Positions 1-53,316 of a stretch of DNA of 53,316 nucleotides are shown here, piece by piece. The DNA comes from Erysipelotrichaceae bacterium (GTDB lineage Bacteria > Bacillota_I > Bacilli_A > RFN20 > CAG-826). A model generated the notes under the pieces. It made no database searches and had not been told where the DNA came from. It saw nothing but the letters and a program-made list of their open reading frames with translations. Position 1 is the first letter of the stretch, and every line of letters starts with the position of its first letter. The stretch is from NCBI GenBank assembly GCA_022777645.1, contig JALFFX010000059.1, forward strand, positions 1 to 53,316. The letters run 5' to 3'. Position numbers and translations under genes: made by a program.

Positions 1-624
1 CTTATCAGCATATTTTTTTATTTCTTCATCATGGCTTGCTACGATAATCAAATAATTTTTGCTTAATTTGTGCAATATCTCATATATCGATTTAGCATTT
101 TCTTCATCGAGAGCGCCAGTCGGTTCATCGCATAAAAGAATTTTAGGGGAATTACTTATCGCTCTTGCGATGGCAACGCGTTGCTTTTCTCCGCCACTTA
201 AATTGGCAACAATTTTATTTTTTAGGTGACTAATATGCAATAATTCAAAAGCGTCACTTACGCGCCTTGTTTTTATTCTTTTGACTAGTAAAGACGAGCA
301 AGAAAGTGGGAGCATGACATTATCAAATGCAGTCTCATCATTAATTAATGAAAAATTTTGAAAAACATATCCAATATTATTTATTCGATAATCTTTTAAT
401 TTGTTGCGCTTTAATTTTTGTATATTAATATTTTCAAAATATATTGAGCCATTATAATCTTGATCAACACCACTTATCATATTTAATAATGTCGATTTCC
501 CACATCCTGATTGTCCAATTAAGGCGACTAGACCTTTTCTTGGCAAGGAAAGATTTAAATTAAAAAATAATATTCTTTTATCGAAAGATTTTTCTTTGAT
601 ATTAATTTTTAAGATATCATTCAT
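1..624 (-). CDS. ABC transporter ATP-binding protein (LolD/MacB-type), C-terminus outside window
   Basis: Reverse-strand reading from ATG at 622-624: MNDILKINIKEKSFDKRILFFNLNLSLPRKGLVALIGQSGCGKSTLLNMISG...NLSGGEKQRVAIARAISNSPKILLCDEPTGALDEENAKSIYE...; Walker A, signature and Walker B motifs; no stop before window edge. Confidence 0.85.
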   Translation of the reverse strand, partial: MNDILKINIKEKSFDKRILFFNLNLSLPRKGLVALIGQSGCGKSTLLNMISGVDQDYNGSIYFENINIQKLKRNKLKDYRINNIGYVFQNFSLINDETAFDNVMLPLSCSSLLVKRIKTRRVSDAFELLHISHLKNKIVANLSGGEKQRVAIARAISNSPKILLCDEPTGALDEENAKSIYEILHKLSKNYLIIVASHDEEIKKYADK

Positions 625-2698
625 CCTTTAATTCCTCGCTTAAATTGATTTTTCGATATAAAAGAAGAGGCCCTATTGTAAAAATAAGAGTGATTAATAA
701 CGCGATTAATAGAATTAATAAAGGCAACGCGAAAGGAATGTTGTTGAACGATAAATAAGGGAAAATAATAAAATTTTTGATATTTAAAATATTGTAAAAA
801 TAATTATTGAGCAATATCTCTAAAGGAAAAATAAATAAACTAGCTAAAAGAAACGCGATTAATAATAAATAAATATTTTCTTTTGTATATATTTTTATTA
901 ACGAAATATTTCTCAAACCAAAACAAGTTAAAATTGCCGCCTCTTTTTTATGAGCAATAAAATTAGAAAAAGAAAACATCGCAATAATAAAACTAACACC
1001 AACAAAAGAGATAAAGGCAAAAACATATAAAAACGATATAAGAGAATTCATAAATTCAAAATATGCATCTTTTTTATCAAGACCACTAGAAGAGAACTTT
1101 AATTTGTTTTCACCATTGTTAAAATTTTTAATAAATTCAGAGAATTTAAATATTTCATCTTTGTTATTAATAAATATGGAATAGCTATAAGATGATAATG
1201 GATCATCATTTTCACATTCAACTAGATAGCGATAAGCTGATATGTCTTCGCCTTCGTATTCACTTGCTTTTTTTAATATTTTTTCTTCTAAATATTGTTT
1301 GATGAAGGAATATTCATAATATATTGTTGGTGTTTCTAAAAATGAAAATTCGTTAATGACACCTCTAACATTTCCTTTTAAGGAAATATCAATATTTTCT
1401 TTAATGAATGGATTGTTTTCATCACGAGTTTTATATTTTATTGTCACTTTATTAATAAAATTAATCGTCTCTAAAAATATATTTTCTTCTCCATTTAATT
1501 TTTCATATAAATTTTTATTGATATAAATTGGAAAAGAAGATGGCTCACTACTACTTTTAATTAATAAATCATCGATAAGTGATAAATCACCAAGTGGACA
1601 AAAATATATATTTTCAAAATCATCCCCCATAAAGGAAATAACATTTATCGAATTAATAAAATATTCAATGTTTGGCACGATTTGAATAGAATCAAATAAT
1701 TCTAATAAAAACAAACATTCTTCATTTTTTGGCCTTTCACTTTTCTCAAAACTTAATGATGAATTATCAATTTTAAAATATGTTGTATTTGAAATATTTG
1801 CATAACTAATAGAAGCAATATCATAAATGACTTGATTTCTTGAAATATTAAATCCGTTTGATATTCCAAAGCAAATAAACAAACACAATATTCCAAAACA
1901 CGTCGATAAAATTGATAAAAAGTTTTTCGTTTTATTTTGTTTGAAATGACTTTTGATTATTAATTTTGATGCTTTTTCTTTCCTAATATTTTGTTTTTTA
2001 ATATGTGTTATTGCTTTATCATTTGTTTTATTAAGCAATATTTCTTCTTTTATTTTCCCGCCTGCTAGGCAAATTATTTTATCGGCATATCTAGATACAA
2101 GACTTTCATCGTGAGAAACCATTATAACAAGGTGATTTAATGAAACGATTTTAAGCATATCCATCACAATTATCTTGTTATGAACATCAAGCGCTCCAGT
2201 TGGTTCATCCGCCAAGATGATTGGGCAATCAGTAATTAAGCTTCTAAGTATGGCAATTCTTTGCTTTTCTCCACCAGATAGAGATGACACCAACTGGTCT
2301 TTTAAATATAAGATGTTAAACCTTTCAAATAATTCTATTGCTTTTGTTTTTGCTTTATTTATTTTTTCACCCTTTATTAATAAAGGAATCATGACATTTT
2401 CTAAAGCAGAAAGATTCTCAATCAAATTATAATGTTGATATATAAAAGAAATAACGTTTGTATGAAACGAAGAGAAATCTTTATCTTTTAATTTAGTTAT
2501 ATTTTTATTGTTTATTAACATCTTACCTTTATCAGGCTTAACAATGCCAAAAATGATATTAAGAAGTGTTGATTTGCCACATCCTGATTTGCCTTTAATA
2601 ATGATTAAACCATTTTGAGGTAATGAAAAAGAAATATCATCTAAGACTATTTGGTTTTGATATTTTTTTGAAATGTTTAAAAGTTTAAAAAATGCCAC
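617..2698 (-). CDS. ABC transporter, ATPase domain fused to FtsX/MacB-like permease
   Basis: N-terminal GKSGCGKSTLL, LSGGEKQR, ILADEPTGALD; C-terminal multi-TM permease; stop overlaps start of next ABC gene. Confidence 0.88.
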   Translation of the reverse strand: MAFFKLLNISKKYQNQIVLDDISFSLPQNGLIIIKGKSGCGKSTLLNIIFGIVKPDKGKMLINNKNITKLKDKDFSSFHTNVISFIYQHYNLIENLSALENVMIPLLIKGEKINKAKTKAIELFERFNILYLKDQLVSSLSGGEKQRIAILRSLITDCPIILADEPTGALDVHNKIIVMDMLKIVSLNHLVIMVSHDESLVSRYADKIICLAGGKIKEEILLNKTNDKAITHIKKQNIRKEKASKLIIKSHFKQNKTKNFLSILSTCFGILCLFICFGISNGFNISRNQVIYDIASISYANISNTTYFKIDNSSLSFEKSERPKNEECLFLLELFDSIQIVPNIEYFINSINVISFMGDDFENIYFCPLGDLSLIDDLLIKSSSEPSSFPIYINKNLYEKLNGEENIFLETINFINKVTIKYKTRDENNPFIKENIDISLKGNVRGVINEFSFLETPTIYYEYSFIKQYLEEKILKKASEYEGEDISAYRYLVECENDDPLSSYSYSIFINNKDEIFKFSEFIKNFNNGENKLKFSSSGLDKKDAYFEFMNSLISFLYVFAFISFVGVSFIIAMFSFSNFIAHKKEAAILTCFGLRNISLIKIYTKENIYLLLIAFLLASLFIFPLEILLNNYFYNILNIKNFIIFPYLSFNNIPFALPLLILLIALLITLIFTIGPLLLYRKINLSEELKDE

Positions 2699-2754
2699 TT
2701 AATTTGCCGCCTATTTATTAATAGGCATTTTTTAGCAAAAAAGTGACAAAATTT

Positions 2755-2949
2755 TTAATCTTTTTTAACGCATTTATATTTTTGGTTGAATATATCGCGA
2801 GAAATTGTGATGACATTTCCGCATCCAAGGCATTTAATTTTTAAGTCAGCACCGACCCTTACGATTTGAAAAAGTTTTGATCTGGCAGCACACGGATGTG
2901 GTTTTTTCATTTCCACAATATCGTTTAATTGATAATTATAATCTTTCAT
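2755..2949 (-). CDS. DUF951 family small protein
   Basis: 64 aa, DIVEMKKPHPCAARSKLFQIVRVGADLKIKCLGCGN pattern of DUF951. Confidence 0.8.
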   Translation of the reverse strand: MKDYNYQLNDIVEMKKPHPCAARSKLFQIVRVGADLKIKCLGCGNVITISRDIFNQKYKCVKKD

Positions 2950-4556
2950 TATTCGTCTTCCATTTTAACAGCTGCTGGAACTTTTGGTAATCCCGGCATT
3001 GTCATGATCGCGCCTGTATAACAAACGATGAATCCGGCGCCAGAAGATAATGACAAATCTTTAATGTGAATTGTATGACCTTCAGTAACCATATTGTTTT
3101 TTGCATTATCGGTTAATGAAAGTGGAGTCTTGGCCATACAAATTGGTAGTTTATCGCATTTATCTTTTTCATATAAAGCGATTTTTTCTAAAGCAAGTGA
3201 GGAATATTCAACATCTTTCGCACGATAAATCTCTTTAGCAATGGTTTCAATTTTTTCTTTGATGGAGGCGTTAACATCATACAAAGTATGATAATTATTT
3301 TTCATATCCAATAATTTCATAATCTTATTGGCAAAATCAACGGCGCCTTCACTACCTTTTAAATATGAATCAACAAAGCTGACTTCATAGCCATTATCTA
3401 AACACCATTTCTTCAAATAGTTAATTTCATTTTCTGAATCATCTTTGAAATGGTTGATTGCAACCATAACAGGAAGACCATATTTTTTCATGTTCTCGAG
3501 ATGGATTTTTAAATTAATAACGCCACTTGCTAAAGCATCAACGTTTTCATTTGCTAATTCTTCAAAGGCGACTCCGCCATGAGATTTTAGTGCTCTAATC
3601 GTGGCAACGACAACTACCGCATTAGGTTTAAAGCCACCTGAAGGAGCACATATATCTAAAAACTTTTCTGCGCCAAGATCAGCGCCAAAACCTGCTTCAG
3701 TAACAACAACATCCGCTAATTTTAAAGCTATATTTGTCGCAATGATTGAATTGCATCCATGAGCGATATTGGCAAATGGACCACCATGAATTAAAGCTGG
3801 ATTTCCTTCTAATGTTTGAACAATATTTGGTTTTAATGCTTGACGCATCAATTTCATAATAGCATTAGAAATACGAAGCGATTTTAAATAGACTGGTTTA
3901 TCAGAATAATCATAAGCAACAATTATATTGTTAATACGGCGTAAAAAATCTTTTTCATCTTTGCTTAAACACATAATTGCCATCAGTTCACTAGCGACAG
4001 TGATTTGGAAATGATCAATTCTTGGAGTTCCGTTTTTCTTACCTAATGCAACATTAACTTCACGTAAAGCGCGATCGTTCATATCAAGCGCTCTTTTCCA
4101 GGTAACTTTTTCTGGATTAATATTGAGTTCATTGCCTTGGAAAATATGGTTATCGATAATCGCGCTTATCAAGTTGATTGAGCTTGTTAAAGCGTGCATA
4201 TCACCTGTGAAATGAAGATTGATATCTTCACTTGGAATAACGCTTGCTTTACCTCCACCAGTCGCACCACCTTTCAAACCAAAAACTGGACCAAGTGATG
4301 GTTCTCTTAAACAAAGAAGAGAATTGACATTAATTCTTCTTAACCCATCGTGAAGAGCAATGCTCATTGTTGTTTTACCTTCACCGACCTTGGTTGGGGT
4401 AATTGCCGTGACAAGCACTAATTTGCCATTTTTGTTATTTTTAATTAAATTAAAAACTTTATCATTAATCTTTGCTTTATCATTGCCATATAAGTCAAGC
4501 ATTGATGGTGTGATATCTAATTTTTTAGCAATTGTTTTTATATTTTTGATTCGCAT
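2949..4556 (-). CDS. fhs: Formate--tetrahydrofolate ligase
   Basis: 535 aa with TPTKVGEGKTTMSIAL, LREPSLGPVFGLKGGATGGG, FTGDMHALTSS, EAGFGADLGAEKF, PGLPKVPAA motifs. Confidence 0.96.
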   Translation of the reverse strand: MRIKNIKTIAKKLDITPSMLDLYGNDKAKINDKVFNLIKNNKNGKLVLVTAITPTKVGEGKTTMSIALHDGLRRINVNSLLCLREPSLGPVFGLKGGATGGGKASVIPSEDINLHFTGDMHALTSSINLISAIIDNHIFQGNELNINPEKVTWKRALDMNDRALREVNVALGKKNGTPRIDHFQITVASELMAIMCLSKDEKDFLRRINNIIVAYDYSDKPVYLKSLRISNAIMKLMRQALKPNIVQTLEGNPALIHGGPFANIAHGCNSIIATNIALKLADVVVTEAGFGADLGAEKFLDICAPSGGFKPNAVVVVATIRALKSHGGVAFEELANENVDALASGVINLKIHLENMKKYGLPVMVAINHFKDDSENEINYLKKWCLDNGYEVSFVDSYLKGSEGAVDFANKIMKLLDMKNNYHTLYDVNASIKEKIETIAKEIYRAKDVEYSSLALEKIALYEKDKCDKLPICMAKTPLSLTDNAKNNMVTEGHTIHIKDLSLSSGAGFIVCYTGAIMTMPGLPKVPAAVKMEDE

Positions 4557-4557
4557 A

Positions 4558-5445
4558 TTATTCCCCCTTGTGCTCTTTAATAAATGAAATTAATTCCTCA
4601 TCATTTTTATAAAAAATAGTCGGAAATTGATGACGAATAAAAGTCATTTGTCTTTTAGCATAATTGCGACTGTTTTTCTTTATAAGTTCAATGGCGTCTT
4701 CAAGACTTATTTCATTATTTAAGTATGAAAATAATTCTTTATAACCAATTGCTTTGAAACAGTTTAAATTATGGTCATATTTATTATATAAATGTTTGAC
4801 TTCATCTAACAAGCCATGAGCAAACATTTCATCGACGCGATCGTTAATCCTTTTATATAATTTTTCGCGATCTAAATCACGGACAAAGAAAAATGTATCT
4901 TTATATATGAGTTCGTGTTTTTGTTCGCTTAACAATGTTGTTTTATTAATTTTATTTTCTTCATATATCGTTAAAGCGCGAATTATTCGCTTTCGGTTAT
5001 TGACATGAATCTTATTTGCTTCATCGATATCAATCTTTTTTAATAAATCGTGTAACTCAATATTACTTAAATTATCATATTTACTTAAATCAAGGTTGTT
5101 CTCGCTTTCTTTAAATTCATAATCATATAAAGCTGATCTAATATATAGTCCACTTCCACCGACAATGACAACATCTTTTTTTCTTGATAATATTTCCTCT
5201 ATTTTTTCTCTTAATAATTTTTGATATGTAAATATTGAAAATGAATCGGTTACAGGAATAAGAGAATATAAATGATGAGTGACTTGGCTAAGTTCATCCT
5301 TACTTGGTTTAGCCACTCCAATATCAAGTTCTTGATATATTTGAAAAGCATCACCATTGATGATTTCAGCATCAAAAGTTTTAGCGACTTCAATCGCGGT
5401 TTTACTTTTTCCTAACGCAGTTGGACCAGTTATAACAATAATCAT
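4558..5445 (-). CDS. miaA: tRNA dimethylallyltransferase
   Basis: GPTALGKSKTAIE, GDAFQIYQELDIGVAKPS, GGSGLYIRSALYDY, FKAIGYKE. Confidence 0.95.
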   Translation of the reverse strand: MIIVITGPTALGKSKTAIEVAKTFDAEIINGDAFQIYQELDIGVAKPSKDELSQVTHHLYSLIPVTDSFSIFTYQKLLREKIEEILSRKKDVVIVGGSGLYIRSALYDYEFKESENNLDLSKYDNLSNIELHDLLKKIDIDEANKIHVNNRKRIIRALTIYEENKINKTTLLSEQKHELIYKDTFFFVRDLDREKLYKRINDRVDEMFAHGLLDEVKHLYNKYDHNLNCFKAIGYKELFSYLNNEISLEDAIELIKKNSRNYAKRQMTFIRHQFPTIFYKNDEELISFIKEHKGE

Positions 5446-5753
5446 TCTAATATTTGTTTTATTTCTTTTAATAAATTATTAACTTCTTCATATAAAATTT
5501 GATAATTCACCACCAAAGGGTCATTATCAAATTCTTCTTTTAGTTTTAAATACTTTTCTTTAACGGCTTTATCATTATTTTTGCAGCTTTGATGTTGCAA
5601 TCTTTTTATATTTTTATCAAGATTTGATAATCTTTCGTTATCATTTATTTCTTGTTTTATTTTCAAAAATTCCTTTATTAAAGGAAGTGAATATAATTCT
5701 TCTTTTAATGAAAATAAAGCATTATCAAGATTAGGCATTGATAAGTTCACCAA
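5442..5753 (-). CDS. YlbF/YmcA (DUF964) family protein, short
   Basis: 103 aa helical protein directly downstream of and overlapping miaB, as ymcA in Bacillus. Confidence 0.7.
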   Translation of the reverse strand: MVNLSMPNLDNALFSLKEELYSLPLIKEFLKIKQEINDNERLSNLDKNIKRLQHQSCKNNDKAVKEKYLKLKEEFDNDPLVVNYQILYEEVNNLLKEIKQILE

Positions 5754-7167
5754 TTAATGAATAAGTATGAGACACAATAATTTTGACATCAACAATTTTG
5801 CCAACAAGTGATAAATCACCTTTAAAATGGACTAATTTATTACCTTCGGTATAACCAGATAACATCGAACTATCTTTCTCACTTGCGCCTTCCACCAAAA
5901 CTTTAAACGTTTTGCCAACCATCGCCATACTTGATGCGGAAACACTTTTTTCAAGTTCAGCAACAAGTCTTTTAAAGCGCGATGATTTCTCTTCTCTTGT
6001 AACATTATCAACCATCTTAGCAGCAGGCGTGTTATTGCGAGGAGAATATATAAATGTAAAGGCTGAATCATATTGAGCAAATTTTACCATTTCAAGAGTT
6101 TCTTGGAATTGCTCTTCAGTTTCGTTTGGAAAACCGACAATGATATCAGTAGATAAATAAACGTCTTTGATCTTAGATCGAATAAGTGTCACCAATTGTT
6201 TATATTGATCACTTGTATATCTTCGACCCATCAATTTAAGTATTTCACTGCTTCCACTTTGAACAGGAAGATGAATGTATTTCATAATGTTGTCATATTT
6301 TGCAATGACATCAATCATTTCTTCTTTAAAATCCCAAGGATGTGAAGTTAAAAATCTAATGCGAGGAATATTAAGTTTTGCCACTTCTTCAAGAAGTTTT
6401 GCAAATGTTGTTCCATCTTTAAAATCTTTGCCATAGGCATTGACGTTTTGACCAAGCAAAGTCACTTCTTGATATCCAGCTTCTTTAAGTTCTCGACATT
6501 CATTTAAAATATCTTCCATCTTACGGCTTCTTTCTTTGCCGCGAGTATAAGGAACAATGCAATAAGTGCAAAATTTATCGCAGCCATAAGAAATGTTAAC
6601 AAATGCTTTAAAAGAAGAAAGACGAGTACTTGGAAGATTTTCTTCAATTAAAGAAGGTTGTGATTTAACATCTACTATTTTGTTTCTCTTTAAAATTATT
6701 TCATCGAGTAGTTTTGGCAAGTCCGTAATGTTATGAGTACCAAAAATCAAATCGACATGTTTATAAATATCTAAAATCTTGTTGATGATGTGGATTTGTT
6801 GAACCATACAACCACATATGGCAATAATCGCATTTTTATTTTTAGCTTTAATGGCTTTTAATTCACCAATTTTGCCAAAGACTTTATCTTCAGCATTTTC
6901 TCTAACTGCGCATGTATTAAGAATAATAATATCTGCGTTTTCATCATTAGCTTTAATAAAGCCTGCTTTTGTTAAAATGCCAGAAATAATTTCTTCGTCT
7001 CGATAATTGGCTTGGCAACCATATGTGTGAATATAATATGTTTTTCCTTTTGCATAATTAGATAATGTTTCTGAAATATTAATTTCATCATATGAAAAAG
7101 AAAAAGAAGTATTTCTTTGTCTTTGTAATTTTGCATCAGGAAGGGATTTAAATTCACATTTTGCCAT
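5731..7167 (-). CDS. miaB: tRNA-2-methylthio-N6-dimethylallyladenosine synthase (radical SAM)
   Basis: YIHTYGCQANYRDEE, NTCAVRENAEDK, YGCDKFCTYCIVPYTRGKERSR, TRAM-like C-terminus. Confidence 0.96.
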   Translation of the reverse strand: MAKCEFKSLPDAKLQRQRNTSFSFSYDEINISETLSNYAKGKTYYIHTYGCQANYRDEEIISGILTKAGFIKANDENADIIILNTCAVRENAEDKVFGKIGELKAIKAKNKNAIIAICGCMVQQIHIINKILDIYKHVDLIFGTHNITDLPKLLDEIILKRNKIVDVKSQPSLIEENLPSTRLSSFKAFVNISYGCDKFCTYCIVPYTRGKERSRKMEDILNECRELKEAGYQEVTLLGQNVNAYGKDFKDGTTFAKLLEEVAKLNIPRIRFLTSHPWDFKEEMIDVIAKYDNIMKYIHLPVQSGSSEILKLMGRRYTSDQYKQLVTLIRSKIKDVYLSTDIIVGFPNETEEQFQETLEMVKFAQYDSAFTFIYSPRNNTPAAKMVDNVTREEKSSRFKRLVAELEKSVSASSMAMVGKTFKVLVEGASEKDSSMLSGYTEGNKLVHFKGDLSLVGKIVDVKIIVSHTYSLIGELINA

Positions 7168-7169
7168 TT

Positions 7170-7955
7170 TTATTCACCTATTATTTTTATTAAGAATATT
7201 TCGCGACTTTTTTTGCTAACTTCGTCAACATCGATAACGACACCATTGAGGATATATTCACCTTGATCAAGAAGAGTGAAACGTTCGTTGTTGCCGAATA
7301 TTGTTTTGTTGATGACGCTATTGCGTTCAAAACCTAAGACGCCAGTATTAGATCCACACATTCCTGCATCAGAAATAAAGGCTGTACCTTTGTCTAATAT
7401 TTTGGCATCGTTTGTTTGAGTGTGTGTATGCGTTCCAATAACTGCGCTAACGCGTCCATCAAAAACATATCCAAAACACATCTTTTCGCCAGTTGCTTCG
7501 GCGTGGAAATCAACAATATGAATCGAATCTTCGTCTTTGATATCTTCGAGCAATTCATTTAATGATTGATAAGGGCTTTTAACCTCTTCTTTCATAAATG
7601 AAGCGCCAAGAACATTGCTAACACGAACAAGAACACCATTAACATCAAATAATTTTGTTCCTTCTCCACCGAAATCATTTAGCAAATTGAGTGGACGAAC
7701 CAAATTTAAAGCATCATCAATATATGCATCAATTTGATATTTCCCACGATAATGGTTTCCTAGCGTTATCGCATCAACACCAGAAGATAATAATTCTTCA
7801 TAATGTTTTTCGATCAAGCCTTTTCCGTGAGTGGCGTTTTCCGCATTTGCAATAACAAAATCAATTTGATGTTTCTTTATTAAAGAAGGAAGATTTGCTT
7901 TGACAGCATTTCTTCCAATTTTTCCAACAATATCACCTAAAAATAATATTCTCAT
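7170..7955 (-). CDS. ymdB: YmdB family metallophosphoesterase
   Basis: [51 protein letters not shown]; adjacent to rny. Confidence 0.92.
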   Translation of the reverse strand: MRILFLGDIVGKIGRNAVKANLPSLIKKHQIDFVIANAENATHGKGLIEKHYEELLSSGVDAITLGNHYRGKYQIDAYIDDALNLVRPLNLLNDFGGEGTKLFDVNGVLVRVSNVLGASFMKEEVKSPYQSLNELLEDIKDEDSIHIVDFHAEATGEKMCFGYVFDGRVSAVIGTHTHTQTNDAKILDKGTAFISDAGMCGSNTGVLGFERNSVINKTIFGNNERFTLLDQGEYILNGVVIDVDEVSKKSREIFLIKIIGE

Positions 7956-9517
7956 TATTTTGCTGTTTCTATCGCACGATATTCACGAATAACCGATACT
8001 TTGATTTGACCAGGATAGGTCATTTCGTTTTCAATTCTTTCACGGATATCACGCGCAAGTTTAAAGGCTGCTAAGTCATCAACCTTATCAGGAATTACCA
8101 TGACACGAACTTCACGACCTGATTGCATGGCGTAGCATTGATATACACCTTCATATGATTTGCAAATAGTTTCAAGTTGTTCAATACGCTTAATATAATT
8201 TTCAAGAGTTTCGCTTCTTGCTCCTGGACGAGCCGCTGATAATGTATCTGCAGCTTGCACAAGATTAGCAATAATATATTTTGCTGGAACATCACCATGG
8301 TGAGATTCGATTGAATTGATAACAACATCTGGTTCACCATATTTTTTAGCAAGGCGAGCACCAAGTTCGACGTGGGAACCTTCTTGTTCGAAGTCAACGG
8401 ATTTACCAATATCATGAAGAAGTCCGGCGCGTTTTGCTAGATTTGGATCAAGTCCTAATTCGCTTGCCATAATACCTGCTAAATAAGCAACTTCCATAGA
8501 ATGGTCAAAGGCATTTTGACCATAAGAAGTACGATATTTTAATCTACCGATGTAAACGCTGAGTTCTTTGTTGATTTTTGGCAAGCCAAGTTTAAAGCAG
8601 GCTTCTTCACCAGCTTTGCGAATTGTTTCATCAATTTCTGCTTTGACTTTAGCTGTAACTTCTTCGATTCTTCCTGGTTGAATACGACCGTCTTTAATTA
8701 AAATATCTAGGACGCGTTTTGCTGTTTCTCTTCTAATTGGATTAAAGCAAGATACAGTGATAACTTCTGGTGTGTCATCAATAATTAAATCGACGCCGAG
8801 AAGTTGTTCTAATGAACGAATATTTCTTCCTTCACGACCAATGATTCTTCCTTTCATTTCATCGCTAGGAAGAGAGACTGTTGAAACAGTTTTTTCGGTA
8901 ACGACATCTTGCGAGAATTTTGAAATTGCATAACTTAAGATGTTTTTAGCTTTTTCTTCACATTCGGTTTTAGCTTCATCTTCACGGTTTTTGATATACG
9001 CCGCAATTTCCATCGACATTTTGCTTTCAACACGAGCAAAAATTTCATCACGTGCTTCTTTGACAGATAATTGAGCAACTTTTTCTAATTCAGAAATAAT
9101 CGAATCAATTTTTGTTTGAAGAACATTTTCTTTTTTATCGCATTCTTTTAAACGACGATTCAATAATTCATTTTTCTCTTCAAGAGCATTTTCTTTGTTG
9201 ATCAAATTAGCGTCACGCTTATCGATATTCGCTTCTCTTTGATTGAGTTTGTTTTCAAGCTGATAATATTCTTGTTTTCTTTCACGAATATCTTTTTCAG
9301 CTTCGTTGCGCATTTCTTGCACAGCTTGTTTGCCATCAATTTGGGCATTTTTTCTAATTTGTTCTGCCTTTATTTCTGCATCACGAATAATTTTGTCAGC
9401 TTTTTTAGCTGCGTTTTTGGCTTGTAAAGCCGGAATTATTTTGTACAAAACGAAGGTGACTAATGCACCTACGAATAAGGCGAGAACTATTAGAATGATT
9501 CCTAAAGTTAAATCCAT
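7955..9517 (-). CDS. rny: Ribonuclease Y
   Basis: N-terminal TM, coiled coil, KH domain ([31 protein letters not shown]), HD domain (GLLHDIGKS). Start set to second ATG because a GGAGG SD sits between the first and second ATG (ORF track start is 9529). Confidence 0.95.
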
Positions 9518-9748
9518 ATAGTCCTCCATTTTAAAAAGTTTAAAACTTTATTAATTATTACCAGATGTTGCCTATTGAAAAAATCATGGGCATATTATTT
9601 AAGTTAAAATTGGGCAAAACCCGAATTAATAAATTATAAAGGTAATAAGTATCAAAACGATACGTTAATATTATAACCAATAAAATATTATTTTTGAATA
9701 ATAAAAGCAAAAACTATCTAAGAACTACATAATTGACGGAAATTAAAA

Positions 9749-9768
9749 AAAGACAACAAAGTTGTCTT
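9749..9768 (-). terminator. Rho-independent terminator of recA
   Basis: Minus strand AGACAAC-TTT-GTTGTCT followed by TTTTTTAATT. Confidence 0.8.
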
Positions 9769-9769
9769 C

Positions 9770-10750
9770 TTAGTTTTCTTTTATTTTGGCGATAAGTTCA
9801 TCAGCAATTTCTGGATGTTCTTCTAAATATCTTCGCCCTTGATCTTTACCATTTGCGAATCTTTCGCCATTGTATTCAAACCATGAGCCAGATTTAGTTA
9901 AGATTCCTTTTTCAACACCTAATTCAAGGATTTCTCCATTGCGATTAATACCTTTGCCAAAAATAATATCGATTTGACAAGATCTAAATGGAGGGGCAAC
10001 TTTGTTTTTAACAATTTTAACGTTGACTGTATTGCCGACTATGCTTGTGCCATTTTTAATCGCTTCGCTGCGACGAATATCAATTCGCACTGAAGCATAA
10101 AATTTTAAAGCACGTCCACCAGTGGTTGTTTCTGGGTTGCCGTATAAGACTCCAACTTTTTCACGTAATTGGTTAATAAAAATAACTGTACAAGAATGTG
10201 AATTTAAAATTCCAGCAAGTTTGCGCATAGCTTTTGACATTAAACGGGCTTGTAAACCGACTTGATTATCTCCCATTTCGCCATCTAATTCAGCTTGTGG
10301 CACTAAAGCGGCAACGCTATCGACGACAATAATGTCAAATGCACCACTATTGGCAAGCATTTCAACAATTTCTAATGCCTCTTCTCCACATCCTGGTTGC
10401 GATAAAATTAAATCATCAATATTAACACCAAGATTTTTGGCATAAAGTGGATCGATGGAATGTTCAGCATCGACGAAAGCTGCTCTTCCACCCTTTTTTT
10501 GCGCCTCCGCAATCGCGTGAAGTGCTAAAGTGGTCTTGCCACTAGATTCAGGACCATAGATTTCAATGATACGTCCTTTCGGATACCCGCCAACACCTAA
10601 AACAGAGTCAAGCAATAATGAACCAGAAGGAATGACATCGACATCGATGTTTGGACGATCTCCAAGGCGCATAATCGAGCCTTTTCCAAAAGCGTGTTCA
10701 ATTTCTTTTAGTGCTTCTTCAAGTGTTGGTTGAGTTGTTTCTTTTTTCAT
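9770..10750 (-). CDS. recA: Recombinase RecA
   Basis: [82 protein letters not shown]. Confidence 0.98.
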
Positions 10751-10786
10751 AAATATTTTTCTCCCTTTCGCAATTATTAATAGGGG

Positions 10787-11257
10787 TTATTTGTGTTTAT
10801 TTTTAACATTTTGTAAGACAAATTCGATCATTTCTTTAATAGACATACTGCGTATGTCGTTTCTATCGCCTTTGAGATTAATTTTTTTGAATATTGATTT
10901 GTCATCAAAAGCAAGACCGATATAGATTTCGCCGACTTCTTTATTTCCTTTATCAACGCTTGGACCAGCGTTACCTGTAATTGAAAGGCAAACATCAACA
11001 TTTAAAGAAACCTTACCACCTTGTGCCATTTCAAGTGCGACTTCAGGCGAGACGACACTATATTTGTCGATTGTTTCTTTTTTAACATTTGCAAAACGAA
11101 TTTTTTCTTCAGCAGCATATGTTATTAAGCTTCCTTTATAAAAAGAAGAAACACCAGGATATGAAGTTAAAGTAGCAGCAAATAAACCACCAGTCATCGA
11201 TTCTACTGTGCCAAATGTTAAGTTGTTTTCTTTGAGTAATTTAATTAATCGTTCCAT
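10787..11257 (-). CDS. cinA: CinA C-terminal domain (competence/damage-inducible, nicotinamide-nucleotide amidohydrolase family)
   Basis: TFGTVESMTGGLFAATLTSYPGVSSFYKGSLITYAAEEK; stand-alone C-terminal domain upstream of recA. Confidence 0.88.
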   Translation of the reverse strand: MERLIKLLKENNLTFGTVESMTGGLFAATLTSYPGVSSFYKGSLITYAAEEKIRFANVKKETIDKYSVVSPEVALEMAQGGKVSLNVDVCLSITGNAGPSVDKGNKEVGEIYIGLAFDDKSIFKKINLKGDRNDIRSMSIKEMIEFVLQNVKNKHK

Positions 11258-11895
11258 TATTTTTTCAAGACATGACGATTTTGGATTATATAAATAATGC
11301 CGCTGACAAGTGACATAATTGTCGCTAGATAAAAGAAGATATTGGATATTTTTAATGGTTCGGGAAGTGCTCCATCAATATATGAAAATGGCCAATTGTT
11401 TAATAAAAGCATTGGAATAGCGACCATTTGAAAAACAGTTTTTATTTTGCCAAATATATTAGCAGCAATAACTTTTCCTTGTTCAACTGCAATCATACGC
11501 AACGCATCGACAACTAAATCACGGGCAATCATGACAATTACACAAATCATAAGAATAGTTAACATTGTTGAATCGTCTCTTTGATTTGGAGCGTACGCTT
11601 GAGGCACTAAAAGAAAAATCATAGTCGCATCATTGAGAAGTTTATCAGCAATAGGATCTAAAAATTTCCCAAAAGATGTAACTTGATTTAATTTACGGGC
11701 CAAATAACCATCGAGAAAATCAGTTAAAGCCGCAACAATAAAAACAATAGTAAAAATTAAATAAACTAAATTAATTTCGCTGCTACCAACATCTATCGCA
11801 ACAAAATCAGGAAAAAATGATAAAACAAGCATTGAAATAATCATGCATACAATTAAGACAATTCGAGAAATTGTAATTTTATTAGGTAAATTCAT
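11257..11895 (-). CDS. pgsA: CDP-diacylglycerol--glycerol-3-phosphate 3-phosphatidyltransferase
   Basis: NLPNKITISRIVLI; DFLDGYLARKLNQVTSFGKFLDPIADKLLN (CDP-alcohol phosphatidyltransferase signature). Confidence 0.93.
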   Translation of the reverse strand: MNLPNKITISRIVLIVCMIISMLVLSFFPDFVAIDVGSSEINLVYLIFTIVFIVAALTDFLDGYLARKLNQVTSFGKFLDPIADKLLNDATMIFLLVPQAYAPNQRDDSTMLTILMICVIVMIARDLVVDALRMIAVEQGKVIAANIFGKIKTVFQMVAIPMLLLNNWPFSYIDGALPEPLKISNIFFYLATIMSLVSGIIYIIQNRHVLKK

Positions 11896-11918
11896 CTTCT
11901 TTTCCTTTCTTTTTTTGA

Positions 11919-12256
11919 GTCCCGACCCGATAAGCCATGTTTTGTCGAGGGCAAAAATTTATCTATGCATTGCTGCATGCTGGCTTCGATTCAATTCTCT
12001 AGCCAACCTCCCCTACCAAATTTGGGTTTCTCGCTTGAGGGGTTTACCAACGTTTCATCCTAATATTTCTACTAGGCTCGTCTCTGTGGCACGTTAAGAA
12101 GCATCACCATGAACATAAGTTTTTAGGCTAGCCTCGCCGTTATGTACTCCTACATACCTGGCGTTATTTTTTCCGCCAGCACAATCACTACCTCCATCGC
12201 AGAAGGTGCGAGCATGGACTTTCCTCTAGTTTCCTAGCAATTGCCTGGGTCGGGTA
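11919..12256 (-). ncRNA. rnpB: RNase P RNA
   Basis: Minus strand contains GAGGAAAGTCCATGCTCGCAC and ACAGAGACGAG conserved cores, terminal helix CCCGACCC/GGGTCGGG; adjacent to gpsB as in Bacillus. Confidence 0.93.
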
Positions 12257-12259
12257 AAT

Positions 12260-12622
12260 CTATTTTATTTTTGTTGGATCTACGCCCATCTTGAATAAGT
12301 ATCTTTCGTACTTATCAATTTTTTCATATAACTGGATATTATCGAAATTGGCGCCTTTTTTATTTTTTACTGCATCTATTGTTTTTTTCATTCCACTTAT
12401 TTGAACTTCAAGTTCGCTGTTTTTGTCACGAAGAGTTTTGAATTTGCTTTCAAGTTCAGCGATATAATCTTTAGCTTCTTTGTAGAAATTTTCATAATAT
12501 CGTAAATCACTGATGACTTTATCAAGAGTGGAATCTACATGATATGCGTCATAGCCTTTTACATTTTTCTTGAATTTGAGATTCAACAAATCGTCCGCAC
12601 AGTAATTAAGTTTAACAGCCAT
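12260..12622 (-). CDS. gpsB: GpsB/DivIVA-domain cell division protein
   Basis: LNLKFKKNVKGYDAYHVDSTLDKVISDLRYYENFYKEA, C-terminal NIQLYEKIDKYERYLF; next to rnpB. Confidence 0.82.
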   Translation of the reverse strand: MAVKLNYCADDLLNLKFKKNVKGYDAYHVDSTLDKVISDLRYYENFYKEAKDYIAELESKFKTLRDKNSELEVQISGMKKTIDAVKNKKGANFDNIQLYEKIDKYERYLFKMGVDPTKIK

Positions 12623-12700
12623 ATTTTCTCCAGTGCTTTAATTATATTAAAACTCAATAAATAAAACAATCATCAACAGAACAATTTATACTTCACCTAA

Positions 12701-13990
12701 TTAATTTTTTAATGCAGTTATCGGAATAATATAAACTCCATCAGCATTTTTATATGCCATATTACCAGCACCATAAATAACACATTTCATTATTGGCTCT
12801 TTACCGCCATTATTAACTATATCTTTGCAAACTTTGATTAAATTGTTTGAGCCTTCTTCTGCTTTGTTTAATCCTAATTTTATTTCAATAGCACACCAAT
12901 TGCCGTCTTCAAGTTCTATAACTGCATCAATTTCATTATCTTTATAATCTTGATAGTGAAATAATTTGGCATTCATGGCTTGAGCATATATAGACAAATC
13001 TCTTTCAACCATTGCTTCAAACATGAAACCAAAAGTATTTAAATCATTCATCAGTTTCTTTGGTGTTAATTTAAGCATTGCGCATGCCATTGCAGGATCA
13101 GAAAAATGTCTTTTTTCCATTTGTTTAACACGTAAAGAAGATCTTATGTTCGGTGAAAATGGTTCTTGATTGTTAAACAAAAACATTCTATTAAACGCAT
13201 CTAAATATTTGGATAAAGTATTTTTGCTAATAGATGAATTATCGTTTTCAATTATGTCATTTAAAATGCTTTGATTAGAAACGGTTGTTGATTCGTTTCT
13301 AGCAAGTGATTTCAAAATAAGCTTTGCTTTATGTTCATTAAAATCAATATCTTTATTTATTTGTTTTAAATCTGTTTTAACAACATTCTCCATGTATCCT
13401 AGGGCTAATTCACCACAATCATTTACATTAACATTAATATTTCCAGGCCAGCCACCTCTAACAATTAAGTAGGATAGTTTTTCAAGAGTCGTCTCTTCTA
13501 ATATTTTTGATTCAAATTTATTTTCACATAAGTCTTTTAATGAAAATAATCCACTCGAATCACCGGATTCGTATAACGACATCGTATTCATTCTAATACT
13601 TTTGATTCTTCCTGTACCACTATGCAAAATGCCTTTATTAACTGGCGTTGAGGATCCCGTTAAAATTAGTTGACCCTTGCTACCACTTTTATCAACAAAC
13701 GCTCTTGTTGCATCCCATAATGCAGGAACTTCTTGCCATTCATCAATTAAGCGAGGAGCATCCCCTTTTAAAACGGTATAAGGTTCAAGTTCAGCTAACA
13801 TTCTATTAGAAAAATTCCCACTTGGATCGCCAACTAGAAATTCGCTATTAGCGTGATGTGATGATGTCCACGTTTTTCCACACCATTTAGGTCCTTCAAT
13901 ACAAATAGCGCCAAATATTCTTAAATCCCTTTTCACTTGTTTATCGACTATTCTGGCTTTATAAATAGAATCATTAGTTATTTTCTTCAT
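12701..13990 (-). CDS. ATP-binding protein, AAA_14 + DUF4143
   Basis: GPKWCGKTWTSSHHANSEF, LIDEWQEVPALWDATRAFVD, ILTGSSTP, C-terminal nuclease-like DYKDNEIDAVIELEDGNWCAIEIKLG. Confidence 0.87.
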   Translation of the reverse strand: MKKITNDSIYKARIVDKQVKRDLRIFGAICIEGPKWCGKTWTSSHHANSEFLVGDPSGNFSNRMLAELEPYTVLKGDAPRLIDEWQEVPALWDATRAFVDKSGSKGQLILTGSSTPVNKGILHSGTGRIKSIRMNTMSLYESGDSSGLFSLKDLCENKFESKILEETTLEKLSYLIVRGGWPGNINVNVNDCGELALGYMENVVKTDLKQINKDIDFNEHKAKLILKSLARNESTTVSNQSILNDIIENDNSSISKNTLSKYLDAFNRMFLFNNQEPFSPNIRSSLRVKQMEKRHFSDPAMACAMLKLTPKKLMNDLNTFGFMFEAMVERDLSIYAQAMNAKLFHYQDYKDNEIDAVIELEDGNWCAIEIKLGLNKAEEGSNNLIKVCKDIVNNGGKEPIMKCVIYGAGNMAYKNADGVYIIPITALKN

Positions 13991-14031
13991 AGCATCACAA
14001 CTCCTCTACGTTACTATTGTAAGTTTATTAA

Positions 14032-14123
14032 ACTGACCCATATTTGTCAAGATAACTGACCCATATTTGTCGAGATAACTGACCCATATTTTAGCTTTAT
14101 ACTGACCAAGATTTTTGATTTCG
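14032..14123. repeat. Four tandem 23-bp repeat units, consensus ACTGACCCATATTTGTCRAGATA
   Basis: Unit starts at 14032, 14055, 14078, 14101 (exact 23-bp spacing); first two units differ at one base, third and fourth decay in the 3' half. Confidence 0.9.
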
Positions 14124-14285
14124 CTTTATAATTTTATTCAAAAATATTTAAAAACAAACCCAATAAAACATTCGTGTTTCCTTAGAATACCACCGCCAAA
14201 CTAATTGAAAGCAAGATGATTCGAGACTAATTTTTAATATTTTTGCTAATCACAAAAAAATCTTTGCTATAATATTGAGCGAAAT

Positions 14286-15011
14286 ATGAAATATTTAGAA
14301 AAACATCTCAACAAACGTAAAGTCTTGTGCTTTCTTGACTTAGAAGGCACTCAATTTAGTCATGAAATGATCGCTCTTGGTGCAGTCAAAGTCGACATTA
14401 AAAAAGATGGCTCAATCAAAAAAATCCATAAAGGATACTATTCTCTTGTTAAAGCTAAAAATAAAATCGGAAAAATCGTTACTGATTTAACAGGCATCAC
14501 TGAAGCGATGGTCAAGCAAAATGGCAAATCACTTCGCGTTGTTATTTCCGAATTTAAAAAATACATGGGCAAAGATTTTAGCAAAACATTGTTTGTGACT
14601 TTCGGCTCTCATGATTTACGCATTTTGGCGCAATCACTTGCTTATAATCTTGATGCTCCAAAAGAAGAAATTCAATTGATGATTAAACACGGCTTTGATT
14701 TTAGCGAATTCATGAGCCAATATGTTCGCGATGATAATGGCAACACATATTCCCTTGCTAATAGTTTAAAATTATTCGGCGTTGATTTTGAAGGCACTCA
14801 ACACGATGCTTATGCAGACGCCCTTAATCTTGCTTATTTATATGATGCCTTTATTAAAAATAAAGACATATTAAAAAATGAATACAAAAAAGTGTTATAT
14901 AATTATCGACACATTCCAGCGCCAATTAAGGAATTATTAACAAATCTTAAAGAAGGCAAATCAATAACTCCTGAAATATTTGATCATCTTGTTGAGGAAG
15001 ATTTGCAATGA
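14286..15011 (+). CDS. DEDDh-type 3'-5' exonuclease (DnaQ-like)
   Basis: CFLDLEGTQFSHEMIALGAVKVD (DxE), FVTFGSHDLRIL, FEGTQHDAYADALNLAYL (HxAxxDA). Confidence 0.8.
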   Translation: MKYLEKHLNKRKVLCFLDLEGTQFSHEMIALGAVKVDIKKDGSIKKIHKGYYSLVKAKNKIGKIVTDLTGITEAMVKQNGKSLRVVISEFKKYMGKDFSKTLFVTFGSHDLRILAQSLAYNLDAPKEEIQLMIKHGFDFSEFMSQYVRDDNGNTYSLANSLKLFGVDFEGTQHDAYADALNLAYLYDAFIKNKDILKNEYKKVLYNYRHIPAPIKELLTNLKEGKSITPEIFDHLVEEDLQ

Positions 15012-15595
15012 TTTCGTATCCTAATGGCAAAATTTTTCGCCAAGCAAACATTAAAAAAGAAAGAAAACAAAACAATATAAAATATAAAGCCGGAAATCGC
15101 GGCATGGCCCTTGAAGATGATATTAATATCTCCAATAGTTTTTATGATGAAAAAGGACTTTGTCTTATTACAAAAAGACCAACTCCAATCAATGTCGTAA
15201 AAGTTGATTATTCAAAAGGTGCAACGATAACAAATGCATATTATGAAAAGCAATCAACTACTGACTATAACGGTATCTACAAATCTCGCTATATAGACTT
15301 TGAAGCGAAATCGACAAACAATAAATCTTCATTGCCGCTTAGTAATATTCCAAAACAACAAATTGAGCATTTAAAAAAAGTAATAACTCATGGTGGCATT
15401 GCCTTTTTTATCATCTCTTTTAATACAAGAAATGAGATATATTTTCTAGAAGCACAAAAAGTCATTGATTTTATCAAAAACGAAGATAGAAAATCATTGC
15501 CTTATGAATATATAAAAGAAAACGGGCATTTAATCGAACAAGGATATTTGCCACGTCTTGATTATTTAAAAATTATTGATAAATTGTATTTTTAA
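15008..15595 (+). CDS. recU: Holliday junction resolvase RecU
   Basis: NRGMALEDDINISN, YIDFEAKST, HLKKVITHGGIAFFIISF; ATGA overlap with upstream exonuclease. Confidence 0.93.
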   Translation: MISYPNGKIFRQANIKKERKQNNIKYKAGNRGMALEDDINISNSFYDEKGLCLITKRPTPINVVKVDYSKGATITNAYYEKQSTTDYNGIYKSRYIDFEAKSTNNKSSLPLSNIPKQQIEHLKKVITHGGIAFFIISFNTRNEIYFLEAQKVIDFIKNEDRKSLPYEYIKENGHLIEQGYLPRLDYLKIIDKLYF

Positions 15596-16212
15596 TTTGT
15601 TTTAGAACAATATTGTTTTAATTCGCATTCACTACATTTAGGATTTTTTGCTTTGCAAAAATAACGGCCAAACCATATGAGCTGGTGATTTGTTTTAACT
15701 AATCTTTCTGATGGAATAAATTTTGTAATTTTCTTTTCCATCACATCAAGCGAATCATTCTTTTTAACTAATTTTAATCTTTTGGAAATTCTTTGAACGT
15801 GGGTATCAAGCGCTAATAAAGGATAATTATACATTTCAGCTAAAAAGCAATTTTTTGTTTTATTACCAACACCTGGAAGAGCAGTTAATAAATTAGGATC
15901 TTGAGGAACAACACCATTATATTCATCAATTATTTTTGTGGCGATACCGATAACATTTCTTGCTTTTACTTTATACATTCCAATCGATGAAAGGATATTT
16001 TCTACATCTTTAATATCAGCATTTTTAAGCTGTTCTAAAGTAGGATATTTTGCAAACAAAAGCGCAGTCACTTTATTGACTGCCTTATCAGTTGTTTGAC
16101 TTGAAAGCATAATCGCAATCAAAAGTTCATAGTCTTTTGAATAATTTAGTTCGCAATGAGCGTTACTAAAATTCTTATCTAAATAAGAAAATAAAATATT
16201 TTTATCAATCAT
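15592..16212 (-). CDS. nth: Endonuclease III
   Basis: LIAIMLSSQTTDKAVNKV, LPGVGNKTKNCFLAE, ALDTHVQRISKRL, Cys cluster CKAKNPKCSECELKQYC; start placed at MIDKN (ORF track start 16278 would overlap dnaD by 74 nt). Confidence 0.94.
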   Translation of the reverse strand: MIDKNILFSYLDKNFSNAHCELNYSKDYELLIAIMLSSQTTDKAVNKVTALLFAKYPTLEQLKNADIKDVENILSSIGMYKVKARNVIGIATKIIDEYNGVVPQDPNLLTALPGVGNKTKNCFLAEMYNYPLLALDTHVQRISKRLKLVKKNDSLDVMEKKITKFIPSERLVKTNHQLIWFGRYFCKAKNPKCSECELKQYCSKTN

Positions 16213-16852
16213 CAATCCATTTGGCTTTAGCAACTTCAAGAAGCGATTCCATATCATCATCCCAAACTTCTTTAACATTGCTCATGCCAGTTTTTTCCAT
16301 ATCTTCTTTCGCTTTATATTGCACTAAAATGCGATCGACACTGCGAATTGTTTTTTTGCCTTTTGACAAAGCTTCATTTAATGCGCGAATAATTGTTTCA
16401 TCATCAAAACCATCATTAACCCATTCACCAATCATTGAAAATTCTAAAGGTGATAAGGTGCGGTTTAATTGTTTTTCAAACACTTCATATATATTTTTTA
16501 GATAAGCTGCTTTCTTTTCGCTAACTAAAGATTCTTGTTCTTTGCTCAAAGCAACTTGGAATGTTTCATAAAGTTTTTTATGAAGTGATTTTAAAGATAC
16601 TTTAACCTTTTTGCCCATGTCATATACAATCAAATCTCTTTCGAGCAAGGAGACAAGAATTTTATCGAGTTCTTTGCTAGAAATATTCATTTTCAAAGAT
16701 AATAAATCAGGCGTAATTAAAGTATTTTTTTGCTCTAATAAATGGTCAATCATTAAAATGACCATGACTTCATTTTCACTGAGTCTTAGTTTTTTATAAT
16801 ATTCTAATAATAAGTAGCGGAAGTCCAACGCTTCCATTTGAACACTGCTCAT
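16205..16852 (-). CDS. dnaD: DnaD-like replication initiation protein
   Basis: N-terminal winged helix, C-terminal FEKQLNRTLSPLEFSMIGEWVNDGFDDETIIRALNEA; syntenic with nth. Confidence 0.88.
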   Translation of the reverse strand: MSSVQMEALDFRYLLLEYYKKLRLSENEVMVILMIDHLLEQKNTLITPDLLSLKMNISSKELDKILVSLLERDLIVYDMGKKVKVSLKSLHKKLYETFQVALSKEQESLVSEKKAAYLKNIYEVFEKQLNRTLSPLEFSMIGEWVNDGFDDETIIRALNEALSKGKKTIRSVDRILVQYKAKEDMEKTGMSNVKEVWDDDMESLLEVAKAKWIDD

Positions 16853-16888
16853 AATAATAATGATACTAAAAAATTAATTTTTTAGCAG

Positions 16889-17500
16889 TTAATTTTTCAT
16901 TTTTCGCATTTCCTCATTGATTTTTTGAGGATTTAATTTATTAATTAAATGATAATTTTTTAAGATGGCATCGAGACTATTTTCATCAATCTCAAAGCCA
17001 AGTTTTTCCTTGAAGCGAAACGCTCTTAAGATGCGAAGAGGGTCTTCATTAATGCGCTTAACCGGATCACCGATAAATCTAATGATCTTATTTTTCAAAT
17101 CATCTTGACCATGACAATAATCGATAACATTATAGTCTTTATCTAAATATAAAGCGTTTATTGTAAAATCGCGCCTGACGAAATCTTTTTCTAACGAAGC
17201 AGTGAATTTTATGTGGTCTGGATGACGAGAATCAATGTATGATTCTTCTTCTCTTAATGTTGTGATATCGCATTTAACATTTTTGTATTTAAGTTTGACG
17301 CATCCATATTTTTCGAAACGATAATTCGCGTCAGGTAAAAATGATCTCATTTCACTAGGCAAAGCATCGCTAACGAAATCATAATCAAAAAATTCTTTGC
17401 CTAAAAGGTAATCGCGAACACTACCACCAACAAGAAATAGTTTGTATCCGTTTTTATTAAATAATTCCGCTAATTCATCAAATATTTCTAAATGTTGCAT
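16889..17500 (-). CDS. CCA-adding/tRNA nucleotidyltransferase-like protein, head domain only
   Basis: LFLVGGSVRDYLLGKEFFDYDFV, RRDFTINALYLD, EDPLRILRAFRFKEKLGF; only 203 aa. Confidence 0.8.
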   Translation of the reverse strand: MQHLEIFDELAELFNKNGYKLFLVGGSVRDYLLGKEFFDYDFVSDALPSEMRSFLPDANYRFEKYGCVKLKYKNVKCDITTLREEESYIDSRHPDHIKFTASLEKDFVRRDFTINALYLDKDYNVIDYCHGQDDLKNKIIRFIGDPVKRINEDPLRILRAFRFKEKLGFEIDENSLDAILKNYHLINKLNPQKINEEMRKMKN

Positions 17501-17520
17501 ATCACTATTTTATAAAGAAA

Positions 17521-17540
17521 ATGCTTCCAAAAGGAAGCAA
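17521..17540 (-). terminator. Rho-independent terminator of hup
   Basis: Minus strand TGCTTCC-TTTT-GGAAGCA followed by TTTTCTTT. Confidence 0.75.
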
Positions 17541-17561
17541 ATATTCTTATTTTAAAAATTA

Positions 17562-17834
17562 TTAATTGACTTTAGCTTTGAAATTCTTTGAAGGTCTAAA
17601 GGCAATTGTGGCTTTGCTTGGAATAGTAATAATTGCGCCATCAGATGGATTTGTGCCTTTTCTTTCTTTGCGAATTTTCTTTTCGAAAATACCAAATCCA
17701 GACAATTTAACGTCTTCGCCTTTGACGATTTCTTTTTCAATCATTGTCAAAAATTCATCGACAATTTCTTCAACATCAAAACGCGAAACATCGAGTTTTT
17801 CACTTATCTTTAAAATTAAATCTGCTTTATTCAT
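17562..17834 (-). CDS. hup: HU-family DNA-binding protein
   Basis: MNKADLILKISEKLDVSRFDVEEIVDEFLTMIEKEIVKGEDVKLSGFGIFEKKIRKERKGTNP; start corrected from 17900. Confidence 0.94.
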   Translation of the reverse strand: MNKADLILKISEKLDVSRFDVEEIVDEFLTMIEKEIVKGEDVKLSGFGIFEKKIRKERKGTNPSDGAIITIPSKATIAFRPSKNFKAKVN

Positions 17835-17859
17835 TATTTTTCCTCCAAGCTTACTAATA

Positions 17860-19167
17860 TTATACACGTTCTCTGAGGACAATTTCAATCGGCGTCCCAT
17901 CTAAATTGAAAGAATCGCGTAATCTATTTTCCAAATATCGCATATATGAAAAATGGGCGTATTTTGGTTTATTGACAAATAAGACAAATGTTGGTGGGCA
18001 GCTATTCGCCTGGTTTGCAAAATATATTTTTAAACGACCATGATTGAATTCAGGTGCTTCATTCATCATTTGGGCATCTTGTAAAACATCATTTAAAAGC
18101 GATGTTGGAATATGAGTGTCATATGCTTTATGAACTTTTTCAATGTATGTGAAAATATTGCTCACTTTTGATTTTGTTAATGCGGAAACAAAGATAATTG
18201 GGGCATAACTTAAAAATTGGAATTCTTTGCGAATTTTCTTCTCGTATTCTTTTTGAGTATTTTGATCTTTTTTTATTGTGTCCCATTTATTGACAACAAT
18301 AATAATTGCCTTTTTTCTATCAACAGCATAGCCGACAACATGTTTATCTTGTTCAATAATACCTTTTTCAGCATCGATAACAAAAAGGACGATTTCACTT
18401 CTATCAATGGCAGAAAGCGCTCTTAAAGCGGCATATTTATCAATGCTTTCATATATTTTTCCGCGTTTTTTAAGACCAGCAGTATCGATAACTACATAAT
18501 TGTTACCATCGCGAGAAAAAGGAGTGTCAACACTGTCGCGTGTTGTTCCTTCAATATTTGAAACAATAACTCTTTCTTGGTTAAGCAAAGCGTTAACTAA
18601 ACTTGATTTGCCAACATTAGGTCGACCGATTAACGAAAAAGTAATTTGATTTTCATATTCTTGTTCAACTTCATCAGGAATATAAGAAACGATTTTATCT
18701 AAAATATCACCAATGCCAATGCCGTGTTCACCACTTGTTGGAATTGGCTCTCCGAGTCCGAGAGCGTAAAATTCGCTTATTGATAAACTCATGTCAAAAT
18801 TATCAATTTTGTTAACTGCTAAAATTGTTTTCTTTTTTGCTTTATGAAGCATATTAGCAATTAAACGATCATCACTTGTTAAACCGCGTTTTCCGTCCCC
18901 GATAAAAACAATGATATCAGCTTCTTCAATCGCGATTTCTGCTTGCATGCGAATTTGTTCTTGAAATGGTCTATTTTTTACTTCGATTCCACCGGTGTCG
19001 ATCAATCGAAAAGACTTTCCAAGCCAGGATGTAGTTTCATATAAACGGTCACGAGTAATACCTGCTTGATCATCAACAATTGATCTTTTGCGACCGATGA
19101 TACGGTTAAAAATCGTTGATTTACCAACGTTTGGACTTCCAATTAAAGCAACGACTGCAAGTGCCAT
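17860..19167 (-). CDS. der: Ribosome biogenesis GTPase Der (EngA)
   Basis: Two tandem GTPase domains GSPNVGKSTIFNR and GRPNVGKSSLVNALL, KH-like C-terminus. Confidence 0.97.
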   Translation of the reverse strand: MALAVVALIGSPNVGKSTIFNRIIGRKRSIVDDQAGITRDRLYETTSWLGKSFRLIDTGGIEVKNRPFQEQIRMQAEIAIEEADIIVFIGDGKRGLTSDDRLIANMLHKAKKKTILAVNKIDNFDMSLSISEFYALGLGEPIPTSGEHGIGIGDILDKIVSYIPDEVEQEYENQITFSLIGRPNVGKSSLVNALLNQERVIVSNIEGTTRDSVDTPFSRDGNNYVVIDTAGLKKRGKIYESIDKYAALRALSAIDRSEIVLFVIDAEKGIIEQDKHVVGYAVDRKKAIIIVVNKWDTIKKDQNTQKEYEKKIRKEFQFLSYAPIIFVSALTKSKVSNIFTYIEKVHKAYDTHIPTSLLNDVLQDAQMMNEAPEFNHGRLKIYFANQANSCPPTFVLFVNKPKYAHFSYMRYLENRLRDSFNLDGTPIEIVLRERV

Positions 19168-19835
19168 TAAAATTCACCTACTTTATCTTTGATAATTTTT
19201 AACACAGCGGCGTGAACTTGTTCAATGCTCAATAAAGATGTATCGAGCAAGATTGAATCTTCAGCTGGTTTTAATGGAGCAAAGGCACGACTTGAATCGA
19301 TGCGATCGCGTTTTTCGACATCTTCAACAATTTCTTCATATGTGCAAGGAATGCCTTTTTCCATATTTTCTTTAAAGCGGCGATCAGCTCTTTCTTTAAC
19401 TGATGCGACCATAAATATTTTAACATCGGCATTAGGGAGAACGTATGTTCCAATATCTCTACCATCCATTACGACAGATTGAGACTCCGCCATTTTACGT
19501 TGTAATTCTACTAAAGCAAGACGAATATCTTTATAAGATGCGATATAAGAAACGTTTGAAGATACTTTTTGTTCACGAATAACTCGTGTGACATCTTTTC
19601 CAGAACACATAACTTTGCCATCAGGATATAAAACAATATCAACTTCTGGAATGAGTTTGACGCATTCTTTTTCGTTTTTTGGATCAACACCTTTGTCAAT
19701 GACATAAGATGTAAAAGCGCGATACATTGCACCGGTATCGATATAAGTAAAACCAAGCGATTTAGCGACAAGCTTTGAGATAGTGGATTTTCCGGCGGCA
19801 GCTGGTCCATCTATTGCAACAACAACACGTTTCAT
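19167..19835 (-). CDS. cmk: Cytidylate kinase
   Basis: MKRVVVAIDGPAAAGKSTISKLVAKSLGFTYIDTGAMYRA, VMDGRDIGTYVLPNADVKIFMVAS; start corrected from 19946. Confidence 0.96.
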   Translation of the reverse strand: MKRVVVAIDGPAAAGKSTISKLVAKSLGFTYIDTGAMYRAFTSYVIDKGVDPKNEKECVKLIPEVDIVLYPDGKVMCSGKDVTRVIREQKVSSNVSYIASYKDIRLALVELQRKMAESQSVVMDGRDIGTYVLPNADVKIFMVASVKERADRRFKENMEKGIPCTYEEIVEDVEKRDRIDSSRAFAPLKPAEDSILLDTSLLSIEQVHAAVLKIIKDKVGEF

Positions 19836-19837
19836 AA

Positions 19838-20161
19838 TTATTGACCTCCAAAATATAAGATTCCGCTTATTAAAGCTGTTATTGATAATATTGTTAATAT
19901 TATTGATACAATGATAACATAATTCCTTCTTTTCTTGTGAAGCCAAAGTAAAGGTGATATTTCTTCATGCTCACCTTTATCATATAATTCGTAGGCATCA
20001 AGCAAATCATCATAAGGAATCGAAGTTGAATCTTTATTTTCTGCTAAGACTTTATCGACTCTATCGCTCGTCTTTTTCATAGTTGAATCATCGTTTGATG
20101 GAAAAGATGCAGCAATTTCATCGCGATATTTTTTAAACTTTTCAACCCTTGTCTCAGCCAT
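19838..20161 (-). CDS. Hypothetical protein with one C-terminal TM segment
   Basis: 107 aa, charged N-terminus then YVIIVSIILTILSITALISGILYF; directly upstream of cmk. Confidence 0.65.
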   Translation of the reverse strand: MAETRVEKFKKYRDEIAASFPSNDDSTMKKTSDRVDKVLAENKDSTSIPYDDLLDAYELYDKGEHEEISPLLWLHKKRRNYVIIVSIILTILSITALISGILYFGGQ

Positions 20162-20328
20162 AGTTTATATTTTAATATAGGTCTTAAGTTTTTTTAAGGA
20201 AAAGTCATTCCAATTTATATATATCGTTTTTGAATCACATTAAAACGAAAATATAGGGAAACAAATTGTCTTTTATTTGATATTGCGAGAACTCTTTATT
20301 ATAATAACTTCAGTTGGAGGGAATTTTT

Positions 20329-20499
20329 ATGCCAAAAGTAAAAGTTAACACCGAAGCATGTGCCTCATGTGGTTTATGTGTTTCAAGTTGCCCAGATGTC
20401 TTCGAATTCGATGATGAAGGACACGCAAAAGCAGTTGTCGAAGAAGTTGAAGGCGATCTCGGTTTCGAATGCCCATTTGGTGCAATCGAAGTTGAATAA
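20329..20499 (+). CDS. Small [4Fe-4S] ferredoxin
   Basis: MPKVKVNTEACASCGLCVSSCPDVFEFDDEGHAKAV...ECPFGAIEVE; SD GGAGGG; start corrected from 20314. Confidence 0.92.
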   Translation: MPKVKVNTEACASCGLCVSSCPDVFEFDDEGHAKAVVEEVEGDLGFECPFGAIEVE

Positions 20500-20547
20500 T
20501 TAAACACAAAAACTTCAATAAGCATTATTGCAATTAAGGAAAAAAAT

Positions 20548-20588
20548 AAAACCTCATCAATAACAACGAATAAAGATGAGGTTTTTTC
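20548..20588. terminator. Bidirectional terminator between ferredoxin and ribU
   Basis: aaaacctcatc ... gatgaggtttttt inverted repeat between convergent genes. Confidence 0.75.
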
Positions 20589-20606
20589 TTTGCTGTTAAA
20601 TCGCGT

Positions 20607-21302
20607 TTATTGCAAATTATCGATGAGTTTATGCGACGACTTATAAATAAGAAATGTCGCTAAAATAACAATCGCGTCTTTAATCACATTAAACGGCAAT
20701 ACAGCGATTAATCCATATGTCCAACCAACATCGCTAATATTTGGATTGGCTAATTGGCAAATGAAAAGCAATTGTTCTGCACTCATTCCATACATAAACA
20801 TATAAAATGGAACCATAACATAAATGTTACCAATAACTGAAATTACAATTTGAATAAAAGAGCCAAGTAATAAGCCAAGTATCGCGCCTTTGATGTTGCG
20901 CATTTTTTTGTAAATAATCGCACTTGGTAAAACAAAAGCAGTGGAAAATAATAAATCAGATAATTCACCAACAAGCATTGTGCCGGTAAAAGGAAGTTTG
21001 ATAATGGTTTTTACTAAAATTGAGCCAAACGCTACTAAAGGTCCATAAGCAAATCCGGCAATAAATAATGGGATTTCATCGAAATGGAATTCAAAAAAAG
21101 ATGGGAATATAGGCACAGGAAATTTAAACAATGGAACAATATATAATATTGTTGATATGCCACCAAAAATGCCAATTCGTGTAATGGTTTTAACTAAATT
21201 GCTGCGTTTTGTTTTGATTTTGTTATCGCTATAAACTTTTATAAAAGCGGCAATAAATAAAAGCAAGACAACAATTTCAACAACTGAATAGAAAATATTC
21301 AT
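20607..21302 (-). CDS. ribU: ECF transporter S component, riboflavin transporter RibU-like
   Basis: Multi-TM, ISTILYIVPLFKFPVPIFPSFFEFHFDEIPLFIAGFAYGPLVAFGSILVKTIIKL; preceded by FMN riboswitch; start corrected from 21335, which lies in the aptamer. Confidence 0.88.
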   Translation of the reverse strand: MNIFYSVVEIVVLLLFIAAFIKVYSDNKIKTKRSNLVKTITRIGIFGGISTILYIVPLFKFPVPIFPSFFEFHFDEIPLFIAGFAYGPLVAFGSILVKTIIKLPFTGTMLVGELSDLLFSTAFVLPSAIIYKKMRNIKGAILGLLLGSFIQIVISVIGNIYVMVPFYMFMYGMSAEQLLFICQLANPNISDVGWTYGLIAVLPFNVIKDAIVILATFLIYKSSHKLIDNLQ

Positions 21303-21320
21303 AAAAAAATACCCTTCTAT

Positions 21321-21443
21321 CAGGGCGAAAAACAATTGTTTCTTTCATCCAGACTTTACTGTCGCCTCTAGAATTTCACTAGATCAACCATTATATGGTT
21401 CGTGGGGTTTACCACCGGTCAGGAATTTCACCTTGCCCTGAAA
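21321..21443 (-). promoter_or_regulatory. FMN (RFN) riboswitch
   Basis: Minus strand AGGGCAAGGTGAAATTCCTGACCGGTGGTAAACCCCACGAACC...TGATCTAGTGAAATTCTAGAGGCGACAGTAAAGTCTGGATGAAAGAA...CGCCCTG. Confidence 0.95.
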
Positions 21444-21453
21444 CTAAAAATAA

Positions 21454-22158
21454 TTATAAAGGGTTTTTTACAATAAGTGAATAATTTCTTGGGTATTTAT
21501 TTTTGCTTTTTTTATTTTTCTTAATAAGTAATATCGCTCTTTTATCAATATTGTTTGGCAAGACAAATTTATTGACACTTTCAAGACTGCAATCAAGAAT
21601 TTTAAGCGATGTTTTTGCACGAGCAATTTCTTCGTCAACATCATATTTTTTATACGCTAACAAGGCACCATTAACCTTGAGAAAAGGAATAGTTAATTCT
21701 AGTAAAATATTTAGTTCCACAACAGCGCGAGCAGAGGCAAAATCATAATATTCTCGATTTTTATTTTCTTCCGCGCGCTTATTAAATATTGATACATTAT
21801 CTAAAGATAATTTATTTTTTACTTCATTCAAAAATGATACTTTTTTAGCATTTGATTCATATAAATCAATTTTTAATTGTTTATTTAAAATCGCTAATGG
21901 AAGAGCAGGAAATCCAGCGCCAGATCCAATATCGAGCAAATGCTTATGTGAAAAATCAACAAAATTCATCACATATAAAGAATCGATGAAATGCTTATAT
22001 AAAACATCATTTTCTTCAAGAATTGTTGTTAAATTAAATTTTTCATTCCATTTCAAAAGAAGATCATAATAAATGTTAAATTTATTTAATGTGTCATCAT
22101 CAACATTTATATGAAGACTGTTTTCAATAAAGTTTTTCAAAATATCTAGATTTTTCAT
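21454..22158 (-). CDS. rsmG: 16S rRNA (guanine527-N7)-methyltransferase
   Basis: LLKWNEKFNLT, LLDIGSGAGFPALPLAI, FASARAV; adjacent to mnmG. Confidence 0.93.
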   Translation of the reverse strand: MKNLDILKNFIENSLHINVDDDTLNKFNIYYDLLLKWNEKFNLTTILEENDVLYKHFIDSLYVMNFVDFSHKHLLDIGSGAGFPALPLAILNKQLKIDLYESNAKKVSFLNEVKNKLSLDNVSIFNKRAEENKNREYYDFASARAVVELNILLELTIPFLKVNGALLAYKKYDVDEEIARAKTSLKILDCSLESVNKFVLPNNIDKRAILLIKKNKKSKNKYPRNYSLIVKNPL

Positions 22159-24023
22159 TTATGTTTTTTAAGTTGCAAAATAAGAATCGAAATATCGCTA
22201 GGATTGACACCAGATATACGTCCGGCTTGACCGATTGTAAGCGGACGAATTTTATCTAATTTTTGGCGAGCTTCTAAAGCGATTTGATCCATTGAAAGAT
22301 AATCTATATCATGTGGCAATAAATAATTTTCATATTTTTCAAAAGATAACGCTTCTTCTTTTTCGCGTTTGATGTATCCATCATATTTAACTGATACTTC
22401 AAGTTGACTAACACCAATATAATCGAGTTCGATATCTTTTAAATCGTCGAGCAAATATTGCAAATGCTCATATTTAACATTTGGCCTTTTTAATAATTCA
22501 AGACCACTTACACCACAAGAAAGTGTTTCAAGATTTTGCGAAAGCAAATAATCATTTACTCTTTTACTTGAGCCCAAATAATTTTTCTTTAATATTTCTA
22601 TCGCTTTAGCGATATTTTCATTTTTCTTCAAGAATTTTTGATATCTTTCTTCACTTATCAAACCATATTTATAGCCATATGGAGTAAGGCGGATATCGGC
22701 GTTATCATGACGAAGAAGCAAACGGTATTCTGCTCTTGAAGATAATAAGCGATATGGCTCATTTGTCCCTTTTGTCACCAAATCATCGATCATAACACCA
22801 ATATAAGATTCATTTCTTTTTAAAATAAATGGTTCTTTGTTTAAAACATATAATGCGGCATTAATTCCGGCAACAATGCCAAGTCCGGCTGCTTCTTCAT
22901 ATCCTGATGTTCCACATATTTGTCCAGCACCATATAAACCTTTATATTTTTTAAGGGCAAGTGTTAAATCAAATTGAAGAGGATCAAAAGCGTCATATTC
23001 AATCGCATATGCATATTTTAAAAACTCGGCATTTTCAAGTCCTTGTAATGAATGAACCATCTTTTCTTGAATATCTTCGCTCATCGCCGTTGAAAAACCT
23101 TGTAAATAAATAGATTCTCCATCGAAAAATTCTGGTTCTAAAAATAATTGATGACGTAATTTATCTTTAAAAGTCATCACTTTGCTTTCAATCGATGGGC
23201 AATAACGAGGACCAACCCCACTTTGAAGACCATTGTATGTGGCGGTATTATCCAAATTACTGCGAATGATATTATGAGTATTTTCGTTTGTATAAATTAA
23301 ATAACATGGTAGTTGTTCAGAAAGAGGAATAAATTTATCAGTTTCAAAAGAAAAAGCATAATTTCCTTCCATTCCTGGTTGAATGCTTCCACATGAGAAA
23401 TCGATTGATGATTTTTTAATTCTTGGAGGTGTTCCGGTTTTAAATCTAATGATATCAAAACCCATTTTTTGTAAGCATTTTGATAAACCGCATGATGGTT
23501 TTTCACCATCTGGTCCACCACTATATTTATGATGACCACGCAATATCTCGCTTTCCATATATGTGCCAGTTGCAATGACAACTGCTTTAGCAAAAATATC
23601 GCCATTTTTAAAAGCTTTTACACCTTTAATAATATTACCTTCATATAATATTTCTTTAACTTCATCTTCGATGATTGATAAATTTTCTGTGTTATCTAAA
23701 ATATCTTGAATAAAAGATGGGTATAAATATTTATCTTCTTGAGCACGTAAACATTGAACACCAGGGCCTTTACCGGTGTTAAGCATTTTGATCTGAATAT
23801 ATTTTTTATCAGCAGCCTTGCCCATTATTCCCCCTAAAGCATCAACTTCACGGACAACAATTCCTTTTGCTGATCCACCAATTGAGGGATTGCAAGGCAT
23901 ATTTGAAATCATTTTTTTGTTAAGCGTAATCAAAAGTGTCTTCAAGCCCATAACACTTGAAGCATGACATGCCTCGACTCCAGCATGACCACCACCGATA
24001 ACGATAACATCAAAATTATCCAT
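22155..24023 (-). CDS. mnmG: tRNA uridine-5-carboxymethylaminomethyl modification enzyme MnmG
   Basis: FDVIVIGGGHAGVEACHASSVMG, CNPSIGGSAKGIVVREVDALGG, GPRYCPSIESKV, SRAEYRLLLRHDNAD. Confidence 0.97.
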   Translation of the reverse strand: MDNFDVIVIGGGHAGVEACHASSVMGLKTLLITLNKKMISNMPCNPSIGGSAKGIVVREVDALGGIMGKAADKKYIQIKMLNTGKGPGVQCLRAQEDKYLYPSFIQDILDNTENLSIIEDEVKEILYEGNIIKGVKAFKNGDIFAKAVVIATGTYMESEILRGHHKYSGGPDGEKPSCGLSKCLQKMGFDIIRFKTGTPPRIKKSSIDFSCGSIQPGMEGNYAFSFETDKFIPLSEQLPCYLIYTNENTHNIIRSNLDNTATYNGLQSGVGPRYCPSIESKVMTFKDKLRHQLFLEPEFFDGESIYLQGFSTAMSEDIQEKMVHSLQGLENAEFLKYAYAIEYDAFDPLQFDLTLALKKYKGLYGAGQICGTSGYEEAAGLGIVAGINAALYVLNKEPFILKRNESYIGVMIDDLVTKGTNEPYRLLSSRAEYRLLLRHDNADIRLTPYGYKYGLISEERYQKFLKKNENIAKAIEILKKNYLGSSKRVNDYLLSQNLETLSCGVSGLELLKRPNVKYEHLQYLLDDLKDIELDYIGVSQLEVSVKYDGYIKREKEEALSFEKYENYLLPHDIDYLSMDQIALEARQKLDKIRPLTIGQAGRISGVNPSDISILILQLKKHK

Positions 24024-25429
24024 TAACCAATGCTCCCATCCATATCCATTTTGATAAGTTGATTTAACTCAACCGCATATTCCATTGGCAATTCTTTGGA
24101 AAATGGTTCAATAAATCCCATAATGATCATTTGAGTTGCGTCTTTACGCGAAATACCTCTGCTCATCAAATAAAATAATTGATCTTCATTGATTTTTGAA
24201 ACAGTGGCTTCATGTTCAATAAATGAGGTATTATTTCCGACTGCGTTTGTTGGAATTGTATCTGATTTAGAAATATCATCTAATATCAAAGTGTCACATT
24301 CGACATGTGATTTGCAATTATATGCATTTTTCATCATTCTGACCGTGCCGCGATAATTGGCAACACCACCATTTTTGACAATTGATTTTGAAATAATTGT
24401 TGATGATGTATTGCTCGCTAAGTGAATCATTCTTGCGCCAGCATCTTGATATTGATTTTTACCCGCAACAGCGATGGAAATACAATTTCCCCTCGCTCCT
24501 TCTCCTGCTAAAATACAAGCTGGATATTTCATATTTGTTTGACTGCCGATGTTACCATCGATCCAATCCATTTGTCCATTTTCTTTAACGAGTGCTCTTT
24601 TGGTGACTAAATTGACAATATTTGTCGACCAGTTTTGGACTGTTGAATAGCGACATTTTGCATCTTTTAAAACAACGATTTCAACCACGGCAGCATGTAA
24701 ACTATCTTTGCTATATATTGGAGCAGTACATCCTTCAACATAATGAAGGTCACTGCCTTCTTCACAGATAATTAATGTTCTTTCAAATTGACCACTTTTT
24801 TCGTTATTAATACGAAAATATGATTGCAAAGGTTTGTCTAATTTAACGCCTTTTGGAACATAAATAAACGAACCTCCAGACCAAACTGCTCCATTTAACG
24901 CTGCGAATTTATTATCGCGATATGGCACGACTGTATTGAAATATTTTTTGACAATTTCAGGACAAACTTGGACTGCTTGATCGGTTGATAAAAAGATAAC
25001 GCCTTTGTCTTCAACTTCTTTTAACATATTGTGATAAACAGCTTCACTTTCATATTGAGTTGTAACACCTGCTAAATATTTTTGTTCAGCTTCAGGAATA
25101 CCAAGTTTTTGGAAAGTATTTTTAATTGTTTCTGGAACTTCATTCCAGTCTTTTTCAACCTTTTTTGATGAACGTATAAAATATGTATATGATTGGAAAT
25201 CAAGACTTGATAAATCTGGTCCAAAAGAAGGCATATCCATTTCCATAAAAGCTTTATAAGCTTTAAGGCGGAATTCAAGCATCCATTCCGGTTCGTTTTT
25301 AAGACGTGATATTTCACGGACTACCGCTTCATTTAATCCTTTTCCAGTGTTGATTAAAGATACGTCTTCATCTTTGAATCCGTATTTATATTCTTCACCA
25401 ACACTTTTTTTAATATCTTTTTCTTCCAT
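24023..25429 (-). CDS. sufB: Fe-S cluster assembly protein SufB
   Basis: [67 protein letters not shown]. Confidence 0.96.
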
Positions 25430-25431
25430 AA

Positions 25432-25899
25432 TTATTTATGTTCCTTTGAACAAGAATGGATAATCTCTTCCATCCCGTCCCAGCCAATCGTCGCACATTT
25501 TATGCGGGCTGCCTGTTTTGATGTATTCATAAAAACAATTGCTTCATCAAGAACAGTATCATCATAATCTTCTTCATGAATCATATGTTTGTATTGATCG
25601 ATAATATATAATGCTTCATCAAATGATTTGCCAATTAGCAATTGACACATTATATCAGTGCTCGCAGTTGAAATCGTGCAAGCAACGCCATCAAAACAGC
25701 AATCAGAAACGACTCCATTATCATTTAAAAGATAAATAGTAATATCATCAATACAATTGCTGGAATTCATATTGATTGACTCATATTTTTCAATATTGCT
25801 TTCCGGTTTATGTTTAAAAGTTGGATTATCATAATGCTCCATAATAATTTGGCGCATCATTTGGGGACTAAGCGAAATAGGCATCGAGGAAATTACCAC
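25432..25899 (-). CDS. sufU: Fe-S cluster assembly scaffold/sulfurtransferase SufU
   Basis: [40 protein letters not shown]-like block, [16 protein letters not shown]; between sufS and sufB. Confidence 0.9.
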
Positions 25900-27100
25900 C
25901 TTTCTTTAAAGCATCAACTAAAGCATCGATATCTTCTTTAGTTGTATAAAAATATATTGAAGCGCGACATGTCGCCACTTCATGAAGAAAACTCACCAAT
26001 ATTTTGGCGCAGTGTTGACCACTTCTAACCGCAATACCTTGAGAATTTAAATAAGTTGCTAAATCTTGGGCAAAAATGCCTTTGACATTAAATGTAACAA
26101 TGCCAGCTTCAGCATCTTCATTATAAATAATGATATCGGGAACTTCTTTCATTTTTTTAATCATATATGAGCGAAGTTCTCTTTCATAATTTTCAATATT
26201 TTTCATACCGATGTTATTTAAATATTCAACAGCGGCTTTGACCCCATAAATACCTTCAAGGTTTAATGTTCCGGCTTCAAATTTTGATGGTGGATTTACA
26301 TATTTTACATCACCGCACATATCAAATTTTGCGTTCATTCCACCGCCAGACATAAGTGGGTCGGTTTTATTTAAAAGTTCATATTTGCCATATAATATTC
26401 CAACCCCAGTTGGACCACACATTTTATGAGCAGAAAATGATAAGAAATCAATATCTAAATCTTTGACATCAATTTCCATGTGTGGCACAGATTGAGCGCC
26501 ATCGCAGACAACAATAACATTATGCTCATGGGCAATCCTAGCAATTTCTTTGACATCGATAAGGAAACCAAGGACATTTGTCACTTGGGCAATTGCAATA
26601 ATCTTTGTGTTCGGAGTAATTGCTTTTGAAACATTTTCTGGTGTTAATCGTCCACTTTTATCAAGAGGAATATACCCGATTTTAGCACCAGTAATCTCAT
26701 GAACTTTAAACCATGGAAGAACATTTGAAGCATGCTCTGCTTGAGTGATTAATATCTCATCGTTTTCATTTAAATATTTCGCGCCATAGCCATACGCAAT
26801 CAAATTGATTGACATGGAAGTTCCACTTGTGAAAACGACTTCGTTTTCCTCTGCGTTAATAAATTTAGCGACACTTTTTCTTGATTCTTCCACACGTGTG
26901 TCAACGTTGAAACATAAATCATAATCACCGCGATGAGAATTTGCAGTTTCATTCATCAAATAATTATTAACCGCTTCGATAACACAATCAGGTTTAAATG
27001 TTGTGGAAGCATTGTCTAAAAACACAAGATCATGTCCTTGCATTTTCTTGTTGTTTCTATACATTGGAAAATCTTTTCTAATCTTATATGGATCTATCAT
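25868..27100 (-). CDS. sufS: Cysteine desulfurase SufS
   Basis: LDNASTTFKPDCVIEAV, SFSAHKMCGPTGVGILYGK, VRSGQHCAK; start MIDPYKIRKDFPMY at 27100. Confidence 0.96.
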   Translation of the reverse strand: MIDPYKIRKDFPMYRNNKKMQGHDLVFLDNASTTFKPDCVIEAVNNYLMNETANSHRGDYDLCFNVDTRVEESRKSVAKFINAEENEVVFTSGTSMSINLIAYGYGAKYLNENDEILITQAEHASNVLPWFKVHEITGAKIGYIPLDKSGRLTPENVSKAITPNTKIIAIAQVTNVLGFLIDVKEIARIAHEHNVIVVCDGAQSVPHMEIDVKDLDIDFLSFSAHKMCGPTGVGILYGKYELLNKTDPLMSGGGMNAKFDMCGDVKYVNPPSKFEAGTLNLEGIYGVKAAVEYLNNIGMKNIENYERELRSYMIKKMKEVPDIIIYNEDAEAGIVTFNVKGIFAQDLATYLNSQGIAVRSGQHCAKILVSFLHEVATCRASIYFYTTKEDIDALVDALKKGGNFLDAYFA

Positions 27101-27101
27101 T

Positions 27102-27803
27102 TTACATAGCCTCCATAATTGCTTTTTCAATTCTTTCTTGAGCATCTGGTGAAAAATGTTTGCTAATTGGTTGCAAATAACCTAAAGTAATCAATTCTTT
27201 AGCTTTTTCTTTAGAAAGACCACGACTCATCAAATAGAACATATGGTTTTCATTGAGCTGTCCAACGACCGCAGAATGAGCAGCATTTACATCATTTTCA
27301 TCAATTTTCAAAATCGGTGATGCAACTCCGCTTGAAGATTTATCAAAAACAATGATTTTCGCAATTTGATTAGTTTTAGAACCTTTTGAACCTTTTTTAA
27401 TATAATTTATTCCTTTAAATACAAGGTTGGATTCATCTCGAGCGACGCCATAATTATCCATAATTGATTCACTATGACCGATGTGATGAATAAAGGAAAC
27501 ATCATATACTTTCTTATCATTATTAGAAGAAAGAGTAGCAAGCGACCATGAACAAAATGAATTCTCGCCATTGATATCAACAAGGGAATTAATTGAGACA
27601 TTTCCTTTGGAAAAATCAGCAAAAATAATATTTAATTTACAACCTTCTCCAACTGAGGCATGAAATGAAACATTTTTCTCAGGCAGTAAATTCAATATTT
27701 TTAAATCTAGAGATGAAAAATTATCCAATTTGATTTCCAAATCGGAAATATCATCTATTTCTAATTCTTTTATTTCGTTATTGAGAATGATTTCGTTTTT
27801 CAT
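27102..27803 (-). CDS. sufD: Fe-S cluster assembly protein SufD
   Basis: Diverged SufBD repeat; C-terminal AAHSAVVGQLNENHMFYLMSRGLSKEKAKELITLGYLQPI; operon position. Confidence 0.88.
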   Translation of the reverse strand: MKNEIILNNEIKELEIDDISDLEIKLDNFSSLDLKILNLLPEKNVSFHASVGEGCKLNIIFADFSKGNVSINSLVDINGENSFCSWSLATLSSNNDKKVYDVSFIHHIGHSESIMDNYGVARDESNLVFKGINYIKKGSKGSKTNQIAKIIVFDKSSSGVASPILKIDENDVNAAHSAVVGQLNENHMFYLMSRGLSKEKAKELITLGYLQPISKHFSPDAQERIEKAIMEAM

Positions 27804-27805
27804 TT

Positions 27806-28618
27806 TTATTTTGCCTTAAGCGCTTCTTTTGTGGCGCATGTTCCAAGGACTACTTGTCTTTCCTTTTCAATTTCGACGCCCAATTCTTTTTTGAGCCATT
27901 CGTATCCTTCTTTATCGATTTTTTCGATTAATGAGCGATCGCCTTCAGTGGCAATTTTGCCATTGACCAACACAATCGCACGATCAACATTGATCAAATC
28001 ATATAATCTTGCATAGTGAGAAACGATTAGGAAACCTTTGCCTTTTTCTTGTTCTTCTTTAATTACTTTTGACACAGTTTGGATCGCGTCAACATCAAGC
28101 CCAGAATCGATTTCATCGAGCATGGCAATTTTTGGATTCAAAACGAGCATTTGAAGAATTTCATTTTTCTTCTTTTCACCGCCTGAAAATCCTTCATTAA
28201 GATTTCTATTAGCCATCTCGAAAGGAATCTCAGTTCTCGCATATGCTTTATTCATTACACTATAAAAAATTGCAAGTGGGACCCTACGATTTTGATGAGC
28301 GTTTAAACTAGCTTTGAGAAAGTCACTATTATTGACTCCCGGTACTTCGCTTGGATATTGCATACCAAGGAATAAACCAAGTTTGGAACGTTCATCAACT
28401 TCTAAAGAAGTTATATCTTTACCATCAAAGATAATTTGTCCTTGGGTAACGACATAATTTGGGTTGCCCATAATCGTTTGAAGAAGGGTAGATTTTCCGT
28501 TTCCATTAGGACCAAGCAACGCGATTGTTTCGCTTGAATCTGCCACCAAATCAACACCTTTTAATATTTCTTTATCTTTAACACTTACGTGTAGGTTTTT
28601 TATTTCAAGAATAGCCAT
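27806..28618 (-). CDS. sufC: Fe-S cluster assembly ATPase SufC
   Basis: LHVSVKDKEILKGVDL, GPNGNGKSTLLQTIMG, GFSGGEKKKNEILQMLVLNPKIAMLDEIDSGLDVDA. Confidence 0.97.
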   Translation of the reverse strand: MAILEIKNLHVSVKDKEILKGVDLVADSSETIALLGPNGNGKSTLLQTIMGNPNYVVTQGQIIFDGKDITSLEVDERSKLGLFLGMQYPSEVPGVNNSDFLKASLNAHQNRRVPLAIFYSVMNKAYARTEIPFEMANRNLNEGFSGGEKKKNEILQMLVLNPKIAMLDEIDSGLDVDAIQTVSKVIKEEQEKGKGFLIVSHYARLYDLINVDRAIVLVNGKIATEGDRSLIEKIDKEGYEWLKKELGVEIEKERQVVLGTCATKEALKAK

Positions 28619-28852
28619 ATTTTGTCTCTCCTAAATCTTAAATATTTTAGTAATTTCTATTATTCTATGCAAATGAAACGATAAAAAACTATTCAAAGAT
28701 TAATCTTTGACGTAAAATATGGTAGAACCGAATCAATCAGAAATCAATAGATTTATCTATTAATGATTTTCTAAAAGTGTATTGTATTTATACAAATCTT
28801 GTTGTAAAATACATTCGCTATGTTTGAAATAAGGAGGCAATAAAGGTTAGAT

Positions 28853-30586
28853 ATGAAAAAATCAAAAATGACCTTAAGTATTGCTCTTGGTGCAATTGCA
28901 TGTACTATCCTTGCTGGATGTGACAATGCTACCTATTCACCTGAGGGCTATATCTTAACCTATACGAACTCTGCCGGCGAAACAATGCGTTATACTGCTG
29001 AAGACTTATTCGGAAGCTATTATAACGACTCAGGCAAAGTATCGACAATGTTCGACAGTATTTATAAAGTCATCGTTCGCAACTACTTCACAAGCGAAAA
29101 TGCTGGCTATGCAAAATACTCAGAAATATTGAAAAATGCAAAAAATGATGTTGAAGGTGTTAAATCAACAGCTGAAAAGAACGCTGATACAAATTCAACA
29201 AGTTATGATGAAGAATGGGACGCTCTTCTCAAATCCAATAACTGTGATAATGAAGAAGAATTGCTCGAAAAATTCATCTATGACCGTGAATTGACAGAAT
29301 TCAATGATCAATTCTACGAAAAGAATACAGATTTCTTACGCGATGCTGTTCCATCAGCGGTAGCTACACAAGCAAATCCAACAAATTATGAAGGATACTT
29401 GTACACTAAAGCTCCATACCATGTTCGTCATATCTTAGTTAAAGTCAATGACAGTGGTTCAACAAATTATTGGAATTCCACCATCGATGAAAGCAACGCG
29501 ATTAAGTTATACGATGTCGCCAGCGCTCTTGCAAATGGCGGACAAACATTTGGTAAAATCGCCCAGCTCAACTCTGATGATTCATCAGCTTCAAGTTATG
29601 GTGATCTTGGCATAATGGATAAAGATACTGGATTTGTTAACGAATTCAAATTAGGTATCTACGCATACGAAAACATTTATAATAACATTACTAAAACAGC
29701 TGCTGCAGCAAGCGAAATCGCAATGAATAGCGAAATTGTTGCTGATTACAAAGCTGTTGGCGGAACAACAATTGCCAAAATTCCATATGGCGCATTCGTA
29801 AAATTATACGAAGTCAGAGATGTCACAAAAGATAACCAAAACCGTGATGTCAACGATGGCAACGCCAATTTCTATCCACGTAACGTTTACTTCAACAAAT
29901 ATTTGAATAAACATTATGTTGGTGTTATCACTCCAGAAGATGTCGAAGAAGGAAGCAATGATTATTCTTCATTAGCAGGCTTCAAAGATGTCGATGGTCT
30001 TGGCAAAGTATTATGCACAAGTGAAGGTCAACCAATCTTAGTTGTTCGTGCAGGTACAAGCGATTATCAAGGTATTCATTTCATTGTTATTGAACGTAGC
30101 CCACTTATTTCCGGCGAAGTCAAAGGAACAACTCTTTCTGAATATTACACAACAAAATATCCATCACAAGAAGGTTATCCAGTTGACAGCAATAACAATC
30201 CAAAACAAACATACGTTAACTTCCTCAACCAAGATGTTAAAGCTTATAAAGAAAGAGCAACAACAGTTGAGAATAAAATTAAAGGTTTTGATACCGACCT
30301 CAATAAATTTATTTATAGCAAATACGTCAGCGAAGAAAAAATCAAATTCAATGACGCAAAATTAGAAGAAGCTATCAATAATTGGATTGATGCCAGCAAA
30401 GTTAAAAAAGCATTCGATGCTGATATTTCATGGGAACAAACATGGGATTCGTACATCGAATCACTTAAGGTTCAAAACAACGAAAGATTAAAATTAATCC
30501 CAGAAGTCTGTGCTATCGGATTTAAAACACACACAGGTGCTGATTGGGCCGATGGAGGAGTTTGCTATGACAACAAGAACAGGTAA
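28853..30586 (+). CDS. PrsA-like foldase lipoprotein with parvulin-type PPIase domain
   Basis: Lipobox ILAGC; YHVRHILVKVND...GGQTFGKIAQLNSDDSSASSYGDLGIMDKDTGFVNEF. Confidence 0.8.
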   Translation: MKKSKMTLSIALGAIACTILAGCDNATYSPEGYILTYTNSAGETMRYTAEDLFGSYYNDSGKVSTMFDSIYKVIVRNYFTSENAGYAKYSEILKNAKNDVEGVKSTAEKNADTNSTSYDEEWDALLKSNNCDNEEELLEKFIYDRELTEFNDQFYEKNTDFLRDAVPSAVATQANPTNYEGYLYTKAPYHVRHILVKVNDSGSTNYWNSTIDESNAIKLYDVASALANGGQTFGKIAQLNSDDSSASSYGDLGIMDKDTGFVNEFKLGIYAYENIYNNITKTAAAASEIAMNSEIVADYKAVGGTTIAKIPYGAFVKLYEVRDVTKDNQNRDVNDGNANFYPRNVYFNKYLNKHYVGVITPEDVEEGSNDYSSLAGFKDVDGLGKVLCTSEGQPILVVRAGTSDYQGIHFIVIERSPLISGEVKGTTLSEYYTTKYPSQEGYPVDSNNNPKQTYVNFLNQDVKAYKERATTVENKIKGFDTDLNKFIYSKYVSEEKIKFNDAKLEEAINNWIDASKVKKAFDADISWEQTWDSYIESLKVQNNERLKLIPEVCAIGFKTHTGADWADGGVCYDNKNR

Positions 30587-32276
30587 ATTATTGCTCGCCT
30601 TATCCGCAGCAATGATTCTTGGTGGTTGTGATCCAATCGAAGCTCTTCCACCAAATTATGAATCACCAATCGCTGTCGTTGGCGAAGGCGATACAAAAGT
30701 TGATGTTTATGAAAACATGATGGGTGTTCTCTTCGATGGCACAACATCAAACAAAAAAGATGATGTCTTATCAAATTTCATCAACATCATTGCTGAAGAC
30801 CAATTCGGTAAATATAGTGATATCAAAACATTAGTAGAAGAAAATAATGACGCTAATATTGCTGCATTCATTGCAAATCACAAAAACGCCTATGTTCACG
30901 ATAACAAAGTGAATGATGGAGACAACGAAGTTGAAGAAGATGCTTATTTAGCAGCTAAATATAACACAACTGTTGCTGCTATTCAAAAACAAAGATTAGT
31001 CAATTTCTACAATTCTGTTAAAGACAAAATCAATGAAGCATTCTACAACGAAATTGTTGGTAAATCATACAATGATGACACCGGTAAATTCCATGAACAA
31101 CGTTTAGCCTATGCTCATTATGCTTCCCTTTATGATGTCAATATCAATGCCGCTACTTGGTATGAAGGCTATCTTACTCCAGAACTTAAGAAAGATGATG
31201 TTTCAAGCTTCATCCACTTAGATGATGGAAGATATGATGACTACATCAATCGCTCGCTCGTGCGCAATATATATAAAGATAAATTAGTTGAAGAATATTT
31301 GCTTGCCAATAACTATTCAACACTTGGTCGTGCATATGGTCGTAAAGTCAACATCATCAAATTAACACGTGATGAAAAATATAAAGACTTACCAAATACT
31401 CTTCTCAACAAATATGCTGAATTATATGTTCACGCCGGACAAGACATTGACTTTGAAACAATCGCCAATGCATGGAGAGGATTCCACGGTATTGATAAAG
31501 ACGGTAACATCGTCGGATTAAGCACTAATGAAGAAGCTCTTCTTGAAGCCTGTGGCTTAGTTAAAGTTACAAAAATTATCGACGGAGTAACATATAAATA
31601 CTTCAAAGAAACAAAATACGGTCAATTAATCGAAAGATATTCATTAATCGATGAAGATAACCGTTATGCAAGTGAAGAAGCTAATTCCGCTCTTCAAGAA
31701 TTCACATCAAGCCTTAAATACACCAAAGAAAAAGGTTTAAAAATCAAATTAGCAGAACTTGCTTTATCTGATTACACAACCGATGGCTGGTATGTGAAAA
31801 ATGGTGGCTTAACTGATTTACCAGAAGCAATTCGTAACAGATTGTTCAACATTAACGTCTCTAAAGAAGTTGACAATGTTGATCCAGCTACTTATGAATA
31901 TGCTCAAACAGATTACACCAAATATATCAAGGGACATTATTATTTAACACCAGCAACAAGCGAAGCTGGCGATGAAAATAATTTCATCATCTATGATGAT
32001 GGTAGCTTCTACATGATTGAAGTTGAAGAAGCTGTATCTACTTCAAAATTAAATATTGATGGATCAGCAAGCTATGTTGAACTTAAAACAGGTGTTGGTG
32101 CCTTATTCACCGAAGAAATTGCTCGTGAATTAGCAGCAACTCTTGGTACAAAAGATTCATACGTCAACAACGCATATGCCTCATATATTGAAAAATATGC
32201 TGTCATGTATCACGACACATCAGTCTTAGATTTCTTCAAAGAAAAATTCCCTGAATTATTCGACGAAGAAGAATAA
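30567..32276 (+). CDS. Lipoprotein, PrsA/SurA-like architecture without clear PPIase motif
   Basis: MTTRTGKLLLALSAAMILGGCDPIE; SD GGAGGAG at 30553-30559; overlaps upstream prsA-like CDS by 20 nt; start corrected from 30510. Confidence 0.75.
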   Translation: MTTRTGKLLLALSAAMILGGCDPIEALPPNYESPIAVVGEGDTKVDVYENMMGVLFDGTTSNKKDDVLSNFINIIAEDQFGKYSDIKTLVEENNDANIAAFIANHKNAYVHDNKVNDGDNEVEEDAYLAAKYNTTVAAIQKQRLVNFYNSVKDKINEAFYNEIVGKSYNDDTGKFHEQRLAYAHYASLYDVNINAATWYEGYLTPELKKDDVSSFIHLDDGRYDDYINRSLVRNIYKDKLVEEYLLANNYSTLGRAYGRKVNIIKLTRDEKYKDLPNTLLNKYAELYVHAGQDIDFETIANAWRGFHGIDKDGNIVGLSTNEEALLEACGLVKVTKIIDGVTYKYFKETKYGQLIERYSLIDEDNRYASEEANSALQEFTSSLKYTKEKGLKIKLAELALSDYTTDGWYVKNGGLTDLPEAIRNRLFNINVSKEVDNVDPATYEYAQTDYTKYIKGHYYLTPATSEAGDENNFIIYDDGSFYMIEVEEAVSTSKLNIDGSASYVELKTGVGALFTEEIARELAATLGTKDSYVNNAYASYIEKYAVMYHDTSVLDFFKEKFPELFDEEE

Positions 32277-32287
32277 AAAAATATTTA

Positions 32288-32314
32288 AGGGGCAGCGTAT
32301 TGCTGCCTCTTTTA
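32288..32314 (+). terminator. Terminator after lipoprotein pair
   Basis: GGCAGC-GTATT-GCTGCC followed by TCTTTTATAT. Confidence 0.7.
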
Positions 32315-32336
32315 TATAAAAAGGAGATAAATAATT

Positions 32337-32756
32337 ATGGCAACTGATTGCTTATTTTGTAAAATCGTAAATGGAGAAATACCTTCCACAAAAATATATG
32401 AAGATGATGATGTTATTGCCTTTTTAGATATTTCTCAAACAACTATTGGTCATACCTTAGTCGTCCCTAAACAACATTTCGATAATTTCTTAACAACAAA
32501 TAAAGATATCATGCACAAGGTTATGGACGTTGCTCAACGCATCGGACAAGCCGAAATAGCGATGTTAGGAGCTAAAGGAGTAAATATCTTAACAAATGTC
32601 AATAAAGAGGCAGGACAAAGCATTTATCATTTCCATGTCCATGTCATCCCGCGATATAGTCGCGATGAAGGATTTAGAATTGAAATGAAAGAAAATCCTG
32701 ATCTTAAAAAATTATCTCTTCCTGCTCTCGCAAGCGAAATCAAAAAAGGGTTATAA
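32337..32756 (+). CDS. hit: HIT family protein
   Basis: CLFCKIVNGEIPSTKIYEDDDVIAFLDI, HFHVHVIPR. Confidence 0.95.
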   Translation: MATDCLFCKIVNGEIPSTKIYEDDDVIAFLDISQTTIGHTLVVPKQHFDNFLTTNKDIMHKVMDVAQRIGQAEIAMLGAKGVNILTNVNKEAGQSIYHFHVHVIPRYSRDEGFRIEMKENPDLKKLSLPALASEIKKGL

Positions 32757-32762
32757 AAAAAC

Positions 32763-32791
32763 AAAATCGCAAGCTTCTCACTTGCGATTTT
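32763..32791. terminator. Bidirectional terminator between hit and gpsA
   Basis: AAAATCGCAAG-CTTCTCA-CTTGCGATTTT, 11-bp stem. Confidence 0.88.
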
Positions 32792-32801
32792 AATTTGGAA
32801 T

Positions 32802-33785
32802 CTATTCAATTTTAAGCGGTCGATTGAAAAGCGTCGTAACCGCATCAAGCGGCGCAACATTATTAAAGACAATATCATATATTGCTTCAACAATCGGCAT
32901 TTCGACATGATATTTATCTTTGAGTTCTTTGGCTGCCATTAAAGAATTAAGACCTTCAATAACCATGCCAATTTTTTCTTGAACTTCATTTAATTTATAA
33001 CCTTGGCCAATTAAATAACCGGCATTAAAATTTCGAGAATGAGTAGAAGTTGCAGTAACAACAATATCACCAATTCCTGCTAACCCGGAAAATGTTTCTT
33101 TCTTTGCTCCTAAAACAAGGCCTAAACGGGTGATTTCAGCAAGTCCACGGGTCACAATCGCAGCTTTCGCATTATCGCCAAAACCAAGGCCACAAGATAT
33201 GCCTGATGCCAAAGCGATAATATTTTTTAAGGCTGCACATAATTCAACACCTTTTAAATCATCATTTAAATAAATGCGAAAATAAGGAAGAGAGCATTCT
33301 TTTTGAATAAATTTAGCTGCTTCAACATTATTTGATGATGATGTGATTACTGTTGGAAGAGAAAGAGAAACTTCTTCGGCGTGACTTGGACCGGAAAGAC
33401 AAACAACATCATAGTCAGGTCCAACTTCGCTTTGAATAATTTCACACATCGATAAAAGGCTGCCTTCTTCAATGCCTTTGGCGACATCTACTAATATTTG
33501 ACCTTTTTCTAAATACGCTTTTGCGTTTCTAATCGTGCTTCTAACAAAAGGCGAAGGAGTTGCAATAATAACAATTTTCGCGTCTTTAATAACTTCTTTT
33601 AAGTCGGAAGAAAAAACAATTTTTTCGTCCAATATCGCACCTTTTAAATTAGGATGAATACGACTAGTTCTTAATTTAAACGATTCTTCTTCGAAACGAG
33701 AATAAACACTTACGTCATGCTTTTTAATAAAAGCATTCGCCAATGCTGTTCCCCAAGTTCCTGAACCAAGAATTGCAATTTTCAT
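32802..33785 (-). CDS. gpsA: Glycerol-3-phosphate dehydrogenase [NAD(P)+]
   Basis: MKIAILGSGTWGTALA, LSGPSHAEEVSLSLPT, ELCAALKNIIALASGISCGLGFGDN. Confidence 0.96.
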   Translation of the reverse strand: MKIAILGSGTWGTALANAFIKKHDVSVYSRFEEESFKLRTSRIHPNLKGAILDEKIVFSSDLKEVIKDAKIVIIATPSPFVRSTIRNAKAYLEKGQILVDVAKGIEEGSLLSMCEIIQSEVGPDYDVVCLSGPSHAEEVSLSLPTVITSSSNNVEAAKFIQKECSLPYFRIYLNDDLKGVELCAALKNIIALASGISCGLGFGDNAKAAIVTRGLAEITRLGLVLGAKKETFSGLAGIGDIVVTATSTHSRNFNAGYLIGQGYKLNEVQEKIGMVIEGLNSLMAAKELKDKYHVEMPIVEAIYDIVFNNVAPLDAVTTLFNRPLKIE

Positions 33786-34729
33786 TATTTGCTACCTTTC
33801 GGTTTATAAAAGGAAACATTATCCATTGCCCAGATGCGCTCACTAAATTCGCCTGGTTTAACATTTTCAAGCGCTTTATCAAGAACCATCATGCGTGAAT
33901 CCAATAAATCAATCATTGATAAAAGCAAAGCTTCACGAGTTGATGGAAGAACAGGAGAGCCAAATTCAAGTTGGCCGTGATGCGCTAAAATCATATGTTC
34001 AAGAAGAAGTGGAACTTCGCTTTTAATATTAAGTTCATCAACAATCTTTTTAAATTCAGCATACATCAATGAAATATGACCAACTAATTTACCTTCAACC
34101 GTTTGTTCTGGAACTGGTAGATCTTTATATTCAATTGTTTTACCAATATCGTGAAGTAAAGCACCAGCGACTAAAATATCGCGGTCAACACTTGGATATA
34201 ATTTGGCAACTGCATCAGCAAGATCTGCCATCGCTAAAGAGTGATGGATAATACCACTTCCAAATTCGTGATGAATTTTAATCGCGGCAGGATATGTAAC
34301 ATATTTTTTATAAAATCTTGAAATGACTGTATTTGTAATTAATTTAACATCTTCATTTTTAAATGAGGCAAGATATCTTTCAAGTTTTTCTTCCATTTCG
34401 TTTAGAGGAATTGGAGATACTTTTCTAAAAGCGCTTAAGTCGATTAATTCTTCATCAACTTTATAAACGGAAACAATTTTCATTTGCAAGGCGTTTTTAT
34501 ATAAAGTGACATCACCATCAATCTCGACAATTCTTCCAGGAACAAGAAGAGATAAATCATCATCTAATACATCCCATTTTTTAGCAGGAATAACGCCTGT
34601 TTTATCTTGAAGAGTGATATTTAAATATGTTTTTCCTTTATCGGAAACACATTTGTTGACGCTGGCAACGATAAATTCATCATGAACATGGCTGCCATCT
34701 TTTAAATCTTTTACGAATTCGACTTTCAT
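33785..34729 (-). CDS. yhaM: 3'-5' exoribonuclease YhaM family (OB fold + HD)
   Basis: KTYLNITLQDKTGVIPAKKWD, HHEFGSGIIHHSLAMADLA, LVAGALLHDIGKTIEY. Confidence 0.9.
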   Translation of the reverse strand: MKVEFVKDLKDGSHVHDEFIVASVNKCVSDKGKTYLNITLQDKTGVIPAKKWDVLDDDLSLLVPGRIVEIDGDVTLYKNALQMKIVSVYKVDEELIDLSAFRKVSPIPLNEMEEKLERYLASFKNEDVKLITNTVISRFYKKYVTYPAAIKIHHEFGSGIIHHSLAMADLADAVAKLYPSVDRDILVAGALLHDIGKTIEYKDLPVPEQTVEGKLVGHISLMYAEFKKIVDELNIKSEVPLLLEHMILAHHGQLEFGSPVLPSTREALLLSMIDLLDSRMMVLDKALENVKPGEFSERIWAMDNVSFYKPKGSK

Positions 34730-35520
34730 TTTTGTTGCTCCTTTTTAACAATTAAAATGTCGTTATATGAAAAACCTTTATTTAATAAATAAGATATTGT
34801 TTTATCAATCGCCTCATCTTTTGTCATTTTATTGATATATCTTTTCAATGTTTTTGGATATTCGTTGCGGAGAATTTCCATTTCTTTATCGTGTTGATGA
34901 TAAGAAATGTTATTAATCATTTTCTTAATGACTTCGAAAGAATATCCATAACGCACAAGTGCATCATGAATGTGGACTTGTTTCATCGTGTTGTTATAAT
35001 TATCGAATTTTAAATCAAGCTTATCGATAATGTTTAAAGCACGATTATATTCTTCATCTTCATCAAAAGTGATTGAAGAAATAACTTCTGGATCAATTTT
35101 CTTATTTTTAAGGAAATCAATAATGCGATTTTTCCCGTAATTTTTCGCAAATAAATCGTTTAACAAGCTTTTTGCGTATTCATAATCATTAAGCAAATTA
35201 GTTTCTTTTAAATAAGATATGGTTTTTTCAACAATTTCATTATCAAAACATTTCCAAGATAATTTTTCTTTCATCAATTCGACGGAAACATTATTTTTGG
35301 CAAGAATCTTGTTCGCGGCATCGATAAGTTTTCCTTCTTCATCATCTTTTTTTAATAATGAAATATCTTCATCACTTAACTCTTTGCCTTTGAACAAATA
35401 ATTATTTGTATATGTAAAAGGCAATATATCAAGACGTGATCCATCAGAAAGCTTGATAATTATTTTTTTATTGCCAATATAAATATCATTTATTGTTCTA
35501 CCAGCATTTTTTGATTGCAT
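34726..35520 (-). CDS. recX: Regulatory protein RecX
   Basis: 264 aa with RecX repeat features (VSVELMKEKLSWKCFDNEIVEKTISYLKETNLLNDYEYAKSLLNDLF AKNYGKNRIIDFLKNKKID). Confidence 0.85.
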   Translation of the reverse strand: MQSKNAGRTINDIYIGNKKIIIKLSDGSRLDILPFTYTNNYLFKGKELSDEDISLLKKDDEEGKLIDAANKILAKNNVSVELMKEKLSWKCFDNEIVEKTISYLKETNLLNDYEYAKSLLNDLFAKNYGKNRIIDFLKNKKIDPEVISSITFDEDEEYNRALNIIDKLDLKFDNYNNTMKQVHIHDALVRYGYSFEVIKKMINNISYHQHDKEMEILRNEYPKTLKRYINKMTKDEAIDKTISYLLNKGFSYNDILIVKKEQQK

Positions 35521-36673
35521 GTTTATATGCTCCTAAAATTCTTTGATAAAATGTATCAATTGAATAATTATCAATCGATTTAAGTGCTTCTTCTAGCATT
35601 GTATTATCATTCTTTTTATGCATTTGATAAGCTCGATATAATTTATCGGAAAATTCCTCTTCGTTTTCGAAGAAATAACCTGTTACATTATCGGTAATAA
35701 CATCGAGGAGATTGTGATCATATCGCGCGAGTGTGTAAAGACTTGCCGCCATTGCTTCCATGTATGTTAAACCTTGTGTTTCTGTTAATGAAGCCGATAC
35801 AAAAGCATGACCAAGTGCATAATAATATTGCACTTCACTTGGAAGAGATGGTCCAGTGAAGACAAATTTATCTTCTTTATTTAATTTCTTCGCCAAATCT
35901 TTTAAAATTTCTTCATCTGGGCCTTTGCCTACAATTAACATTTTTGTTTTTATTTCAGGGTGTTTATCGACAAAATGTGCAAAACATTTCATTGAGAAAT
36001 CGATAGATTTTTCTTTGGCTATTCTTCCCACTGACAAAAGAATAAATTCATCATCGCTGATATTAAATTTTTCTTTTAATTCTTTAATTTTTCCTACATC
36101 TAAATTTGCTTTGTTAAAGCGAGAAAAATCAATGCCTGTTGGAATAACGTTGATATAAGAATCAACGCCAATGCGGCGCATATAATCTTTCGTTTTTTCA
36201 CTTGGGGTAATAAATTCGTCGCTTGATAAAATCATCGTTTTTGAATATGAACGAATAATTGATTTGCTCAATCGGTCAAAATGGCCTTTAGTAATATAGT
36301 ATGTATAATCTTCATACATAGTATGATATGTATAAATTGTTGGTGTTTTTAATTTATTAGCAACCATACGGGCAAAGATGCCAATTGAAAAATCGGTTTG
36401 AATATGAATAATTTCTGGACGAAATTGACGAATAATTTTCATCGCTTCTTTTGAATATAATCCTGCAAATCGATAACCATATATCTTTTTTAGTTCAATG
36501 CCAGGAATACGAATAATATTATCTTCAAAAGTTACTTTATTAGAGAATGGGTTAGTGGTCACAACTAAAACTTTATGACCATTTTTAATAAAAACATCAC
36601 GAAGCGATTTGGTGGAAATTGCAACACCGTTGATTTCAGGTGGGAATGTATCAGTAAATAAGGCGACACGCAT
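35498..36673 (-). CDS. GT4 glycosyltransferase, diacylglycerol glucosyltransferase-like
   Basis: MRVALFTDTFPPEINGVAISTKSL, LLSVGRIAKEKSIDFSMKCF, SASLTETQGLTYMEAMAA. Confidence 0.87.
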   Translation of the reverse strand: MRVALFTDTFPPEINGVAISTKSLRDVFIKNGHKVLVVTTNPFSNKVTFEDNIIRIPGIELKKIYGYRFAGLYSKEAMKIIRQFRPEIIHIQTDFSIGIFARMVANKLKTPTIYTYHTMYEDYTYYITKGHFDRLSKSIIRSYSKTMILSSDEFITPSEKTKDYMRRIGVDSYINVIPTGIDFSRFNKANLDVGKIKELKEKFNISDDEFILLSVGRIAKEKSIDFSMKCFAHFVDKHPEIKTKMLIVGKGPDEEILKDLAKKLNKEDKFVFTGPSLPSEVQYYYALGHAFVSASLTETQGLTYMEAMAASLYTLARYDHNLLDVITDNVTGYFFENEEEFSDKLYRAYQMHKKNDNTMLEEALKSIDNYSIDTFYQRILGAYKHAIKKCW

Positions 36674-38208
36674 TAGTCATCACCTCCACCAATTTGTATT
36701 TCATCATAATCATTATTTGATTTACTAATCGATTTTTTCTTTTTTCCTTTTTTGGAAGTATTTGTTTTTGACTTATTTTCATCTTCGACAAAATCATTGA
36801 TTTCATCGCGCTTATTTTTCTTACCAATTGTTTTTATTTTCATTTGAATTTCTTTACGTGAAATAGATGCAGTTTCAAACATTGTGTCAGAACTTGCTTT
36901 TCGTGTCTCAAATGTTTCATATTGCATAGTAACAAATGTTTTTCTGTCGGCGTGATGAATTTCGTTTTTCGGTGAACTACGATATGTTGCTGAAACAATA
37001 CCTGCAAACAGTAAAACAATATGGAATGTCGAGAATCTCCAAATGATTTGGGCAGCTGATACAATTTGAGGTGAGCAGAAATAATTGCCGAACATCAAAT
37101 TAAAGAAATATTCACTAACACCAGCGCTGCCAGGAAGAGGAATTAATCCGGTTGTCATTTGATGATAAGAACTCAAAAATACTGATTGCCAGAATGATTC
37201 GATATTCGCGCCACCAACACTAACAACAGGAGCGACACCAATTTGATTTCCACTCGCATCATACACCGCTTGAGTAATTAATGTTCCATCGATATTAGTC
37301 ATATAGCCATATCCATCAAGGGCTAATCCAGCAAAAAATGGAATGGAAAATCTAATAATCAAAATCAAGGAAAAACAAATAAATACAACAATCAAAATTG
37401 GAACATTTGAAAGCAAACGACGAAGTTCGATTTTAAAGTTCTCAACTTGGATGCGAAGTGATTCACGTGTTTTATCTGGGTTCTTTAAGATTTTTAATTT
37501 TGCTAAAAGGTTAACACCTCTATGCATAATAAAATTATGGAACACACGAGAATAAGACATTAAGAATAAGCCTAAAATAACAAATAAATTAAGCAAGAAT
37601 CCCACGATTGTTAATGGAATAGCAGGAATATTGATAACCGTATCACCAAAATTAAGAGTGAATGTTCCAATCGTGCCAATTAATTCACCTGCGGAAAAGA
37701 AAAGTGAAATTGAACCAAGCATAATGAGGGCGACTTGATAGACGATAAATGACATAATCATAATCGAAGCACCATTACTTGTTTCAACTCCTTGCTTTTT
37801 AAGGGTGTATACTTGCATGACTTGGCCACCACTTGCCCCTGGAGTAATGGCACTATAAAATGCGCCAATCATCGATGTGGCAAGGCCTTGATGATATTTA
37901 TATTTCCTTGTGTATAAGCGAGAAAATAAGAAGATAATAAACCCATCAATGCAATAAGAGAGAGCAACAAGAAGGAAGATAACAATAATCCATTGATAAT
38001 TTGATTTTCTTAAAGCATCGATAACGCCGTCAAAGTCTTGATAAAGTGAAAAGAAAAGAGCAAGACCTGTCAAAACAATAATGACAAGAAAATAAATTAA
38101 AAATTTCAGCTTTGGATGTTTCTTTTTTTCTTGAGCTGGTTTTTCTTCTTTTAATGTTGATAATTCTTCAACACTTTGTTTTTCTAAATTCAATTCTTTT
38201 TCTGCCAT
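36673..38208 (-). CDS. Flippase-like/lysylphosphatidylglycerol synthase TM family (UPF0104) protein
   Basis: Multi-TM; AFYSAITPGASGGQVMQVYTLKKQGV, TGLIPLPGSAGVSEYFF; Lys-rich cytosolic tail. Confidence 0.87.
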   Translation of the reverse strand: MAEKELNLEKQSVEELSTLKEEKPAQEKKKHPKLKFLIYFLVIIVLTGLALFFSLYQDFDGVIDALRKSNYQWIIVIFLLVALSYCIDGFIIFLFSRLYTRKYKYHQGLATSMIGAFYSAITPGASGGQVMQVYTLKKQGVETSNGASIMIMSFIVYQVALIMLGSISLFFSAGELIGTIGTFTLNFGDTVINIPAIPLTIVGFLLNLFVILGLFLMSYSRVFHNFIMHRGVNLLAKLKILKNPDKTRESLRIQVENFKIELRRLLSNVPILIVVFICFSLILIIRFSIPFFAGLALDGYGYMTNIDGTLITQAVYDASGNQIGVAPVVSVGGANIESFWQSVFLSSYHQMTTGLIPLPGSAGVSEYFFNLMFGNYFCSPQIVSAAQIIWRFSTFHIVLLFAGIVSATYRSSPKNEIHHADRKTFVTMQYETFETRKASSDTMFETASISRKEIQMKIKTIGKKNKRDEINDFVEDENKSKTNTSKKGKKKKSISKSNNDYDEIQIGGGDD

Positions 38209-38289
38209 GAATAACTTAACAATAATTTTATCATATATTTATTGTTATTTAATCGAATAACAAAAAATATTTTTTATACCAAAAGAAAA

Positions 38290-38304
38290 GAGAGCAAAGC
38301 TCTC
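38290..38304 (-). terminator. Terminator downstream of mgtC-like gene
   Basis: GAGAGC-AAA-GCTCTC with T-rich tract on minus strand. Confidence 0.65.
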
Positions 38305-38308
38305 ATTC

Positions 38309-39064
38309 TTAATGGTGATTTAACACTTGAATCGATACTGCGTGAGCGTCGTTTTCGAGACGTTTTATAATTTCATCAATGTCAATTTCTTTGTTTGTTT
38401 CTGGTGATAATTTGAATGTAACTTCAATTCTTGATGCATCGCCATCTTTGACGATTTGGCTTGTTACATCAGTAACTGAGCAACTATAATCTTTTGCGAC
38501 TTTAAGAAGAACGGTCATAACAGGAACATCGCTTGGTGCAAGCATGATGAGCAACGGATTGCTTTTTGAGATTCTTCTTTCAAGACTTCTAAAGCTAATG
38601 AGAACAAGCATTACGACAACTGTGCCGCATATAGCAAGGATGAAATTCATTGATCCACAGCATAGACCAATCGCCATGACAAGCCAAATAGTAGAAGCAG
38701 TTGTTAAACCTTTGATACCACCATTATTGTGAATAATCGCACCGGCGCCAAGGAAACCAACGCCAGCAACAACTTGAGCAGCAAGTCGAGCCGGATCACG
38801 AGTGCCAAATATCGCAGAAAATCCATAAATGGATACAATCATAATCATACAAGAACCAACACCGACTAATAAGTGAGTTCTAAGACCGGCGCTACGTCCG
38901 CGTTTTTCTCTTTCGTAACCGATAATGCCACAAAGAGCAACACAAAGGACCAATGAAATAATACATAAAATTAAATTGCCCCATGGCCATTCTCCACCTA
39001 AACCGAAGTTGCTATTAAACCATTCAGCAATTTTTTGATCGATAGTTGTTACCATATTTTTCAC
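38309..39064 (-). CDS. MgtC/SapB family protein
   Basis: GYEREKRGRSAGLRTHLLVGVGSCMIMIVS, RDPARLAAQVVAGVGFLGAGAII, GLTTASTIWLVMAIGLCCG. Confidence 0.93.
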   Translation of the reverse strand: MKNMVTTIDQKIAEWFNSNFGLGGEWPWGNLILCIISLVLCVALCGIIGYEREKRGRSAGLRTHLLVGVGSCMIMIVSIYGFSAIFGTRDPARLAAQVVAGVGFLGAGAIIHNNGGIKGLTTASTIWLVMAIGLCCGSMNFILAICGTVVVMLVLISFRSLERRISKSNPLLIMLAPSDVPVMTVLLKVAKDYSCSVTDVTSQIVKDGDASRIEVTFKLSPETNKEIDIDEIIKRLENDAHAVSIQVLNHH

Positions 39065-39164
39065 TCCTTTGTCCGGTTGACTACATTATTATATCATATA
39101 ATAATAATTAAAAAAGATAGGGCTTACATTATTACACTTTATTGTATAAATGCAAAGGAAATTT

Positions 39165-40052
39165 TTATAAAGTAGCAATATATTCGTGAATGCTCTTTAA
39201 TTCATCGCGATTAAAATCTTTTTTTAGATTCTTTGCTAATTTTTGTTTTGATGGATATCCATATGCGTGAGCTAATCCTCTTGGACCAACCCAATTATTA
39301 TCTTCAACATCTTCATTAATGCATTTAACCATTGGAAGAGATGCTTTGTATGGATTCATAAAAATCACTTTCATGATTGGAACACAAAGGGCGTAAAAAA
39401 GAGCAGGATAATTCTTTTTGTCTTTGCTAAATAAATTAGTGGTCGACACACCAGGATGAGCTAAAACAACATCATATCCTAAAGATTTTAAATATAGTGA
39501 ATATAACATCAATAGTCTTTTTGAATTCGCATATATTTTTGTTTTATTTTTGATGTTACTTGCTTCTAAATCTTGATAATTGATATTTGTAAATGTATAG
39601 GATAAAGATGCAACATTAATGACTTTTAGATGATTATTATTTTTTAACAATTTATTTGTTAAAAGCATCGGCATTAAGAAATTGACATAATAGGTGATGT
39701 CGTGATTATCAACAATTTGTTTATCACAATGATATATGCCTGCATTATTGATTAATACATCAATATTTAATTCTGTTAATTTATTCGAACCTTCAAGAAC
39801 TGTTTCTTTTTTCATAAAATCAATAACAACAATGTCGATATCGTTATGAAATTTATCAAACAATTCTTCTTTTAACATTTCTAATCTCTTTTTGTTTCTT
39901 CCAACTAAAACAAGACGATATTTTAGATATGATAAAAATGTGGCAATGCCTTTACCAATTGAACCAGTTGCACCGGTGATGGCAACACATTTTGTGTTAT
40001 CAATATTTTTGAAATGTTTATCGATATAACGATAATATTTTTCTAATTTCAT
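39165..40052 (-). CDS. Short-chain dehydrogenase/reductase
   Basis: CVAITGATGSIGKGIATFL, VLINNAGIYHC, YANSKRLLML. Confidence 0.88.
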   Translation of the reverse strand: MKLEKYYRYIDKHFKNIDNTKCVAITGATGSIGKGIATFLSYLKYRLVLVGRNKKRLEMLKEELFDKFHNDIDIVVIDFMKKETVLEGSNKLTELNIDVLINNAGIYHCDKQIVDNHDITYYVNFLMPMLLTNKLLKNNNHLKVINVASLSYTFTNINYQDLEASNIKNKTKIYANSKRLLMLYSLYLKSLGYDVVLAHPGVSTTNLFSKDKKNYPALFYALCVPIMKVIFMNPYKASLPMVKCINEDVEDNNWVGPRGLAHAYGYPSKQKLAKNLKKDFNRDELKSIHEYIATL

Positions 40053-40124
40053 ATGCTTATTATCTAATAAAATTAATGATAAATTAACCGCTAATTAAAT
40101 TTTCTTTTATTTGTAAGAAAAAAG

Positions 40125-40144
40125 GTAGCAAATAATCGCTACCA
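40125..40144 (-). terminator. Terminator of lipoprotein array copy 1
   Basis: ggtagc...gctacc inverted repeat with T-run on minus strand. Confidence 0.7.
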
Positions 40145-40163
40145 AATTGTTAATCTAATTAAC

Positions 40164-40751
40164 TTATTTCATCCATTCAGCTGAAATTGAAGTTTTAAAA
40201 TCAAACGAATCAGAATCACTGTTGAAATGTGCATGTGTAGATGAGCCAGCAAGCGTCATATCAGCATTTGTTTTATATTCGCTTTCATAGTAAAGAGTTA
40301 ACGATGATCCTCCAACTGAAAATGATGTAGTAAGTGATGATTTAATTGAAAGCGCATCACCATCTAAATAAAATTTAACATAAGAATCTGATCCTACATC
40401 GGCTTCTTTGAGCTCTGAGAGTATTTCATCAATTGCGCTTTCGCTTACGCGATATTCGGCAATTTCGCTGGCAGATGTAGTGAATGTAAGTACTACAGTT
40501 TTTTCGGTTCCTTCAACACCATAAATACTTTCAAATTGACCTTTCATGGTTGTACCAAATGTGCCAGTTCCTTGAAGTGTTTCAACTTTAGTTGTGAGTT
40601 TGACGCCAGTATAAACAGTTGAAATATCTGGTGTTCTTTCGTTTGCTTTTTTGACAGCAGCTTTTGCTTCATCAGCTGTAACTTCTTTAGCGCAGCCAGC
40701 AAGCAAACAAACGCTTGATAAGCATAATAATGTTTTTGTGATTTTCTTCAT
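40164..40751 (-). CDS. Tandem lipoprotein paralogue 1 (alpha type)
   Basis: 195 aa, MKKITKTLLCLSSVCLLAGCAKEVTADEAKAAV...ISAEWMK; lipobox LAGC. Confidence 0.85.
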   Translation of the reverse strand: MKKITKTLLCLSSVCLLAGCAKEVTADEAKAAVKKANERTPDISTVYTGVKLTTKVETLQGTGTFGTTMKGQFESIYGVEGTEKTVVLTFTTSASEIAEYRVSESAIDEILSELKEADVGSDSYVKFYLDGDALSIKSSLTTSFSVGGSSLTLYYESEYKTNADMTLAGSSTHAHFNSDSDSFDFKTSISAEWMK

Positions 40752-40861
40752 ATGAGTAAAATCCTCCCTAATTTACTTAATTATTGCATATAGAAAAGAT
40801 TTTATAAATATTTACTAATATATTTTTTTATTTTCAAAGAGAGTTGTTTTATAACAAAAAA

Positions 40862-40881
40862 GGTAGCGAATAATCGCTACC
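40862..40881 (-). terminator. Terminator of lipoprotein array copy 2
   Basis: ggtagcga-ataa-tcgctacc with T-run on minus strand. Confidence 0.8.
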
Positions 40882-40901
40882 AAATTGTTAATCTAATTAA
40901 C

Positions 40902-41489
40902 TTATTTCATCCATTCAGCTGAAATTGAAATTTTGTAATCAAATGAATCGGATTCACTGTTGAAATAGATATGTGTAGATGCACCAGAAAGTGTCATATC
41001 AGCATTTGTCTTATATTCAACGTCAGAGTACATAGTAAGTGCTGATTCTCCAACTGCAAATGAAGTTGCAATTGATACATTTATTGAAAGCGCATCACCA
41101 TCTAAATAGAATTTTGCATAAGAATCTAAGCCCACATCAGGGGTTTTGAGTTCTGCGAGCATCTCATCAATTAAATCTTCGCTAAGGCGATAAATAGCAA
41201 TTTCGCTGGCATTTGTAGCGAATGTAAGTTCTAAAGTGGTTTCAGTTCCTTCAACACCATTAATATTTTCATATGTTGTTTGCATGGCTGAACCAAATGT
41301 ACCAGTTCCTTTAAGTGTTTCAACTTTGGATGTAACTTTGACACCAGTATAAACAGTTGAAATATCTGGTGTTTTTTCGTTTGCTTTTCTGACAGCAGCT
41401 TTTGCTTCATCAGCTGTAACTTCTTTAGCGCAGCCAGCAAGCAAACAAATGCTTGATAAACATAATAATGTCTTTGTGATTTTCTTCAT
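40902..41489 (-). CDS. Tandem lipoprotein paralogue 2 (beta type)
   Basis: 195 aa, same signal peptide and C-terminal ISAEWMK; shares LTMYSDVEYK with copy 4. Confidence 0.85.
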   Translation of the reverse strand: MKKITKTLLCLSSICLLAGCAKEVTADEAKAAVRKANEKTPDISTVYTGVKVTSKVETLKGTGTFGSAMQTTYENINGVEGTETTLELTFATNASEIAIYRLSEDLIDEMLAELKTPDVGLDSYAKFYLDGDALSINVSIATSFAVGESALTMYSDVEYKTNADMTLSGASTHIYFNSESDSFDYKISISAEWMK

Positions 41490-41615
41490 ATGAGTAAAAT
41501 CCTCCCTTGTTTATTAAATTATTGCACACGAAAAAATCTACATGCAAGAATTTATAAATATTAATAGGATGACTACTTTTTTTATTTTTAAATAGTCTTA
41601 ATTTATAACAAAAAA

Positions 41616-41635
41616 GGTAGCGAACATTCGCTACC
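41616..41635 (-). terminator. Terminator of lipoprotein array copy 3
   Basis: ggtagcga-acat-tcgctacc with T-run on minus strand. Confidence 0.8.
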
Positions 41636-41655
41636 AAATTGTTAATCTAAATAAC

Positions 41656-42243
41656 TTATTTCATCCATTCAGCTGAAATTACATATTTCAATTCAAATGA
41701 ATCAGAATTACTGTTGAAATGTACATGTGTAGATGAACTAGCAAGTGTCATATCAACATTTGTTTTATATTCACCTTCATAGTATAAAGTTAATGATGAT
41801 CCTCCAGCTGAAATTGATGTAGCGAGTGATGTTTTAACTGAAAGCGCATCACCATCTAAATAGAATTTAACATAAGAATTTGAGCCTTCCATGGCATCAT
41901 CAAGATCTGAGAGCAAACCATCAATTAAACTTTCATTAACGCGATATTCAGCAATTTCGCTGGCAGATGTAGTGAATGTAAGTTCTACAGAGTTTTCTGT
42001 TCCTTCAACACCATAAATCTTTTCATATTGTGACTTCAGGGTTGAGCCAAATGTGCCAGTTCCTTTAAGTGTATCAACTTTAGTTGTGAGTTTGACACCA
42101 GTATAAACAGTTGAAATATCTGGTGTTTTTTCGTTTGCTTTTTTGATGGCAGCTTTAGCTTCATCGGCTGTGACTTCTTTAGCACAACCAGCAAGCAAAC
42201 ATACGCTTGATAAGCATAATAATGTTTTTGTGATTTTCTTCAT
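41656..42243 (-). CDS. Tandem lipoprotein paralogue 3 (alpha type)
   Basis: 195 aa; shares GGSSLTLYYE.EYKTN with copy 1. Confidence 0.85.
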   Translation of the reverse strand: MKKITKTLLCLSSVCLLAGCAKEVTADEAKAAIKKANEKTPDISTVYTGVKLTTKVDTLKGTGTFGSTLKSQYEKIYGVEGTENSVELTFTTSASEIAEYRVNESLIDGLLSDLDDAMEGSNSYVKFYLDGDALSVKTSLATSISAGGSSLTLYYEGEYKTNVDMTLASSSTHVHFNSNSDSFELKYVISAEWMK

Positions 42244-42359
42244 ATGAGCAAAATCCTCCCTAATTTATTTAATTATTGCACATAGGAAAAATTTTATAAA
42301 TATTCATTAATAAATTTTCAACTTTTTTTATACAAAGAGAATTGTTTTATAACAAAAAA

Positions 42360-42379
42360 GGTAGCGAATATTCGCTACC
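42360..42379 (-). terminator. Terminator of lipoprotein array copy 4
   Basis: ggtagcgaatattcgctacc perfect inverted repeat with T-run on minus strand. Confidence 0.8.
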
Positions 42380-42399
42380 AAATTGTTAATATAATTAAC

Positions 42400-42978
42400 T
42401 TATTTCATCCATTCAGCTGAAATTACATATTTAAAATCCAATGATTCAGATTCAGCATTGAAATACATACGTGAAGACATGCTGGCAAGTGTCATATCGG
42501 CATTTATTTTATATTCAACGTCTGTGTACATAGTTAATGTTGTTGTTCCAGTTGATCTTGATGCAGCAATTGATGATTTAATTGAAAGTGCATCACCATC
42601 TAAATAGAATTTAACATAAGAATCATTTTTGCCTTCTACATTTGAGACCATATAATCAATTGAACCTTCGTCCATGCGATATTCAGCAATTTCGCTGGCA
42701 GATGTAGCGAATGTATATTCTACAGAGGTTTCAGTTCCTTCAACACCATACATTTTTTCAGCTGATGCTTTCATGGCTTCACCAAATGTACCAGTTCCTT
42801 GAAGTGTTTCAACTTTGAACGTGAGTTTGACACCGGTATAAACAGTCGAGATATCTGGTGTTTTTTCGTTTGCTTTTTTGATGGCAGCTTTAGCTTCATC
42901 GGCTGTAACTTCTCTTGCACAGCCAGCAAGCAAACATACGCTTGATAAGCATAATAATGTTTTTGTGATTTTCTTCAT
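42400..42978 (-). CDS. Tandem lipoprotein paralogue 4 (beta type)
   Basis: 192 aa; shares LTMYTDVEYK with copy 2. Confidence 0.85.
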   Translation of the reverse strand: MKKITKTLLCLSSVCLLAGCAREVTADEAKAAIKKANEKTPDISTVYTGVKLTFKVETLQGTGTFGEAMKASAEKMYGVEGTETSVEYTFATSASEIAEYRMDEGSIDYMVSNVEGKNDSYVKFYLDGDALSIKSSIAASRSTGTTTLTMYTDVEYKINADMTLASMSSRMYFNAESESLDFKYVISAEWMK

Positions 42979-43091
42979 ATGAGTAAAATTCTCCCTTGTT
43001 ATTAAAATTATTACATATGAAAAAATCTATATGCAAGAATTTATAAATAACTACAAATAAGATGGCTACTTTTATATTCAAAAAAAATTTT

Positions 43092-44015
43092 TTATAATTT
43101 ATGTAATTTTGTTTTTGATAAAACCAAAATCACTTTTGGATCATCATATTCTTTGTATAGATATTCTTCAATATCGATAAAGCGTCGATGAAGTTCTTCA
43201 CTTTTCATCACCACTTTTGGATAAAGGCAAACATATATCGCGCCTTCATGATCGCTATAAGAATAATAAACATCATAATATTTAAATTCAGGGAAAGAAG
43301 AAACAAGTTTCTTTAATATTTCTTGCTCTTCATCGACATCGCGTCTTTTGTCTACTAATACCTTGATTTGATATATGATTTCTCTTATTGGCGAGATTGC
43401 ATAAATAAGCGACAAAATAATCGTGACAATAGAGTCGATATAATCTTTAAGTGGGTTTAAGAAATCAACAAATGTGAAAAGAAGAAGCGATGATGTTGCA
43501 AACAAAGTGACAAGACCATCATAAATCGATGCTTTGATTTCGAGTTTTATGATTTCAGATCCACCATCGATTTTCTTATTACAATATGCGTAAATAATCG
43601 ATATCAAAAAGCAAGAACCAACCATCAATCCAGCATAAATAGACATGTTCAGGTATGAAACATTTAGTTGATCGAAAGCAGCGTTCGTCGCCACGCTTAC
43701 AATCGTGGAAATGCTATTGATAAGTGAAAATACGATGATAAATAGCATTAAAATGCTACGAAAAATTAAAAAGATATTTTCGATTGCCCAACGACCAAGA
43801 GGATATGAACTATCAGCTTCTTTTCGCACTGAATTGCTCACAAATAAAGATATCAAAGTGGACGCAAACAAAATAAAGGAAATAAAAGCATCAAGAAAAA
43901 TGGCTTGTGATTTGCTCCAGAAGAAAAAGCCAATACCCACAAGTGCGCTAAAAGCATTGATGATTAAACCACCAAGCAACGCTCGTTTCTCATAATTGAT
44001 TTCTTTCTTTTCCAT
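43092..44015 (-). CDS. Cation diffusion facilitator family transporter
   Basis: MEKKEINYEKRALLGGLIINAFSALVGIGFFFWSKSQAIFLDAFISFI; multi-TM with cytosolic C-terminus; start corrected from 44117. Confidence 0.85.
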   Translation of the reverse strand: MEKKEINYEKRALLGGLIINAFSALVGIGFFFWSKSQAIFLDAFISFILFASTLISLFVSNSVRKEADSSYPLGRWAIENIFLIFRSILMLFIIVFSLINSISTIVSVATNAAFDQLNVSYLNMSIYAGLMVGSCFLISIIYAYCNKKIDGGSEIIKLEIKASIYDGLVTLFATSSLLLFTFVDFLNPLKDYIDSIVTIILSLIYAISPIREIIYQIKVLVDKRRDVDEEQEILKKLVSSFPEFKYYDVYYSYSDHEGAIYVCLYPKVVMKSEELHRRFIDIEEYLYKEYDDPKVILVLSKTKLHKL

Positions 44016-44102
44016 AATGGTTATAAAAACAAAAAGCAAACAAACATCTACTTCATTAATGATGTGTTCTTTTTGATTTACTAATTTGATTTTATCAAAA
44101 AA

Positions 44103-44129
44103 AGGGCCGATTTTCAAATCGAGCCCCTT
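44103..44129 (-). terminator. Terminator downstream of capF-like gene
   Basis: GGGC-CGATTT-TC-AAATCG-(A)-GCCC stem with flanking A/T runs. Confidence 0.75.
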
Positions 44130-44135
44130 TTCAAG

Positions 44136-45236
44136 TTAGCAATCTTTCTTATATGTGTCGTGTTTTTTCGGGTTATAAATCTCACTAATCCACATAAGTG
44201 TTGATGAATTTCCTTCACCAATATTTGTGATTTTATGTGTATACATCGGATAGATATGAACAAGGCGAGGTTCATCTCCTTTTGTGATATCAATGCATAT
44301 GTCATCATTAACAATATTTTTTTGAACGATTTCACATTGTCCTTTGACAACATAAAATATTTCATCTTTGTATTTGTGGTAATGACCACCTTTTGTAATA
44401 TTTGGGAAAGAAATATTTTCGCTTATTTGTCCGAATCGTTTTGATTTAAATAATTCTTCAAATGATCCTCTTTCATCGCTTGCAAAATTATATTCATATC
44501 CTTCATCACTTGCAAAATAAAGATAAGTCTTAAAAAGCTTTAATTCAAAATCATTATAAATGTATGGAAGATGTCTTTTTGATTCCACTTCTTGTTTGAA
44601 ATATTTTAACAAAATTGTAAGTCTATCTAGTGAACAAGGAGTTGTTGGTAAAGAAAGAAATTCTTTTTGTCCTTCTTTTTTATTATTCTCTATAAGAGAA
44701 ATAATATCATCACAAACATCATCGACATAAGTGAAATTAATAATCGTACTGCCATCATCGATTTTAATTGGTAAATCATGGGCAATGTTATATGCGAAAG
44801 TGGCGACCACTGTGTTGTAATTTGGTCTAGATCTTGGTCCAAAAATATTGCTTAGGCGATAAATGTAGCAAGGAAGATTGCTCGCTAAAAGATAATCTTC
44901 TGCCATCTTTTTTGATTTGCCATAATCATTATCGAGTTCAGCTTGTATTGAACTTGTCATAATAATTGGCAAAGATAAATTATTGTCCTTTATTAAATCC
45001 ACCAGAGTTTTTGTAAAATCAAAATTGCCTTTATAAAATTCTTCTTTTGTCAAAGGACGATTAATTCCTGCTAAATGAACAACATAATCAGCTTGTTTTA
45101 AAAACGATAACAATTCATCGACTGTATTATCTTTATCAAATTCTAAAACTTCGAAGTTTTTTCTTTTTAATAAAGTAGATAATCTACTACCAATAAAGCC
45201 TTTTGCTCCTAATATTAATATTCTCATTTTCTCCAC
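44136..45236 (-). CDS. capF: CapF/WbjC/FnlB-like NAD-dependent reductase with C-terminal cupin
   Basis: MRILILGAKGFIGSRLSTLLKRK, YRLSNIFGPRSRPNYNTVV; cupin FPNITKGGHYHKYKDEIFYVVKGQCEI. Confidence 0.88.
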   Translation of the reverse strand: MEKMRILILGAKGFIGSRLSTLLKRKNFEVLEFDKDNTVDELLSFLKQADYVVHLAGINRPLTKEEFYKGNFDFTKTLVDLIKDNNLSLPIIMTSSIQAELDNDYGKSKKMAEDYLLASNLPCYIYRLSNIFGPRSRPNYNTVVATFAYNIAHDLPIKIDDGSTIINFTYVDDVCDDIISLIENNKKEGQKEFLSLPTTPCSLDRLTILLKYFKQEVESKRHLPYIYNDFELKLFKTYLYFASDEGYEYNFASDERGSFEELFKSKRFGQISENISFPNITKGGHYHKYKDEIFYVVKGQCEIVQKNIVNDDICIDITKGDEPRLVHIYPMYTHKITNIGEGNSSTLMWISEIYNPKKHDTYKKDC

Positions 45237-46366
45237 ACCATTTTATTAACGATATTTGTATATGATTGGATTAATTTTACTATTTTATCGCTGACATTTG
45301 TATCAACATAATCAGGGACTGGGATGCAACCTTTTTTATTTAAAAGGGCAACTTCCACGGCTTGAAGAAGTGATTTTTCATCAATTCCTGCTAAAACAAA
45401 GCAAGCTTTGTCAAGGGCTTCTGGTCTTTCTGTTGATGTGCGAATGCAAACGGCTGCAAGTGGTTTATTAATGCTGGCAAAGAAACTGCTTTCTTCAGGC
45501 AATGTACCAGAATCTGAAATAACGACAAAAGCATTCATTTGCAAATTGTTGTAATCAGTAAATGAAAGCGGCTCATGCATAATAACTCTTTCATCAAGAA
45601 CAAAGCCTGTTTCTATCAATTTCTTTTTGCTGCGTGGGTGGCATGAATAAAGAACTGGCATGTCATATTTTTTTGCAAGGGCGTTAATCGCATTAAATAA
45701 AGAATAAAAGTTTTTATCAGTGTCGATATTTTCTTCTCTATGAGCGCTTAGCAAAATATATTTTCCGCTTTTAAGATTTAGGCGTGTAAGAATATCACTA
45801 TTTTGAATACGAGAAAGATGTCTTGAAAGAACTTCTGCCATTGGAGAACCACTCACATATGTTCTTTCTTTTGGAAGTCCGCATTCTGCTAAATATCTTC
45901 GAGCGTGTTCACTATAAGCGATATTAACATCAGAAATAATGTCGACAATTCGACGATTTGTTTCTTCTGGAAGACATTCATCTTTGCAGCGATTGCCGGC
46001 TTCCATATGGAACAAAGGAATATGAAGTCTTTTCGCGCTTATCGCCGAAAGACATGAATTTGTGTCACCAAGCACTAATAAAGCATCTGGTTGAGTTTCT
46101 TTCATCACTTCATAAGATTTAGCGATAATATTGCCCATTGTTTCGCCTAAATCTTTCCCAACAGCGTTTAAATATATATCCGGATTATCTAAAGATAAAT
46201 CTTTGAAAAATATCTCGTTTAAAGTGTAATCATAATTTTGACCAGTATGAACTAATAATGTGTCAAAATAAATACGACATTTTCTAATAACTTCAGATAA
46301 ACGGATGATTTCAGGACGAGTCCCAACAATAATCATTAGTTTCAATTTGCCATTATTTTTAAACAT
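45224..46366 (-). CDS. capG: UDP-N-acetylglucosamine 2-epimerase (CapG/FnlC-like)
   Basis: LKLMIIVGTRPEIIRLSEVI, LVHTGQNYDYTLNEIFF, HMEAGNRCKDECLPEETNRRIVD, SDSGTLPEESSFF. Confidence 0.92.
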   Translation of the reverse strand: MFKNNGKLKLMIIVGTRPEIIRLSEVIRKCRIYFDTLLVHTGQNYDYTLNEIFFKDLSLDNPDIYLNAVGKDLGETMGNIIAKSYEVMKETQPDALLVLGDTNSCLSAISAKRLHIPLFHMEAGNRCKDECLPEETNRRIVDIISDVNIAYSEHARRYLAECGLPKERTYVSGSPMAEVLSRHLSRIQNSDILTRLNLKSGKYILLSAHREENIDTDKNFYSLFNAINALAKKYDMPVLYSCHPRSKKKLIETGFVLDERVIMHEPLSFTDYNNLQMNAFVVISDSGTLPEESSFFASINKPLAAVCIRTSTERPEALDKACFVLAGIDEKSLLQAVEVALLNKKGCIPVPDYVDTNVSDKIVKLIQSYTNIVNKMVWRK

Positions 46367-46377
46367 TGTTTTGCCTC

Positions 46378-47571
46378 CTAGTCGTGTTGACGAACTGGAC
46401 CACCAAATAGTTCGAGTTTTTTAAGCAATTTTTTCATACCTTCGACATCAAGTCTTGCGGTGTTATGAGATGTATAACTTTCCCCAAGGTTTAATTTCTT
46501 GTTTCCTTTGGAGAAATATTTATCATAATTTAAATCGCGATTATCAGCCTTGATGCAAAAGAAGTTGCCAAGATCAACACTTTTAAGCATTTCCTCTTGT
46601 GTTACAAGAGTTTCATATAATTTTTCACCATGGCGAGTGCCGATATAAGAAATACCGGTTTTGCTATTTGTTAATTCAATGACTGCTTTTGCTAAAACAT
46701 CAATGGTTGCAGCCGGCGCTTTTTGAACGAACAAATCACCTTGTTCACCATGTTCAAAAGCATATAAAACAAGATCAACCGCATCATCAAGAGTCATCAT
46801 GAATCTTGTCATGTCTGGATTTGTAATGGTAATTGGTTTTCCTTCTTTAATTTGGTTTAAAAACAAAGGAATAACGCTTCCGCGGCTCGCCATAACATTG
46901 CCATAACGAGTAAGGCATAATACGGTGTCCCCTGCTAATAATTGACGGCTTCTCGCAATGACATTTTTCTCCATCAACGCTTTTGATATCCCCATTGCGT
47001 TAATTGGATATGCTGCTTTATCTGTGGATAAGAAAATAGCTTTTTTAACATGATTTCTAACGCAGGCAGTGATGACGTTATCACTTCCTATGACATTAGT
47101 TCTCACCGCTTCCATTGGATAAAATTCACATGATGGAACTTGCTTTAATGCCGCAGCAGAAAAAACATAATCAACACCTCTAAAGGCATCAATAATTGAA
47201 TCGAGATTGCGAACATCACCAATATAAAATTTTAGTTTTTCGGAGTTGTATGCCTTACGCATATCATCTTGCTTCTTTTCATCACGTGATAAAATTCTAA
47301 TTTCTTTAATATCCGTGTTTAAGAAGCGATCCACCACTGCGTGACCAAAACTTCCAGTTCCACCAGTAATTAATAAAATCTTGTCTTTGAGAATAGATGT
47401 ATCTTTCGCCATATATTCCATAAGTTTTTCTTTGATTCTTTCAAGTTTTAATTTATCGACTTTATTTTCGTCTTTTTCATATAAAAAGTATGTGCGAAGA
47501 GGCATACCAACAATTTTTGATGCTTCCGCTTGAGTTAATTTGCAATTTATGCGTAATTGTTTGAGTTCCAT
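46378..47571 (-). CDS. capE: UDP-N-acetylglucosamine 4,6-dehydratase (CapE/FnlA-like) with N-terminal HTH domain
   Basis: HTH MELKQLRINCKLTQAEASKIVGMPLRTYFLYEKDENKVDKLKLERIKEKL followed in frame by ILLITGGTGSFGHAVVDRFL...FSAAALKQVPSCEFYPMEAVRTNV; SD AAGGAGTG before MELK; start corrected from 47652. Confidence 0.9.
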   Translation of the reverse strand: MELKQLRINCKLTQAEASKIVGMPLRTYFLYEKDENKVDKLKLERIKEKLMEYMAKDTSILKDKILLITGGTGSFGHAVVDRFLNTDIKEIRILSRDEKKQDDMRKAYNSEKLKFYIGDVRNLDSIIDAFRGVDYVFSAAALKQVPSCEFYPMEAVRTNVIGSDNVITACVRNHVKKAIFLSTDKAAYPINAMGISKALMEKNVIARSRQLLAGDTVLCLTRYGNVMASRGSVIPLFLNQIKEGKPITITNPDMTRFMMTLDDAVDLVLYAFEHGEQGDLFVQKAPAATIDVLAKAVIELTNSKTGISYIGTRHGEKLYETLVTQEEMLKSVDLGNFFCIKADNRDLNYDKYFSKGNKKLNLGESYTSHNTARLDVEGMKKLLKKLELFGGPVRQHD

Positions 47572-47797
47572 AAAACACTCCTTGATAACTAAATAATATT
47601 TTAATTCATTAATAACTTCAATATAAATATGCAATTTTTGCATTTTTTGCATAATATTGCTTCCAATCTAAAATTGCAAAATACAACGAATAATCGACAA
47701 AATAAACTTTCATAGTTTACAAAATAATTTAATTCTCGTATTATTTTAATGACTTCTATGAAGACAAATTTTTTTATCCGGGGTTTTTAATAATATT

Positions 47798-48829
47798 ATG
47801 AAATATCTTTCTTTTGTTGTGCCCTCTTATAATGCATCAAAATATTTAGATAAAGTTATCCCATCTTTGTTAGTGGGTGGAGATGATGTTGAAATCATCG
47901 TTGTCAATGATGGTTCAAAAGACAATACTTTAGAAATTGCTAAACGTTATGAAGAACTTTATCCAAATATTGTTAAAGCAATTGATAAAGAAAATGGAGG
48001 ACATGGCTCCACCATTAACAAGGCACTTGAAATTGCGACAGGCTTATATTTTAAATGTGTTGACGCTGATGACTGGCTTGAAGAAAATGCTTTAAAAACT
48101 TTATTAGCGAAAATCAAATATCATCACGAAAAAAATACACTACCTGACTTATATTTAACCAATTTTGTTTATGAACATGTCGAAGAAGGCATATCAAATG
48201 TTTCTTCTTTGAGAAAATATATGCCAAAAGATGAATCGATATTTGGCTGGAAGGACATCAAGAAATTTAACGCAGTTGATTTCTTTATGATGCATTCATT
48301 TGTTTATAAACTCGATGTTTTGAAAAAATCAAAACTTCATTTATTAGAACATACATTTTATGTTGATAATATTTTTGTTTATCAACCTCTTTATTTTGTG
48401 AACACAATTTGTTTCCTTGATATTGATTTATATCGTTATTTTATTGGTCGTGCAGATCAATCGGTATCAAAGACAAGCATCAATAAAAACTATATGCATC
48501 AACTCAGATGTTTTGAATATGTGATGAATTTATATTCTGAAGATGACTTTAAAAAACTCACCAAAAAACATCGTTATTTCATGATTAGAACTTTTGCAAA
48601 TATATATGGGCTAACTCAATATTATGTCACCTTCGGTGATTACAAAGAAAAATACGCCAAATACAAAGAGATTGAAAAGCGCTTTAAAGCCGAGAATAAG
48701 TCTTTATATAAGACTCTTACTCGCAAAACAATTTTTGCATTTTATCATTTCGCCCCATTCTTTATTAAGAAGATTATTATCAAAGGAAGCGAATCGATAA
48801 TAAATAAAAGAACAGGATGGTTACAATAA
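47798..48829 (+). CDS. GT2 family glycosyltransferase
   Basis: YLSFVVPSYNASKYLDKVIPSLL, IIVVNDGSKDNTLEIA, KCVDADDWLEENAL. Confidence 0.92.
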   Translation: MKYLSFVVPSYNASKYLDKVIPSLLVGGDDVEIIVVNDGSKDNTLEIAKRYEELYPNIVKAIDKENGGHGSTINKALEIATGLYFKCVDADDWLEENALKTLLAKIKYHHEKNTLPDLYLTNFVYEHVEEGISNVSSLRKYMPKDESIFGWKDIKKFNAVDFFMMHSFVYKLDVLKKSKLHLLEHTFYVDNIFVYQPLYFVNTICFLDIDLYRYFIGRADQSVSKTSINKNYMHQLRCFEYVMNLYSEDDFKKLTKKHRYFMIRTFANIYGLTQYYVTFGDYKEKYAKYKEIEKRFKAENKSLYKTLTRKTIFAFYHFAPFFIKKIIIKGSESIINKRTGWLQ

Positions 48830-51279
48830 TGAAACACCAAGACATCATTTCCAAGATGACTCTCCTTGAGAAAGTCATTCTCACCAGCGGTAAAAACTTC
48901 TGGGAATCGCAAGAAATTCTTGCTCACCATATTCCATCAATATTTTTTGCAGATGGTCCACATGGTATTAGAAAACAAGCTTTAGCAGCAGACCACTTAG
49001 GCTTAAATGAGTCGCTTAAAGCAACTTGTTTCCCAACTGCTGTCACAATTGCTTCAAGTTTTGATAAAGAACTCGGCGAAGAAATTGGTGTCTGCTTAGG
49101 AAAAGAAGCTCTTGCCCAAAAAGTAAATGTTTTATTAGGTCCAGGACTCAATATTAAACGCAATCCACGTTGTGGCCGTAACTTTGAATATTTTAGCGAA
49201 GATCCTTATCTTGCAGGCAATATGGCTGGTTCATATGTTAAAGGTATTCAATCAAATGGAATTTCTGCGTGCTTAAAGCATTTTGCTTGTAATTCACAAG
49301 AAGAAAAACGCATGACCCTTAATAGTGTTGTTGACGAAAGAGCACTCCGCGAAATATATCTCACCGGTTTTGAAATCGCAGTTAAAGAAGCAAAACCAAA
49401 AACAATAATGTCATCATATAACCTCATCAATGGTGTATATGCGAATGAAAATGAACATGTCTTAAAAGAAATTCTTCGCAACGAATGGGGCTATGATGGT
49501 GTTGTCTTAACCGACTGGGGCGGAGAAAATGATCGTGTCAAAGGACTTATCGCTGGCAATGAAATGGAAATGCCAGGAGCAGGTGGCGACACAGTTCATG
49601 ATATTATGGTCGCAATTAAAGAAGGAAGACTTGAAGAAAGCGTCTTAGATGAAAATATCGACCGTTTATTAGATTTAATTCTTACCACTTCCAAACCATT
49701 TGAAGGCGATAAAAAATATGAATTTGATGTCGAAAAACATCACGCCTTTGCCGTTAAATGCGCCGAAGAATCAATGGTTCTTCTTAAAAACGAAGACAAC
49801 ATTCTTCCTTTGAAAGAAAAAACAAAAGTTGCTTTAGTTGGTGATTTTGCAATGACTCCACGATATCAAGGAGCTGGTAGTTCATTAGTTAATTGCACAA
49901 AACTTGAAAACACTCTTGATATTGTAAAAGAATATGATTTTGAATATTTAGGTCATGAAAAAGGCTTCCATCGTTTTGGTAAAAAGAGTAATGGCTTAAT
50001 CAAAAAAGCTCTCAAACTTGCTAGCCAAGCAGAAGTTGTTGTTGTTTATTTAGGTCTTGATGAAGCAATTGAAGCAGAAGGTCTTGATCGTAAAAATATT
50101 AAAATCAACGACAATCAAGTCGAATTGCTAAAAGCCTTAAAAGAAGCCGGTAAAAAAGTTGTTGGTGTCCTTCACGCCGGAAGCGTTGTTGAAATGCCTT
50201 GGCTTAAATATTGCGATGCTTTATTAAATGCTTATCTTCCTGGTCAAGGTGGCGCAAGAGCGGTATTAAACGTCTTAACAGGTAAAGTTAATCCATCTGG
50301 TAAAACTGCTGAAACATATCCACTTTCATATGATGATGTTCCATCAAAAGTAGATTTCCCAGCAAGAGGAAGTTCCGTTTATTATCGCGATTCAATTTTC
50401 GTTGGTTACCGTTATTACAATAAAGTTAATAAAGATGTCTTATTCCCGTTCGGCTTTGGCTTATCATATTCAAAATTTGAATATAGTGATCTAAAAGTCG
50501 ATGAAAAAGGTGTTAGCTTCACCATCACAAATAGTAGTGATGTTGATGGTAAAGAAATTGCACAACTTTACGTTTCAAAAGTTGATTCAAAAATCTATCG
50601 AAGCGCCCCAGAACTTAAAGGCTTTGTCAAAGTTAGCCTAAAAGCTCATGAAAGTAAGAACGTACGCATTGATTTTGATGAATATACATATCGCTTCTTC
50701 GATGTTAAGAAAAACGCTTGGAATAAAGAAGCGGGTGAATATCAATTGTTAGTCGGTGCTTCAAGCCGCGATATTAGACTTGAAGATAAAATCAATATTG
50801 AAGGAGATGTTTTAGAAGAAGTAAGTGATATTCCAACCTATTATTCTGGAGATATTCAAAACGTTAGCGATAATGAATTTAAATTGATTTATCAAAACGA
50901 TCTTCCTTCAACATCACTTAATTTTATTAAGAAAAATAGAATATACGTTGACTATAACACAACAGTGAACGAATTAAGATATGCAAAAGGCTGGACAGGC
51001 AGATTCTTCTCTGGTGTCATTCGCTTTGCTATCGGTTTGCTAAAAGTATTTGGAGATGTGAAAACATCAAATACACTTGTTATGGGCGTGCTTCATCAGC
51101 CAATGAGAGGGTTGTCAAGAATGACTGGCGGAGCATTAACATATAAACAATTAGACGGCCTTATCAAAATGTTCAATGGTCATTTCTTCAAAGGACTTAA
51201 CCATTTCTTCAAGATGGGTAAGGTGTCAAAGAACGAACTTAAAGAAATTCGTTCGTTTGGAAAGGAAACAAAAAAATAA
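48829..51279 (+). CDS. Glycoside hydrolase family 3 (beta-glucosidase-like), no signal peptide
   Basis: IFFADGPHGIRKQ, LGPGLNIKRNPRCGRNFEYFSEDP, GVVLTDWGG, FnIII-like C-terminal domain; TAATG overlap with GT2 stop. Confidence 0.92.
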   Translation: MKHQDIISKMTLLEKVILTSGKNFWESQEILAHHIPSIFFADGPHGIRKQALAADHLGLNESLKATCFPTAVTIASSFDKELGEEIGVCLGKEALAQKVNVLLGPGLNIKRNPRCGRNFEYFSEDPYLAGNMAGSYVKGIQSNGISACLKHFACNSQEEKRMTLNSVVDERALREIYLTGFEIAVKEAKPKTIMSSYNLINGVYANENEHVLKEILRNEWGYDGVVLTDWGGENDRVKGLIAGNEMEMPGAGGDTVHDIMVAIKEGRLEESVLDENIDRLLDLILTTSKPFEGDKKYEFDVEKHHAFAVKCAEESMVLLKNEDNILPLKEKTKVALVGDFAMTPRYQGAGSSLVNCTKLENTLDIVKEYDFEYLGHEKGFHRFGKKSNGLIKKALKLASQAEVVVVYLGLDEAIEAEGLDRKNIKINDNQVELLKALKEAGKKVVGVLHAGSVVEMPWLKYCDALLNAYLPGQGGARAVLNVLTGKVNPSGKTAETYPLSYDDVPSKVDFPARGSSVYYRDSIFVGYRYYNKVNKDVLFPFGFGLSYSKFEYSDLKVDEKGVSFTITNSSDVDGKEIAQLYVSKVDSKIYRSAPELKGFVKVSLKAHESKNVRIDFDEYTYRFFDVKKNAWNKEAGEYQLLVGASSRDIRLEDKINIEGDVLEEVSDIPTYYSGDIQNVSDNEFKLIYQNDLPSTSLNFIKKNRIYVDYNTTVNELRYAKGWTGRFFSGVIRFAIGLLKVFGDVKTSNTLVMGVLHQPMRGLSRMTGGALTYKQLDGLIKMFNGHFFKGLNHFFKMGKVSKNELKEIRSFGKETKK

Positions 51280-51281
51280 TT

Positions 51282-52340
51282 ATGGAAATCGAGGTAAAAC
51301 CATTATCATCTAACGGCTTTATTGCCTTCTTCCAACGCATTTATCGTTGGTGGTTAAGTGTTTGGTATTCATTTTCTGACAAACACCCTAAATTTGCATC
51401 CTTACTTTATAAAGTAGGATTCTTCTTCGCCTTCTCAATGGCGGTTACTGTTTGGCAATTTATCATCATGACTTTCTTGCCATACGCCTTCACATCAACA
51501 TGGGGAACACCATTTTGCTGGCCTCGTGTTGAATTACCATTTAAAGATGCAGCCGGCAATGCTTTATATTTTGGAATTTTCAATGAGCCAGCTCAATTTG
51601 TAGATGCAGCCGGAAAAACATTCCAAGCATATACAGAAGCTGAAGTTCAATTGATGTCGCTTAATCCAGCATTAACTCTTAAAGCAGGTGGTTTAGGCAA
51701 CTTCATCGCTTTTGAAATTGCAGTCTTCACTGCCCAATGCATCAACTTCCCACTTCAAAGAAACATCACATATAAATCAAAAGGAAATCCATATTTCCAA
51801 GCTTTGATGTATTTTGTTGGTTGGGTTGGCGTTTCTATTCTTACAAACGCTATATGGGGCATTGCAAATCCACTTCTCCTCTCATGGAATATGCCTGATG
51901 TTGTTATTGGCTTATTAAAAACATTCCTCACCGGTGGTGTCTCAATGTTTATCTTCTTCTTCATTTTCCTTCTCATTTTCCCAAATCTTGAGAACAGTGC
52001 TAAATCATTAGAAAAACGTTATGAAAAAGCCAAAGATTCAGATATGAGTGATGAAAAGAAAGAAGCCCTTCATCAAAAAGCTTTAGCTATGAGAAAAAGA
52101 GCAGATGAAGAAAACGCTCGTTTAGCAGTAATCTCTACTTCATCAATCGCAGATTCAAAAGCCATTAATTATCATTCTTGTTTAACAAGATTAAATAAAA
52201 TGAAAGATGAAAAAGGCGATGCGAATGAAATTGCTGAACTTGAAAAATTATTAAATACAAAACTTGAAGAAGCTATTAATGCAAAAAAACGCCACGAAGA
52301 AGCTGTTAAGGTGTATAATAGTTTGCATGAAGCTCAATAA
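51282..52340 (+). CDS. GtrA-like membrane protein with charged coiled-coil tail
   Basis: TM segments VGFFFAFSMAVTVWQFIIMTFLP, CINFPLQRNITYKSKGNPYFQALMYFVGWVGVSILTNAIWG, GGVSMFIFFFIFLLIF; K/E-rich tail. Confidence 0.7.
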   Translation: MEIEVKPLSSNGFIAFFQRIYRWWLSVWYSFSDKHPKFASLLYKVGFFFAFSMAVTVWQFIIMTFLPYAFTSTWGTPFCWPRVELPFKDAAGNALYFGIFNEPAQFVDAAGKTFQAYTEAEVQLMSLNPALTLKAGGLGNFIAFEIAVFTAQCINFPLQRNITYKSKGNPYFQALMYFVGWVGVSILTNAIWGIANPLLLSWNMPDVVIGLLKTFLTGGVSMFIFFFIFLLIFPNLENSAKSLEKRYEKAKDSDMSDEKKEALHQKALAMRKRADEENARLAVISTSSIADSKAINYHSCLTRLNKMKDEKGDANEIAELEKLLNTKLEEAINAKKRHEEAVKVYNSLHEAQ

Positions 52341-53316
52341 ATCACATTACAATTATTTAATTATCGGAGCCGGTTTATACGGCTCCGTTTTGGCATACGA
52401 GTTAAATAAACGTGGCTATAAAGTTCTCGTTGTCGAAAAGAAAAATCACATTGCCGGAAATATTTATACCGAAAAGAAAGAAAATATCGATGTTCATGTT
52501 TACGGCGCCCACATATTCCACACATCAAATAAGATGATTTGGGAATATGTAAATAATTTTGTCGAATTCATCCCATTTATCAATTCGCCTATTGCTAATT
52601 ATAAAGGTGAACTTTATAACATGCCTTTCAACATGAATACATTTAGCAAAATGTTTGAAGGTGTTATAACACCAAGCGATGCAAAAAGAAGAATCGAAGA
52701 CGAAATTAAAGCTGCCAATATTAAAGAAATCAAAAATTTAGAAGATCAAGCCATTTCTTTAGTAGGCACGACAGTATATGAAAAATTGATCAAAGGTTAT
52801 ACAGCAAAACAATGGGGCAAGTCTTGCGATGAACTTCCATCATTTATCATCAAACGATTACCACTTCGCTTTACTTTTGATAACAATTATTTCAATGACG
52901 ATTACCAAGGTATTCCAAAAGATGGTTATACCAAATTGGTAGAAGGTATGCTCAAAGATATCGAAGTAGTATTAAATACTGATTATTTCGAACATAAGGA
53001 TGAATTAAATGCGTTAGCAGATAAAATCATCTTTACTGGTCCAATTGATCAATTGTTCGATTATAAATACGGACATCTTGAATATCGAAGTGTGCGCTTT
53101 GAAAACGAACTTCTTGATGAAGAGAATCATCAAGGCGTCGCCGTTGTTAATTACACCGATCGAGAAACACCATACACAAGAATTATTGAACATAAACACT
53201 TCAATAAATTCAATAAATCAGAAAAAACAATTATTTCCAAAGAATATCCACTTCCTGCCAGTGAAACAAGTGAACCATATTATCCAATCAATGATGATAG
53301 AAATATGAATCTTGTT
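52327..53316 (+). CDS. glf: UDP-galactopyranose mutase, C-terminus outside window
   Basis: MKLNKSHYNYLIIGAGLYGSVLAYELNKRGYKVLVVEKKNHIAGNIYTEKKENIDVHVYGAHIFHTSNKMIWEYVNNF read from ATG at 52327; open to window end, absent from ORF track. Confidence 0.93.
   Translation, partial: MKLNKSHYNYLIIGAGLYGSVLAYELNKRGYKVLVVEKKNHIAGNIYTEKKENIDVHVYGAHIFHTSNKMIWEYVNNFVEFIPFINSPIANYKGELYNMPFNMNTFSKMFEGVITPSDAKRRIEDEIKAANIKEIKNLEDQAISLVGTTVYEKLIKGYTAKQWGKSCDELPSFIIKRLPLRFTFDNNYFNDDYQGIPKDGYTKLVEGMLKDIEVVLNTDYFEHKDELNALADKIIFTGPIDQLFDYKYGHLEYRSVRFENELLDEENHQGVAVVNYTDRETPYTRIIEHKHFNKFNKSEKTIISKEYPLPASETSEPYYPINDDRNMNLV

Follow-up and report, generated by a model that had tools for sequence, protein, structure and literature searches.

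Tandem lipoprotein arrays as such are already a known kind of locus. What is known of small-genome gut Bacilli comes almost entirely from metagenomes, and most of their surface proteins lack annotation. The closest described system is the lpl, or tandem lpp, group of Staphylococcus aureus (DUF576, PF04507), which comprises tandem paralogous lipoprotein genes with a conserved core, a restricted taxonomic distribution, and an exact function that is unknown (PMC5020093). Here we describe a similar arrangement in a MAG of an Erysipelotrichaceae bacterium, within a stretch of 53,316 nucleotides (contig JALFFX010000059.1) that was analyzed as a whole and is referred to below as the window. The array resembles the lpl genes in that it consists of tandem paralogous lipoprotein genes, has a conserved core, and is taxonomically restricted. 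It differs from them in that a separate terminator follows every copy and the locus bears no mark of a genomic island. The copies have no Pfam match to DUF576, and this domain exceeds the cut-off in none of the 24 genomes of the genus. Therefore, the array would work like lpl/tandem lpp while falling outside that family. The staphylococcal genes are the nearest known arrangement, with sequences that are unrelated as far as comparison can tell.

Organization of the array

The minus strand, a detail missing from the earlier note on this DNA, carries four head-to-tail lipoprotein genes transcribed in the order copy 4, 3, 2, and 1 (Table 1). All four open reading frames proposed in that note, with starts at 40751, 41489, 42243, and 42978 and ISAEWMK ends, were recovered, and its approximate spacing of 740 bp agrees with the measured values of 738, 754, and 735-744 bp. 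The encoded proteins (192-195 aa) are 70-82% identical in the reported pairs, which corresponds to a divergence of 18-30%. The signal peptide MKKITKTLLCLSSxCLLAGC, with a lipobox ending in Cys, is present in each of them, and by this sequence pattern all four are predicted bacterial lipoproteins, putatively processed by Lgt and Lsp. The mature protein of about 175 aa would be membrane-anchored and displayed on the surface.

Table 1. Features of the lipoprotein array and the neighboring mgtC gene (positions in the window)
Feature	Coordinates	Strand	Remarks
Leader of copy 4, type B	42979..43091	-	TTGCAT-18-AATAAT promoter-like; GGGAGA
Lipoprotein copy 4	42400..42978	-	transcribed first; 192 aa; lipobox LAGC, Cys20
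Intrinsic terminator, copy 4	42360..42379	-	hairpin pattern and folding
Leader of copy 3, type A	42244..42359	-	TTTATA-17-AATAAT, TG before -10; GGGAGG
Lipoprotein copy 3	41656..42243	-	195 aa; AlphaFold2 model made
Intrinsic terminator, copy 3	41616..41635	-	hairpin pattern and folding
Leader of copy 2, type B	41490..41615	-	TTGCAT-18-AATAAT promoter-like; GGGAGG
Lipoprotein copy 2	40902..41489	-	195 aa
Intrinsic terminator, copy 2	40862..40881	-	hairpin pattern and folding
Leader of copy 1, type A	40752..40861	-	TTTATA-17-AATAAT, TG before -10; GGGAGG
Lipoprotein copy 1	40164..40751	-	195 aa; transcribed last
Intrinsic terminator, copy 1	40124..40143	-	hairpin pattern and folding
MgtC-family gene	38309..39064	-	also a neighbor of the single-copy relative in genome G009

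All copies are intact and have their own signals. They differ from each other at 20-25% of synonymous sites, and a duplicate created by assembly is therefore unlikely. The MAG is 99.6% complete and measures 1.30 Mb, in line with the small genome previously supposed; the array copies are its only strong matches, with no further full copy.

Transcription signals

Each gene is followed by a hairpin GGTAGCGA-NNNN-TNGCTACC with an eight-pair stem and a T6 run, a pattern that occurs at these four sites and nowhere else in the whole 1.30 Mb genome. The predicted folding energies range from -11.8 to -16.1 kcal/mol, compared with shuffle means of -2 to -4 (z about -6), and none of 200 shuffled sequences folds as well. 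Thus, the hairpins and T-runs noticed earlier behave as intrinsic terminators at all four positions.

The leaders are 110-126 nt long and share the motif TGYAATAAT in all four copies. The GGAGG described earlier as conserved lies within GGGAGG upstream of copies 1-3, whereas copy 4 has GGGAGA, and the seemingly uniform leader of about 100 bp falls into two types that alternate along the array, copies 1 and 3 versus copies 2 and 4. The types differ by a 12-nt block, which in copies 2 and 4 places TTGCAT 18 nt ahead of AATAAT. The promoter hexamers are weak, and in this AT-rich stretch promoter-like matches are no commoner than in shuffled sequence (22 observed versus 29 expected). As such matches are frequent here by chance, the 5' signals are deduced from how conserved they are and where they lie. 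The terminators and the conserved leader signals jointly favor four monocistronic cassettes, each probably its own transcription unit with a putative promoter. The independent transcription proposed in the earlier note is thus well founded where the cassettes end (3') but no more than plausible where they begin (5'). The alternating leaders provide a concrete test of differential expression among tandem lipoprotein copies.

Distribution of the lipoprotein family

The family was not recognized when the sequence was first read, and the array proteins indeed have no family match in Pfam, NCBIfam, PHROG, or PDB. Hits to CbiD, PM2 spike P1, SCO4651, and an alanine-zipper lipoprotein were all far below the cut-off and were rejected as chance. 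No paper on this family was found in the literature, as judged by titles and abstracts. A full-length relative, 32-35% identical to the array proteins, is present in one of the 23 other genomes of the genus (G009); the matches in other congeners share mainly the N-terminus. Like the array copies, the G009 gene neighbors mgtC, lying 118 nt upstream of it, and has its own hairpin after the gene, as read from the sequence. The difference is in copy number, one in G009 versus four in the array. The G009 contig is the same as JAKSVG010000034.1, from a Bacilli MAG of horse faeces. It starts 46 nt before the start codon of the lipoprotein gene, and a collapsed tandem array could break the assembly at such a point; a search for a second or collapsed copy found one copy only, while the contig edge leaves room for more.

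Such patchy occurrence would be expected if the lipoproteins had been carried by a phage or another mobile element and inserted beside capsule genes. However, they have no matches in viral, phage, and plasmid collections, the GC content of the array equals that of its surroundings, and the mgtC neighbor is common to the array and G009. Mobile origin is largely refuted by these observations, and we consider it very improbable. The family is lineage-restricted, with no match in the libraries searched.

At the level of the bacterial family, a profile combining the array with diverse small lipoproteins has matches in 55 of 179 genomes, many of which cover the N-terminal part only and some of which may be due to chance. 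Tandem small lipoproteins occur in G140 (two copies), G120 (three), and G122 (two). These resemble the array in protein size, lipobox, the C-terminal ending of the aromatic-x-K type, and tandem arrangement with terminators between the copies, but the identity to the array proteins is only about 15-24%, and the two G140 copies (37%) are far more diverged from each other than the array copies. In the comparison of the array with the G140/G135/G125 profiles, hhalign yields E = 1.4e-4 at a probability of 52% with an alignment spanning only residues 2-67. In general, the alignment between sequence profiles of the array and of lipoproteins from other genera is limited to the N-terminal 53-67 residues, and homology to the wider family beyond this region would rest on predicted secondary structure. 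Small lipoproteins in three related genomes adjoin one common gene (...PRLVMEEASRCLLCLDAPC...) and thus have a conserved context of their own.

Predicted structure

The AlphaFold2 model of copy 3 (pLDDT 82.4, pTM 0.75) begins with a helix, a long strand, and a second helix; a short strand and two further helices follow, and five strands complete it. The G140 relative, modeled independently from its own four-sequence alignment (pLDDT 82.6), has the same predicted order of elements, H-E-H-(E)-h-H-E-E-E-E-E, and through this model the G140/G135/G125 small lipoproteins share the order with the array. Neither the copy 3 model nor that of the relative has a significant Foldseek match in PDB or BFVD. 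Alignments with TM below approximately 0.3 were rejected as evidence of fold, as were CapZ-type alignments (TM up to 0.36, E 0.13-0.25).

The weak Foldseek lists contain many folds that combine a sheet with helices, START-like ones among them. The START/helix-grip lipid binders (CERT START-like, StARkin), which stand at the top of these lists or recur in them, are similar to the array model in having an antiparallel sheet with helices. On the other hand, the order of elements differs, and no match has E < 0.01, TM being at most about 0.3: the best E is 0.013 with TM of 0.24-0.31 for the relative, and copy 3 gives no better values. The likeness between the models and these folds may serve as a lead only. 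Its structure is confidently predicted, the searched databases contain no named relative, and the tandem arrangement recurs, which makes the family a useful target for structural and functional studies.

Copy history

At 46 sites the four copies fall into two pairs. In the leaders, 9 of 11 such sites favor the pairing of copies 1+3 and 2+4, whereas all six sites in residues 1-40 and all four in the region from residue 185 through the stop codon and the 3' end favor 1+2 and 3+4. The clustering of these sites along the cassette has a modest P value of 0.034 from few sites. The contrast, new here, is between the leaders and part of the protein core, which pair copies 1+3 and 2+4, and the protein ends and terminators, which pair copies 1+2 and 3+4. 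The simplest reading is that a two-cassette unit was duplicated and the ends were later converted, and the site pattern thus suggests an ABAB duplication followed by local conversion between neighbors.

Diversification and possible function

Selection was analyzed in two pairs, copy 1 versus copy 3 and copy 2 versus copy 4. Four interior blocks (residues 67-91, 102-122, 136-160, and 168-188) were picked after viewing the alignment, and their contrast with the rest of the protein is accordingly descriptive. Replacement changes in the blocks occur at the neutral proportion (P = 0.92), whereas in the rest of the protein they are far below it (P = 3e-8), demonstrating strong purifying selection.

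The best explanation, to which we give about an even chance, is that a lineage-restricted family of surface lipoproteins expanded, in one species, to four tandem cassettes with the ABAB and conversion history, yielding envelope-facing binding proteins. In this scenario, an ancestral gene near mgtC would have been duplicated to form a pair, A-B, whose members had different promoters, and duplication of the pair would have produced A-B-A-B. Conversion between neighbors would then have evened out the secretion signal, the N-terminal helix, the C-terminal strand, and the terminator within copies 1+2 and 3+4. Purifying selection maintains the scaffold, while the interior blocks are free to change. 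Most likely, the products would serve as binding proteins that face the envelope, each displaying a largely antiparallel sheet together with helices on the cell surface; copy number would raise dosage and divergence would shift specificity. The array thus probably represents binding proteins diversifying in both respects.

The neutral proportion of interior replacements would also fit four functionally equal copies maintained for high output, the interior differences being drift, and so would the near-identical secretion and terminator parts of the intact copies. Two leader types retained in alternation and a protein divergence as large as that observed speak against equal copies, and we regard dosage as the sole role as rather unlikely.

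A comparably low probability is assigned to an array of host- or phage-facing surface antigens whose copies diversify or recombine to escape recognition. In its favor are the tandem surface lipoproteins with conserved ends and a variable interior, the mosaic pattern between copies, and the rate of replacement in the blocks, which is neutral-like to slightly raised (for copies 2 and 4, pN/pS is 1.29). Against it, positive selection in the blocks is not significant (P = 0.92), silent cassettes, a recombinase, and long inverted repeats are absent from the locus, and every copy is intact. As to phase variation, no inverted repeats of at least 40 nt were found, and the neighbors are SDR, MgtC, cation efflux, and polysaccharide genes. 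The host interaction or variation suggested by the earlier note thus gained no positive evidence, the variation being concentrated in near-neutral interior blocks.

The polar strand face, moreover, is the one conserved among the copies. In all seven of the predicted strands, variation is greater on the hydrophobic face than on the polar one (Fisher P = 0.007 for the four copies and 0.028 with G009); the excess is not significant in the related G140 subfamily. This is the opposite of what is expected for immune escape, and we treat it as a lead only. A further reading would be an undescribed surface-lipoprotein fold family of uncultured Bacilli with a fixed polar face, where the diversified inner, helix-covered hydrophobic side forms alternative ligand pockets and two promoter types alternate; we consider this combination improbable, somewhat more so than the dosage and antigen readings.

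Genomic neighborhood

The array is flanked by SDR and MgtC genes downstream and by cation efflux and polysaccharide-synthesis genes upstream. The records that are close by mgtC come from Bacilli MAGs, one of them from horse faeces, and from an Erysipelotrichaceae MAG. Three genes with polysaccharide-synthesis domains at 44136-47652 (minus strand) encode an epimerase with Polysacc_synt_C, a UDP-GlcNAc 2-epimerase, and a Polysacc_synt_2 protein whose N-terminal part weakly matches an HTH, and look like a capsule-precursor set. At 28853-32756 (plus strand), large lipoprotein open reading frames of 577 and 574 aa, which overlap by 35 nt, are followed by a HIT-like gene. A relative of the latter lies beside mgtC in several congeners, in some of them together with a relative of the second large lipoprotein; the neighborhood has therefore been rearranged within the genus. 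The window also contains an RNase P class B RNA (11926-12252, minus strand) and an FMN riboswitch (21333-21449, minus strand), both scoring well above the Rfam gathering score.
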